From: Chalara sp. BL73
Taxonomy: Eukaryota; Ascomycota; Leotiomycetes; Helotiales
Direction of reading: 5' to 3'
Assembly: GCA_918026815.1 (NCBI GenBank)
Contig: CAKJVC010000151.1
Coordinates: 62,001-126,000 of the forward strand
DNA: 64,000 nt
The position numbers and the translations under genes were made by a program. How positions within the stretch are numbered: the first letter of the stretch is position 1; the number at the start of each line of letters is the position of its first letter. Shown here piece by piece: positions 1 through 64,000 of the stretch. The notes beneath the pieces were generated by a model. The model was not told the DNA's origin. It saw nothing but the letters and a program-made list of their open reading frames with translations, and ran no database searches.

Positions 1-865
1 CAGGAAACGCGTGAGGGGCTGTTCAAGGGGGCAGTTCACGGGCTCCCATAAGTCAGGAGCCGAGAAGAATAATGGGGCTGATTGGCTGCGCGTATAGCCC
101 CCTGCCCTATTCAGCGGTTACGATTCAAGCATCCCGATAGGTGGCCAAGAGGAATGGCCATGAGGATTCGGACTCCTAATATTAGATTTATATCCTCCAA
201 TCAATGTGTCCTGGAGCAAGACATTTATTTTATTTCTGTGTGACTAGAAAGACCTGAAATATACTGTAGCTCTAACTTTGCGGCGATATCACAAGTACTG
301 CCCCTCTTCTGATAACGGGAAAAACTGGGTCGAAGTGGATTCGGCCAGTATTTTTTTCCTAGGGTCTAAGCCATTCAAATCTTTTACGACTTCCCACTTC
401 TTAAGTGCTCAACTCCTCTGGCCCATTTTTGCTGGCTCGTGCAAACAAGAAAAGGGAACTTCGAGATAGGTACTTCAAGGATTTATATCCATTCAGAAAG
501 CCGCCTTTCCCTTGTTGACTCCACAAATATCCAGTTTTGTCTTTTATTCAGGGTTGTGGGGGGGGGGGAATAGTAGACTAATAGTCGAGTGTGGCGTACG
601 TAACACGCCACAGGCTTACTCTCGCACGTGCATGGGAAACCAAAATTGGTGTGCGGCCAACCAGTACTCCGACCGGAATATTCCTATAATTCAGCGGGGT
701 CCAATGCTATAGATACTTTGTTTCACTATGCAAGGATGAAAGGATGTATTTGATGGAAGAGGCTATGCAGTATCTATTATGTCGAAAAGGTAAGAGATTC
801 ACGAAAGTAAAGAGTAATACAATATCAAGATTCTAAAAATAGGAAATTTGTAGAGAAAGAAAATG
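1..865. other. Intergenic, no gene recognised
   Basis: Only short unconvincing open frames are seen, none with a recognisable domain or splice pattern. A run of nine G residues lies near 557-566. The last part is the A/T-rich upstream region of the secreted-protein gene that follows. Confidence 0.5.
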
Positions 866-873
866 TATAAAAG
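866..873 (+). promoter_or_regulatory. TATA-like box upstream of the secreted-protein gene
   Basis: The sequence TATAAAAG lies about 170 bp before the ATG at 1046, in an A/T-rich leader. Position and match suggest a TATA element; the transcription start is not visible from sequence. Confidence 0.4.
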
Positions 874-1045
874 AGTTAGATTGAGCTTTCAAAAAGCTTT
901 GATTGACCAACTTAACCAATTCTCAAACAAGCCACTCTGATTAGCGAACTTTATCAATATTCTATCTATAGTCAAAGTACTCAATCTTTGAGTCAAGGTA
1001 TTGATTCGTTTCACTTTTAAATAATCAATATTAACTAAATTATAG

Positions 1046-1507
1046 ATGAAGATTCAAGTTGCTGTTCTTCTTGCTATAACATCTTTTGTCACTGCAGAAT
1101 CATGGACAATCAATGCCTGGAAACAAAAAGGCTGCAACCCAGGCGGAAAGCCTGACTATCCGAGAGCCGTACTCGAATACGGCAAATGCCATACTTTCAC
1201 CAAAGACCATAAAAATGCTGTACACTCAATAGCAGTTGCTACTAATAGTGGAAACCTGGGCCCAGTTAAGTTCGTCGCCGAGCTTTTTGCTTCTAGCGAC
1301 TGCACAGACACCAAGAATGGTGCAATGCATAAGGCAGTCGATCTCTGGGCCGCCTCAGGATGCGTTTCTACTACTCCAGATGTCCTTAGTGCTAAACTTA
1401 CCGTTTATCCTGGGCTCTCGGATCTAGATAAAAATAGGAAGTCCCCATCCCCACCCCCTGGATCTAAAAAGAAGAATGTTAGGAGAGAAAAAGGACGGAC
1501 CGTTTAA
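1046..1507 (+). CDS. Small secreted cysteine-containing protein (candidate effector)
   Basis: Single-exon gene, 153 aa. It starts with a clear signal peptide (MKIQVAVLLAITSFVTA, cleavage likely before ESW). The mature part has four cysteines (GCNPGG, GKCHTF, SDCTD, SGCVS), enough for two disulfides. The tail is proline-rich and then strongly basic (SPSPPPGSKKK, VRREKG), which is odd for a compact secreted protein. I recognise no catalytic family. Small size, secretion signal and cysteines fit the general profile of fungal secreted effector-like proteins, but that is a profile and not a function. The ATG was chosen because the signal peptide begins there and a TATA-like box lies upstream. Confidence 0.75.
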   Translation: MKIQVAVLLAITSFVTAESWTINAWKQKGCNPGGKPDYPRAVLEYGKCHTFTKDHKNAVHSIAVATNSGNLGPVKFVAELFASSDCTDTKNGAMHKAVDLWAASGCVSTTPDVLSAKLTVYPGLSDLDKNRKSPSPPPGSKKKNVRREKGRTV

Positions 1508-2137
1508 ACGCTAGTTTTTTTTTGTAAGGAGGGAGTTTAAAAAGGAGTTTCGGAGTTTTGAATCGGATTGAAGTATAGACACAGCAACGATTGATTAAAG
1601 ACCATCATTTCATTTTAAAAGTGTCTAAACATTTACATGACCTAAGTTTCCTAAATGTGCTCTTATAAACAGCTTCCGTCTCCCAAGTTGGGAAAAGGAG
1701 GGCGGTAAGGATCTCTGCTATTGAGGATCGATTAAATATTTGGGATTTCATAGGGTAAATGAACTTTGATCTTTCTTTACCCACTTTTGTCATAATAATA
1801 CTGAGGGTCGATACTGCTGTAATAAACAGAGGGTAGCAAGAGGGATTGAAATATAGCTTGTGAGGACACGTGGCTAGCAATGCCAAAGTAATAGTATTGT
1901 ATTAATATTAAATATAGGCCTTTGAATCTATGAAAGACTCAAGCATGCCTTCTCTCAAGGAGTTCTAGCTTCTTTTTATATTCTTCGCCCTTCGACTATT
2001 CCATATTCTTTTCTTACAGAGTCACCAGGCTTTTGGCTTTGGTATCCCTGAAGGTACTCTAGCAGCTGAGGCCCGCGACAGTCTAGGTCATACGCCATCG
2101 TAGTGGCTGCAAGCCTGTGGCTGGCCATAAGTTGTTT
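1508..2137. other. Intergenic, no gene recognised
   Basis: Contains the 3' flank of the secreted-protein gene and A/T-rich DNA. A 93-codon open frame on the minus strand (1605-1886) shows no domain and is not called. Confidence 0.45.
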
Positions 2138-2145
2138 ATGCCATT

Positions 2146-2666
2146 CAGTGTGATAACAAAATTATTCAATTATTCAATTCATTAATCAGATATTCAGCTT
2201 AGTCAGCTTTGAATTTGATTTGAATAAGGTTTGAATTGATTTGAATATGATTTGATTTGATTTAAATCATTAATCATGAATACCACGTGACTTACTCTGG
2301 GGTTCTATTTGTCACGACACGCGCTGTGAATCTAGAGATACAAAGGGCAACGGTGGTATTATACGAGAACCTATAGCTAAAGAAGGAGGAGAAGCTCGAA
2401 AAGAGCAGGTTATATATAGGTCACGTGTGCTTCGGAGCACGGGACGTGACAGTTCCAGCAGTTCCAACGTTTTCTGCCGGTTTTATTACTTACCGCTTTC
2501 CTAATTTGGCTGACCGCTTCTTTTTATAGCATTAATCAAATTATTAATCAGATATTCAATGAATATCTGAGTAGCTTTGATTTGAATATGATTAATAGTT
2601 GATTTGATTTGATTTGAATATAATTAATGGTTTCATTAATCAGATATTCATGCATTTATCACACTG
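2146..2666. mobile_element. Non-autonomous hAT-type element (MITE), 521 bp
   Basis: The ends are perfect 11-bp inverted repeats, CAGTGTGATAA and TTATCACACTG. They are flanked by identical 8-bp direct repeats ATGCCATT at 2138-2145 and 2667-2674. An 8-bp target duplication with CAGTG-type ends is the signature of the hAT superfamily. There is no transposase inside. Subterminal arms are full of TTTGATTTGA-like and ATTAATCAGATATTCA repeats in both orientations, so the element could fold back on itself. The centre carries a separate repeat (2310-2451). Confidence 0.88.
2310..2451 (+). repeat. LTR-like repeat nested in the hAT MITE
   Basis: A 142-bp block with inverted ends TGTCACG and CGTGACA. 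A second copy lies at 11782-11930, sharing the same start and the preceding bases GTTCTATT. TG...CA ends and small size suggest a solo LTR, but no 5-bp duplication is visible, so it may be part of a larger repeat. Confidence 0.55.
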
Positions 2667-2674
2667 ATGCCATT

Positions 2675-3117
2675 TGCAGCCCAGATCGTTGTGCAACTGA
2701 AAATCTTAATTTCTCCTGTAAGGACTTTTATTCCATATCCAGGGTCTTGAACTAGTTTGACAGATTCTAACTGTTACATTCGCTAATCTGATTTTGGTCT
2801 TTCTTGTCACTTCCCTCCTCTAGAGCGCACGTGACTTATATTGGCCTAGCCCCCAGAGCCCCCCATGTATATATATCCCACTCTCCTCGAGCTCCTTTCC
2901 CCTCTTTAGCTTTACATTCTCGTATTATACTACCGTTGCGCACTATATCTGTAGATGCACAGCGCGTGCCGTGACACGCAATAGGTGAAAATGCATCACT
3001 AACATGAATCGTTTATTGATAAATGTGAGTAAAAAAAGGAATAATTAATAATATACAGATACGTTGTGCGTCAGGTGCCTTAGACTTTCGGCGCAAAACC
3101 ATAGTAGCCGAGATGCT
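2675..3117. other. Intergenic, no gene recognised
   Basis: No supported gene. The block around 2830-2960 has a CACGTG motif, TATATATA and a pyrimidine-rich stretch, like other decayed LTR ends in this window, but I could not set its borders. Confidence 0.4.
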
Positions 3118-3172
3118 TGTTGACAAAATAAAAGTATATAAGTGTTTTTCACATACTATCGTTTTGTCAACA
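3118..3172. repeat. 11-bp inverted repeat, possible hairpin
   Basis: TGTTGACAAAA (3118-3128) and its exact reverse complement TTTTGTCAACA (3162-3172) enclose 33 bp of A/T-rich DNA. It sits just upstream of a solo LTR. No flanking duplication was found, so its nature is open. Confidence 0.55.
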
Positions 3173-3224
3173 GGTATTTCAAATACTATATGTCTGCACC
3201 AAAAGACAAAAGATGGTATATAAG

Positions 3225-3412
3225 TGTTGGAATGCATGTACATAGTTTCACGCGATTCACTGGATCGCAGTAATTGTGGGTCTCCTATCACCGTATCTAC
3301 CTGGCAATAGGCCGTAGCTTAGAACAATCAAAAACGACGAATACCAGAACCACACCAGCAAGAGCGTAGTCACAGCTGCTACGCCTTTTTCTACCTGATA
3401 GGTATTCGGATA
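3225..3412 (+). mobile_element. Solo LTR, TGTTGG family, 188 bp
   Basis: Starts TGTTGGAATGCATGTACATAG and ends TATTCGGATA (decayed from TATTCCGACA seen in another copy). It is flanked by 5-bp direct repeats ATAAG at 3220-3224 and 3413-3417. Related copies lie at 12305-12490 (plus) and 46462-46658 (minus). Confidence 0.78.
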
Positions 3413-3581
3413 ATAAGATATTTGCTTAAAAAGTAATAGTATATTAGGTAAATGGTAACATTTTGTGGTATCCCATATATTTGCCATAATATTTATTGCC
3501 ATATCACTAATACTATCTAATAACCTGTTCTTGTTAACCTGGGCACTGCTTGCACTATGTTTTTACTGTACTGGCCAGTTT

Positions 3582-4556
3582 CTAAGTTTGATTTCCACTA
3601 GTACCGGAGACAAATACGATGAGAACAGCAGCGTATCTAATGCAAGTCACATTAGCTAGGTATTAGCGGCGATGGGTTTATCCTAGGCTCAAGACAGGGA
3701 CAGAAATACTCACGTTACCCCTGCAAGGACCAGTTCTATTGTCCTCGATTTTGTCAACCTAGAGAGTATAAAGAGGTAAGAAACCGTAGATATTATGACA
3801 ATGATCATCCGAATCGAGATAGTGCTAACGGTGCTGCAAATGACGACGGGCATCAGTAGGAGGAGTGTTATCAAGAATAATAATAGCGCTCTAGCGGTTT
3901 GTTTGATCAAAGGGCCGGAATAGATGTATACGTTGGTATCGATCGAGATATCATGAAAATGGCTCTATTCATGTGGTTAGCGTGTAGTAACGGTTATCGA
4001 CTCTCCCTCACCTTTCGGAAATCACGGTAGAATCGGATGAGTTTATCTTCTACCCAAGCTTCGAACTGAAATACGGCGTTGTCGGCCGCTGGAGCCAAGG
4101 AAACTAGTTCCCGATGGTGTGTGAGGTATGCTGTTTCCTCTCTGGCCAGACAGCCGGTTCCATCTAACCAGTTCTGCAGGCTCTCTACATCTCTTCGCTG
4201 AGCAGGGCCGAAATTCAGCATCCGGGACGTTCTTTCAGCGAAGCAGTCTATCTTTCATTAGTGCCGAGACATACTTGTTCAGGGTCTGCATTTACCGTAG
4301 TCAGCAAGACAGGATTCAATCTCTGATAGAAGAGATATCCGATCCGCATTCTTATCACACCGGCTCTTTCCAAGGAAGAGCGGAGACTTTTCCTGTTGGT
4401 CGATCTGATCAAGCCTTTGCTCCAGCATAGACAGCTTATCCTGTTTCAGCAGAAGGAGTCGAGCTCGAAGCGAGTTGAAACGTCGGCACAAAAAGTAGGG
4501 TTCGTATGCCGAAATAAGCGCAGTGAAACGGGGGTATCCTGGTCTGTAATCCTCAA
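3582..4556 (-). CDS. DUF6594-family membrane protein
   Basis: Exons 4296-4556, 4012-4247, 3714-3964 and 3582-3636 join in phase across introns of 48, 47 and 77 bp. The product begins with the family hallmark GYPRFTALISAYEPYFLCRRF and goes on through a helical region (LRARLLLLKQDKLSMLEQRL). It ends with two or three membrane segments (ALLLFLITLLLLMPVVI, MIIVIISTVSYLFIL) and the typical YAAVLIVFV end, just before the stop at 3582. Family members are fungal proteins of unknown role with a C-terminal membrane anchor. The 5' end is unresolved: frame analysis puts a splice acceptor at 4557 (TCCAG) and the first exon should lie in 4557-4760, but I could not pick a donor. Confidence 0.75.
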
Positions 4557-5770
4557 CTGGACATTGTTAGCATACCTGTTTATCACATTGGTGGGGGGAG
4601 GGAATAAGCACTCTTTTTGGTTTGCCTTTGGGTTGTGGCGGCGGCTTCCGAGGGTTTCCATAGCGGAAGGCAAGAGCTGAGAGAATTCATATCGCAATAG
4701 CTCTTTTAAGATGAATCTAAGGTTAGAAGATTGTAGACCTTTTTCGTACTGCGTCAATCTAGGATAACGGGCATTTCAGATACGGTAGGCGCGCTTTTAA
4801 ATGTATAATTAAATTGTGTCAAGCTGATTACACAGCCACAAGACCAGATGCACGTTGCACATCAAGTCAACCAATGAAAGTTCAAATATAGACGGGGCAT
4901 TCTTCATTCTTGGGAGCTTCTTGGGAGCATTTAGGCGGTGGTTCTCACTTTTTTGTTAATCCTTTTCTAAGCAACTGGCAGTAGGTTCTACTTAAGTGGC
5001 AGATACAATACAAAATCTCCAAACAGCTTCCACGTAGTCTGCATCTATCTCCTCGCTGTCTCTAACGGCGTCGCCATTTTCAAAACTGAGAGAATAGATG
5101 CGGTGACATAAGGCCCCATGCAGGATCCGCTGGAGTCGAGCAGATACACTTGTTCTCCAACATGAAAGTCCGGTATCTACCGGATATGTTAATAAGATTG
5201 TGTAAAAGAGTTTCCATCGTGACTACAAACCTGGAGGTATGTTACCACATAGGGACGCTTGCCATCTTCTGTGAAATTGGGAGTTTCGCCACTAGTTCCG
5301 ATTTGTTAATATGTGACATCGACCAGGAGAAAGCCAGCATTACGCACCTTTCAGAAGCGGACATGTTGTAGAGTCGGCCAATAATGAGGTAGTTAAGTCA
5401 ATTGGCTGTAAGAGTAATTGTGATGGTAAAGTGATGTGCGTTTGAATTAGTTGCTGATTGTGTAAAAGGTCCTCGAATTTCAATGCGCTTCGCCTTGTCT
5501 CTCTAGCCCCACTTTTCTGCTGTCCCCGAGCACCCCGCCTCATGTACAGCCTCAGCCTCATTATTTCTGTAGGTATTACGAACACGAACTCGCGCCAAAC
5601 ACACGATGCATGCACTTTGCAAGCCGTGTGCCCGATTATCGTTGTGCCTAGCTGTGACTTTACATAAGCTTTCGAAGCCCCATCCAGCTACCCATTCTAG
5701 TCTAGCCACTTTTTCTTCTCCCAGCTGATCTGATCGTCAGCCTTCTCAAATAGGCCGAGCCCGAACTCAC
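4557..5770. other. Intergenic, no gene recognised
   Basis: Probably holds the short first exon and promoter of the DUF6594 gene (4557-4760). The rest shows only small unconvincing frames on both strands. Confidence 0.4.
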
Positions 5771-8168
5771 CTAGATACAACGGGTGGTGATCAACGCATT
5801 ACCGTCACACATTACGCGATTTGGATCGGTATCGACGCTTATCCGGATCGGCTCTCTCGTGGCTTTATGGAGCCTTCGACACACCGATTCATCGGTCATG
5901 CCTCCATCCCTCATCCCCTCGTAGGTGATCCTCGCCATATCCACACAAAGTTCATCATTGGCATCCCATAAAGTGCCAATAGCGTGGCGAAACCCCGCCA
6001 GCTGACACGCGTTGATCAGGTGAATGCCCTCGTCGACGAGCCTCTCGATTTTGATTTGACCAGTCCCGCAAGCCGAGAGGTAGGCGAGAAATGGGGAGTG
6101 TTTCCGGATATTCATCTCTAAAAGAATTGCCACCGTTAGCCGGTCATTCTTCCAATCCTCTAAGAGCAAAAAGCTTTGTGAAGGATCGCGATTGTCGGAA
6201 TGGCCGTGGCCAGCAAAATGGAAAATCTTGCAACCCGGAAGATGCGGCATGATATCCTGCTTGCGTCGTCCTGGCTCAACGGGGTTGCAACCCATCAGCC
6301 TGCAAAGGTCGTGTAGTATCGCTATCTCTTTAGTAGCAAAAGGGAGTCTGCTACGTTCTGGTGTATGCTGCATGGCAACAAGGAGCGCCTGTGTTGGGGT
6401 CGATGGTGCAATGCGATGGCGGCGGCCTTGTATGATTGCCTTGATGGTCGTGCTGTAGGATGACATCACCCTATCGAGCACTGTTTCATTAGAACCGCTA
6501 CTGTGACGCCCGGCCACGTGGAGAGGAAATTTGGTCAATGGACCCGTAGTAATCCACCATATAAGTGGCCAGTTATCAGTAGATGGAGACTGAATAAACC
6601 CAAGAGCGTCCAAGATTGGATTCGCAGCAACATCCCAGAGTCACTCAAGAATCATAGGGCCTCCAAGACTACCTCCTTGCACCTTCTTCTTGATTTCTGT
6701 ACTATCGAGGCAGGGTAGGGCCAAAGCCTGTATTTGGTGTTCCTCAACGAGTACGGCATCGCAACGATGCGTACTCACATTTATAACGACAATCGGGCCG
6801 AACCTCGCAGCAGCCTGCATTTCTCTTATACCTGGGCGGCCAAGGACTCCTCAAATCCAGGCTACTTGCGAATTTTAATAATCACTTTATCGAGCTCGAT
6901 ACCTGCGTCATAATGCCGACTCACTTGAGTCTTCCATGAAGAGACATGATATTCGTGCAGAAAAGAGGTATTGCGCGTGACTGAGAGCTCTAACTCATCC
7001 CGAAGATGGATAAATTAGTCTGCCAGGTCAGGGCATCTCTCCTGTAAATCTAGAATATTGGTTCACATCTTCTCGAGAGATGTTGCGAGTACACCGCGAC
7101 CCTGCTCGAGGAAATTCAGCGCAACAAGCGCCCCTTTCTCTGCATGCTACCGCGGCCGCATCGGAAGCTAGGCCAACGGCTAGTGTGAGTACACGTTGTT
7201 TATCGGAGTTTTTGAGTGATCGTGATGGTAATTTTGAAATAAGATCTATGATGATGTTCGAAGCTTCATAAGCTTGTTGCCAGTCTGAAGCAATTTTACA
7301 GGCTAGAAGAAGAGCCTGGCCGCCGCTTATCCGGCTAATGATAAACCCATTAGGCCGGCGTAAAACAGACTGAAGGTGGACAATAGCTTCTTCCAAATCG
7401 GCCCTCATTCTTGTACAGTGAACGAGTTAGTATCGTAGTATTTAGTAATATCGAGTCTCGAGACATATAAGATCGATTTTTTAATGCTACGCTAGTATTA
7501 GTATGGAAATTGAATCTTATATCATATTGGCAATAATACTAAATACTGTGCTATGGCCACTTTGCGGCTTTTTACAAGGGTCTGAAATGAACTTTACCCT
7601 TTTTAGTACGAATAACCGAATTTAAAAACCTAAAACCCTTGTTGTATTGCTAATTTCGGAATAGCGTCATTTAGAGTTAGTGTTGTAGTATATCGCGGTA
7701 TAGTATAATATAATATGAGATTGCAAATTTTGCTGTAATACGTGTACAAGTTTCAAATCTCATATTGCGTGGTATATAGTATTGATTTTTAGGGGTCGAT
7801 ATATCACGATAATACTAACTCGCTCACTGTTCTTGTACTCTTGGATTTTTTGATAAGTCCGGCAACAAGGTTTTTTAGTAGGTCTTCCTGGGCTGGGTGG
7901 TTTTCTGAAGTCGCATTAACGGCTTGCCTAGTGATACGAGTGGCTTCTTCGAGGTCGGCCATTTCTCCTGTTTTCGAATACCTGACTCGCAGTTTACTTC
8001 CAAGGTTGCACAACAGCCCTGCCTGATAGGGATAGCCTTTTGGAGTTATATCAACTGCTTGCCCCGCAAGTCGAATAGCTTCTTCAAGGTCAGCTATCGC
8101 TCCTGTCCTCAAATATCTGTCGCCAATTCGATTTGCAAGACCGTTCAGCAGCATTGCCCGACTTAGAT
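5771..8168 (-). pseudogene. TPR-CHAT (caspase-like) gene, broken
   Basis: Conceptual translation gives fungal TPR units of the ADLEEAIRLAGQAVD type (8166-7838), then more helices, a linker (LRDELELSV, FGPIVVINVSTHRCDAVLV) and a CHAT protease-like domain. The CHAT domain keeps both catalytic motifs, FHFAGHGHSD (His) and YLSACGTG (Cys), within 5771-6613. The gene is dead as written. A hAT MITE splits the TPR part at 7416-7829. A frameshift lies near 7150-7165. In-frame stops replace expected residues: TGA for Arg in LEKM*TNILDL (near 7063), TAA for Gln in LAD*FIHLRDEL (near 7020) and TGA for Trp in MILE*LWD (6641-6643). Its 5' end is cut by an LTR fragment at 8169. CHAT proteins are caspase-relative proteases often linked to cell death. 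The C-terminal end does not match the usual CHAT ending. Confidence 0.8.
7416..7829. mobile_element. hAT-type MITE inside the TPR-CHAT gene, 414 bp
   Basis: Inverted ends CAGTGAACGAGTTAGTATCG and the reverse complement of ATAATACTAACTCGCTCACTG are flanked by perfect 8-bp duplications TTCTTGTA at 7408-7415 and 7830-7837. No transposase inside. The internal sequence is A/T-rich with repeated TAATACTA-like words. Removing the element with one duplication copy joins the two TPR parts in the same reading frame. Confidence 0.9.
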
Positions 8169-8227
8169 TGTAACAACTCAAAGTGAACAGGGATCTCGAT
8201 CCGTAGATCTCAGGAAAAGGGACTCTG
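8169..8227 (+). repeat. Fragment of the GGGATCTCGATCCGTAGATCT LTR family
   Basis: Starts TGTAACAACTCAAAGTGAAC and contains GGGATCTCGATCCGTAGATC, the 5' end of the LTR seen more completely at 22369-22626, 36512-36795 and 59088-59322. Only the first 60 bp or so can be aligned. It truncates the 5' side of the TPR-CHAT gene. Confidence 0.7.
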
Positions 8228-8247
8228 TGAAACGGCAAAAAGCACAT

Positions 8248-9131
8248 ACTTCTTGCCGAATTATTATTGCGGATTATATATCGTTCAACAGACTCAAAGG
8301 TTACTAGCTTAGCTTCTACATCGCCTCACAAACCAACAAATTCTGCCTCACGCCTCCGCCCTCTTTGTATTTGTGGTTGTATATGCTCGGTTTGGCGCTT
8401 CTTGCGAGTGAATAGTGACCAAGAGGGGGGCTGGAGGCAGCTCTTCTTCCTCCGCTTCGATAGCATGGGCCAACTTCTTTTCCACCTGTGATAAGCAGAC
8501 CGCTGCTTGATACGTCTCACAGGGACTGTCTCTCGATTGTGTAAGTACTTGTACCGAGCATCAAACCATTCGTATTGCCGCTGTCCAGTTGTCCGGCCCT
8601 GGATTCTCGACGCTGAGTGGTTGCCATGTGAAGATCCTCTTTCTGTGAGTTCGCGCTTTAAGCCATGCTCGAACTCTGGGTGCGATGCAACAATGCGGGC
8701 CGGATATCGTGAGATGAGCAAGGCCACGGATATTCAACAGGCTCCATATGCCTTCCCAGACGAAGGCAGCCAAGCCCTTAAGGTCGTTGAAGTAGTGGGC
8801 GTCGCCAACATTGACGTGGATTGGTGGCGCATTTGCCCTGTGTTTTGCGGTAGTTGGGTATGGGTGACCGAGGTAGATCATGGGCAAAGCGCGTGATATA
8901 GATGAAACTGGGTGGTGAGCCTGTGCATGCCCACGTCGCCGCCCATCGGCAAGAGATGAGTGTCTGCAATTGCATATTCTATAATTGAGCAGTGATCTCA
9001 GTGGGTAGAGCAGTCGAGCAGGAATACCAGAAGAGCCTCAGTTATCCAACCCGACTGACGTGTTATGCGATTGTGGGCTGTAGCGGAATTGGGTCGCTCA
9101 CAAAAAATGGAGCTGTAAATGCTTGTTATAC
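8248..9131. other. Intergenic or decayed coding DNA, unassigned
   Basis: Overlapping frames of 108-133 codons exist on both strands (for example minus 8561-8887 and 8326-8727). Their products look compositionally like coding sequence but match no family I know, and there is no clear start or splice structure. Likely a decayed gene or transposon fragment. Confidence 0.35.
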
Positions 9132-10778
9132 TCATTGGCCAGAAATTTCCTCCTCTTCTGTTATTTCCTCCGTCTTAGAGTGCACCTCGATGAAAGTCAG
9201 CGATAAATCAAATCTAACTCGCTTCACCATTTTTCCCTTCCATGATATAGCCGCCCACGATTTCGATTCCTTTGTCAGCTTATCCCCTAGTAGTCCCGCA
9301 GTAATATCCACATTCCTATGCTTGTTCAAACGACCAAGCCTTTCAGTTGGAGTTTCAATATGCTCTGCAGGAAGATATCCTATGAGATTGTCTTTTACAG
9401 TCCTGACTAACCACCAGTAGGAATTGCTGTCATCCAACAGAACCAGGGTGTCGCCTTTGATGGCGCTGGCTTGGCCTTCGACAGTTCCTTCGAAGGTACG
9501 AAGAGAATAGCAAAACTCAAAGTCGATGTCGCTGTCGGCAATACTAGGCGATAAGCTGATATGAGATAACAGGCCGTCGTCCAATTCTTCCTCAATCTCT
9601 GTTCCTGATGTCAGGTGATCTTTGTCCTGGTTTCTCTCCAATGTTCTATTACTGGCCTCTGCTCCAGTCTCGCTGTGTTGAGGTAGAAGAGGAAGCGGTT
9701 TCTGCACCGCAGTCTGATTAAGAAATACGTCATTAACATCTATCTCAGTCTCGTTTGTTGAAAACATATAGCCGATGCTGGATGTATCAAGTTTCAATGG
9801 TAATCGCGTATCAACAGTCATCGAAGGTTTTCTTGACTCGTTGTCAATGCTGCTAGAAGAAGTGTCTAACGGCCACCGTACAAAGTAAGACTTGGCAACT
9901 TGTTGAGATTGAATCTGCTGGTTGGGTGGCTTCGTTCCTTGTAATGGGACACGAGTGGGTAGTTCTTGCCCTATTTCAGCCCGGATATGATCTCCCCGTG
10001 TTGAATCGTTGGGGGCGATCGTTCTCGGGGCTCCCTGACTGGCAATTTTCTTATCCCCTCTGATTTTCTGCTTCACAAAAGATGCGAGAGTCGATCGATA
10101 AACTTTTGAAGTAACAATTAACTTGTCGAAATCAAAAGTCATGTCGACTGTTTCCATATTTTCTGTTGCCAGGCTCGTAATTGTTCGAGTCGACTCTGCA
10201 TCCCGGAGCCACAAAAGGGATGAGGAGCTATCCCTAGCATAGTTCAGAACAGAAGTTGTCTCGAATCTATCCATCTCGATCTGCTGTTCGGGTTGGGACG
10301 GCCTATCTCAGGTAAGATTAGGAAGAGACCTTTCAAACAGGAGTTTGGCCTACAAGGAAAGTATGTGAAGAAGCAAGCTTAAAGCCTGAACATGTCCTCT
10401 AAGCATCCCCTCATATTCCATTATCGTACCTTCATCCAGAAGAAACTTTGTTTTGTTCCACAGATTCATTTTATTCGCCTGCATTTGAACTTTATTCAGG
10501 TACTCCGTGATCACCTGGATTACAATCTCACAAGAATCGAGTGACCGCTTCAGTTCCCGCTGAATGGGCTCGTCGTGAATACCAGGTCCCTCTAGCCAAC
10601 CTGAGAGTCCAATTACCGCAATATTGATTGCTGATAATTGAGTCTCAAACAATAGAACCTTCCGCTCAACATGTTTGTATTTGTCTTTCAAAGTCCAAAG
10701 CTGATTGCCGATGGTTCCAATGCGAGTGGTAATGCCGAGGCATGTATTAACAAGCGCGAGGATGGAAGTTGGTTCCAT
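9132..10778 (-). CDS. SH3-domain protein with fungal STAND N-terminal domain
   Basis: Two exons, 10354-10778 and 9132-10302, with a 51-bp intron (branch CCTAAT, acceptor GATAG), give 531 aa. The N-terminal 140 residues (MEPTSILALVNTCLGITTRI, then an all-helical part) match the N-terminal domain of fungal STAND proteins. A linker follows with the family's SSLLWLRDAES and FDFDKLIVTSKVY segments. After a low-complexity middle, residues about 390-460 form an SH3 domain (YSLRTFEG, DDSNSYWWLV, IGYLPAEHIETPTERL) of the type in fungal polarity proteins such as Bud14. There is no NB-ARC or NACHT domain, so this is an adaptor-like architecture. The ATG at 10778 was chosen because the domain starts exactly there; the open frame runs further upstream without an ATG. 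Confidence 0.85.
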
Positions 10779-11608
10779 TCTTTCATCAAAGGATAATTTC
10801 TCTGGGGTGAACAAAACCTTGCGGAGATTTAATGTTGTGGCCGAACGTCATTTTTCATTTAACGCTAACTACACCAGGCTGTGTCGACTCAGCCTACCAG
10901 CCACAGCGCCTAAAAGTAAAAACACCCACACAATTCATGCAAGCCTCTTTCGGCTTCTTCCACAATGCCCTATTTAGCACCCATTGAGCCACACATCGAA
11001 AGCACGAGAATCAAATGACGAGAAGTATTTTGATATGAGAAACCCGTCAGACCTGATTATCCAAGATCTCGGAGTGCAGGATAAACTTTGTGCTTTAAAT
11101 ACTATTACAGAGGATAAGACATTAATGTGACAGAACCAGTTAACGATCAGTAGTGTGACGGGTTAGGCCCGTGGTTTGCGCTGGGTCATGTGACCTTCGT
11201 TACCATGGCCGCGTAGCGCCACGACCCATGTGTCTAGAGCTTGTACGTGTCAACAGTGCTACAATTTCTACAATTAAGTCTTGGTTCCAACTGTTAGCTG
11301 TCTCTACTATTACTGTTGTCAAGTTGGAACATCGATACAATATAGACGAATCAAGTATTATAGAAAGTTAGGGAGCAAATAGGCTAGTAGCTGTGTTCAA
11401 ATAGAGGGAAGTAGTCACGTGGCCTTCAGAGAGTATAGGGCAAACAGTGTCAATTGCTGAAGGTTATAGAACCTAAACTACAGGAGAGAATCCCTCTACT
11501 TATAGAGGTGTGATACTCACATGTCAACATACTGATGCCTACTGTTGCCTACTGGTGCCTACAGTAGACTTTAGGTATGGTCCTTAGACCTAACCTGTTC
11601 AACAAATT
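10779..11608. other. Intergenic with short tandem repeats
   Basis: Upstream region of the SH3 gene. No gene seen. Around 11530-11570 the word TGCCTACTG is repeated in tandem with small changes (TGCCTACTGT, TGCCTACTGG, TGCCTACAGT). Confidence 0.45.
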
Positions 11609-11610
11609 GT

Positions 11611-11751
11611 CATAACTAAGAGAACAAGCTACGGACAGAAGAAGGGAAGGAAAGTATGGCTCTATATACAGGATCTGGCCGGAGGCCAGGATAAGCGAGC
11701 TCTGTGGTGTCCGGTGCCAAGCTCCACCGAGAAAAGGCCAGGGCCGTGACA
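11611..11751 (+). repeat. 3' part of an LTR of the GCCAGGGCCGTGACA family
   Basis: From GTCATAACTAAGAGAACAAGC through a TATATACAGG box to the end GGGCCGTGACA it aligns with the second half of the LTRs at 22369-22626 and 36512-36795. The 5' half is missing. Confidence 0.7.
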
Positions 11752-11781
11752 GTAGTTAGAAGTTCTAGAAAGCGTTCTATT

Positions 11782-11930
11782 TGTCACGACACGCGCTGTG
11801 GATCTACAGATACAGAGAATCTAAAACTAAGGAAAGGAAAGGAGCTCGAGGAGAGCAGGCTATATATACACGAGGAGCTCTGAGGACTCGGTTATGTAGG
11901 TCACATGTGCTCCAGAGGAGGGATGTGATA
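11782..11930 (+). repeat. Second copy of the TGTCACGACACGCGC repeat
   Basis: Shares start, middle (GAGCTCGAGGAGAGCAGG, TATATA) and end with the block nested in the MITE at 2310-2451. The end has decayed from CGTGACA to TGTGATA, both changes being transitions. Confidence 0.6.
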
Positions 11931-12304
11931 TAAGGCACCGGCAGCCGAGTAATCCTTGCGGTTTCAACCCGTCACAGTGATAGTCAACTGAATAAGTTAC
12001 TATTAGCCTGTCACAATATACGAGTACAGTATACAACTTCTAGTTTTGCAAGAAAATATATATCCGGAGCTTATATTCGGGCTCAGAGGAAATAGCTACA
12101 AATAGAGAAATCGAAACTTAACAAGTCAGATTTTTGCATGTAGCAAACAGCGGTCCTCTGCACGGACCGCTCGAGAAATCATTAAACACGACTATTACAC
12201 AGCGAAAAGAAAGCCCAAAGCTAGGATTTCTGACTACAGCCCTATATATCAACAAAATGTTGGAATATTGCGGAACTTGATTCGGCTCCCTTTTCTACTA
12301 TAAT

Positions 12305-12490
12305 TGTTGGAATGCATGTACATAGCTCACGCGATCCACCGGGTCGCGGGAATTGTGGGTCTTCTATCATCTATATATCTACCTGGCAATAGGCCGTAGC
12401 TTAGAATGAATCAACAAATACTAGAACCACACTAGTAAGAGCGTAGTCTATAGCTACTACGCTCTTTGCCACTGGGTAGGTATTCCGACA
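12305..12490 (+). mobile_element. Solo LTR, TGTTGG family, 186 bp
   Basis: Starts TGTTGGAATGCATGTACATAG and ends TATTCCGACA, the best preserved 3' end of the family. No clear target duplication (ATAAT before, ACAAG after). Confidence 0.7.
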
Positions 12491-13741
12491 ACAAGAGTTA
12501 GAATCAAATAAAGGAACGAAATCGGACCCTAGCTTCTATGGGAGTATCTTCGGACAGGAAGTTGTGATAAAAGCGAAAGAAACGAAGGTGTAGAAACAAA
12601 GGTGTAACAACAAAAGTCCACAGAGAGGAGTCCTTTGTTAAATACAATCGAGAACGAGTAAAAATAATATACCGTATAATTGCTACGAAGGTTTCTCAAT
12701 ACCTAAAATCAAAAGCACCAGGTGAAATCTAATTAAAAAAACAAAGCTGAAGATATAACACTACGTAGACAGACTGGAACCACGCATAATGAAAAGGCTG
12801 ACTGTGCCAAGTCTATCCATAGTATTGAGGGATCCAAATTCGGCTTTTTACCATTTGGCTTCAAAAGGATCGGCTCAAGCTCCTATTGTGCAATCAAACC
12901 CTTCCGCTAAGATTCGAAGGATCAGAGGTTCGAATTTAACCCTGTGCCTGGTTTCTGGCGCACTTGTTGGCCACCAATACAAGAAGGTCCTTTATATAAT
13001 TAACACGGCCCTGACCAACAAGACAGTTTTCAGATGTCTTGAACCTTAAGCTCAAAGCGTATTAAGTGACCTGGAGAAACTTTCGCAACTTCTGAAAAAG
13101 ACTCTGTATAAATGGAGGCTAAAAAGTCCAAAGGAAGCAACAAGAAAATAAGAAAGCGAGAGAGCGAAAGAGTAAATAAAACAAAAATACCTTGATTAAA
13201 AAAGCCTACAAATTAAAAAAGTTTAATAATATCGACGTAGCACTGATCAATTGCAAGCATGGTCGATACACAACGCACAAATCTGGGAACTATGCATTGT
13301 GGCCACAATCTATCGCAGAGATAGTAAGTAACGCGATTAGTTGCTCGATATACAACCGGTGCTAATACTGATCTAGCAAACCGCCTACCCTCTCCCAAAG
13401 AATATGTTACCGGAAGACATCGAACAGCGCATTCCCAAACTGCACTGTGCGCAGCCATGACAGCGAGCGAACACCAGTTCAGCACCAACGTCTAAGACCT
13501 CCCCAATACACGCTACGCTGTTACACAAGATGATAGAAGTCCAATGGTAACACTGGAGCACTATAAAGGCGCATGCCCCCCTTGAGCCTCCACGTATAGG
13601 CGAAGCCATTATCAACGGCCAACCTTTATCCCAGCATTCTGGATATGCTATCGCGTTATGATTTGGTGGACCTCTTTCCGTATCTAAGGATGATGTTTCT
13701 CTGTAAAAATTGTTCACAGATTCGTTTATGATTTTTATGGC
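12491..13741. other. Intergenic, no gene recognised
   Basis: A 3' flank of the NLR gene that ends at 13742, A/T-rich in places. Frames of 86-110 codons (12789-13049 plus, 13385-13717 minus) have no domain and no splice support. Confidence 0.45.
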
Positions 13742-16700
13742 CTAATTTTGTGCTACGGTATTCAAAGCCTGAAGAATTTCTCGCAAACTTTGACACCTAG
13801 GATGACTAGGTGCGACGACTTTCTCATATCCTGCAAGAGCCTTTGAATACATGATCCTAGCTTTTGCGAAATCGGCTTGACGTTCAAAGAGAAAGCCGAG
13901 ACCCCACAATGCGTTGAGCGCAGGGATATAAGTTGTGATGTTATCTACACCGAGCGCTTTCTCGTAGCCTCGCAGCGCCCGCTTGTACATCTGCTCGGCT
14001 GTAGCGAGCTTGCCCTGGTTGACGTAAAGGTTCCCTAGATTGTTGATTATCTGGAGCGTCGACGTGTGCTTTGCGCCAAGCGCTTTTTCGTAGCCTTGCA
14101 GCGCTCGCTGGTACATCTGCTCTGCCTCGGCGATCTTGCCTTGGTTACAGTAAAGAATACCTAAATTGTTAACTACCTGAAGCGTTGACGTGTGCTTTGC
14201 ACCAAGTGCTTTTTCGTAACTTTGCAGCGCTCGCTGGTACATCTGCTCGGCTTTAGCGAGCTTACCCTGGTTGCAGTAAAAAATGCCTAAATTGTTAACT
14301 GTTTGGAGCATCGACGTGTGTTCTGCACCGAGCGCTTTCTCGTAGCCTTGCAACGCTCGCTGGTACATCTGCTCGGCCGTAGCGAACTTTCCCTGGCTGT
14401 AGTAAAGGTTGCCTAGGTTGCCTACTGTCTGAAGCGTCGACGTGTGCTCCACACCAAGTACTTTTTCGTAGCCTTGCAAAGCTCGCTGGTACATCTGCTC
14501 GGCTTTAGCGAGCTTACCCTGGTTGCAGTAAAAAATGCCTAGGTTGCCAACTGTCTGAAGCGTTGACGTATGCCCTGCACCAAGCACTTTTTCGTAGCCT
14601 TGCAGCGCTCGCTGGTACATCTGCTCGGCCTCGGTGAGCTTGCCCTGGTCGTGATAAAGGTTGCCTAGGTTGCCGACCGTCCGAAGCGTCGACGTATGCT
14701 CCGCACCAAGTGCTTTTTCGTGGCCATAAAGCGCTCGCTGGTACATCTGCTCGGCCGCAGCGAGCTTTCCCTGGTTACAGTAAAGAATACCTAGATTGTT
14801 AACTATCTGGAGAGTCGACGTGTGCTCTGCACCGAGTACTTTTTCGTAGCCTTGCAGCGCCTGTTGGTACATTTGCTCGGCCTCGGCGAGCTTGCCCTGG
14901 TTGCGGTAAAGAATACCTAGGTTGCCGATTATCTGGAGTGTCAACGTGTGCTTTGCACCAAGCGCCGTCTCGTAGCCTTTTAGAGCTCGCTGGTACATCT
15001 GCTCGGCTTTAGTGAGCTTGCCTTGGTTGTAGTAAAGAATACCTAGATTATTAACTATCTGAAGCGCTGACGTGTGCTCTGCACCAAGCGCTTTTTCGTA
15101 GCCTTGCAACGCTCGCTGGTACATCTGTTCGGCCTCAGCGAGCTTGCCCTGGTCGTGATAAAGGTTGCCTAGGCTGCCGACTGTCTGAAGCGTCGACACG
15201 TGCTTTGCACCGAGCGCCATCCCTTTCCCTTGCAGCGCCCGTTGGTACATCTGCTCGGCCTCGACAAGCTTGCCTTGGTCGTGATAAAGGTTGCCTAGGC
15301 TGCCGACTGTCTGAAGCGTCGACGTATGCTTTGCACCAAGAGCTTTTTCGTAGCCTTGCAGCGCTTGCTGGTACATCTGTTCGGCCTCGGCAAGCTTGCC
15401 CTGGTCGCAGTAAAGGTTGCCTAACTGGTGATATGCCCATTCCATACCATTGTCTATCACCAAGCCGTTTAGCATAACATAAGAACATCTGGCAGCATGC
15501 TGAAGAAGCCGCCGTTGCGTCAGCCACGGCTGGATAGCCTGCTCTTTCGGAACATGTAATCCTACAAATTTTATAGCTGTTCTAGCTAGATCGCGATCCC
15601 AGTCTTGGTTCAAGACGTGAACTGTCCACGAGTGAACACATCCATGAATGCTATACCCGCTCGATTCGATCCGTTCCTGGGAAGACGTGTCGACTTCTAC
15701 TAGCCCGTGGTCACTTAATACCCGTACTGCGCCGTGGAAGCTTAATTCATCTTTAACAAGCTCTTGTATCCAGTCTGGATCCATAGAATCACAGTGTCGA
15801 AAAAGCTCAAACCAAAGATCTTGGTTATCAAAGTATGCCCACAAGCGAAGAAGCTTAGCTGAAAGCTCATTTCGTTGTTTAACGCGGTCAAATGAAAGCT
15901 GCCATGTAGAGTAAAGAGTTCGGTCTTCATACGAGCTTAATTCAGGACTTGATTTTTGCAGCTTCGCCCATGATTTCCTGTATAAGCGAAGATAGTCCGA
16001 GAAAGCTATTGCCGCTTGCTTCAGGTACGCTCCAGCTGTTGCTAGAGCAAGAGGGAACCCGTCTAATTCTATGGCGAGCTTTACGGCATCTGCATCTGTG
16101 TATCGATTAGTACTACTTTTATTGCGTAGAATTGGTTACGTAGAATAGGGCTTACCATCCGTTAATTTCTTTCTACACGATGCATTTGACAAAATCTTAA
16201 GGCTGTCGCGCAAATCCCGTAGTTTTGTGACTTGTATACGATGCCCAATCTGAACTTGTGACGACCGTGTAGTAATAAGAACTGAGCCTTGATATGCTTC
16301 GGGAAGATATTTCGTGACATTTACAGCAGTAGGATCTTTGTTACTTGCTAGTTTTGGGTTGTCGTAATTGTCGTATATCATCAGCCAGCGCGTGTTATAC
16401 GGCAAACTTTGCCACGCTTTAACAGCATCGCTAACTTCATCGAGGTTTTTCATATTAACGGTGCTAAGCCAGCGGGCCGAAGGGTATTCTCGTAATATCT
16501 GCCTTGCCACGCTAGCAAAGCTTTGCTTTATAGAATCTTCGTCCTTGATGTTAAGCCAGAATATTGCCGAGTAATTGTCTTTATGCCGCTTTGCGTACGT
16601 AATAGCCAGTTGTGTTTTGCAGATCCCGCCGAGGCCATGAAGAACAACCGTACGGCGGGAGCCGTCGCCGCTTAGTGCCTCGTGTATATCTCTGAGTTCA

Positions 16701-17582
16701 TTTTCTCTTGCCACGAAATGTTCGATTTCAGAGATCGTAGAAAGACTGAACGGGATCGAAAAGTTCTCATATTTGATCCCTACATAAGTTATTAACCTCT
16801 GTATGACTTATTCCCGATCAAAAGGACAGTATACCATTTTCCTTCGTGCCAATCGCCTCCCGGAGCCGCCTTACTGCATTCTTTCGCCTTTCGCCATAAA
16901 TAAGCGGCATATGAACGTCAAAGATTCCAAGCAACGAATATGCCATGTCTTCTTCGCGAGTAGTCTGACGAGTTTCTGCCCATGACATTCGTTCGGTTAC
17001 GCTGAACTCGGCTAAAGAACTTCCTCGAAGGGCTTTGATAGGAATTCTTGTTATCTCGCAAATTTGTCGCTCTAAGGATGCTTTATCACCAAGAAGCTCC
17101 CGGCTCTTACTAAAGAACTCAACTGATGTCGGAGCAATAAGCTCTTGAAGGGTCCAGCCTCGCGTGAACCATCTGCTTGTTCGGAATGCCATTTCCCATG
17201 GTAGCTGATCAGACGTGTCGCCGATGCTGATGACTGGCGACAAAACATCTAGCAAATAGACGTAGCATTTCGCCGCATTGCGGTACCATCGAAACATAGA
17301 GTTGATAGCTTCTGCGAGCTCATTGCTGTTCGATTTGTCGATACAACACGTATCAATCCAGAAGTAGTGTAAGCCATCACGTCTGGCCTGTTCTCCGCAG
17401 AACCGAATCTTCTCGTATCCAACCTTGTTCTTTCCAGTGCCATCTATCAGATCTCTGTATGTGACCTCTTCTGTATCCACCCCCCATGTATGCGAAATGA
17501 TAGCATATTCGGGAATCTTGCAGTCAACAAAGTCCCGAGTTAAGCTGAACTCGCTATCGTTGTTGTGTTCTAGTAGACGCAT
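13742..17582 (-). CDS. HET-NB-ARC-TPR NLR-like receptor
   Basis: Three exons, 16835-17582, 16156-16779 and 13742-16095 (introns 55 and 60 bp), give 1241 aa. Residues 1-250 are a HET domain (MRLLEHN, YAIISHTWG, GLHYFWIDTCCIDK, RGWTLQELIAP). An NB-ARC domain starts after HFVARENELRDIHEAL: P-loop GLGGICKTQLAI, Walker B-like RWLMIYDNYDNP, sensor GSVLITTRS, then DGFPLALATAGAYLK and TWQLSFDRV. The C-terminus has 12 good TPR units of 42 residues plus one decayed unit, consensus LGNLYxxQGKLAEAEQMYQRALQGYEKALGAxHTSTLQ. HET domains trigger incompatibility cell death; NB-ARC oligomerises on ligand binding and TPRs sense. Odd point: the P-loop glycine before lysine is Cys (TGC), which should weaken nucleotide binding. 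Start ATG 17582 fits the usual HET-domain start. Confidence 0.92.
13924..15436 (-). repeat. 126-bp tandem repeats encoding 12 TPR units
   Basis: Twelve consecutive 126-bp units lie inside the NLR gene, with the recurring word GCTCGCTGGTACATCTGCTCGG (plus strand). Unit length never varies and nearly all differences fall at a few codons. This is the pattern of arrays that recombine and homogenise while chosen positions diverge. Confidence 0.85.
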
Positions 17583-18636
17583 TATTCAGACATGATCTGA
17601 GGAATGCCTGGACGAAAGGATGTCAGTGAATGTTTGTTGGAGAGTGCATGCGTTTGTCGAGTTGGGAGTCAATTTAAATCGAGGTTGGTGCTCGTGCAGC
17701 TCAGCGGGACGACAGCCTTGCGGCATGGTATCATTGTGCGGCGTCATCGCTACGTGCGCGCCAGACCAGCCAATCGTGGTCAGCCACTGCAGAAGGTATG
17801 GCGGACCATTCGAGCGAGGGCGGTTGACGAGGGATCCCTTTTAAATGGGCCAGGCATGGTGGGCCCTACTTTTACAAGGTAAGCTCTTGATTTAAATTAT
17901 GGCTAGCCAAAGGTCAGCATTCTGTTTACAGCTTGTCCGAAAGAGAGATAAAAGACTGATTTCAGGGGTTTTCCCCCACTTGCCCCCGGCCTAACCTTTA
18001 TTAGTTGGCCTAGCGGTGAGGGTGGGGTATACGCTGTCCAGAAGCATGTTAGACAGAGCCACAGAACAATCCACCCTCCGTAGATCTTCACAAGGATTCG
18101 TAAATAAGGCTACGCATAGCCCTCAGCTCTATATTCTCTGATGCCATGTACCCATATGCGCACTTGTACTCACATATTTCCCTTAGGGAGAAGATATATT
18201 TATTCAGTGGGTGACGCTTGGTACTTGGACATGGACTGCTCAGCTGTCACATCTTGGCTGAAAATTTCCCAAGGCGAACGGGAGAATGCCCGCCCGAATG
18301 ATGACAATCCCTCTACAAACAGAGTAGATTATTATTCGGCCGTGCAGAGATTTTAATTATCCTTAAAATAGCTATGTCGTTTAATTGGCTGACTATAAAA
18401 TTACAGCTTTAATATTGGGCCACCTAAGTAAGACCTGTTGGCCCTATCCTGTAATCAAGATAGAATGCTTATATCTTGCGACGGCAAGCGTAGTCTTAAG
18501 GCAATCGAAGACTTTCTGCTCCCTGCCTCATTTGTTTTATATTTTGTTACATGAAAAGGTTTTCAACTTTCTCCACAGAGAAGTGCTCTGGTTGATTGCC
18601 GCACGACGGGCTGTGCCTTTCCCCACATCGCAGGAA
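17583..18636. other. Intergenic between NLR and membrane-protein gene
   Basis: Divergent promoter region of about 1 kb. Frames here (17604-17882, 18385 onward) have no domain; the 18385 frame may include 5' coding sequence of the next gene, because it is in frame with the chosen ATG. Confidence 0.45.
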
Positions 18637-21225
18637 ATGATTGCCTTCACTTCCCTAACTATAGGTCAGGCGTCCGGCTTAATTGCTCTTGGTACAGCAA
18701 TAAGTAAGTGGCCTTATATGGGAGGCATTTTCACAAATGGATGGAGCAACAACAATAACATTGATAATTTCTTCTAGTCACATTTACAACGCCGCTTCTG
18801 TTAGGCATTACTTTAATACGTAATTATGACGCTACACGGTCGGCCGCGACATGGTGAGTGACAACCTACCGTTTTAGTTAACGGATATCTGAGGTTATAC
18901 AGGTCTGTGATTGCACGTCAACTTCAATCCTCAGCTTGGCCATCGTTTCTCCGTACCGACTCTGTCGCAGTAAAGAATGTTGCGAAAAGTGTATCTGTCG
19001 TGGCGTACCTTAATATTGGCCTTGCCTTTCTGACTATTCTCGCTAGCGTTATAACACCGCTTGGGCTTGGTGAAACGATCGCTACAGCAGGGGTTCAGAC
19101 AGTGGGCTTCGTTTATGTGCCCGACTCTTCGAGCTTTGGCCGTAGTAAACAGGATCGACCTGATCTTCCCCTATCTCGAGACTGCGCAGCACCCTATCAC
19201 TTTTGTCCCGGGGTAGTTCCAGCAGGGATCGTGCTGGACGAACTGGGGCAAGCCAACTTGTCTGCCAACCCTAATCTTACTTCAACGACGAGAATTCCGG
19301 AAAACATCATCACGATGTTCTCAAGTGCGACCAAAAATTCCACTATAGCTGGTATTTTTGACATTCAATATCGGTTTTGGAAAAGAACTACGAACAAGTA
19401 CTTCGATAATCTTGAGCCTTATGTAAAAGGGATCTATCGGCCGGTGGAAAATCTACTTTCTCTCGAAAATCTTGCACTTAGGGAAGGAGTCATTGCAGAC
19501 ATGGACAACGGGGGTATTGGTTTTCGTAACCATACTAGACCATCAGGGTTGGCTCTTGGTGGCGAGTGGGACGAGGATATTTTATGGATTGAGCCTGATA
19601 TCTCCTGCGGAAACACAAATTTATCATTCGAACTGACTCTTGGCGAAACCTCATACGGCAAGTCGTCGTCGGTTGTCAAGTTTGACCTAGTCGATGATGG
19701 GGGCTTTTCTCTTCTGCGGAGGGGAGATCCCTATGAGAGCTGGCCGAACCTTACATACTCCAATCCCGAAGTTCGGCTTCGCGCCGACCGATCTGCATGG
19801 CTGTACGATGTTCTCGCGGCATCGGTTTTGAATTTGACAGATGTGGTTACTATACGCCGAGGACTCATGATCCCCAATATCACTCTTGGTCGTCACTACC
19901 CTCTAGCTCATAACTCCTCGTTCGCCCATGGTCTGTTCCCTCCCGGAGTACGAAGTGGTAATCTAAAACCCACATGGTTAGAGTTGCCAGATGCTCTTCT
20001 GCGACCTAATGGTAGCCTCATGATGGGCTACTATGATACCGTCTCCCGTCCCGAAGACTACCTTTATGAGTGGGCTTCAGCACTTTTTAGGGATCTAAAT
20101 GCGAGGTGTGACGGACGGTCCAACGGCATTGCGATGTATATTGACCATAATGTCAACTGTGGCGCCCTTCTCACCATGCCTGAAAGGATTGACGGAGGTT
20201 CGCCTCTCGAAGAAGAAAATGGTTCAAGATGGAAAATGTCTCTCTATGTCTGTGCGGGTGCTATAAAAGCGTCGGTAAAAACTGTCTCCATTTCGACGAA
20301 CGGATCTGCCTCTCTCGAGAACCTCGCTGTGACTAAAGTAACAGACAAACACTACGCTAATGCTTCGAGTTACCCGCTGTGGGCAGTGGAAGATTGGTGG
20401 TATCCCAGCAGTGAAGGCGCTGAAACAGCGCCTCTGTGGGGAATCGTTGATGATTCATACGAAGGGATCAAAGGCTATAATTTTACACGCGCCCCAACTT
20501 TCTATCTTCCATATTGCAATTGGGCGACACTATGGGATAGTGTGGACGGGCCTCGCGACAGTCTTGCCGGCACTGTTGCACCTTTCGGGATTTTAGGCCA
20601 GATAATGAATGAAATTTTTGACTCAATACTTGATACTCCGCGTCCTCGGTACGATGGAACTGATAGCTTGGCGCTCCGTACAAAATGGACCTCTTTATCA
20701 AAAAGCTCAGCAGGTAGTGAACGCCTTCTCCGTCTCATATGGACAGATATGATGGCAAGTACCACAGTAGGAACCACTACCATGGGTGATTCATTCATCC
20801 CTGACGGGAGTGATGGCGTAGCCAATCCTTCGAGATTAGTCACGGTCTATACACGTAGGATCACCTATTACGTGAGATATGCTATTCCGGCCCTTCTACT
20901 TCTGACGCTTTGGATCCCCGTGCTTCTTGCAGCCCTCGTGATTGGGGTCAGTCATAGGGATCTATTCACACACTTGATGCATCTGCTCAATGACACAAGC
21001 ACTGGCCGTGTTGCTGCAAGCACTGCATATCCCACCTCAAGGCCATATTTAAGGTCATCAACCAACGAATGGGTAACGGCAGTTGGGCATATCATGTTGC
21101 AGCTCGGAGGGTATAAGTCGAGTGTGTATAATATTGATGGGTATGAAGGATATTCAGGACATGACGTTGGAAGAGTGCCTGATACAGGGAGTGGAGAACA
21201 AACTTTCCGTGAACCGCTGCTCTAG
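18637..21225 (+). CDS. Large membrane protein with glycosylated extracellular domain, unknown function
   Basis: Three exons, 18637-18703, 18778-18853 and 18903-21225 (introns 74 and 49 bp; donor GTAAGT for the first), give 821 aa. Predicted membrane segments lie near the N-terminus (TFTTPLLLGITLI and VVAYLNIGLAFLTILASVITPLG). One more lies near the C-terminus (YAIPALLLLTLWIPVLLAALVIGV), followed by a short cytoplasmic tail. The 550-residue middle has many N-glycosylation sites (NLSA, NSTI, NLTY, NITL) and conserved-looking cysteines, so it should face outside or a lumen. I recognise the layout as typical of uncharacterised Pezizomycotina membrane proteins, without known function. The N-terminal start is the least certain part: the frame stays open upstream of 18637. 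Confidence 0.82.
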
Positions 21226-22368
21226 TAGATATTGTTAATCGAGTTTTCACATGTGCTTTATCCATCTCTTTCTTCGCCGTTAGCGCGTAGGCAATTAGCC
21301 ACATATAACCATCCCCCAGTCTCACTACCACTAGCCTCATTACCATCAAGCCTCAGACTTTGTGTACTGTAGTAGTGGGTCAGCCTCAGATTTAGTTCAT
21401 GGCTCATTCGTTTCCGCCTCAGCTCTGGTTCCTGGGAAATTTGCGTCCGAAAATGGAGGGTTACGGCGCTGTTTTCGGGTACGTTTCTTCCCCAAGTGTT
21501 AAGCCTAGCGTCTCCCTTCCCCGGACAATTATTCGCTTCAACCCTAGCTACATGCTTGCGGCGGCCGCACAGAAAAGCCCAAAGGTGCATCTATCAAGCA
21601 GTCTAGGTTCATTCATCAAGCAGTCTAGGTTCATTCCGATCATCGAGTAGATTAGATCCGGTAAAACCTCAGTGTTGGAGCTTCTCTCCAGTCACGGTAC
21701 CCACCCCAGGACTGCCGAAAAAAGCGGCATTCAAAGCGAGAAGGATTGGAGGATCAGATGTATGGTTGAAGCCCACCAAGAAAGTCAGACTTAACTTTTT
21801 CTCGGGCTAGTTCCGTTTTAGTATCTGGACGCGAGCAGCTGCCGCTCTACCTTGAGCCGATGTGAGCATTCCGAAGTAGCCTGAGCACAGAACAGACTCA
21901 GCCTGTGAGTACAATAAAAGCTAATTTGAGCAACCAGCGGAGCTCTTTCTAGTTCTCTTAGGCCCATTTACGCTTTCCTTGTAGTGTCTCAAGCACAGGT
22001 CCTATTTTGGCTCCTTTGTGAGATCCTCCGCGGCCATTTTTAGATCCGTATTCGCTTATATACACACGTAGTATATAAATCAGCCTGGAAAAATGAAAGA
22101 ATAGCTCTATTATCAAGAACTTTCTGAGTGCTACTCAGTATCAATCCTTAAAGCGATTGAAAAAAAAATACGCTTTTCCGTCATAGACAATTGGTATATT
22201 CGGCTAATTGAGAATAAGCGTGATGTTCCGTTTACGGAACTATTTGCAAAACGTTTTGTACAATAGCAGCCAGGACGCGTTAGGATACTCTGCCGTTCCC
22301 GCAAAATTAGTTTTGATTACCATTAAATTGCCTTTTAGACTTGTACTTCCGAATTTAAATGGAATAGC
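21226..22368. other. Intergenic, no gene recognised
   Basis: No supported gene. A 14-bp word GTCTAGGTTCATTC is repeated in tandem near 21600-21640. Frames here lack domains. Confidence 0.45.
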
Positions 22369-22626
22369 TGTGACAACTCAAGCTGAATAGGGATCTCGAT
22401 CCGTAGATCTAGGTAGAAGGGACTCAAAGGTGTGAACAACTATCAATTCCTATAACTAAGAGAACAAGCTACAGGTAAAAGAAGGGAAGGAGAGCAGTGC
22501 TTTATATACAGGAAGCCGGCCAGGGGGCCATCGTAAGCGAGCTCAGTAGCATCGGTCGCCAAGCTCTGGGTTGCCGAGCCCTGTAGCAGCAGGGGCCAAG
22601 CTCGAGATAGGGCCAGGGCCGTGACA
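22369..22626 (+). mobile_element. Solo LTR, GGGATCTCGATCCGTAGATCT family, 258 bp
   Basis: Starts TGTGACAACTCAAGC, contains GGGATCTCGATCCGTAGATC and a TTTATATACAGG box, ends GGGCCAGGGCCGTGACA. Flanks ATAGC and ATGCC do not form a convincing duplication. Confidence 0.72.
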
Positions 22627-22927
22627 ATGCCTACGTTAGCATAAAACCATGCTAGTTGGAAGAAAAGTGAAACAATATTTTGACGCTTGTAGTTTTGGCT
22701 GCATGCTGACTAAGTAAACTTTTCTGAAAAGTTTAAGTCTTGTAGTATTCAGTTAGAAAAAATTCACAGCAGATTACAAGTAAAGGAAAACAAATAAGAT
22801 GGGATTGCAACCATACCCTTTTTCGAGAGCTCGAGCCGCTCGACCTTACAAGCGTAAACTAGATTTTGTACATTTTATTCCCGCTAGTAAATCGTTAGTT
22901 ATGCAGAGCAGCAAAGCCAGGGTAAAT

Positions 22928-23190
22928 TGTCACGGTCCTCAATATCACACCAGCTATGGAGATGCTCATTGGCTCGCTTATCAGCTCGCCTACAATGGTC
23001 ACGTGGTTATGGTCTTTTTATATTAGTGTCAAAAAGTGCAGCGCCACACCCAATATTACCAAGAGGGACTTATATTCTGACAATTAGGGATGCTACAGCA
23101 ACAGCTACACCTTTCCTCCTTAATTTAGTATTTTCGTATTGAAACACCTATACCTCGCCTCAACAGGCTCATAGGACCGTGATCGTGACA
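22928..23190 (+). mobile_element. Solo LTR, TGTCACGGTCC family, 263 bp
   Basis: Starts TGTCACGGTCCTC and ends GTGATCGTGACA, with the family's internal block TCGTATTGAAACACC. About 60 bp longer than the copy at 36177-36383 because of extra sequence near 23025-23085. No target duplication seen. Confidence 0.72.
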
Positions 23191-23782
23191 GATCGGGTGT
23201 TTCTCCGTAAAAGTAGTGTGTTTCGGGGAAACGCCATTGGAAATCGGCAATTTCTGACGATATCAAGGGTTCCCGTTGCGCTGCATCGCATGGCGTTGAC
23301 GTACGTGGGTTGTCAGGCAGGTCAAAAATGGTACGCCATTGCCTATTTTAGCCGTAGTGCATATAGCGCGTTTTCCCGCCGACCGGCTTGAAGTTACATA
23401 CTGTACTAATAAGAAGCTTTCTCATGGGGAAGAGCTGCAAGGCTCTCGGTGCGTCCCTCAGGGCCAGTTTTGGGCCATAACTCGTGGTACAATCCGGGAC
23501 CCAGGCCGCGCATTCTAAGTAGGCTGATTTGGGTAATGGACCCAACGAATCGTAGTTTAATGTAATAAGGTTAGCTCATGGCTCGGAAAAAAAGTTTAAG
23601 CTGCTAAGAAAACTTTAAGCGTAACATGTGATTTCTTTCCTAAAACTGACTATTTCCGCTCAAAGTTTGGAATTCTTTCTTACCAAAAACTCGACACGCT
23701 CATCCTTGCTTTTCTGGTTTTGATCTTTAAGTTCAACTTCCCCTCAAGGTCTCCCTGAAACCCTTCTGAGGTTTTTTTCACG
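23191..23782. other. Intergenic, promoter side of the F-box gene
   Basis: No gene seen. Ends in a pyrimidine-rich leader just before the F-box ATG. Confidence 0.45.
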
Positions 23783-25513
23783 ATGGAGCGCTGGAGGAGA
23801 TTGCCGGCTGAAATTCGCTCGATGATCCTCGAAATAGTAGCAGAGGATTACAGGTTCAAATCCGATCAGTACACCCTCGCCGGCTATGCCAGCGTCTGCC
23901 GGGAGTGGCAACCGGTCTTCGAACAAAGGAACTTTCAGCGACTTGTTCTCGACCAAGAGCGCATATCTGACCTTGAACAAGTTATGGGTACCAAAAACAG
24001 ACGAGATTACCTCGGGCACCTGTTCCTTCGTGTCAGGCTTAACGATTACGACTGCAAAGTCTGCAAATCAAAAGAGGACTACGGAACAATCAGAAAGTAA
24101 GTAAAACATTGCCTAGTCCTTGATTTGGTTTATTGTTGCACTATTCATTTGCTAGCACAATCCTGCTATCGCTGACTCTAATAGTAATAGCGATATTTTT
24201 AGCACAGCTGTCTGGAATTTGTTAGTTATTCTGTCGAAGTGGACCGAATTCGCCGGGAGTCGTCGCCAACAAGGGCTGACATTGGAACTTGGCGCCTGTT
24301 CCCCGAGCGACTCTAAGCATGTATTCAGGGACTTTCATCTCGAGCACAACTATCCGTACCAAGAAGAAAAGGACTTGGAGACACATTGGGAAGCGTACAA
24401 GCTACGGGCCGACAAACTTGGACCTGACAGCTTAAATGACCCATATCATTGGTGGGTTAACGGCCATCGGGGCGATATAAGCTTGGAATCAAAACAGAGA
24501 ATAATGGGAACATTGACTATCAACCCTAACCTTCCTGAACTCTCCGCGTTCTTCCAGGAGTTCCCAAAGGTCGAGATTGTAACGGGTCTGCTTATCCGTC
24601 GACAGTTCTATCGGAAAATCGCGGCCAATTCTCTCGGCAAGCTCCTCCGTGAGACCTTTATATGCCTTCGGTGGCTCCGTCACGAAGCATGGCATGATGT
24701 TAATCCACGGCAGCAGTCATGCTTTGAGAAAAGTACGTTGAAGTCGCATTCCTTACCAGATATCATTGTAAAAAGATAAATACATGTCGGTAGCACTTCC
24801 ACTAACTTACTATTGCAGACTACAAGAGTCTAATTTCATGGAACCTACCGAGTACTCTCCGGGAACTATACATATTCGAGGACTTCAACAAACTTCTTCA
24901 CCCGGAACGATCCACCAAGCGTGCAAATCCTTCTTTGGGCAGAGCTCTCTCAAAGTCTAGCCGTTTCCTCGAGAATTTGTCTGCGGCCTTCCTTGTGGAT
25001 GCTGAAGATTTCTTCGCAAACTTTTGGCCGACCAACGAACAAAATTCGAACGTAATTCCATGGGAGAATCTTCGAAAGCTGGCTCTAACATCACGTTTGC
25101 TGCATCCAGAAATAGGGCGCGGAAGGATCAACAAGTTGCTAATAGCTGCAGGCCGGGCGGCTGCTTTTATGCCTAAACTTGAGGTTATGGAGATATGGAA
25201 TGGTGGCGAAGGGCACGCTTGTCTTTTCCGATACAGCAACGGCGCTGGAGAACCTAAGATTACTTGGGCATGCAATTGGGGCAGTAACGTGCAGTTGGAT
25301 TATAACGTGGTCTACTGTTGGGTAAATTTGCCGAGGCATAGGCAACATCCTCATGGCAATTTTACAACTGTGGTTAATCGGTTACGAAGGGGGCGTAAGC
25401 AGGTGAAGACTTATGCCACTACGATTCGTTATCTGAAACTGCGCAGTAGCGTCTTGGATCTCATTTCTGATTATCAGCTATTCTGGGAGGAATATAATCA
25501 CTCAAAAGGTTAG
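23783..25513 (+). CDS. F-box protein with DUF6546-like C-terminal part
   Basis: Exons 23783-24096, 24185-24732 and 24819-25513 (introns 88 and 86 bp) give 518 aa. The N-terminus is an F-box (WRRLPAEIRSMILEIVAED, then YASVCREWQPVFEQ), which would bind Skp1 in an SCF ubiquitin ligase. The rest matches the fungal family that follows such F-boxes: LHFLRV-like LGHLFLRVRL, NNSDIFSTAVWNLLVILSKW, LISWNLPSTLRELYIFEDFN, MPKLEVMEIWNGGEGHACLFRY. For exon 2 I chose the acceptor at 24184 (CTCTAATAG) over the more downstream TTTTTAG because it restores the family's NNxxIFxxAVW stretch. The substrate is unknown. Confidence 0.85.
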
Positions 25514-27175
25514 TGTAAGTGTTGGACTTCTGGTTGGTGCTCAGATAAAAGCACTTACGTTCCTTCTTACACCCAAATTACATACAACTTTCTACTGTAT
25601 GGCTTGCCACCCATTGCCACCCATAGCGTCGGATAGCTGCCTCACCGATCGTCGGGTATGGGCTCTTGCCACAATCATCTGTAGAGTCATTTTATTAGTA
25701 TATATTGTGAGGTTTTCTCCTTGTGAGATATTCAATCAAGTCTCATTCACTCCATTGAATTCGCACCTGCAAACACTCAAACAGTAAGAATCCAGAGCCG
25801 AATACGTTGGTTATATTCCGCGGACTGCTTAGCTACTGGTTAGGATGGTCACGTGCTATACTAGCCGCCACTGTGATTTCTGATCACACTTCTGTACGCA
25901 ATCAGCTTATGTAAAGATGCGTTCAGGTCCAATATTTATGCCTGGACGCATTGAGAATGGAAACCCTTCGTCCTTTTTTACCTTTTCCACTCACAAAATA
26001 ACCCCCCCGAGTCACGTGGGACTGGACTAGAGGGGGACCCAAATCGGGCTCTGTAAGGACCCTTGATAAGTGTGGCAGGGGAGCAAGAACGGATACCGTC
26101 ACAACATCCCGATAGGCTCCAAGAGGTGGCTGTGTTGCAGGCAACGGGACTTGCAGAATTTCTATATATGGATAATATGGAAACTATAGCTGATTCGCGA
26201 GGAGACTAAAAGAGGATGATCAAAGAATGGCTATGGTAAGTCCCTCCATGGAATACCTTGCCTGACTGCCACGTATACGATCTATGCATTTTACAATACG
26301 ATACGTGTAAACAAGGCGGTTGGCACGGCCAAATTGTTGTCTTGCTATTTGATGAGGCGAGCCGCAAACCAATTGGAGCTGGGGTTGCCCTGCTAATGCC
26401 CCACTAATGCACTGCGACTGCCCCGCAACTGCCCTAGAATTGCCCTGGAATTGCCCTGCAGATGCCTCATGAGCCCTTTGAGACGGCTGCTTGTCGTTCA
26501 CCTTTGCGAACCATTATTTGAGCTATAAGCACCCGTTTTCTCTCGAAGGTTGTGACTCCAAATTCTTCGGAGTGCCTACTTTCTTCGCATTTTCAGCCTT
26601 ACTGTCAAAAATTTGCGGTTCAGCTCGGCTAGTTGACGACATACTTCAGCAACCACACCTGCAATCACATTCACGACGAGGCAGACATCGGCAAAGGGAC
26701 AGAAAATCAACATTGAAAACGTGGAAAGCGTAGATATGCATTCACCCTGCTGGTAAGTGAAAATATTTCATTCTGAAACGCCAGCCAGCCAGCCATGCTC
26801 AGTGAGACAATTCAAAAGGTAATCGATGGGAAACAGGTATGGACCTGCGGGCGGCGGGGGGTCTTCCTGGGTTGTATAGGGGGTCGTTTGACGGTCTCGC
26901 TGCTAGGAAATGTATTTGCCACTTTCTTATCAATATAATTGAATTCTCCGACGACAACTTCCACGTTCGAGAGAAATATTGGCGTCTTTAAAATATAGAT
27001 AGGACCTTCGTGAGATGTGACCATGACTTAACACCTGTATGGACGAAGGTTTTCGACACCTTTGGCATGGCTAGAATTATTATTGCAACTTTGCTTTGTA
27101 CGCTCCGATACTGATTCTTGTGCTTCCAGCAGCGCCAGCTCTCCTTCCAATCACAGCGAAATTCATGATTATATC
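25514..27175. other. Intergenic, with a short-period repeat
   Basis: No supported gene. At 26380-26475 the word AATTGCCCTG recurs about every 11-12 bp with variants (TGCCCTGCTAATGCCCC, ACTGCCCTAGAATTGCCC). An open frame on the minus strand crosses it and reads as a Gln/Ala/Gly-rich peptide, probably a by-product of the repeat. Confidence 0.45.
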
Positions 27176-27897
27176 ATGGCACCGCACTACCAGGATAACC
27201 ATTTTGGCCCCGCTCTACTACGAGAAAGCGAATCCGGGGCCAACAGTACATTCGCTGTAGCGATAGGAGATGCAGCTTATAGTAAGAGTCTGCCCGTCGG
27301 GGGGCTGGCTGAAGCCAATGAGGGGGGCTCAGGTTTGCATGAATTATGTAGGGAGAAGTCGCATTCCTCTAACCCATCCTAACTGTGACAGGTACCACCT
27401 TCGATCAGATGTCTGTATCCTTTGATAGTTGCCCCGATTTCACGTTAATCGATAACCCTGGCTTCGAAGACAACCTTGAGTCTGATGCTGTAACAAGACG
27501 GCATGACAGTTGGGTACCGTTCAATAGCACAGCCGGCAATTTCAGAGAACACTTCTACTGTGCTATGAGCTGCGACTTGGCCTTCAACCGAAATAATGCA
27601 GAGGTCGCCCGACACGACCGACTGAGGCAGCACCTCAACCATTCGGACAAAGATAATATGAGTTCGGTATCCAGCAACGATCAGGAGAGCCTCTTTGATC
27701 GTTCTCCATCAGAGACCGACACAGCGTCTACAGTCGGCAGTAGCGCAGTTCAACGAGAGCTGACTTATACTAACATCGAGCATATGCTTGCAGTGTTGAA
27801 GGCGGAGCGAGGGAAGTGTCTGGGAGAGATTCGAGAGTTCGATGCGGCTTTGGAGATCATAGATCAATTGACGACGAATAGGAATTGTTCCATATAG
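27176..27897 (+). CDS. Zinc-finger-like protein, short
   Basis: Two exons. The acceptor is at 27391 (GTGACAG, after CTAAC). The donor is either 27333 (59-bp intron, 220 aa) or 27348 (44-bp intron, 225 aa); both keep frame. A possible C2H2-like finger, HFYCAMSC...RHDRLRQHLNHS, lies mid-protein. It is followed by a serine-rich segment and a C-terminal coiled-coil helix (IEHMLAVLKAERGKCLGEIREFDAALEIIDQL). The neighbouring gene 273 bp downstream has the same order, finger then helix. DNA or RNA binding is possible but not shown. Confidence 0.6.
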
Positions 27898-28170
27898 GAG
27901 CTTTGGTTCAAGATGGTCTGTGCGAACGACATTTCTCTTCCATGAAGCAGTTTCGTTAACTTTCCTCAGGTACGCGGACTTTGATGGAAATCACATACGA
28001 GATTATTGCTCCTTTGAGATATGGATTGAGGAGGGAAGATGCTAGGCTCATCAGAGGAAATAGTTCTTACGAAAGTCACTAACTCAAGGACATGTAGCTT
28101 TGGCGTGTGTCTGGCTGGCTTGGCTATTATCTAGCCTACTGTTGATTAGGGTAGTATTGTTGATTGCTAA

Positions 28171-29834
28171 ATGATATTTCTTAGGAGCGAGCCCCACCCG
28201 ACTTACCCAGCGACCACAGTACAAACTGTATATGACACCAGCTGCCGCGACGATTTCGAGAGCCCTTTTCTAGAAGCTGGAGTTAGCGTGGGCACCGCAC
28301 GCAAGAACAAGCGCAAGGAGCTCGACTCACCTGAGACAGCCCGACTTGCGTTTTCAAGTCCTCCTGAACATATGGGCTCGAATCTTCCAGCAGACTACGC
28401 GAAGTATTTGGGCCTTGCTTCTTCTTTCAAAAATTAAACTAACCAAGCGGCTAGCGCGTTTCACACGGCCGTAATGACGTCGATACCACAAGATGCATCT
28501 GTAGTTATGATCAACAATTACGGCCAAAATCCTCGGTAAGCATTTCTTTTCAGAAAATTTGGGGAGCCGGAAGGTAGACTCTACAGAGGAGACATGTTCC
28601 TGGTAGAGCAGTCTGCAAAAGCTTGTTTTGTTGAAATGAAGACCAAGTGGACTACACTGTGGTGCATATTCGGACTGCCCATAATTTATTATAGTTATAG
28701 TGATTCTAGTTTCTTTATTTTCTCATATATATGCTAACGGCAGTAGTTTACTCGGAGGCAAGGCAAAAGAGCCAAAAATATGCTGGGAGTGCCCCGAGCC
28801 CAAGACTATGAAGGACACACCAGCACTGAAGAGACATTGCTCCGAAGTGCACAAACAGGATATAAATGGCAACCCAATTTCCATTGAGCTATTTCCTTGC
28901 CCTATTACGACATGCCGTAAACACACGGAACCTTTCAAACGACGGGAGAAGCGTGCCCATCACATCCGCAGTTTCCACGCAGAGATAATCCAAATTCAGG
29001 AGGCAAATAGTGTGGTTTCACTTGAAAAAGGAGCCGCTGCGTTAACAACTAACAATACAGCAGAAGCAGATAATGATTTTGAAGGAAACCACGGGGAAGC
29101 AAAAGTGAGCGCAAGAGCCTGCCACGATTACGCCAAAAATTCCGCCGAATTTGGTGTCAGGTGTGCCGCTGTGTACGGAGAGTTTGCGTTCCCGTCTATA
29201 GAAGCGCGGCTAGCGCCCCTCGTTAAGGCTTACAAAACCGCACTGTGTACTGTGCGTAGCCAAGCTCTTAGCTAAGGAAGATAGCTCACGCTAACGATTT
29301 CAGAATCCATATATACCGGTAGATACCAATTATCAGCCTAGCTATAGGCTGGAGAAGCCAAACGTGGACACAACCAACTCTTTTCTGGATGCGGCGTCGA
29401 TGTATACTTTTTTAGACTCGCTCCTAGAAGTTGATATCAATCGAACGACTGGAGATGCGGCAGACATTCTGATAGCTCAGATGGCGAATGAAGGTGGCTT
29501 GGATTCGAATGGCATCATTGACCCTGCATTGATACAAAGCCTCCCGTCCGGAGAGAAACCTCTGAACCAATCTTCTCCATCGCCTCTTCCTGGGTTATCT
29601 TCAGACTTTTTCCGGCAGATCGCCACTGGGGGGTGGCCAGTGACCGTAGACAAAACGGTTACAGTTCAATATGACACCCTTGATGAGGCTAAGCAAGCGC
29701 TCCTGGATGCCCGTGAGAAGACGCTTCAAAAGCTGCAATTCATTACCCAGCAGATCGAGAACCTCGAAGAAAGAAAACGGGGAAGAAATGAGGCAGCTGG
29801 AGGTCTTGAGGGTGTAGGGGGTAGTTTCTTTTAG
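28171..29834 (+). CDS. C2H2-type zinc-finger-like protein with C-terminal coiled coil
   Basis: Exons 28171-28403, 28455-28535, 28744-29251 and 29304-29834 keep phase and give 450 aa. Introns are 51, 208 and 52 bp; the 208-bp intron is unusually long for this window. Two metal-binding-like units are visible: ICWECPEP...ALKRHCSEVH and FPCPITTC...FKRREKRAHHIRSFH. The C-terminal region ends with a coiled-coil helix (LDEAKQALLDAREKTLQKLQ). It looks like a regulator, but no target is visible. It may be a diverged tandem relative of the gene before it. Confidence 0.7.
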
Positions 29835-30230
29835 GGGACCTTTCGCCTCTGTGGGTCGTGTTTTCCGTATTACCCTCTTTCTAAGCTTGCAGAATCGGGC
29901 ACTCTTGGTGCTCGGGTTGTTTTGTGCTAAAGCTAACTTGACATTGCTTTAGAAATTGGTCGTTTTGAAAATATCCAGGATGATCACGCGGTCATAGTCC
30001 CACTGATTTGCGAGGCGTTTTCAAACGGCAGGGAGGGGATTAAGACCTAATCTTAGGTTGCACGTACAATCGATGTACATCATGTTAATCTTTTGAGGCG
30101 TCGCAGCCATTGAATGGGATAGAAGGTATTAGGCCACTTCTAGCTTTGAGGTTATGAGTACTACTAGCATTATGAATACTACTGGTTGCAACAAAATTTA
30201 GAATCCATCGAATCAAACTCAATCGTCTTT
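29835..30230. other. Intergenic, no gene recognised
   Basis: 3' flank of the zinc-finger gene; nothing else seen. Confidence 0.45.
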
Positions 30231-30425
30231 TGTGACGGAGCAAACCAGAGCTGTAGAATAGTCAATCAGGTGAGCGAAGTGATATAATACTATTGTAGAA
30301 TACACGCTTGTAGAACACAAAAGGAAGGGAACGCTCAGGTCCCGTACAGCTAGCACGCGCGCCAAGCGCTCCTAGCTACATATGGAATGCCAAGCGAGCC
30401 TCGGCTGCTCGCATTCCCCGTGACA
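30231..30425 (+). mobile_element. Solo LTR, TGTGACGGAGC type, 195 bp
   Basis: Starts TGTGACGGAGCAAACC and ends TTCCCCGTGACA. It is flanked by perfect 5-bp duplications TCTTT at 30226-30230 and 30426-30430. No other copy was noticed in this window. Confidence 0.82.
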
Positions 30426-31290
30426 TCTTTTCAACGGTCAAGCACATGATCCCAGGGGTACAGTTCTTGGGCTGCTCGACATGGCCTGTGCTCAGATTCC
30501 TTTTGGGTGAAATAGAACGAAACCGACTTTGCAAGCGACTGTAGTGGTGGTACAGTACCCTTGGAGTAAACCAGGCGAAGGTGCAAAGCCGCAGGGGTCT
30601 GGAAATAGACCTCGCCTAAAATAATTCACTAAAAAACTAGCGACACTCATTTCGCCTTTTACTATAGTTCACAGGTGGGACCAAAACGGACTTTGCAAGT
30701 GGTGGGGGCCACTAAGGTTCCAGAAATGTAACTCTTTGGGATCCTCACATGGTCTTATGTCAAACCAAATACTTTATCTCTCACCTGTTCTGCGGAATTC
30801 ACGCGCCACGGATATCTACGCATAAACCACTTTGTGCAGTGTGCTATTGGCGCCCGCGTCTTCGCGTGTAAATTTCGGCAAGGGTTGTCCTGGCCCTGCT
30901 CTACACATGGAACCGGCCGATAAGCCTTAACGGGATATCCATCGCCATATTGCATCAACGTGGCATGGACCCTGAAAACAAAATGTTGTAATAGAGCGGC
31001 CACACTAACCTTGACTTGTCGTCGACATGACCTGATCAAACCATTCTCGCTTCTTATCCCTTTCCAGCCTGTACTTGGCTAAGGAAACCATCTTCTTGAC
31101 AAACGCAGTGATTGTCTGCTTTCGACCTGGGCGGCGGGGTTTAGGGGCTTGCCCCTTTATAAACTTATTAAAAACGCTTTATTTTCGAGCGCAGCGAGGC
31201 TCGAGGATTTGGGGGCTAGCCCCCATATAAAGCAAGCCTTTCAGTCTAGCACAGGTTTACACAACCGGCGGTTCCTAGTTAAGTGCAATA
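30426..31290. other. Intergenic with relic-like sequence
   Basis: Two related blocks around 30510 and 30690 share CGGACTTTGCAAG-like words. A minus-strand frame at 30755-31039 (94 codons, cysteine-containing) has no domain I know. Hairpin-rich DNA lies at 31139-31233. Confidence 0.4.
31139..31233. repeat. Hairpin-rich block with GGGG...CCCC palindromes
   Basis: TTTAGGGGCTTGCCCCTTTA (about 31140) and TTTGGGGGCTAGCCCCCATA (about 31210) are each short hairpins with similar flanks. Between them CGAGCGCAGCGAGGCTCG forms another. Looks like the end of a repeated element; the element type is not clear. Confidence 0.5.
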
Positions 31291-31465
31291 TGTCACGATC
31301 ATAGATCACGTGCCTAGCCAGACTTGGCATATCATGTGACAATCCATCATTTCTATCATGGTCGCGTACAACAACAATTACATCTTTCCTCCTTAGTTTA
31401 GCATTCTCATAATAGAATCACCTTATTAGCCGCCTTCACGGGATATAGGATTTGGCTTTGTGACA
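31291..31465 (+). mobile_element. Solo LTR, TGTCACG family, 175 bp
   Basis: Starts TGTCACGATCATAGATCACG and ends GGCTTTGTGACA. Flanks CAATA (31286-31290) and CAATG (31466-31470) match in 4 of 5 bases, the mismatch being a G-A transition. Related to the copies at 22928 and 36177. Confidence 0.75.
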
Positions 31466-31786
31466 CAATGTACAATTTTACAAGCTCCGTGTCGGGAAAA
31501 ATAAAGTGGCATGCCTTGGCTATGGTGTGTTAAGGATGCCAAGGCCCTAATGGTCAACTTTTCAATCGTACCCGGATCAACTCCTTTTAGATACGGCGTA
31601 CAATATCGCGGTACGGTCGAGTCTTTGACCTTGCTTTGCTTATACGCTTATTAACTTTAATAGCTGAATGAGGCATTCTCAGCCAACTGGCGAGCTACCG
31701 CGTCCCTGTCCCTCCCACTTTGCTACTTTCAAGCCTGACTCAACCAAATTCCTTTTGTTTGCTTTCGTCAATCTCGTCAAGCAACA

Positions 31787-34700
31787 ATGCGTCTTCTACT
31801 ACAAGGCGGGACTGGCGAATTTAGCTTTAGAGAATTTCGCGACGATGAGATCCCTCCCTATGCAATACTTTCACACACATGGCTCGCAGCTCAAGAGGGA
31901 GAGGAGCCCACTTATGACGACCTCATAAATGGCACTGGTAAGAAAAAGCTTGGCTACGAGAAGATCCAGTTCTGCGGAGAACAAGCGAGACGGGACGGCC
32001 TACAATACTTCTGGGTGGACACCTGTTGCATCAATAAAGCAAATTACGCTGAGCTCCAGTATGCTCTCAACTCTATGTTCTGTTGGTACCGCAGTGCAAC
32101 TCGATGCTACGTTTATTTGTCGGATGTTTCTAGCTTTTCAATAAGCACTGATGCTAAGTTCAATCTACAGTCATGGGATTCGGAATTTTGGAAAAGCAGA
32201 TGGTTCACTAGGGGATGGACGCTTCAAGAACTTCTTGCCCCTCGTTCCGTCGAATTTTTCTCCCGTGAACGCGAACGACTAGGTGACAAAAACTCGCTAA
32301 GGCAACAAATTCAAGAAATAACAAGTATTCCTACAGCAGCGCTTCGAGGGGCTTCTTTATTTCAGTTCAGTGTGGATGAACGATTTTCATGGATGGAACG
32401 CCGCCAGACAACTCTTGAGGTAGATAAAGTGTACTCATTGCTAGGCATTCTTGACGTAAAAATACCCCTTTTCAAAGACATAGAAGCAACGACTGCTTTT
32501 GGACGGCTCCGGGAGGCCATCGACAAGCGGGAAAAATGCATCAAAGAATTACGCCTCACCGATCCTCGTTATGATAAAAAGCGTATTGAGGACACTAAAG
32601 GTGGTTTACTAGAGGATTCGTACCACTGGATCCTTGAAAGCCCTGAGTTCAAACAATGGCGCAGCGCTCAACAGAGCCCACTTTTATGGATTAAGGGCGA
32701 TCCCGGCAAAGGCAAAACGATGCTGCTTTGCGGCATTATTAACGAGCTGGACAAACTAACAGTTGAAACTGCTTTTTTTTTGTCTTACTTTTTTTGCCAG
32801 GCTAACGATTCGCGAATTAATAGCGCTACTGCTGTGCTGCGAGGCCTTATATATATGCTTGTGAATCAGCAGCCATCGCTTGTGTCGTATATCCAGGAAA
32901 AGTACGATTACTCAGGCAAAATGCTATTTGAAGATACGAATGCTTGGGTTGCTCTGTCTGAAATTTTCACCGACATGCTGCAAGATCCAAGTTTGTACAG
33001 CACTTATTTAATTGTCGATGGGCTGGACGAATGCGTAACAGACTTGCCGAAATTGCTAGACTTTATTGTGCAAATATCGTCTGTATCACTTCGTGTTAAA
33101 TGGATTGTTTCCAGCCGCAACTGGCCGGACATCGAGGAACGGCTGGTGAACGTCGGTCAAAATCTCAGTCTTGAGTTAAACGCAGAGTCAGTTTCAGCGG
33201 TTGTTGATATATTTATCCGACATAAAGTGCTTAAGCTGGCACAGCGGAAAAAGTATAACAACAAGGTTCGAGATGCGGTGCTCGACCATTTATCCTTAAA
33301 TGCAAACGGCACTTTCCTCTGGGCAGCTTTAGTTTGTCAAGATCTTGAGAAAATCCCTAAATTAGCTATTCTTGCAAAGCTAAACGATTTTCCACCGGGA
33401 CTTGATGCTCTTTACCAGCGAATGATAAAGCAAATACGCAATTCGGACTATACTGATCTCTGCAATCGAATACTAGCCTCGATCGCAATCGTGTACCGAC
33501 CTGTCACTTTAACCGAGCTAACATCACTTATCGATGTGCTCGAAGACATGTCTGACGATGTAGAGTCATTGCAGGAAATTATTAGCTTTTGCGGTTCGTT
33601 TCTAACTGTTCGGAAAAATACGATTTATTTTGTACATCAGTCCGCAAAAGACTACCTTCTTTCAAAGGCGTTTAATGATGTTTTTCCTTCTGGAAAGGAA
33701 AAGATCCACTATGACATCTTCTTAGGATCACTTGCGGTTATGTCCAGGACTTTGCGACAAGATGTCTACAGCCTAAACGCTCCCGGATTCACTATCGACC
33801 AGTTGAAACAGCCTAATCCAGATCCACTAGCTGCAGCACGGTACTCTTGTCTCTATTGGGTTGACCATCTCCTTAACTGTGATACTATGGAGAAAACCAG
33901 CAGTGACATCAAGGACGGTGGCTCGGTCAATAAATTTTTATGCCAGAGCTATCTTTACTGGCTCGAGGCACTTAGCTTAATAAGAGGCCTGTCAAGTGGT
34001 ATAGTTATGATTAAGAATCTCGAAAATAAACTTAGCGTAAAATTCTTCACGTTATCTTATAATTTTATTAAAATATCCTAGCTAATCAAGGTCCAGGCTG
34101 ATAAAAGTTCTGACCTATATGCGTTTGTACATGACGCAAAGCGATTCGCCTTACATAATCGATTAATGATTGATCACACACCTCTCCAACTATACTGTTC
34201 AGGCCTTGTCTTTGTCCCGGAAAAGAGCATTATTCGGAAACGATTCGAGAAGTGTATCCCGGCTTGGATCCAAACAAAACCGAAAGTGCAAGCAGACTGG
34301 AGTGCAGTGCTACAAACGCTCGAGGGCCATTCGAGCTCGGTCAACTCTGCAGCCTTCTCGCCTGATGGCAAGCAGATCGTCTCTGGGTCGAATGATAATA
34401 CAGTACAACTCTGGGACGCCGTCACAGGCGTAACGCAACAAACGCTCGAGGGCCATTGGAACTGGGTCAATTCTGTAGCTTTCTCGCCCGATAGTAAACA
34501 GATCGTTTCTGGGTCGTGCGATCAAACAGTACGGCTCTGGGATGTCGCCACAGGTGCGGCACTACAAATGCTCGAGGGCCATTCGGACTGGGTTAATTCT
34601 GTAGCTTTTTCGCCCGACAGTAAGCAGATCGTGTCTGGGTCTAGAGATCAAACAGTGCGGCTCTGGGACGTCGCTACAGGCGCAGCACTACAAACATTTA

Positions 34701-36172
34701 AAAGCCACTCAGGTCGGGTATATTCTGTAGCTTTTTCGCCTGATAGCAGGCAAATTGTTTCTGGGTCAGACGATGAAACAGTACAACTTTGGGACGCTGT
34801 TACAGGCGCGGCATTGCAGACGCTCGAGGGCCATTCGGGCTGGGTCAATTCTGTAGCCTTCTCGCCCGACGGCAAACAGATCGCTTCTGGGTTAGACAAT
34901 GAAACTGTGCAGCTTTGGGACGCCGCTACAGGCGCGGTATTACAAACGCTCGCAGGCCACTCAGGCCAGATTAATTTTGTAGCTTTCTCACCCGACAGCA
35001 AGCAGATTGCCTCTGGGTCATACGATAAAACAGTACGGCTCTGGGACGTTGCTACAGGCGCGGAACTACAGATGCTCGAGGGCCATTTGGACTGGGTCAA
35101 TTCTGTAGCTTTTTCGCCCGACGGTAAGCAGATCGTTTCTGGGTCTAGCGATCAAACAGTACGTCTCTGGGACGTCGCTGCAGGCGCAGCACTACAGACG
35201 CTCGAGGGCCATTCGGACTGGGTCAAATCTGTAGCCTTCTCGCCTGATAGCAAGCAGGTCGCCTCTTGGTCTCACGAGGAAACAGTACGGCTCTGGGACG
35301 TCACCACAGGCGCGGCACTACAAACGCTTGAGGGCCATTCGGGCTGGGTCAATTCTGTAGCTTTTTCTCCTGACAGTAAGCAGATCGTTTCTGGGTCGAA
35401 CGATGACACAGTACGGCTTTGGGACGCCGCCACAAGCGTGGCACTAAAAACGCTTAAAGGCCATTCGGGCACGGTTATATGTGTAGCTTTCTCGCCCGAT
35501 AGTAAACGGGTCGTTTCTGGGTCGTACGATGAAACAGTGCGGCTCTGGGACGCCACTACAGGCGCGGCACTACAGACGCTCGGTGGCCATTTGGGCTTGG
35601 TCAATTCTGTAGCTTTTTCTCCTGACAGCAAACAAATTGTTTCTGGGTCTAGCGATCAAGTACGCCTCTGGGACGCCATTACAGGCGCGGCACTACAAAC
35701 GCTCGAAAACCATTCAGGCTGGGTCAGTTCTGTAGCTTTTTCACCTGACGGCAAGCAGATTGTTTCTGGGTCGCACGATAATACAGTACAACTCTGGGAC
35801 GCTGTTACAGGCGCAGCATTACAGACGTTTAAAGGCCACTCAGGGTCGGTCTATTCTGTAGCTTTTTCGCCAGATGGTAAACAGATCATTTCTGGGTCGG
35901 ATGATGAAACAGTACAGCTTTGGGATGCTGTCACAGGCGCGGCACTACAGACGCTCGAGGGCCATTCAGGCTGGGTCAATTCTGTAGCCTTCTCGCATAC
36001 TCTACTAATATCTAAGAGCTGGATAACGGAAGGTGGCATAAATATTCTCTGCCTGCCTCTTGATTACCGATCACCAACTTGTGTAGCTGTTTGGAACGGG
36101 ATTCTTGTCTTAGGGTATTCATCAGGGAGAATTTATATTCTCGGTTTTCAGGAAGGATTAAAGGCTATATAA
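31787..36172 (+). CDS. HET-NACHT-WD40 NLR-like receptor (HET-E/HNWD type)
   Basis: Exon 1 31787-34036 and exon 2 34091-36172 (54-bp intron, phase 0) give 1443 aa. HET domain at residues 1-250: MRLLLQGG, YAILSHTWL, LQYFWVDTCCIN, RGWTLQELLAP. NACHT follows: Walker A GDPGKGKTMLL, Walker B YLIVDGLDEC, then SSRNWPDIEERL and FVHQSAKDYLL. The second exon has the family linker (FVHDAKRFALHNRLMI, LQLYCSGLVFVP). WD40 units follow: 13 complete and one partial, of 42 residues (unit 11 has 41), consensus LEGHSGWVNSVAFSPDSKQIVSGSxDxTVRLWDxxTGAALQT. This is the architecture of Podospora HET-E, HET-D and HNWD incompatibility receptors, where WD40 sequence decides recognition. All catalytic NACHT residues I can check are present. 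The protein ends in a non-WD40 tail after the broken last unit. Confidence 0.94.
34308..35997 (+). repeat. 126-bp tandem repeats encoding 13-14 WD40 units
   Basis: Units of 126 bp with recurring TCTGTAGCTTTTTCGCCTGA-like and CTCTGGGACG words. Unit 11 lacks one codon (Thr in SSDQ-VRLWD). The units differ mainly at codons right after GH, at the residue after SGS, and next to the DxT motif. Confidence 0.9.
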
Positions 36173-36176
36173 TATG

Positions 36177-36383
36177 TGTCACGGTCCTAGAGATCACGTG
36201 TGCTTGGCCATGTTGCGCCACAGCTGCGAACGCTCATTGGTTCGCCTAGCTAGGACCCTGGAACTAGCCATGGTTATATGAGGGCAGTTCCAGCAGTAGT
36301 TACACCTTTTCTCTTTAGTTTAGAATCCTCGTATTGAGACCTTACAAACAGCTATCACTGGTGCCTGTATTGGGATCGTGACA
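36177..36383 (+). mobile_element. Solo LTR, TGTCACGGTCC family, 207 bp
   Basis: Starts TGTCACGGTCCTAGAGATC, ends GGGATCGTGACA, four bases after the stop of the HET-NACHT-WD40 gene. Flanks ATATG and ATACG match in 4 of 5 bases, the mismatch being a C-T transition. Confidence 0.8.
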
Positions 36384-36511
36384 ATACGGACTAGTCTAGT
36401 GACTGTTGTTGGCTTGATAGTTTTCTTTCCTTATCTTATTAGAAAGCTTGCTTTTTTACTAAAGCCAGAACCCAGTGTGTATGCACGTGACACCGAACCA
36501 AGAGGGGCTCT

Positions 36512-36795
36512 TGTCAGGAATGGCGAACAGGGATCTCAATCCGTAGATCTCATAAAGAAGGACTCAAAGGCGTAAACGACCATCAATTGTTATAAAGGAA
36601 AAGAACAAGCTACAGATAGAAGAAGGGAAGGAAAGCAGCGCTTTATTAGGAGACTGGCCAAGGGCCAGTGTAAGCGAGCCTTGTAGTGTCGGTCGCCAAG
36701 CTCTAAGATGCCGAGCCCTGTGGTATCCGGAGCCAAGCTCCACCGAGCTCTGAAGTGTCAGGAGCCAAGCTCGAGACAGGGCCAGGGCCGTGACA
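36512..36795 (+). mobile_element. Solo LTR, GGGATCTCGATCCGTAGATCT family, 284 bp
   Basis: Starts TGTCAGGAATGGCGAACAGG, contains the family's GATCTCAATCCGTAGATC, and ends GGGCCAGGGCCGTGACA. It lies directly against the HAK relic that follows. The 128 bp between this LTR and the one at 36177 contain a hydrophobic frame (VVGLIVFFPYLI) that I cannot assign. Confidence 0.75.
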
Positions 36796-37591
36796 GTCTC
36801 TGCCTGCCTAGATGGACAGTCTCCGCCTACCTAGATGGAGTCTACTTTTCCTCAGCACTCACAAAAGTCTCCACCGGAGGCTGGTTTAACTTTATGCTCT
36901 TAGCCGTCCTATCCTCTATCTTCGTCCTATGGAGATTCGGCAAGGAAAGCCAATGGGCACCAGAAGGAGAAGACCGCTTCCAGCCCTCGCACCTCCTGAC
37001 CACACGCCCAAGCAGCGAGGTAAAGCTAACACACTCTTTTGGGGGCGGAACTATCTCCAAAGTCAATGGCTTTGGAACCTTCTTCGACAAGGTTGGAGAT
37101 ATGGTGCCTATCGTGCTCGCACAATCCGCGAGGAAGTTCAACGCTCGTCCGGAAATCACCATCTCCTTTCACATGCGCCCGTTGTCCGTCCCATCTATCC
37201 CGGAGCCAGAGAGGTATGTTATTCAGCGGACTTCAGTCCCGGGGTGCTGCCGCATGACGGTTCGACAAGGTATATGGACAGCATCGTGTCTCCTGACTTA
37301 GGGCGCCTTATTGTCGAGCAACTGATGTTGTCCATCGCCCGAGACACCTTATCTGTGGAACATACCCTTGAAGCCCAAACAGAGCTGGATGTTATCAACA
37401 AAGCTGCGGAGGCGCAGATGGTATATGTGAAAGCCAAGGAGCAAATGAAGATCGAGAAAGGGACAAATATTGTTAGGAGAGTTCTGTTTATGGCTTCCTT
37501 GTGGGTTCAGGAGAATAGCAGGACGGAGATGGCGGATATGAATATTCCGTTTCATAACTTGGTAGAGGTTAGGTTTGTGGAGGAGATTTGA
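36796..37591 (+). pseudogene. C-terminal relic of a HAK/KUP potassium transporter
   Basis: Conceptual translation gives the end of the membrane part (YLDGVYFSSALTKVSTGGWF, SIFVLWRFGKESQW) and the soluble C-terminal domain (EDRFQPSHLL, FGTFFDKVGDMVPIVL, FHMRPLSVPSIPEPERYVI). The reading then shifts frame near 37265-37275 (one base missing) and goes on as MDSIVSPDLGRLIVEQL to the stop at 37591. The N-terminal 500 or so residues with the transport helices are missing, cut by the solo LTR. HAK proteins take up potassium with high affinity; this copy cannot. Confidence 0.88.
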
Positions 37592-38572
37592 AGGTGGGAG
37601 ACTTTTAGTATTTAATGATTCCCACAGATAGTCTATTTAAACTCAAGAGACGCAATAAATCACCTGCGACCAATGAGAGTAGCTCGGCTCAAGAAAAGGA
37701 TGTGCGCACAAAGAATTGACCCGAAGCTCGTGCGTGATGGACGACCGATGACGAACCTCAAGTCCTCCCACAGCACATCCACCCGAACACTGGGAGACCG
37801 GGATGCTTTGGCAGCAAGCTAGATTAACTCTAACATCACCTGATTCGGTCCGCTACAGCCTCCTCGTGATAATTCTTATTTTCCTTGGATGTTAAGTAAT
37901 GCGTGTTTCATGCATTCTGTGGTTTGTCACAAACAAAGTTCAAATTCTTAACAGCACGTGGCGCCGAGGCGAGAACCCCTCCCTCGAGGCTCTATGTACC
38001 GTCTTTTTTTTTATTGTTTTTTTTTAATTTCCTTTTTTAAAAAGGCCACTGACTAACTCTGATACATGGTTTGACATCAACCCAAGAATTTGGAAGAAAG
38101 ATAGTCAATGCGTCCACCCCGCAGAGAGAACTGCATCCCCAGACGCCCCAGCTGCATTTTACCCCACAATTTTAAGCAACTCCAGAAACTCAACCCGTTC
38201 TTCAGCCTTCTTAAACTTGCTTCTGAGCGAGCAAAGGAGGAGTAACGAGCAGTCGCAAAGCACTTCTTCATCAAAGTGAAAGGGATGCTTATTACATCTT
38301 GCTAGAGCGGTGACTTACATGTTGTGGTGTGGAAGGATGCCAGTGATGGCCGATCGCGGTCTTCGCACTCAGGTATTTCAAGATGTTGGCTGTTTCCGAG
38401 CTATTAGCAATGTGGGTTTAGGATGCACTGATCGGAGTGCAGCTTCATATGTCAACGGGCGATTGGGGGTCACCACGAAGGGATGGCTCTGCAGAAAGTA
38501 CTAGAAGCTGACTGATGGAATCCATAAATTTATATATTGACCAGCATCGAGCTTCATAATCTCGTTTACTAC
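37592..38572. other. Intergenic, no gene recognised
   Basis: Holds a T-rich tract (38007-38040) and short frames without domains. Confidence 0.45.
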
Positions 38573-40300
38573 TCATTCGAGGCGAATTGTCCCATACGGC
38601 ATAGCAGGCGGTGCTGCAGGACCGGCAGATCCATTCAAGGGTGTAAATTCTGAGCTATTTCCGGGAATAACAGAGCCTCCAATATAGTAGCTTGGACTGG
38701 TCGAAGCCGAGGCCAAGGTAGGATAGTTCGTAGGAGTCAACAGGCCGAATATTTGGCGCCATTTGGAACGGCCCTCCACTTCTGGATCTATCCACTCCAG
38801 TACGCAGAACGGCCGGGATTCAGAATTGCTGGTAGAATCTAATGCTTGCGACAAAGCCCGGGGAAGATGGAAGCCTATCTTTCCAAGGGGTATGCTGAGG
38901 CCATGAACAACCTATAATGGTTAAAATCACATGATGTCAATTGACGCAGTGGATGAATTCTTACAATACTACAGACTGTAAGGAACCAGATTACTATAGT
39001 CATGACCTCCGCAAGGACCACAGCATCGGCGCGCTGCAGCCCATTTTGGTCTGTTACTCCATCTAGGAAGTCCAGGGCGGTATATAGGTAAAATATGGCG
39101 CCGACACCAATCGGGCCAAAGAATCCCATGAAAACCGCTTGACGCTTCTCCTCAATTTGATGGATGAATTTGCGCAAAGCAAATACTACCGGCAGGCGGC
39201 GCAGCAATAAGATAAGGATGCCGAGGACAATAAGGCGGTGTATAGGAATGATGTCGTTGTGTAGGAATTTCGGCCATGGGCAGATGGCACCAAACCACAT
39301 GAAGATGGAAAGATTGAGCAACATATCAACCGTAGGCTGTAGAGAATCGTCGAGAGTCTTCAAGCGGAACCAGTCATCCCACGTAAACACATTGCCAGCA
39401 ATGAAGCAGGCCAGCAAGTCGTCACTACCGAATAATCCGCAGCTTCCGACGGTGAAGACGGCCAATGCGATAGCAAAGACCAGAAAACTTTCCCGATCGA
39501 CGAAATTCTTCTCCTCGGTCCAGTGGAGGAGTTCTCTTGCGATCCAGCCTATGGCTGTACCATATACTACGCTTAGCAAGATCACATATACCCAAGTCTC
39601 TCCAAACCAAAGACGCATGGCCTCTTGGGTCCCTTTTGTTAGCCCAGGATTCCCCTCACCTGTATATTTGATGATGTAGAGAGCCAAAAACAGAAACGGG
39701 TATCCAAGACCATCATTTGCTCCGGACTCTGCGATGATGATCTTTTGAAGGCCTTTAGGGACGTTCTTGTCCGCGAATTTGCCCTTAACTATGCCGCTAC
39801 TAAGGACGGGATCTGTCGGCGTGACACACGCGCCGACAGCTAAGGCATGCAGGAAAGAAAGGTTTGGAACCATTGCCCAAATAGCCACGCTACTAAAAAG
39901 CCACATGCAAGTCATTATTGGGCCAAGTAACACTAGCAGCGACTTCCATTCGGCTTTCAGGTATCGGCTGGGCAACTGAACACCAGTGAGGACTAGCTGC
40001 ACACCGAGGACAAGGCGGCTGAAGTTGAGAGTGATAGCATTGAGGTTGGCGATAGAACCTTGAGCATAGTTCAGTGGGTCTATAAAGTTCAAGCCATACG
40101 GGGAGAACGTAACTCCAGCTAGCAATGAGATCACTACAACGAGTCAGCCTTGGTGAACCCCGGTGATACTACGAACACGCACAAGCTTCAGAGAGGTAGA
40201 GTTTCTCTTTGAAAAGGTAGGATACCAGACCAAAGAGCGTGACGAAGCCGCCAAGTACCCAGCACACAGTGTTGAAGCTTGTCGGGGCGAAGGTAGGCAT
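38573..40300 (-). CDS. Nha1/Sod2-type alkali cation-proton antiporter
   Basis: Exons 40183-40300, 38965-40133 and 38573-38911 (introns 49 and 53 bp, all phases consistent) give 541 aa. About 12 membrane segments are visible. Family motifs: LAGVTFSPYGLNFIDP, CVTPTDPVLSSGIVKGKFA, and ESGANDGLGYPFLFLAL with the transport aspartate region. The ending PEVEGRSKW and a short tail follow VCSIVVHGLSIPLGKI. It should expel sodium and potassium in exchange for protons at the plasma membrane. The tail is short compared with yeast Nha1, more like fission yeast Sod2. It lies between the HAK relic and a HAL4-like kinase, both also cation related. Confidence 0.92.
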
Positions 40301-41400
40301 GTTGATGAGAAACTACGAATAAATGGTGATAATCGACCTCTCAGTTGACCGCCCCAGAGCACGACTCCTGCCGCGCCAAAGATCTGCAAGGAAATGTTGG
40401 CAATTTGGACGTTATAAAAGTATTTGGGCAAGCAAATTTAGTTGTAACGAGGAGAGTACCTAGCAGGGGTTCGAGAAGAATAGTTTTTTGCATTGCTTTG
40501 GGGAGTTAAGGCCGTTTTGAATTTAATCCTTCGTACCGGTATTTCAGGGGAGAGTTAGTCAGTGGGTGACGGCGTGATTCGTGATCATGTCTTATCGGAA
40601 CGATCACACGCCAAGGATAGCCCACTGTAAAGAGCCCAATCACAGTCGCTGATCCAGCACTCGCTTAGGCATGTTCAAGGGAACACGAGGCTCACTTCAC
40701 GTCGTTTTTGTTCAGGTGCGCATGTCACAGCCATCCTTGAAAGTACCTGTGTGAGTTTTGTGTGAGATTCTCAACTGAAATCAGGTTCAATTTACCTTGC
40801 AAATGCGTGCTCAGTCTCCGATTCTAAGTGCGGACGATGGCGGAAGAAAATCGAAGTTCATTAACTAGGCATTAGATTTCTCACCACAGCGACCAAAGCC
40901 CCATAATATTAGCGACCCCTCGGCATCCCTGCCCCTCCCCCACTTCCTGGATAAGAAAATCAACCACTTACCCTTAAGTTCTTGACCAGATTTGTTGTTT
41001 AAACGTATCTTCCGCCGATAAAAAGAGGAGCTTAAATGCTAAATTTCCCTTCCTCCTCAAAATAACCCCTAAGCTCAATGAATCACCCTGTCGCAACGAA
41101 GTCCCAAGCCGCGGTCCGTGTCTGGCCGCTGTCTGGTGATGGACGAGCCAGAGCAAAAGGGAAAAAAAAATAGTCCTAAACACATTCCAGCAGATATGTC
41201 AGTCAAATACAACAGTAAGCGGGCCATGGATAACCTGACCTGTACGGGATTTCAGCATTCATTCCGCCCCGCATCACACAACTGTATCTCAAGGCACCAA
41301 CGAGATGTTAGTACTTGCGAGGCGGTGAGTCTGCGTACAGGTGAAGGGTCCAGGATCGCATATATAATGCTTCGACAATTTGCCTAGCGGTAAACTATAG
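40301..41400. other. Intergenic, no gene recognised
   Basis: Antiporter promoter side and 3' side of the kinase gene. The part next to the kinase stop (about 41300-41400) could hold a decayed or spliced kinase C-lobe, see the kinase entry. Confidence 0.4.
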
Positions 41401-42499
41401 TTAGCATCGCTTTGATCGTTGCCAAGAACCCCCGAAGGGGCTTTGTGGCCCTACATTTTCCAGCCTCTCGATGGGTCCAAACCCCGACTGGCGTTTCCGG
41501 TCACCAAAATACCTCATATAATGGCTGTCCTGCTTCCTCGACACAGCCCAAAGCAGCTTCCCAGTCCTCATAGCCATATATATCATTCCAGTGGCCCACA
41601 CGTCAACCAGGCGCGGGTCAAACTCATCGTCTAGGTACAGCTCGGGTGCGATATACGGAATAGTGCCACAGCGACCGCTGCTCTTACGAGCCTCCTCTTC
41701 CCAGGGCAAACGGAAGCACTCCGCCTCTCCGAAATCCGCAATCTTCAGAACGCCCTTGCTCGTCAGCAGCAGGTTTTCTGGTTTGAGATCGCGGTGTGCC
41801 ACTCCCATGGTATGCAGATACTCGACACCCCGCAAGAGCTGCTTGAAGTAGCAATCCGCTTCCCTCGCCCCAAGTTTCTCGCTTCGCAGGATGAGGGTTG
41901 CGAGGTTGCCGCCGTCGCAGAAGGCCATCACCTCGCAGTAATTGCCGTTCTGGTCCTGAACGAGATCGAGGATGCTGATTACGTTGTGGTGTTCGAGGCA
42001 TGAAGCGATGCAAAAGCTCGTCGTAGAACGGTTTCGGTACACCCTTGGCGTTTCTCGAGCCCTTTGTTGGTGTTCCTTTATGGCGTAACATACCGCTTCC
42101 TTGTTATCGTGCCTCGTTTTGCGTGATAGTCTCACGTTGCCAGATCTGCCATATCCAACGCTTTTCCCGCCTCTGCCATATTTCTCACGATCTGCCGGCT
42201 TGTTATTTGAGGAGGATCTCGGTTGCTCGCCCTTAACACAGAGGTCAGCTTGATTTAACGCTCTAACCAGACAAGTGTCTTGCATTTTCTACGTTCTGAT
42301 CTTGTTGCCTCTGCCATTTTGTCCTGATAGAGTTGAGCAAGTTTTCGGATATTCCGACCTCAGTTCTCGGATCGACGAGGTGATGCTCGTGGTTGCCGTT
42401 TGGATGAATTTTGAAGCGTTTTTGTTTGCGGGAGATTCCATCTTCGCTCCGAGTAAATGCTTGTGTTCTCGCTGGAGCGATAGAAGCTTGGCTGCACAT
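41401..42499 (-). CDS. HAL4/HAL5 (NPR family)-like protein kinase
   Basis: Exons 42293-42499 and 41401-42231 (61-bp intron, phase 0) give 345 aa. The N-terminal HPNGNHEHHL stretch is typical of fungal HAL4-like kinases. Kinase motifs: glycine loop VGYGRSGNVRLS, lysine CYAIKEH, SFCIASCLEHHNVISILDLVQD, catalytic VAHRDLKPENLLL, DFGEAECFRLPWE, GTIPYIAPELYLDDEFDPR, DVWATGMIYMAMRTGKLLW. In yeast, Hal4/Sat4 and Hal5 stabilise the Trk potassium transporters. The C-lobe stops early: after PIERLEN the protein diverges and ends, so the last helices are missing unless a further intron starts at the GTAGGG there. The region just downstream gives HYICDPGPFT-like residues that recall the lost part but in a different frame. 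Confidence 0.82.
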
Positions 42500-43111
42500 C
42501 ACTTTTTCCAGGAGTAGTCGAAAATGGTGGACGAAAATGTCAGTTTGTACAGCATTTAGAGCTGCTGTAGGTGCAAATTCAATGCAATATGAGTCACGAA
42601 TGTGCGTTTGGGGTTGGTTCTACAGAGTATATAAATGCTCATCTGTTACGAGATGGCTCCTCGAGTAATTCTAATGCTCTACTGCATGTGCGCGCGGCAC
42701 GGCCACGGGATATTTACGGTGTGATAACTAAGATTTTTGATGAGGGTTGAGGGATTTCGGCCTCGACCAACAGAAATTACTCCACTGCCTCTTATTTCCC
42801 TATCGCCCCATATTTTCTACCCCGCTCAAGCAAGACCATAATGTCACAAACTTTGTCGCTACTCCAGGACGAATAGTGCGCAAAATAAGGTATAGAGAAC
42901 CCTGACATTAATTTGGATCTTATTTACATAATGTGTTTTCAGTTTTGGCGGGACCACAATACTGTTTTCATGCGCGAGAACCAGAGATTTTGATGGTTTC
43001 AAACAGATCAAAAGATTATTTCACTTTGAAATAGAGTATCAATTTGCCTTGGACTATCCCCGCAAATTATTCTATCCCCATATCCCCAGTTTAGCCTCTG
43101 GTGACTCATAT
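42500..43111. other. Intergenic, no gene recognised
   Basis: Kinase promoter side and 3' side of the channel gene. No gene seen. Confidence 0.45.
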
Positions 43112-45524
43112 CTATCCCTTCGTGCTTTCGCGGTCCATCGTTGACACCTCTAGCTCTATGCTGCGTTTTCTAGACTCGTCCAACCCGTCGCATAACATGC
43201 GAACCGCATCTTCAATCCTTCTCGTTGATGACTCCAGAACTTCAAATCTTTGGATAAACTCCTTCCTGGTCCTGAAGGAAGGTGAGACGTTGTGTGGAGG
43301 TACGTATAGGGGCTTGCGGCTCCTTTGTCTCCGGCGTGTAATGTTACTTCTGGATGATCCTCTCGGGTAGTTCTCGTGGACCGCTAGATATCTGTTGCTG
43401 TCGATATTAATGGATGACTTACTGAAATCTAGCGAATCCTGAAGTGATGATTCATATGCCTCATTGTCGAATACGGCCCGTATGCCACTGTAGACAGAGA
43501 ATCTAGAGACGCCCCGGAGGTCAAGACGACGTCGTCCTGATGGCATGAACTGTTTCCGCTTGGTGTCTCTCCATAAGTATCTCTGCTCGTAGAGACAAAT
43601 TATAAGCAGCAACGGCGCGTTGAGAGTTCGAATGGCAGCGACGTTGATCTTGTGAAACCACCGAGGTGACACCACAAATTTCAGAGGCAACAGCAGGCAA
43701 ACTGCCATGATATTGAAGGGGGGTTGGTAGGCAAATATGGAATCGCTCTTAACGCCTCCGAAGGTTACAACAGCTCGTCGATATTGAATCTCAGTGGTAG
43801 CATTAGCAACAATCGTAGAGAAATCGTTGCTCAACATAGCTACGAGGAGGGTGAGGAATAGAGTGTTGCCCAGAAACGCGAAGGCGATCATGAGGAGTGG
43901 GCCAAGAACCTTGTGGAAATCAGCGGACTTCTCAATGCCAGTTCCGTCCAAACCGAACCACACCCACATCATCCACTTTGAGATTGTTGTTGGGCTGTGG
44001 AGGCCGTTACTCAGCCATGTCATGGCAAGAAGAAATCCGGCGGAGCACCACATAGCCAAGAGGGAGAGAATTGCAAAATCAGCCATCATTTCTCTCAGGG
44101 CGACGATAAGCATATTATTGGACATGACGTTGAATGCTAGTCGAGGCACAAGAACGGGAGCTCCGGTCGTCAATATATCCAGCGCTAGTTGACTTAGTTC
44201 GGTGTTGTCAGCTCTCATGCCGCAGATCCGAAGGATCAAATAGATTCCATAGGTGAAAGAAAAAATGACATCAAGAAAGGACCAAAGATTCTGCGTGTAA
44301 ACCGGCCACCCATGCTCTAGCACTGAGGCGAATTGGTCCAATACCCACCCAAAAGCGTAGAGGCAGAATCCTAGCTCGTAGCTGTTGAAGTTGACGCCAT
44401 CGCGATTGATCATCACGAGAAGGTACAAGAGTAAAAGCAGGCCGAACTGGCAGACTTCTAGGATATATCGTGTTCGCGGTACAATGAGTCGATATTGGTT
44501 GAGTAAAGGAGCTTTCCTCGGATCGTAAATGGATATCGGCCTATGCTTGTAATGGTCCGGAAGAATGTCGATAGGGGAGAAGGGAGTATAGATTACTCGC
44601 CCCTTGTGTATTGCATCCACCACTTTCTGGCAAGCAGAGGAACTCAAGAAGGATTTGCTCTCAGAAATGATGGCTAGTTCTAACGCGGTGGATTTCATTC
44701 CAGATCCTTCTCTTTCTCCGGCCGCCCAAGAAAAGGACTGACCATTGTCCTGTGCAACTTCGTCTGGCGCGCCTTGAAATGGGTCGAAGTCGGCTACGAG
44801 GACTCTGCACAGCAGCAGCAACGTTTCCGATCCTGAATTGCCGACATCATGGCGTTGCAAGACCTTGCTGGCCACCAGCTCGCAGAGCAAAGCTCGAGCA
44901 ACGTTGACGCTTTGGTGATGAGCGTGGTTTGACCGTTCGTGGAGAAATTGCACTCGATTGACTAGCAGAGAATAAACTACCCCACAAACATATCGTGAGC
45001 CGTGCCCTTAAAGAATAGGTGAGGCGTGTGCTATTAGTACCTGTTGATACATCATGCGGATCATAAAACTTGTCCACCAGAGGTTGGACTATTGAGAGGG
45101 TGATGCTTGGAGAGCTCAGCTGTTCTATGGTATACGGATTGTCTAAGAACGATGTTAGGGTCCATGGTTCTGTACTGGCAGCGCCTTATGGAGTAATGAG
45201 CCTGCTCGCAAGACAGCACCGTACCGATGGTAGCCAGAATTTTCCGGCGTATTCTTTGTAGATGCAATGGTTAGCCCTCATGCAACTCCAAATTTGGACT
45301 AGAGTTATAGCCAGAAATATAATCACGTACGGGGATGCTTACAAGTGGATATTTTTGTACACAGGCAGAGAATTAAGAGGGCTGGTTGGGCGAGGCTGGT
45401 TCATTGTCCAGTGAAATGGTGTGTGCTCATCTTCCTCGGCTCGTTCCTCATGTGGGAGGAATATCTGCTCTTCTTCCCTCTCAACAGGCGTTGCGCCACG
45501 CTTCATGCTCCAAAAGGCGACCAT
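43112..45524 (-). CDS. TRPY/Yvc1-like cation channel
   Basis: Exons 45343-45524, 45225-45253, 45041-45142 and 43112-44976 (introns 89, 82 and 64 bp) give 725 aa; all four junctions keep phase. The N-terminal cytosolic part has the family sequence VYKNIHLIRRKILATIDNPYTIEQL, VQPLVDKFYDPHDVS and VYSLLVNRVQFLHE. Six to eight membrane segments follow (for example LEVCQFGLLLLLYLLVMI and LLMIAFAFLGNTLFLTLLVAML). The pore-loop region is WMMWVWFGLDGTGIEKS, the form found in filamentous-fungal Yvc1-like channels. The cytosolic tail is basic and ends in a coiled coil (RRIEDAVRMLCDGL). Yeast Yvc1 releases calcium from the vacuole. The start ATG 45524 is the first in frame; a second lies at 45506. Confidence 0.87.
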
Positions 45525-46461
45525 ACTGCGATTCAGATATTTCCATGATTTTTGGTTTGGTGATGTGGGAAACTGCCCTTAAGATTGGCTCGCATTAAAG
45601 GCTACCAATACTCATCTCCGGCCGCCAGTGGCCTGAGGGATTTTTGGTAGAACCCGTGACTTGAGGCATTTTGGCCTGCTCCAGTGTGGATTTTGATCTC
45701 CATTATCTTGGCTGAACCAAAGCGGATCGGAATATCGCCATACCATTTGGGGTAAGTTCGCTTATTAGCCATGAAATCGGTGCGGTGGGTCCCGGTGCAA
45801 AGTTGGTACAAAAATTCCCTTGGCGCTGGTCAATCTTCCCTGATAAGCGTCACCTCTCGATCCCTTGGCCCATTGGAACATCGCACAGAACTCTTCAGTC
45901 ACGATTTCCCCAGTTATGTTATTTATCACACACGCAATTTTTTTACTTCTTGCGAAAGTGGCGGTCTACACTGCTATCCAAGGATCTTTATACCCGCATC
46001 CAAATGCTTCCATAACAGCTGACGAATTCTCCGCTCCCTCTACTCGGCTGCTGCTTGCGCTACATAGTAGTGGAGACGATACTGGTATCAGCTAAAGCGA
46101 TCGGGATGCTTGCCGCTATTAAGCAGGTGGGCGACTGACTGTGTCGTGATAGGCAGGGGTTATTGTCTTTATCTGCGTATAGCATCCAGGATAAGAAATA
46201 GAGCAAGAACTAACCGTGCAAGAAGTTGCGGAGAATCGAAGTGAAATTCCAAAAGGGATCGGATCTTTAGTTTGGTAAGGAACGGCTTCGGTATGACGGA
46301 ACAAAGTCCCACACTAAAATAGCTGGGTCCAAGGCTGCAATGTTGTCCGCTTGCTTCTTCTCTGCAAACGCATCCGCAATGGCGGAAGATGCCACCAGAA
46401 AGTCTACCCTCACAGACCAACTCCAATGTGTCCTTCAAGCCTGGGCATGCATAGCACAGGT
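45525..46461. other. Intergenic, no gene recognised
   Basis: Short overlapping frames on both strands without domain matches. Confidence 0.4.
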
Positions 46462-46658
46462 TGTCGGAATACCTACCACGTAGCAAAAGGCGTAGTAGCT
46501 GTGACTACGCTCTTGCTGGAGTGGTTATGGTATTCGATGATGGATTGATCTAAGCTACGGCCTATTGCCAGGTAGTTATATAGTGGTAGAAGACCCACAA
46601 TCCCCGTGATCTGGATCATCTGATGGAACGCGTGAAACTATGTACATGCATCCCAACA
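46462..46658 (-). mobile_element. Solo LTR, TGTTGG family, 197 bp, inverted
   Basis: Reverse complement starts TGTTGGGATGCATGTACATAG and ends GGTATTCCGACA. It is the inverted counterpart of the copies at 3225 and 12305. No target duplication is recognised. Confidence 0.72.
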
Positions 46659-47414
46659 CCCGTTTTTGTCATAATAGATGCTCTACACACCGCTCAAGGA
46701 ACTGCCCAATATTACCAGTAGACAGGCCGATCAAGTCTACGTTGATAGCATCCAGAAGCACCTCTCTAAAACTTCCGCAGATGCATTATCAATAGCTAGA
46801 ATCGACTGATCCGAATTAACCCGTAATCCTGCTATCATTCCCAAGTCATTTACAACTACCCATCAAAAGTACGGCGATACCAGCAATCGCCAAAGAGAAA
46901 TGCGGATTTTGTGTGAGATAATGTAAACACAGAAAAAACTCAAACTTTAACCCGAAGTGCACATGCAAAGGCGCCCATGTACCCAGAAAAATGATGGGCA
47001 CTTTGACTTTAAGCATCTCAAACTCTGTGCGCACGTCGATATCTCCGATATTTGGGTATAAGTTGCGTTTTCTAGCCACTCCTGAACAATTCTGAACTCC
47101 TCCTACGAGAAAATTACATTCGCATCGTCGCCCTCCCGCCTGATTTGCGAAAGTCTCCGTTTATGGCGCATTCATAATTCCTCCACCCAGCGTGACCATC
47201 GAGCTTTTATCACCCCTGATGCTTGTCTGAGATTTAAGGGCTCGCTACCATGCAGGGAAATCGTCATCAGCCTTATGGCACGCAAACTTCATGCAAGGTT
47301 GCCACGTGGATCAGTTCCTCTAGTCGAGCGACTAACGATTTGTAGTTAGTGTCAAACGGCCCCGCATCTTCCATAATAATTTACTTAATGATATAGTTTT
47401 ACGTACATAATCAG
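46659..47414. other. Decayed coding-like DNA
   Basis: On the minus strand, frames such as NDLGMIAGLRVNSDQSILAI (near 46790-46850) and the one at 46846-47079 (with IAGIAVLLMG) look coding but are broken by stops and match no family I know. Probably a gene or transposon relic. Confidence 0.35.
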
Positions 47415-47650
47415 TTGCCAAGCTTCAGGAATGTGGCTGACACGGGGCTAAATTGCAACAACACTGGCCTTGACAGCGAAACATTATTACGCAACGAAGT
47501 CAAACAACATAAGTGTGCTCTTCTCCTCGACGAGAACAGGCTTTTGTTCGAGGAGAATAATGAAAGCAGAGCTCGAAAATTTACGAGATTGACTGTGATT
47601 AGCATGGCAAAAGTAATAAGCTACAAGGGCCTCGTCAAAGTGTAGAAAAG
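47415..47650 (+). pseudogene. Relic of a pogo/Fot-type transposase C-terminus
   Basis: The frame reads CALLLDENRLLFEENNE, then MAKVISYKGLVKV and a stop. It matches the C-terminal part of fungal Tc1/mariner-pogo (Fot) transposases, whose consensus has ALLxDxNRLLFxxNNE and GKAKVMSYEDLV. The DDE catalytic part is absent. Confidence 0.68.
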
Positions 47651-47949
47651 TGTTATAGGAAAGACCCTAGTATAGGAGATAGAGTTCGCGGAGGGGTTAA
47701 GCGTAAACGCTCTGCAACCGAGCCAGCGGCAGTTCGAAGTCGCGGAAGAACGAATTGAAAAGTGTAAGGCATAAAAATAAGATGATGGAATTACGTGAAT
47801 ATTGTTCCGTATTACAGTTTGCAACAGAGAAGTCACCATAGACCGTAATCATGGCAGCGTAAAGCATAGTATCTCTTAGACTTAGGGCTATCAAAGGTGC
47901 AATGACTCGATCAAGAAACCATTTACAGAAAAGTGCTACTAAATTCAAT

Positions 47950-50900
47950 TTAAGCTACATCTAACTTATCATAGTCGTCTAAAGGATCATCTAGCAACAT
48001 GCAACATATTCCGCAGAGGCCTCTATTGCCGCTCTCCCCTGCCGCAGTGATAGATGCCATCAGTGCCGCCGCTGTCGGACGCAGGGTTTGCTGTACTATT
48101 AACATGCCCTGAATCCATACCAACACAGCGTTGTCCGTCGGGTAGTTTGTTGCCTTGAGATTTGCAAGTAATTCATGCAAGCCGTCTGGGTTCGTGCGCA
48201 CGTAAGCCTGCCGCGACCCGTGCTCTGAAAGAAACTCGTAAATAAACTCAGCCGCTCTGCCTTTAAGCACCGCAGCCATCTCGAGAAAGACAACGCCTAA
48301 ACTCCAGATATCCGACGATGTGTTCCGAGGTTCATGGTTGGCCACTTCAGGCGCGCAATACTTCGGCGTCATCCCGTTGACTATACTAACCGTAGTGCTG
48401 CCTTCTGCATCCATAAAGTCAAATGCCAGTCCAAAATCCGTAAACAGGACATTCCCGCCATGCACCAAGATGTTGCTAGGTTTGATGTCTTTGTGTCGAA
48501 TACCTTTCCCATGCAAAAACTCGAGCGCCCTTGCTAAGCAGCCAAAGAAAGTGCGTAGCTCTTTGTGTCTGGCTGAATTGGCGCATGCAAGGTAAGTGGA
48601 CAGGTCCATCTCGGCAACAGGAGACATAATCAGGCCCATGTACTTTGGATCAGTATAACTACCAACAAACTCCGCTACATGGCGGTGCTTCAAGTGCTTC
48701 AAGACCTCAATTTCATTAATAAATCGTTTGACGTCTTCTGTTCTGCGTCCGCCAAATATCGTGCTCCGAGGCACTCGCTTTCGTGCGTACTCTCGGAAAC
48801 TGATTAAGCTAAGGATCCGATCAACCTGCCCAAACCCGCCAGTGCCAAGAATACCTTTTTCCTCGAATGGAAGAGACTCGCCGTGACGGAAGTTGCGATG
48901 TTGTCCTTTGTCGCCTTTCTCAAGGTCTAGAGATTTGGTCATTACCAAGCTTTGAGCTGCCACAAACTGTGCACACCGACTGGGATGTAGACAGTATGGA
49001 AGGCTCCTTTCAGTAACGGGAAACCAGTGGTCGGAAAAGCCTAGGTCGATGAAAGCGTCAAGAAGGTCCAGGCAGTTGATAGTCCGAAGAGTAATGTACG
49101 TTCGCGGAACCTTGCTCCATCGAGCGTTGACTTGGCTCAATAAAAGAGACACTTGCTTAATCTCTGAGTCGTTGTACACTATTTGCCTTTCGGTGCCTTC
49201 AACAAAAAAGTCGCCCAGGCGGCTTAGAATGGCTTCCGCGCGTGGACTGGACGTGGCTGACGATGCTCGGGCGAGAATCACTTTCTGTAAAAGTTTCTTA
49301 CTTGCGAGTGTGTCTTCCTGCTCGGCACCTAGCACTCTCTCCCGTTGCTGAACTGACTGGCGCAACAACTGTTTTGCTTCGGAGTATTTCTGTTGCTCGT
49401 GAAGCGTAACTGCCAGCCTGTATTTGCTCCAAAGTGTGTCTTCATGTTCGGCACTGAGCACTTTTTCTCGCTGCTGAACCGACTGCCGCAACAGCAGTTC
49501 TGCTTCGGGGTACTTCTGTTGCTTGTGAAGCGTGACTGCTAGCCTGTATTTGCTCCAAAGCGTGTCTTCATGTTCGGCACCTAGCACCTTTTTTTGTTGC
49601 TGGGCTAACTTTTGCAATAGCTGTTCTGCTTCGGGGTATTTTTGCTGCTCGTGAAGCGTAAATGCTAGCGTGTATTTGCTTTTAAGGGTGTTTTCATGTT
49701 CGGCACCTAGCACTTTCTCCCATTGCTGAACCGACTGGCGCAGCAACTGCTCTGCTTCGGGGTGCTTTTGCTGCTCGTGAAGCGTAAATGCTAATGCGTA
49801 TTTGCTTTCAAGCGTGTTCTCATGTTCGGCACCCAGCACTTTCTCCCGTTGCTGAACCGACTGCCGCAACAACTGTTCTGCCTCGAGGTGCTTCTGCTGC
49901 TTGTGAAGCGTAAATGCCAGCCTGTATTTGCTCCAAAGTGTGTCTTCATGTTCGGCACCTAGCACTATTTCTTGTTGATAAGCCAACTCTCGCAACAGCT
50001 GCTCTGCTTCGGGGTGGTTCTGCTGCTCGTGAAGCGTGACTGCCAGCCTGTATTTGCTCCAAAGTGTGTTTTCATGTTCGGCACCTAACACTTTTTCTTG
50101 TTGCCAAACCAATTCCCGCAACAGCTGCTCTGCTTCGGGGTACTTCTGCTGCTTGTGAAGCGTAAGTGCCAGCGTATATTTGCTCCAAAGTGTGTCTTTA
50201 TATTCGGCACCTAACACCTTTTCTTGTTGCTGAACCAATTCTCGCAACAGCTGCTTTGCTTCGGGGTGCTTTTGCTGCTCATGAAGCGTAAATGCTAATG
50301 CGTATTTGCTTTCAAGCGTGTTCTCATGCTCGGCACCCAGCACTTTCTCCCGTTGCTGAACCGACTGCCGCAACAACTGTTCTGCTTCAAGGTGCTTCTG
50401 CTGCTTGTGAAGCGTAAATGCCAGCCTGTATTTGCTCCAAAGTGTGTCTTCATGTTCGGCACCTAACACTTTTTCTTGTTGCCAAACCAATTCCCGCAAC
50501 AGCTGCTCTGCTTCGGGGTACTTCTGCTGCTTGTAAAGCGTAAGTGCCAGCCTGTATTTGCTCCAAAGTGTGTTTATATATTCGGCACCTAACACTTTTT
50601 CTTGTTGCTGAACCAATTCTCGCAACAGCTGCTCTGCTTCGGGGTGCTTCTGCTGCTCATGAAGCGTAAATGCTAATGCGTATTTGCTTTCAAGCGTGTT
50701 CTCATGTTCGGCACCTAGCACTTTTTCTCGCTGCTGAACCGATTGCCGCAACAACTGTTCTGCTTCGGGGTATTTCTGTTGCTCGTGAAGCGTAAATGCC
50801 AGCCTGTATTTGCTCCAAAGCGTGTCTTTATGTTCGGCACCTAGCACTTTCTCCCGTTGCTGAACCGACTGTCGAAACAGCTGCTCTGACTCGGCGTACT

Positions 50901-50976
50901 TCTGCTGATTGTCGAGCGTGACTGCCAGCCTGTATTCTTTCTCTCCTGCTTTCCTTTTACTGCTCTGGAACATCAT
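47950..50976 (-). CDS. TPR-array serine/threonine kinase
   Basis: One open frame, 1008 aa. Residues about 15-560 are 13 tandem 42-residue TPR units (consensus YRLAFTLHEQQKYPEAEQLL, then REKVLGAEHEDTLWSK). A conserved linker follows (WSKVPRTYITLRTI, GFSDHWFPVTERSLP). The kinase domain covers about residues 705-970: glycine loop LGTGGFGQV, lysine in YARKRVPR, alpha-C INEIEVLKHLKHRHV, catalytic IRHKDIKPSNILV (HKD variant of HRD), FTDFGLAFD, YCAPEVA, SSDIWSLGVV. All residues needed for catalysis are present. The C-terminal tail is cysteine- and acid-rich. It faces a HeLo-pseudokinase gene head-to-head across 471 bp. The role is inferred: repeats as sensor, kinase as transmitter. An upstream ORF overlaps the start. 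Confidence 0.92.
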   Translation of the reverse strand: MMFQSSKRKAGEKEYRLAVTLDNQQKYAESEQLFRQSVQQREKVLGAEHKDTLWSKYRLAFTLHEQQKYPEAEQLLRQSVQQREKVLGAEHENTLESKYALAFTLHEQQKHPEAEQLLRELVQQQEKVLGAEYINTLWSKYRLALTLYKQQKYPEAEQLLRELVWQQEKVLGAEHEDTLWSKYRLAFTLHKQQKHLEAEQLLRQSVQQREKVLGAEHENTLESKYALAFTLHEQQKHPEAKQLLRELVQQQEKVLGAEYKDTLWSKYTLALTLHKQQKYPEAEQLLRELVWQQEKVLGAEHENTLWSKYRLAVTLHEQQNHPEAEQLLRELAYQQEIVLGAEHEDTLWSKYRLAFTLHKQQKHLEAEQLLRQSVQQREKVLGAEHENTLESKYALAFTLHEQQKHPEAEQLLRQSVQQWEKVLGAEHENTLKSKYTLAFTLHEQQKYPEAEQLLQKLAQQQKKVLGAEHEDTLWSKYRLAVTLHKQQKYPEAELLLRQSVQQREKVLSAEHEDTLWSKYRLAVTLHEQQKYSEAKQLLRQSVQQRERVLGAEQEDTLASKKLLQKVILARASSATSSPRAEAILSRLGDFFVEGTERQIVYNDSEIKQVSLLLSQVNARWSKVPRTYITLRTINCLDLLDAFIDLGFSDHWFPVTERSLPYCLHPSRCAQFVAAQSLVMTKSLDLEKGDKGQHRNFRHGESLPFEEKGILGTGGFGQVDRILSLISFREYARKRVPRSTIFGGRRTEDVKRFINEIEVLKHLKHRHVAEFVGSYTDPKYMGLIMSPVAEMDLSTYLACANSARHKELRTFFGCLARALEFLHGKGIRHKDIKPSNILVHGGNVLFTDFGLAFDFMDAEGSTTVSIVNGMTPKYCAPEVANHEPRNTSSDIWSLGVVFLEMAAVLKGRAAEFIYEFLSEHGSRQAYVRTNPDGLHELLANLKATNYPTDNAVLVWIQGMLIVQQTLRPTAAALMASITAAGESGNRGLCGICCMLLDDPLDDYDKLDVA
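49296..50934 (-). repeat. 126-bp tandem repeats encoding 13 TPR units
   Basis: Units 5 and 9 encode identical 42 residues, and units 3-4 resemble units 6-7, so blocks of several units have been duplicated as well as single units. Variation is confined to a few codons. Confidence 0.88.
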
Positions 50977-51074
50977 TAGTGCCCGGCAGATGCTAAAGCA
51001 CGCTTGCGTTGGATAGCTTGGAGGATAGAGGCGATTGCGGCTTGGATGGGGATGGCGGCATCAGCGGGGGACAT
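50976..51074 (-). other. Upstream ORF overlapping the TPR-kinase start
   Basis: A 32-codon frame starts at 51074 (MSPADAAIPIQAAIASILQA). Its TAA shares one base with the first ATG of the kinase gene (TAATG). The peptide is a plausible amphipathic helix. It may control translation by reinitiation or be an N-terminal exon whose splicing I could not resolve. Confidence 0.5.
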
Positions 51075-51447
51075 ATAAAGGCTGTAGTCTCAGCTCGCTA
51101 GATTTAAGGTCTGTGTAAGAAGGAATAATCCATCCGCATTCACTGAGCATTGAAGCAAATCTTCTGCTGGTAGAAGACTGGGTTTCTGCCAGTAGGTGCC
51201 CACGAACGTTCCTTTTGCACAGGGCTGAGATGGCGGTGGCACAGGTCCCAGTGCGGCCTTCGAGCTGGTTGGCTCTGCTACCGCCGAAATAAAATGACGG
51301 CGTTTCTGATGGGTGCACCGACCCGGCATCTTTGCAAACTTCAGTCTTTGCCCATTTTATCAAAGAAAGCCAGCATAACAAGTGCGCGATCGCGGCGGCT
51401 AATAGCTATTGCGACGTGAAAAGCCGCCCCACCAAGTTTCTTGAGTG

Positions 51448-53446
51448 ATGGTAGACCCACTCTCTGTTCTTGGCGCCGCGGTTGGTGTCACGTCCCTTAT
51501 CATACAACTCACAGATGAATGCGTCAAAGGTAGAAAACCCCAAAAATACGGAGAACGAGCTAATATTTTGAGGCTATAAACTATATCATGAAGCAGTAAA
51601 CCTACCCCAAACTCATCGCTACCTTCTTGTGCGCCTTCACATCGAACAACACCGTTTCCTTAACTTCGCATTCGAGGCTGGCCTTTTGAACGTAGATGGA
51701 GTAGTCTGCAGCACACTCCAAGTCAACAGATCCTTACTGTTAGCTATTCTTGCAGAGATTAAGTTGTTGTTCGAGAGTTTTGCAGCGGCAAACGGCAAAT
51801 ATGAGAAGGAGGTGGCCCACAGTCCAGTCAATTGGGTCGACCACTCGTACCCTGAGCTCGACCTGACGAACTTTCTCTGTATTGCAATGAGCGACTATAC
51901 ACAACTTGAGAGAGAGGAGCTGGCCAGCAAGAGAGCAGAAGCTGCAAAGCGTATTCGCGGAATAGGGAAGAGCATCACGCAGACAGCCAAGAATTTGCGG
52001 ACTATTGTGATGGAGCCAAAACGTCTCGTTTGGGCGGCAGTGGACAAAGATGCCTTTGAACACCTCATTTCGAAACTGGATGGCCTGAACGCATTCCTTG
52101 TATCACTATTGGACAGCTCGCAACTCCAGAGATTGCAGGACTCAATGAGCACGGCGTATTTGGAGATCCTACAGCTTCGTAACGACGTCGGGGAGCTCAC
52201 AGCTCTTGTTCAGGCGCTAGCTCCGGCAGCAGAAACTGAGATTAATATCCCTGCCGGAACCCTTAACCTTGAGAGCAACGCATTGTCTCAGGTAGTTGCA
52301 GAACAAACGGTGATGCAAAAGAAGAAAGAGAGCTATTTAAGACGCCTTGCAAATATCAAGATTCAGTTCACCAAAATCAACAATCTGAGCAACAGTAGCG
52401 TCGCTACTTCAGACCACAGCAAGTTTACCGATAGCCCGCTATCACTGGGCGACTTTGGCTTTGCTAAAGTGGCACCTGAGGTTGGAATTCTTCAGCACCG
52501 GACGCGAACTACTTACCGGGGTAGGAGAGTTTGGATTGAGTGGAAAGACACTCCGGCCACTGGTTTTATTGCCGCTGATGAGCAAGTAGAGTGGCGGATT
52601 GGACTCCTGGCGAATCTCCTTCGCTCAGCGAAACCAGAAGGCTTCAGAGCAGCATTGTGTTTGGGGTATATCAAGATCCTACACGCGGATAGTGCGACCC
52701 AGTTTGGTATTGTATTTGAAGAGCCGTTGATCCATGGTGCGGAGTCCAAGATTGCTACCCTTCGAGACTTGCTTGGACGACAACCACATCCATCGCTCAG
52801 TGCGCGCCTAGTGTTGTGTGCCGTGTTAGCTCGTTGTGTTCACAGCCTCCATGCAGTTAACTGGTTGCACAAGGGCCTACAGCCAGACAATATTGTATTC
52901 TTGTCCTCGTCCGAATTACCAAGTCTCAACGAGCCATTCTTGTCCGGCTTCGAGCTGTCCCGGCCTAGCACCATGGATCAATTGACAGAGAAGCCGGGAT
53001 TTGACCCACGCAAAGACATTTATCGCCATCCGAATGCGCAATCCAGTCAAACGGACAGCAAATATCGCAAGTCATATGACATCTACAGTCTAGGCGTCTT
53101 GATGATTGAGGTCGCGCTGTGGAAGCGGATTGAGGATGTAGTGCCATTGGAGGATCTAGCAAGGGCTAGGCCATCCGCGCTTCGAGAAATACAGCCTTGG
53201 CTGCTAGGTTTGCCGTTGGGCACAGGCTTCCCATTGGACACTACCGAGTCTGGATCTTGCCTGCAGCAAGTTGCCTTTGCGTGCGGCGATTCGTTCCATG
53301 ATATCGTTGAGCAGTGCCTGAGAATGGATACTGTAGAGAGTCCTAAATATTTTGGGGAGAAGGAAGCAGCGATTGGTTTGAGAGTGCAAAGAGTAACAGA
53401 ACAGGAGATTGTGAAGAAGTTGGACCGTATTGTTAGTTTAGCGTAG
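51448..53446 (+). CDS. HeLo-domain pseudokinase (MLKL-like architecture)
   Basis: Exons 51448-51529 and 51573-53446 (43-bp intron, phase 1) give 651 aa. Residues 1-210 are a HeLo domain: start MVDPLSVLGAAVGVTSLIIQ, then NLPQTHRYLLVRLHIEQHRFLNFA and LLLAILAEIKLLFESF. The rest is a degenerate kinase fold. A WIEWK lysine remains, but the catalytic motif is LHKGLQPDNIVFL (Asp replaced by Gly) and the DFG region is LSGFELSRP (Asp lost). A YDIYSLGVLMIEVALW helix follows. HeLo is a membrane-targeting cell-death domain, as in HET-S. The four-helix death domain plus pseudokinase recalls mammalian MLKL. It diverges from the TPR-kinase. Intergenic distance 471 bp suggests a shared promoter. Functional coupling is inference. 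Confidence 0.9.
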
Positions 53447-54770
53447 CGCCGAACATGGGGGCATGCTTTGGATTCGAAAAAGGAGAATTCCATTCTGGAT
53501 AAGATCAAGAAGCTGATTGCTGGAATCGATCCATACCTGCTTAAGGAAGTGAAGAAACGAGGTAGACAAAGTACGCAATGTTACAGGCAGATACGAAAGC
53601 AGCCACGAGCCACGTGGTTGCTTATGGAAATTTCTAGAAGAACACCATACTCTATAAAAACTTGGTATAATGTCCATAAAATATGACGTGACTAAGTTAG
53701 CGTGGTGCAAATACGATATTGTATAAGCGAGATAAATCCTTCGCCTTATCGAGAAGCTTGGCGTTTTTTGTGCCTATTGTCCGGATAAACTCGGCACGTA
53801 GATATTCTTTTGCTCTGTGTTTTCAAAGCCTTGAAGCCATATTCTTTCTTAATCGAACTTTCATGTCGCGGCCCCGAAAATCAGAGACAAGTCGATATTC
53901 CTGATAGAGAAGGGGAACAACGAATCAGCTTCCGACGCCACCAACGGGAGGATCGCCAGCATAATCAAAACCGCAATATTTTTTTACCGCAATCCGAATC
54001 CTTACAAGGAAGCGGCTGAAAAACAACAGCACACTGGACATAGCTCTATATACTCGCGAGGGGGAAACTTGGAACCCCTAAACGTTAAGCTCTTCTCGGC
54101 ACAGTGGGTTTCTCGCCACTCAGGGACGGAGGTTGGGATAGATGTATGATAAATGGTCATCCTATCCAGCTTGGCGGGCTCAATTGGTACAAGAGCATTT
54201 AGCAGCGGGACACAATTCCCCAAAAACCTTAATCGAGTACGCGCAAGCTTTTGTCGAAAATTACGGGACTTGAAATTGATCATCCAAAACGTGAAGAAGT
54301 GGATTACGGGGTTACACTTGCTGTGATTACTTTGGCCTTTATCTCGGTCATGAGTGCTGTCAGTGCGGCGGACACAGCGTTTGTTACGAAAATGGTCCTA
54401 TGAGCCTGGAAAGGTGGTTTGTAGGTGCTTCAATACAAAAATGCTGAACTAAGTAGAAAAAGTAAGAACTCGGGAGCTGTCGGCTAAGCCAAGTTCAGGC
54501 CACTAGTCGAACACAGGCGAGTCGGTCATGTGCTAACCGTGACAGGCTGCAAGTGGTTTGTTTCCGTTAAACCCAGAAAAAGTACTTAGAGCTATATCGA
54601 AGCCTCCCGCTCAATTAACTGTCCCGGAAGCCGATAAAATAAAAGTAGGTTCCTGTGTGTAAAACAAAGTATTGCAAAGGCCCGCCCGTAACGCCAATAT
54701 TAGCAAAGGCTTTTACTTCGCTGCATAATTTTATCAAGCAAGATGCTTATACGCTTAAGAAAACGAGTAT
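53447..54770. other. Intergenic with possible transposon debris
   Basis: Short lysine-rich frames after the HeLo gene and an open stretch near 54260-54400 (with VTLAVITLAFISVMSAVSA) match no family I recognise. May be part of the decayed element that ends at 55144. Confidence 0.4.
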
Positions 54771-54774
54771 ACAG

Positions 54775-55144
54775 CATCTACAGAAGTATGTACAAAAGCT
54801 TACTAATGCCGCCTAAATATCTTTTGCCGAACGTGCCCTCCTCCAAGATCGAAATCAATGTTAACCAGAATAAATAACGAAGCCAAAGTTCGCTGATCAA
54901 CTAAGTCAGTAGTATTTGAGAAAGCGAAAGTAATGAGCCATGAAGATATCGAGGAGGCACAAGCAAATCGCGCTGCGAAAAAGGTTATAAAGGGTACAGG
55001 AAAGCGTGGTCGGAATCGGAGAAGTGCTGCGCTAGAAGGAAGTGAGCCAGAGCCAGAGCCAGAAGTGGCGCAGATGATCGAAGTGTTAAAACCATGAAGA
55101 CCACCAGTGGCGCTGAAGTACTAGAACGCTGGTTGCGGGGGATT
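54775..55144 (+). pseudogene. Relic of a pogo/Fot-type transposase C-terminus
   Basis: With several stops in between, the translation follows the fungal pogo (Fot) transposase end: LQKYVQKLTNAA, ISFAERALLQDRNQ, then KAKVMSHEDIEEAQANRAAKK, KGKRGR-like GTGKRGRNRRSAALEG and EPEPEPEVAQM. Most of the broken codons fit C-to-T or G-to-A change. No catalytic DDE part is left. Confidence 0.78.
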
Positions 55145-55559
55145 AGATTGCTGCGAAATGAATAATAAATCATTGCTCTGTTCTTCAGCTTGAATAGGTT
55201 TCTTGAGGCAGCTCGCACTGGCCACGTGACCGGTTACTGTACATTAGAGTTAGTCTTCGTGGTATCCTCGGCGCAATAGAAGGGATGAATCATCGCCTGC
55301 CAGATGTCAGTGAGTTGAATCATTCCTGAGACCTCGCGTACCAAGCATCCCGACAATTTGCAACCTCCAGGGTATTTATGTGACCTCTCGACTTCCTAAT
55401 CCTCAACCATGCCATACCCTGCTCTATCAAAACTAGCAAGTTTGAGGTGCGAAAGTGGCGTCAATGCTCTGCTCGTACTGTACGAATCATTAGCTCTGTT
55501 GTTTGCTCAACACGTATTTATACAGTACTAATGTCGTACAGTACTGTACGCTTCACAAA
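55145..55559. other. Intergenic, no gene recognised
   Basis: 3' flank of the NB-ARC-TPR gene. The word TCGTACAGTACTGTACG near 55525 is palindromic and may be a small hairpin. Confidence 0.45.
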
Positions 55560-58500
55560 TCAATCCAATCCATCAATCTTGGCCACAGTCCTTTGGACTC
55601 GAAATACAGCAACATCTTGCTCGGACTTCCATGCAGCCAAAGCTGTGCAAGATGATAGGGTGTCTGGATGACCAACTCCTAAAACACGTTTTCTTGATTG
55701 TATGCATTCCACCATAAGTTTTAGAGCTTCGGTTTCTTTGCCAGTCCCTTTCCACGTAAACGCCAGATTGCTCATGCTGGCTAGCGTGTCTGGATGGTCT
55801 GCGCCGAGCTTTTCCTTGCGAATCTCCATTACTTGAACCTCTAGCTTTTCAGCAGCGTCCCACCGGCCTTGATATCTGTACGTCGATGCCAGGTTGGCTA
55901 TGCTGGTCAGGGTGCGTGGATGGTTCTCGCCGAGCTTTTTCTTGCGAGTCTCCATTACTTGCGCCTCTAGCTTTTCGGCAGCATTCCACCGGCCTTGATT
56001 CGTATACGTTGACGCCAGATTGCTCATGCTGTTTAACGTGGAAGGATGGTTCTCGCCGAGTTTCTTCTTGCGAGTCTCCATTACGTGCACGTTTAGCTTT
56101 TCAGCAGCGCTCCACCGGCCTTGATTCCCGTACGTCGACGCCAGGTTGGCTATGCCGGTCAGCGTGGAAGGATGGTCCACGCCGAGCTTTTCCTTGCGAG
56201 TCTCCATTACTTGAACCTCTAGCTTTTCAGCAGCGTCCCACCTGCCTTGATTTCTGTACGTCGATGCCAAGTTGGCCATGCTGGTAAGCGTGTGCGGGTG
56301 GTTCTCGCCGAGCTTTTTCTTGCGAGTTTCCATTACTTGCACCTCTAACTTTTCGGCAGCATCCCACCCGCCTTGATCCCTGTACGTCGACGCCAGATTG
56401 CTCATACTGTTTAACGTGGAAGGATGGTCCTCGCCGAGTTTCTTCTTGCGAGTCTCCATTACGTGCACGTTAAGCTTTTCGGCAGCGCTCCACCGGCCTT
56501 GATTCCTGTACGTTGACGCCAGGTTGGCCATGCTAGTCAGCGTGGAAGGATGGTCTTCGCCGAGATTCTTCTTGCTCATCTCCATTACTTGCACCTCTAG
56601 CTTTTCGGAAGCATCCCACCGGCCTTGATTTCTGTTCGTCGACGCCAGGTTAGCCATGCTGGTCAGGGTGTTTGGATGGTCTTCGCCGAGCTTTTTCTTG
56701 CTCGTCTCCATTACTTGCACCTCTAGCTTTTCGGCAGCGTCCCACCGACCTTGATTCCTGTACGTCGACGCTAGGTTGGTCATGCTGGTGAGCGTATGGG
56801 GATGGTCCTCACCTAGCCATTTCTTGCGAGTCTCCATCACTTGCACAAATAGCTCTTCGGCAGCATCCCACCGACCCCTAAGCTGGTACGCCAAGCCTAC
56901 CATTCCCACACTATTTAGCGTATCATTATGCTCTCGGCCGAAGATCCTCTTTCGAACTTTCATTGCCAGAACCGACATTTTCTCCGCTTCTAATCCTTTC
57001 CCCATTCTCCACGCGTACCATGCTGCCTTGTATAATATCGAAGTCCAGTCTTTTAATGAGTCTTGGTCCTCCGGCTGCTGTGCTACTGCCGATTGCGCGT
57101 GCGGAAAAAGCGTCTGACACCTTACCCAATTCTCGTACTCTCCCGTTGGGAGCTCTACATCAAGATTCTTAATAAATTGCTGTTTCCACTTTTCTTGTTG
57201 CTTATGAGCTTTAAGCCATTCTCGCATTGCCAACTGCACCAGTCCGTGCATTTCAAAGGTTGTGCGGTCTGTATTGACAGAAATGAACGAGTAATTTCGT
57301 AGGACCAAGACATCATCTTCAAATCTATTACTCACGCTAGACTGTGATGCATTGTCTTCTTCATCATCACTATAGTCAGCACTGATATTAGCATAGTTAT
57401 TCTTGTTGCTCTCTTTCTGCTTTTGCCGCGAGTTTTCCTGCTCATCTCGACTTAGCAGAACCTCGGGGATTCCTTGCCGGTCAAAAAAGCTCATGAGCGA
57501 CAACAAGTCAGCAGCTGATGGTCTTATCTCACGGATATGATCAAATGATATTTGCCATGTAATGAGGATAGAGTTCTTCGCATCCCAATCTCGATGAAGC
57601 TGTTCGCCCTCATAGTTAAGGAGACTAGTTCTCTTCCGATCGCTTTTCCGAAAGTCCTGGAGGTACTCTCGCACGGAATAGCGAGGCGCTCTTTGGGAAA
57701 TGTATGCAGCAGCCTGAGCAATGGCAAGCGGCATAAACTCGAGCGCCGCGACGAGCTTAATAGTGTCATCTCCGTCGTCGTGCCATTCTAGCTTCTTCTC
57801 TAAGAGCGCTAGCGCATCTGGCCTACTCATTGGTTCGATTGCGATAATGTCGCGCTGTTCAACCAGCTTGAAAGCCACATCTTTGCTCCGTGTTGTTATG
57901 AGAATCGATCCATTCGGGCACTGTGGAAAGTATGACACGAGCGGTCGCACGTCTCTATTGCCTATGCCATTCGTTTGCCCAACCTGACCGGTGCTTTGAG
58001 GTTTGACGAGGAAGCTAGCATCGTCCACATTGTCAAGTATAAAAACCCACTTTCTCTTCCTATCATTGCGCAGCCAGTCGTGCACAACCTGGAATATGTT
58101 GGCCTGTGGATTCTGCCGCCCGGAAATCTTGATATAGTTTGCAATATCCCGAAAGCCCTGCTCAAACCGTGCGGCATTGCTTGCGTGGACCCAGAATACC
58201 CACGTTTCTGACGACAGGTCTCTAGTTCGGTACGCATATTCGATGGCGAGTTGTGACTTACTTCGCAGCCGTTAGCCATGTGCATGGCGGAAATGTTTAT
58301 GCTCACCCGACGCCGCCTAGGCCAACGAGCGCAGTTCGAGACCCTGAGACAGCGCATTTCTGGTAGATCTGATCAAGTATTATCCCTCGCTCGACAAAGT
58401 CTGTGTCACGACTAAATGGTATGACGATCGACGGGTTCGGTGGGGTCTCTAATCGCTCTGGCGCGGGGGCCGTCGTTAGCGTCCGCCGGCTTGAACTCTT

Positions 58501-58608
58501 TGCAAACTCACCAGGAGGGGCATGGTTATGAAACTCAGTATTAACCGGACCGTTGATTGTTCCGGCTTGGAAGCCGGAGTTGGCGCCAAAAGACATCGTG
58601 GATGCCAT
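55560..58608 (-). CDS. NB-ARC-TPR NLR with amyloid-motif-like N-terminus
   Basis: Exons 58307-58608 and 55560-58260 (46-bp intron inside the P-loop codons, phase 2) give 1000 aa. The first 35 residues are short and Gly/Asn-rich (FGANSGFQAGTINGPVNTEF), resembling the amyloid signalling motifs at the N-terminus of many fungal NLRs. The NB-ARC domain follows: IVIPFSRDTDFVERG, P-loop GLGGVGKSQLAIEY, Walker B KWVFILDNVDD, GSILITTRS, MPLAIAQAAAYI, ITWQISFDHIR, and MHGLVQLAMREWL. The C-terminus has 10-11 TPR units of 42 residues (consensus NQGRWDAAEKLEVQVMETRKKKLGEDHPSTLTSMANLASTY). The motif would nucleate a partner carrying the same motif; no such partner gene is seen in this window. Confidence 0.92.
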
Positions 58609-59087
58609 CGCAGCAGAGTAGTTTTGTGAAAAGATGTTGATAGTAGCTGAGTGTGTCCATTTGTTCGCAATCCTCTAGCCGCAATGGCTTGAGGTTACCC
58701 TCCAATCAAATTGAACGGTGGCTCTAAAGCCTTGGCTCCAGGCTTAGGTCTTCGTTTTACGCCTACTTCTGTCATCAACACACACAAATGGCAGATCCTC
58801 TTAGTATCGCCGCTAGTGCCGTGGGTATTGTTGTGCCAGCCACGCACGGCACACGATTACGCCTAGAAGATTGCAGCTGCCTAAGGATGCGCCTAAAACC
58901 GTCAAGCGCCTGGTGAAAGACAGTGAAGGAACCAGTATTATCACGATATATTGACTTCTAAAATCGAATACTGCACCCCACGTATCACGGCAAAATTCGT
59001 AATCTTATATTATATCATACTATATTACGAGGTACTGCTTTCTCGCAGGCTCGAAAAATCCTTTTAGTATCACAGCCTTGGTCCCTA
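58609..59087. other. Promoter side of the NB-ARC-TPR gene, LTR flank
   Basis: No gene seen. Includes an A/T-rich stretch with TCGTAATCTTATATTATATCATAC. Confidence 0.4.
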
Positions 59088-59322
59088 CTTCATGACCCTG
59101 GCCCTATCTCGCTTAGAGCCTTTTAGGGCTCGGCCCCTGACCCCACAGGGCCTCGCTTATGCTGGCCCCCTGGCCAGTTTCCTGTATATAAAGCGCTGCC
59201 TTCCTCCCCTTCTTTATTCTGTAGCTTGTTCTCTTCATTATAACGATTGATAGCCGTTCAAACCTTTGAGTCCTCCTCCCTGATCTACGGGTCGAGATCC
59301 CTGTTCGCCTTGAGTAGTTACA
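59088..59322 (-). mobile_element. Solo LTR, GGGATCTCGATCCGTAGATCT family, 235 bp, inverted
   Basis: Reverse complement starts TGTAACTACTCAAGGCGAAC, contains GGGATCTCGACCCGTAGATC and TTTATATACAGG, and ends GGGCCAGGGTCATGAAG (decayed from GGGCCAGGGCCGTGACA). Only clearly inverted copy of this family in the window. Confidence 0.72.
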
Positions 59323-60506
59323 ACCTCCGGCGATGGACTCAGAAGATGGAAAACTAGCGTGGCAAGATCGAGCAAATGTGGAATTCTTCAAGCAAGGGCA
59401 AATCAAAGCTATGTCAGAGCAGCCTCAAACAACCAGCTCACTGTTAATTCCGTCGTCAGTACAGCGGCCTTGTAAGGAACTTTCGTTTCCGTGCGGAGCA
59501 TGAGCTAACCTTGCCTTCGTAGATACAGCTCCGTCCGCCATAGCCACATCATGGAATAGATCAAGAAAAAGACGATATCTACAAAACAAATTGAGGTTAA
59601 GGGTGCTATTACTACAGCGGATCGACAGCCGGTAGTGTTAGAGAACAAGCTTGGTAACACTGTAGGTAGAGAATACAACACAGTCGGGGGGCGAAGGATA
59701 TAAAAGAAAGCTAGAGCTGCCTGAGGGAGGGCAAGATTGAGTCTTTCATAGATTCAAAGGCCTACGCTCCACGTTAATACAATACTATACCTTTGGCACT
59801 TCAAGTCACGTGTCTTTACCTGCTATGTTGCAATCCCTCCTGCTGCCCCTCTGTTTGTTACAATGGCGCTATTACTAATATGTCCTTGTAGATAAACCTC
59901 CACGGAGGTCCTGCGGAAGCACTCACTATAAACCCCTCTCCACAAACAATGTCCGGAAACAGCCTTTTTCAAGCTTACAGCATGTTTTGTTGTGATCAAT
60001 GATAGTATGCCTGGTAGCAATTCTAGTGGAAGTAAACAGAGGTTTGTCGGGCGGCATAATGACATTGTGTTAGAGAATCTCCGAAGTAACGCGGTGTAGA
60101 CATGGAAGTATAGCAACGAAAAAGTCGGACATTGAAATTGTTTCAAAATTACTCTGCCCTAGGATTTTGAACTCTAGCCTTTTATTTTGGTAAAGCATTC
60201 CGTAACTGACACCCCTGCGAGGCGAAATCCCGTAGTACACCAAGGTGCAAAAGTCTCAACACCGGATAATTCAATCGTTTTTAAAGCTTGGAATCTTAGT
60301 ATTCAGACTTGGTTCTCTGATCAGTATCTATGTGTTTATCGGTAATCCAGAAATAGCTCAATTGATCGTGATCGGACTAATATTTCTTGGCGGCTACTTT
60401 CACTATTCAATGATATATCACGCTTTCACAGTCTTATTTTCCTCAAAATTCTGAGAAATTCAAGTATAGTTAGCCAATTATTTACACAAGTGCTTCTCCA
60501 AACATT
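59323..60506. other. Intergenic, no gene recognised
   Basis: A short plus-strand frame at 59333 (MDSEDGKLAWQDRANVEFF) and a hydrophobic one at 60245-60454 have no domain. The words TGTTAGAGAA recur at about 59637 and 60068; they may mark another decayed LTR whose ends I could not fix. Confidence 0.4.
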
Positions 60507-60893
60507 TTAATCGATGATATGGTGGGAAATGGTGCAAAAGAGCTTCGAGCCAGAAATATCCTCAGCTACTGCTGCCCCAAAGATGTAGCCACAATGAAAG
60601 AATATAGCAGGGTCTAAAAGATAACTACGCGTTTCCGATGACCGCCTCAGACTTTCTCCGCTGTGGTTTTGCATAAAGCCATATTTAGCTGGTGACAAAG
60701 CACGGTAAAGCTCTACCGATAGGGACATCCCCTTCATTGGTCGGACTTTCGGGTTCTCGACTTGCTCTATGATTGTCAGCAATGCAAAGCTGGACAGGTA
60801 ATCAGCGGCTAAAGGATCGTAATGGGGGATCTGCTCAAAGAAGATCGACCATGCTGACTTTAATCGCGGGGTTGAGGAGTGGTTCCCGAACAC
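60507..60893 (-). pseudogene. Fragment of an NB-ARC-type NLR
   Basis: The frame contains AWSIFFEQIPHYDPLAADYLSSFALL, the short conserved stretch after the NB-ARC domain in many fungal NLRs (TWxISFEQIxxxDPLAADYLSF). Nothing before or after it keeps the domain. It lies 255 bp from the end of the intact NLR on the same strand, so it may be the rest of a former tandem copy. Confidence 0.6.
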
Positions 60894-61148
60894 TTACAGC
60901 ACTCTAAGCGTCATGCATAAATAGTGCAGCTTATGTTATCCGATGAGCTGTGAATGATGGTAGTATAATAAAGGTGGTGGCAGCGCGGGTTGGAATGATT
61001 TTTGGTCCTTGTCACTTTCCTTCAAACTTACTTTTAAACCAGGCCTTCAGCTTCTGTCGGACCCTAGACTCTGGTTTTCCTGCCTGCTTGATATCTACTA
61101 AAGAGCTTACATTCAGATCCTGTGACGAAATATAGGACTTTAACATGT

Positions 61149-63983
61149 CTAAGTAGATACCGGGTTGCTTATCGAAGTCAAAGTATCTGGGTGTTCGTCC
61201 CCAAGCGTTCTTTTCCTTGCTTTAAGCATTTTTTCCTCGAGCTCAACTGCTTCCTGCAATCGACCGAGGCCGCTATAGCTTAATGCAAGGTTGTTCATCG
61301 AGGTTAAGGTATTTGGGTGCTCATTTCCAAGCGTTCTTTTACTTGTTTCGAGCACTTTTTCCTTGAGCTCAACCGCTTCTTGCATTCGACCTAGGTTGCT
61401 ATAGCTTGACGCAAGGTTGTTCATTGAAATCAAAGTTTTTGGATGCTCATCTCCAAGCGTTCTTTTTCTTGCTTCAAGCACTTTTTCCTTGAGCTCATTC
61501 GCTTCCTGTATTCGACCTAGGTTGCTATAGCTTAAGGCAAGGTTGTTCATCGAAGTTAAAGTATTGTAGTGCTCGTCTCCAAGAATTCTTTTCCTCACCT
61601 CAAGCACCTTTTCCATGAGCTCACATGCATTTCGCCACTGGCCGGCATCTTTGTATACTTCGGCAAATTTCGTAGCTATCCTGATCTCTTCTTCCTGCCT
61701 ATATATAGTTTTATCCAGGAGCTTGAAATATTTCAAGCAGTATGGAAAATGTGATAATAAAGATCTCCTATATATAAAGTCAAAAGCTTCATTTCCAAAA
61801 GATATCGAATTTGCTAGTATTAGCGCCGTTAAAGCTGCTGTCTTTGTTTGCTCTTCCGCATTTAATCTATCTCGAGCCCAGATATGAACAAGTGGGTGAA
61901 AAGAAAAAATATTAGACTCATCAATTTTGATTAAAGAAAAAGATGATAAAAGAGCTATTGCTTCTCGAAATGCGTAACGGTCCCATGTCGATGAGTTGCT
62001 ATTATATAGCCAACAAATCTGGCCAAAAGCTGTACAAGCTTTTAGGTTCTGCCAGCCTTGCCGGAAAATATTCTCGGATATTCCTTCATAGTGAAAGAAA
62101 CAGAATATTTGAAGAAGTTCCAAAGCATGGCCAGGTGTTTCACCTTCCAAGCTTTTGATCATATCAATAGAAACTTCCCACGTTGTGTAAACGGTGTACT
62201 TATAATCAGATTCAGCCTGTAATGGCGCACGGCTTAGAAGTTCCTGTCGGCGAAGCTGGTACAATGAGCAATAATCCTCGAGCCGAGACACATTTTGCCG
62301 GATAGCAGCACCAGCTTGAATAACGGCCAAAGCGAGGTTGCCTAATGTGCTTACAATACCTTTTGCCGCATCGTATTCATGTTGGGAGTTTTTTTCCTTT
62401 CCGACAAGCTTGAGGAGCAAAGCAATGGCTTCTTCCGTCTTCATCCCGAAAAACTCATACGAGCCGACAGTTTGATAAACTCTGCATTCGGGATTTCTGG
62501 TAGTTATTAAAATAGTTCCTCGTCCGCCGCTTGGAAAGTATCGAGAAATATTAATCGAAGTATCATCTGCATTATCGAATAAAAGAAGCCAATTATCTGA
62601 AATGTTTGAAAACCATGTTCGCGTTGCTTCTATGTTTTTTTCGATTTTGAAAAATTGAGCGATCTTAATAAATCCTTGTTCGATTGTTTGTATAGAACTG
62701 CAATCGATCCAAAATATGCCCCAGAAACTAGATATTGTTAGCGAAGCTTGTAAATATAGCATTTAATACTTTTCGCGATAATCCTGCGTAAACTTTAAAG
62801 CAACTTGGGTTTTTCCAGAACCACCGAGACCATATAGAACAAAGCGACGCTGTGTGCCAGTGGGCTTACGCAAAATACAGCTGTCTCGAAGTTGAGTACA
62901 CACGTCGTTCCTTCCAGTGAAACTTGCGCTGACATTATGTGGGACAATATAGTATTTGTTACCAGAAACTATAATAATATATAAGCATACTCAGCTATCA
63001 ATAGAATAAAAGCTACGTACATGCCCTACTAGCATTATTCTTATTCTTCGCTTTCAGCATTCGGCGTATTCTCTTGAACAGCTTCTCATAATTCTCATCA
63101 TCTCTGGCTGCGAACTTGCACATATCCCGATGATTAGCATTGATCGGCTGTTGGTCCTCTCCGGCCACCTGTAGCAATGCCGACTGCTTCTCAACAATCT
63201 GTAGGCGATTAGGTTCAGGGAAGCAAAACTTACGTTTGCACTAACCTCTTTTTTGAACAGGCCCATCGGCCGTGTTTCGTAAAAAGTGACAATTTGGTAT
63301 TGCGGCAACTGATGCCTAAAATCAGACGTGAGTCGGGCCAATATGTCACTATTACTCTGCAGAGCGCTGAGGAGCTTCGATGGCGGCTTATTGATCATAG
63401 CCGATGCAACACTTCCCAGAATTTTTCCATATGTTGCTTTCTCGCTTCCAGTATGTGGGGTGCCAAAAAAAATGATTCCTACTGTGCTCTCATTGATTAA
63501 GGAGTATTGCGATTCGATCCGAGCGGAAAGTAAAGCCTGATTTGTTAGATGACGGATCGGTATACGGGAGGTTAAGCACACCTGCTTCACAACGATGCCC
63601 CCAAGGGAATGTGCGATAAAAATAATCGGCCTCCGCTGCTCTTCATCCATCTCTCGTTTGTCAAGGAGACTCCCTAAAAGATCCCGGGCGTGATCCACAA
63701 TGTCTGCTGTCGTATTGCCAAATGCGGCAGTAGCATTATACCCGAAAGTCATCACACGTGCCTCGGGGACATCCAGCAGCAGGAAATCTTGCGGCCAGAA
63801 TGCTTTTGTCACTGGATGAGTCCACGAAGAAAGGGGATCACCGCTAAGCCCGTGTATAACAACGATACTGCCAAAACATAATTAGCGCCGTGGATGTGAA
63901 CCCGGTCCTACATACTCCAAAGTGTGTGCTAATACTCTACCAGGCTCATCGCCTACGGGATCAAGCGTAGTCAGCACCATCAT
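61149..63983 (-). CDS. SesB-type hydrolase-NB-ARC-TPR NLR
   Basis: Six exons: 63916-63983, 63582-63867, 63246-63536, 63021-63198, 62770-62968 and 61149-62727. Introns of 48, 45, 47, 52 and 42 bp keep phase throughout; 866 aa. The N-terminal 250 residues are an alpha/beta hydrolase of the SesB type: IVVIHGLSGDPLSSWT, nucleophile elbow FIAHSLGGIVVKQ, FFGTPHTGS. NB-ARC follows: FTGRNDVC, P-loop YGLGGSGKTQVAL, Walker B WLLLFDNADD, GTILITTRN, TTWEVSIDMI. Four TPR units end the protein (LGRIQEANELKEKVLEARKRTLGDEHP); the last is cut short (SISNPVST). SesB-type hydrolases are effector domains in fungal NLRs, proposed to act on lipids. The 45-bp second intron has no stop and could be retained as 15 codons. 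Confidence 0.9.
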
Positions 63984-64000
63984 AAACCTTTCGGCGACAA

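Follow-up and report, generated by a model that had tools for sequence, protein, structure and literature searches.

A linked TPR-kinase and HeLo-pseudokinase gene pair in Chalara sp. BL73 as a candidate fungal cell-death module

Characterised HeLo domains are membrane-active death domains, as excerpts of a 2025 review have it (PMC12881547), and in the excerpted sources it is amyloid templating by NLRs that activates the described fungal HeLo killers. The same review excerpts report gasdermin clusters in fungi, where a protease domain stands beside WD40, ANK or TPR repeats, and a figure legend there names HELL proteins with kinase or pseudokinase domains (PMC12881547). According to excerpts of a 2017 review, the PP amyloid motif of fungi and the RHIM of mammals occupy non-equivalent places, since the mammalian amyloid builds up a kinase complex, and it is this complex that phosphorylates the pseudokinase MLKL (PMC5485727). 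The 2025 review calls for work on the extent to which necroptosis and HeLo-driven death in fungi are conserved (PMC12881547). In the open-access literature (preprints and most subscription papers lie outside it), including the accessible parts of PMC12881547, PMC9815663, PMC10197012 and PMC5485727, no description of a kinase/HeLo-pseudokinase gene pair was found, and neither was any mention of DUF7580 in open-access papers. Recurrent pairs of this kind would supply the kinase step that is missing, in small cassettes that lend themselves to tests in yeast or another laboratory fungus.

Here we describe such a pair in a 64,000-nucleotide stretch of the Chalara sp. BL73 genome (hereafter the window; contig CAKJVC010000151.1, positions 62,001 to 126,000). 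Its features are as follows.

47950..50973, (-), TPR-kinase gene, 1007 aa, single open frame
48001..48015, (-), CGxCC cysteine motif near the C-terminus of the TPR-kinase
48058..48867, (-), protein kinase domain (Pfam), with G-loop, beta-3 Lys, HKD, DFG and APE all there
48904..49206 (approximate extent), (-), conserved ~100-aa region that separates the TPR array from the kinase
49300..50937, (-), TPR array, 13 units x 42 aa, TPR_10/TPR_12 type
50974..51447, no strand, shared upstream region, 474 bp from start codon to start codon
51448..53446, (+), HeLo-pseudokinase gene, 651 aa, exons 51448-51529 and 51573-53446
51472..52207, (+), HeLo domain (PF14479), residues 9-239, split by the intron
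51530..51572, (+), intron of the HeLo-pseudokinase gene, 43 bp, GT-AG
52406..53443, (+), pseudokinase domain (DUF7580), kinase fold in the AlphaFold2 model
52865-52891, (+), LHKGLQPDN of the HeLo-pseudokinase, catalytic Asp replaced

The two genes diverge head-to-head, the TPR-kinase running from 50973 to 47950 and the HeLo-pseudokinase from 51448 to 53446. Gene models and Pfam matches place both where an earlier note, made from the letters of this DNA, had put them, the catalytic motifs read as it wrote them, and its count of 13 TPR units stands. Two details needed correction: the common upstream region exists but measures 474 rather than 471 bp from start to start, and exon 1 of the HeLo-pseudokinase gene (51448–51529) had been omitted. 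This exon contains the start codon (ATG 51448), and the annotated Venustampulla protein P0002 shares the N-terminus and the splice junction of our gene model. Both profile matches exceed the curated cut-offs, HeLo at E 1.4e-33 (116.9 bits against 23.2) and DUF7580 (PF24476) at E 2.5e-7 (31.1 bits against 27). Between the two domains, where brace helices would be expected in an MLKL-like protein, the AlphaFold2 model has a 39-residue helix (236-274, exon-2 frame).

On the other side of the shared region, the TPR-kinase open frame spans 51060–47950 (-), and we place its start at Met 50973, where the annotated relative P0124 also begins. The protein matches the Pkinase profile at E 1e-40, and a Pfam scan found neither NB-ARC nor NACHT in it. 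The ~100-aa inter-domain region has no Pfam match either, and a similar sequence also stands before the kinase at C9:2068k; the CGxCC motif is kept in 112/121 listed kinases. At the DNA level Tandem Repeats Finder reads the TPR array as a 126-bp repeat in 12.9 copies (82%), and the unit pairs 3/6, 4/7 and 5/9 are 96-98% identical. Over 78 unit pairs, mean dN is 0.12 and mean dS 0.71, so that overall diversifying selection is not seen in the array.

Pairing of the two gene types recurs in the genome. Six HeLo-pseudokinase genes were seen (C130, C9:2065k, C9:2197k, C3:1404k, C9:1950k and C77:53k); a kinase adjoins five of them, four times head-to-head with the frames, matches or start codons 353-591 bp apart, and for the gene on C77 the flanks examined contain none. 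The best paralogue of the window HeLo-pseudokinase (C9:2065473-2067056; 34%, 245 bits, next match 80 bits) adjoins that of the window kinase (C9:2067921-2069078; 38%, 241 bits, next match 113 bits), and in reverse searches from this C9 pair the best matches other than self are the two window genes. More broadly, a separate kinase lies within 5 kb of 10/28 DUF7580-type loci, with 0.71 expected (binomial 9e-10), when Pkinase and PK_Tyr_Ser-Thr profile matches are pooled; these ten are not all independent, as two of the kinases (C67:242.8k and C9:1379.7k) closely resemble each other as duplicates, and the C14 kinase is counted by profile match only. The 28-locus set includes a short pseudokinase match with a stop (C9:1381k), and the GCN2 gene at C62 (L025) was excluded from it. 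The Pkinase profile alone undercounts, giving 6/28 (0.58 expected; 2e-5) and a kinase beside 2/5 HeLo-pseudokinases; a further kinase match at C9:2194.9k would raise the pooled count to 11/28. The kinase frame at C67:260.6k has YFG instead of DFG. In three open frames a kinase is joined directly to a DUF7580-type pseudokinase, with no HeLo match in the frame, and at C129 a pseudokinase adjoining a kinase has an N-terminal part without Pfam match where HeLo would be.

Outside this genome, relatives were the 120 listed of 266 matches for the HeLo-pseudokinase and the 120 listed of 938 for the kinase (search range for the latter, proteins of 0.55-1.75 x 446 aa); set A1 contains the window sequence and 91/120 listed relatives, set A2 the window sequence and 60/120. 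In 7/7 assemblies for which both lists show locus tags, the two genes lie together by tag number, consecutive in six and next but one in the seventh. The earlier note had named rare adjacency of homologues as evidence against its proposal; instead, a kinase adjoins the HeLo-pseudokinase in 5/6 cases in this genome, and in all seven of these assemblies the two genes are adjacent or one tag apart. Eleven cross-list pairs among the 120 x 120 listed relatives sit on contigs of exactly equal size, 10 of them on contigs of at least 10 kb, a size range in which no pair shows a difference of 1-20 bases. All 11 linked relatives fall within the 54 closest, and the other 66, which are more distant, show no linkage to any of the 120 kinases listed of 938; IMG/VR scans for linked loci found none. 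A mirror-tree of 12 linked pairs gives a Mantel r of 0.87 (0/10,000 permutations), a correlation that carries little weight since shared species history can produce it. Coincidental neighbours were rejected because the paralogues are reciprocal best matches, the pairing recurs within the genome and linkage extends across species.

The division between an active kinase and a dead pseudokinase, proposed earlier for the window genes, is conserved. Among aligned relatives including the window proteins, the catalytic Asp is found in 121/121 kinases and 0/118 HeLo-pseudokinases, and the DFG Asp in 119/121 and 0/118 (three of 121 HeLo-pseudokinase rows, gapped at the motifs, are left out). In the pseudokinases compared, the DFG position mostly reads GFE, as it does in the window. 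By eye, the C9:1950k pseudokinase keeps an Asp in WLHKDFQSSN but has neither DFG nor the loop Lys, and in the kinase at C9:2195k DFS stands where DFG is expected. The beta-3 Lys is retained by 100/120 HeLo-pseudokinases, so nucleotide binding may persist in them. The best-conserved Ser/Thr of the pseudo-activation segment are S490 and T499; since by eye the SRP-motif Ser recurs in 3/3 kinase-fused pseudokinases and the T-E in 2/3, both residues may be structural.

What accompanies the kinase varies. TPR units in its relatives number 0-8, against 13 in the window, and these counts are lower bounds because of the size range of the kinase search and a profile built from the window's own units. 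P0192 bears WD40, ankyrin frames follow the kinases on C3 and at C9:1952k and C9:2195k, P0229 and P0244 combine the kinase with a PH domain and an RRM, respectively, and a domain scan of P0160, P0157, P0148, P0220, P0233, P0234 and P0246 gives the kinase domain only. At C9:2068k the kinase lacks a TPR array, and RNA-binding domains occur in some of its relatives, which suggests that this pair may have another output.

Taken together, these observations make it likely that the pair is a cell-death module of the fungus (probability about 0.55), in which the TPR-kinase would trigger an MLKL-like HeLo-pseudokinase and the sensors would be swappable. Linkage and catalytic state are established; a ligand, phosphorylation and its sign, and killing are what we infer. 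The repeat array may sense a ligand or a self/non-self cue and thereby cluster the kinase, which would phosphorylate the pseudo-activation segment of the HeLo-pseudokinase. This modification would free the N-terminal HeLo bundle, which could then oligomerise at the plasma membrane and breach it. The proposed switch would thus correspond to the RIPK3-to-MLKL step, with a repeat array standing in for the RHIM amyloid. A bolder and rather doubtful extension is that such pairs make up a class of two-gene cassettes for kinase-gated necroptosis in fungi, with exchangeable TPR, ankyrin or WD40 sensors; if the HeLo-pseudokinase were homologous to MLKL over both domains, the kinase-to-pseudokinase death switch would be older than the animal-fungal split.

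Other arrangements of the same two proteins would account for part of the data. Kinase-pseudokinase pairs such as STRAD-LKB1 and the JH2 of JAK are known, and the HeLo-pseudokinase might likewise serve the kinase as allosteric partner or as membrane anchor, the output being a kinase cascade and HeLo merely localising the complex. Fused kinase-pseudokinase frames without HeLo match, from which physical pairing may be the older function, point in this direction, as do the non-HeLo N-terminal part at C129 and the widely retained beta-3 Lys; we nevertheless regard it as unlikely, because the conserved pair's pseudokinase carries HeLo, a membrane-active type of death domain in the excerpted review (PMC12881547), and the HeLo N-terminus is intact in the window gene. 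The kinase could also be a guard or antidote that holds the HeLo protein off by binding or phosphorylation, its loss or block releasing the killing. Gene linkage does not tell the sign of the kinase effect, and tight, mostly head-to-head linkage suits a killer with its keeper equally well as a trigger with its killer. However, repeat arrays that differ in kind and number, with recently duplicated units in the window, look more like sensors than antidotes, and the HeLo-pseudokinase on C77 stands without a kinase in the flanks examined, so restraint seems quite improbable to us.

It should be noted that an NLR gene (58581-55560) lies ~2 kb downstream and bears an N-terminal GFQAGTINGPVN motif, which we take to resemble fungal amyloid signalling motifs. 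Such an NLR could trigger the HeLo-pseudokinase by amyloid templating, as NWD2 does HET-S, leaving the kinase with other targets. A six-frame pattern scan of the window, however, returns this NLR alone, the motif patterns tried are absent from both the HeLo-pseudokinase and the kinase, and the linked partner elsewhere is a kinase, which makes templating very hard to uphold here. Least credible is that the two genes came to lie together through high gene turnover in a region rich in NLRs, the two proteins not acting together. Several NLRs and two HET domains in the window, and the duplicate kinases on C67 and C9, agree with it, but the paired paralogues are reciprocal-best and the pairing recurs (5/6 HeLo-pseudokinase genes, 10/28 loci against 0.71 expected, 7/7 assemblies linked).

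A search of PDB with the HeLo-pseudokinase profile places MLKL chains at all of ranks 1-10 (best E 1.7e-8) and also finds HET-s (the 'small s protein', E 9e-4); in MLKL and HeLo-pseudokinase alike, GFELS replaces DFG. A direct match of the HeLo domain to the MLKL 4HB was not obtained. For the kinase, the best solved relatives are PKA, CaMK1D, BRSK2, Nek7 and PLK4, no RIPK stands among the best 60 of 232 solved sequences that match it, and a RIPK-like kinase is not supported. Simple RHIM-like patterns (GxQxG, [IV]QxG) occur in neither protein. The RIPK3-MLKL layout invoked by the earlier note is thus partly supported, by the conserved catalytic split and by MLKL as the closest profile relative of the pseudokinase; the kinase is no RIPK3 relative by sequence, and the patterns tried give no RHIM.

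Plant MLKLs, which Mahdi et al. reportedly described in 2020, are said to combine a HeLo/4HB-type domain with a pseudokinase; they belong to another kingdom than the window pair, and we know of no adjacent repeat-kinase for them. With animal RIPK3-MLKL the pair shares an active kinase and an N-terminal helical killer-type domain on a pseudokinase; it differs in that the kinase bears TPRs, no RHIM-like pattern is seen, the genes are adjacent and phosphorylation is only predicted. Fungal HELL kinase/pseudokinase proteins likewise join a membrane-targeting HeLo/HELL-type domain to a kinase-like domain in one chain, although the excerpts of PMC12881547 give for them an architecture and no dedicated neighbouring kinase. 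In the fungal NLR/HeLo (nwd2/het-S) and protease-repeat/gasdermin clusters an amyloid motif or a protease signals, in place of the kinase proposed here, whose sensor has no nucleotide-binding domain; what these clusters have in common with our locus, as far as the excerpted review describes them, is that a repeat-bearing sensor gene adjoins the gene of a membrane executioner (PMC12881547).

The kinase and HeLo-pseudokinase genes of the window, on contig C130 of a 58.66-Mb fungal assembly (G000), lie head-to-head with 474 bp between start codons.

Genes of the window pair
50973-47950, minus strand: TPR-kinase, 1007 codons; 13 TPR units, each 42 aa long, plus a kinase domain (Pfam Pkinase, E 1e-40)
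51448-51529 + 51573-53446, plus strand: HeLo-pseudokinase, two exons, 651 aa (Pfam HeLo, E 1.4e-33; C-terminal DUF7580, E 2.5e-7)

Both models are sound, since the N-terminus and splice junction of the HeLo-pseudokinase are shared with annotated P0002 of Venustampulla echinocandica, and the kinase start with P0124 of the same species. Coordinates, repeat count and motifs in the earlier note were correct, while the first HeLo exon had been overlooked. Close to the kinase C-terminus (48001-48015, minus strand) a CGxCC cysteine cluster, perhaps a putative lipid attachment site, occurs in 112 of 121 kinases (window plus 120 listed of 938).

Protein searches listed the best 120 of 266 HeLo-pseudokinases and 120 of 938 kinases. 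Among these matches, 11 HeLo-pseudokinase/kinase pairs lie on contigs of exactly equal size; for contigs of at least 10 kb there are 10 such pairs versus none differing by 1-20 bases. Locus tags are consecutive or one apart in all seven assemblies with tags visible in both lists, and the five species checked are Leotiomycetes and Lecanoromycetes.

Locus tags of linked genes (among the matches listed)
Venustampulla: 07780/07779
Coleophoma: 08787/08788
Pseudogymnoascus australis: 005509/005508
Gyalolechia sp.: 003128/003129
Gyalolechia fulgens: 001338/001339
Protoblastenia: 003985/003986
Gyalolechia marmorata: 007180/007182

All 11 linked HeLo-pseudokinases fall within the 54 closest relatives (among 120 of 266 listed), 28 of which are on contigs of at least 8 kb, 11 of these 28 having a listed kinase on an equal-size contig. 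That the 66 more distant ones have no linked kinase among the 120 of 938 listed reflects the scope of the search and is not a result.

The pairing recurs within the source genome. Own-genome searches gave each window gene one clear best paralogue: C9:2065473-2067056 for the HeLo-pseudokinase (34% identity, 245 bits; next 80) and C9:2067921-2069078 for the kinase (38%, 241 bits; next 113). These adjoin each other on the same strand, and reverse searches return the window genes as best non-self matches (245 and 237 bits). To judge by its identities the C9 pair is old; its genes are in tandem, in contrast to the head-to-head window genes. No TPRs were found in the C9 kinase frame. Downstream of it lies a frame that we take to be La-motif-like (L027 from 3447; L047). 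RRM or LsmAD domains occur in relatives P0244 and P0248, and the C9 kinase may have acquired an RNA-binding tail. Comparison of Bisporella sp. PMI_857 proteins P0010 and P0242 with the window and L027 gives 98.6% identity for the C9 kinase and just 87.8% for the HeLo-pseudokinase, whose HeLo start is missing from the Bisporella gene model; the window pair may be diverging fast or between alleles.

Altogether six loci have HeLo and pseudokinase matches on the same strand within one gene's span, five of them with an adjoining kinase.

HeLo-pseudokinase loci (contig and approximate position; motifs by eye; gaps between start codons, frames or matches, depending on locus)
C130 (window): single frame; head-to-head kinase, 474 bp
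C9:2065k: single frame; tandem kinase
C3:1404k: single frame, WLHKSIRSDN, no DFG; head-to-head kinase, 400 bp, HGDVKPEN, DFG
C9:1950k: split frames, WLHKDFQSSN (Asp retained), no DFG; head-to-head kinase (C9:1952k), 353 bp, HGDLKSEN, DFG
C9:2197k: single frame, WLHKNISSSN, no DFG; head-to-head kinase (C9:2195k), 591 bp, HGDMKPEN, DFS
C77:53k: single frame, followed by a HET-like frame; no kinase in C77 49500-53500 and 55300-60000

The C3, C9:1952k and C9:2195k kinases exceed the Pkinase cut-off, with ankyrin-repeat frames, possibly of the same genes, 200-340 bp beyond. The Asp is retained at C9:1950k, therefore not all partners are dead at that residue.

More widely, a separate Pkinase or PK_Tyr_Ser-Thr match lies within 5 kb at 10 of 28 DUF7580-type pseudokinase loci (union of two genome searches, GCN2 excluded) versus 0.71 expected (binomial 9e-10), the ten not all being independent as the C67:242.8k and C9:1379.7k kinases are close duplicates; Pkinase matches alone give 6/28 versus 0.58. 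Single open frames at C59, C67 and C168 (L011, L013, L018) join a kinase (HHDL..N, DFG) to a pseudokinase (WLHK or WLHE, no DFG), Pfam detecting both domains in two of the three, and the C59 and C67 fusions have an additional separate kinase within 3 kb. At C129 (655-661 kb; L012, L051) a kinase follows a pseudokinase frame. Given the excess, the fusions and this locus, kinases and DUF7580-type pseudokinases associate in the source genome, HeLo being the commonest passenger seen. The N-terminal part of the C129 pseudokinase frame has no Pfam match and by eye may be caspase-like (LLLLDCCYGS).

All 121 kinases (window plus 120 listed of 938) possess the catalytic Asp, the loop Lys, the Asn and the beta-3 Lys, and 119 have the DFG Asp. 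Among the 118 HeLo-pseudokinases with letters at the motif positions (window plus best 120 of 266), the catalytic Asp is replaced by Gly (74), Ala (41), Ser (2) or Val (1), the DFG Asp by Gly in all 118 and the DFG Gly by Glu in 105; beta-3 Lys is retained in 100/120. Judged from these residues, the pairing of an enzyme with a dead partner is a trait of the whole family, not an accident of the window copy.

The best solved relatives of the TPR-kinase are general Ser/Thr kinases, with no RIPK among the best 60 of 232 solved sequences. Counted TPR units (lower bounds, among the matches listed) number 0 in 31/121 kinases, 1-8 in 89 and 13 only in the window; P0192 has WD40 repeats in their place, and seven other listed relatives scanned gave no Pfam repeats. 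The next own-genome relatives of its kinase domain are L028, a kinase without repeats in the stretch read, and L029 (C82), a kinase-HET fusion. Units 3/6, 4/7 and 5/9 share 96-98% DNA identity, which points to recent unit duplication. Taken together, kinase resemblance, varied repeats and duplication are consistent with a kinase that signals and whose sensor can be exchanged.

The HET-S HeLo is a membrane-active death domain, and phosphorylation of the MLKL pseudokinase by RIPK3 frees a helical bundle, according to one review (PMC12881547). The window pair offers recurrent linkage, the catalytic split and an MLKL-like profile. In our best reading the repeat array would sense some cue, the kinase would then phosphorylate the HeLo-pseudokinase, and the HeLo domain would attack the membrane and kill; sensing, phosphorylation, the sign of its effect and killing we infer. 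The best candidate phosphosites within the pseudo-activation segment are S490 (Ser in 112/118) and position 499 (Ser/Thr in 117/117), though they may have a structural role, since kinase-fused pseudokinases have similar residues. The sign of the interaction, activation versus restraint, is the weakest point: that the kinase restrains the HeLo-pseudokinase is a live alternative, as is a pseudokinase acting as allosteric partner of the kinase.

The window is an NLR-rich locus.

Neighbouring features in the window
17585-13742, minus strand: HET beside a TPR NLR
31739-36172, plus strand: HET-NACHT-WD40
58581-55560, minus strand: NB-ARC/DUF7779-TPR NLR, N-terminus with SFGANSGFQAGTINGPVNTEF
~58785-58920, plus strand: frame with N-terminus MADPLSIAASAVGIVVPATHGTRL, head-to-head with the preceding NLR, stopping soon after
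63881-61149, minus strand: hydrolase-like frame beside a TPR NLR

We take SFGANSGFQAGTINGPVNTEF to resemble fungal amyloid signalling motifs, and MADPLSIAASAVGIVVPATHGTRL, presumably, the N-termini of fungal HeLo-like proteins; the latter frame has the look of a decayed relic.

The same review states that death pathways in fungi often take the form of clusters of two or three genes, those with gasdermins including proteases fused to WD40, TPR or ANK, and a figure legend there mentions HELL domains joined to kinase or pseudokinase domains (PMC12881547). In searches of an open-access library we noticed no description of such a pairing of kinase and HeLo-pseudokinase genes. On these grounds we place the window pair alongside the NLR/HeLo and protease/gasdermin pairs, as a counterpart that is wired through a kinase.
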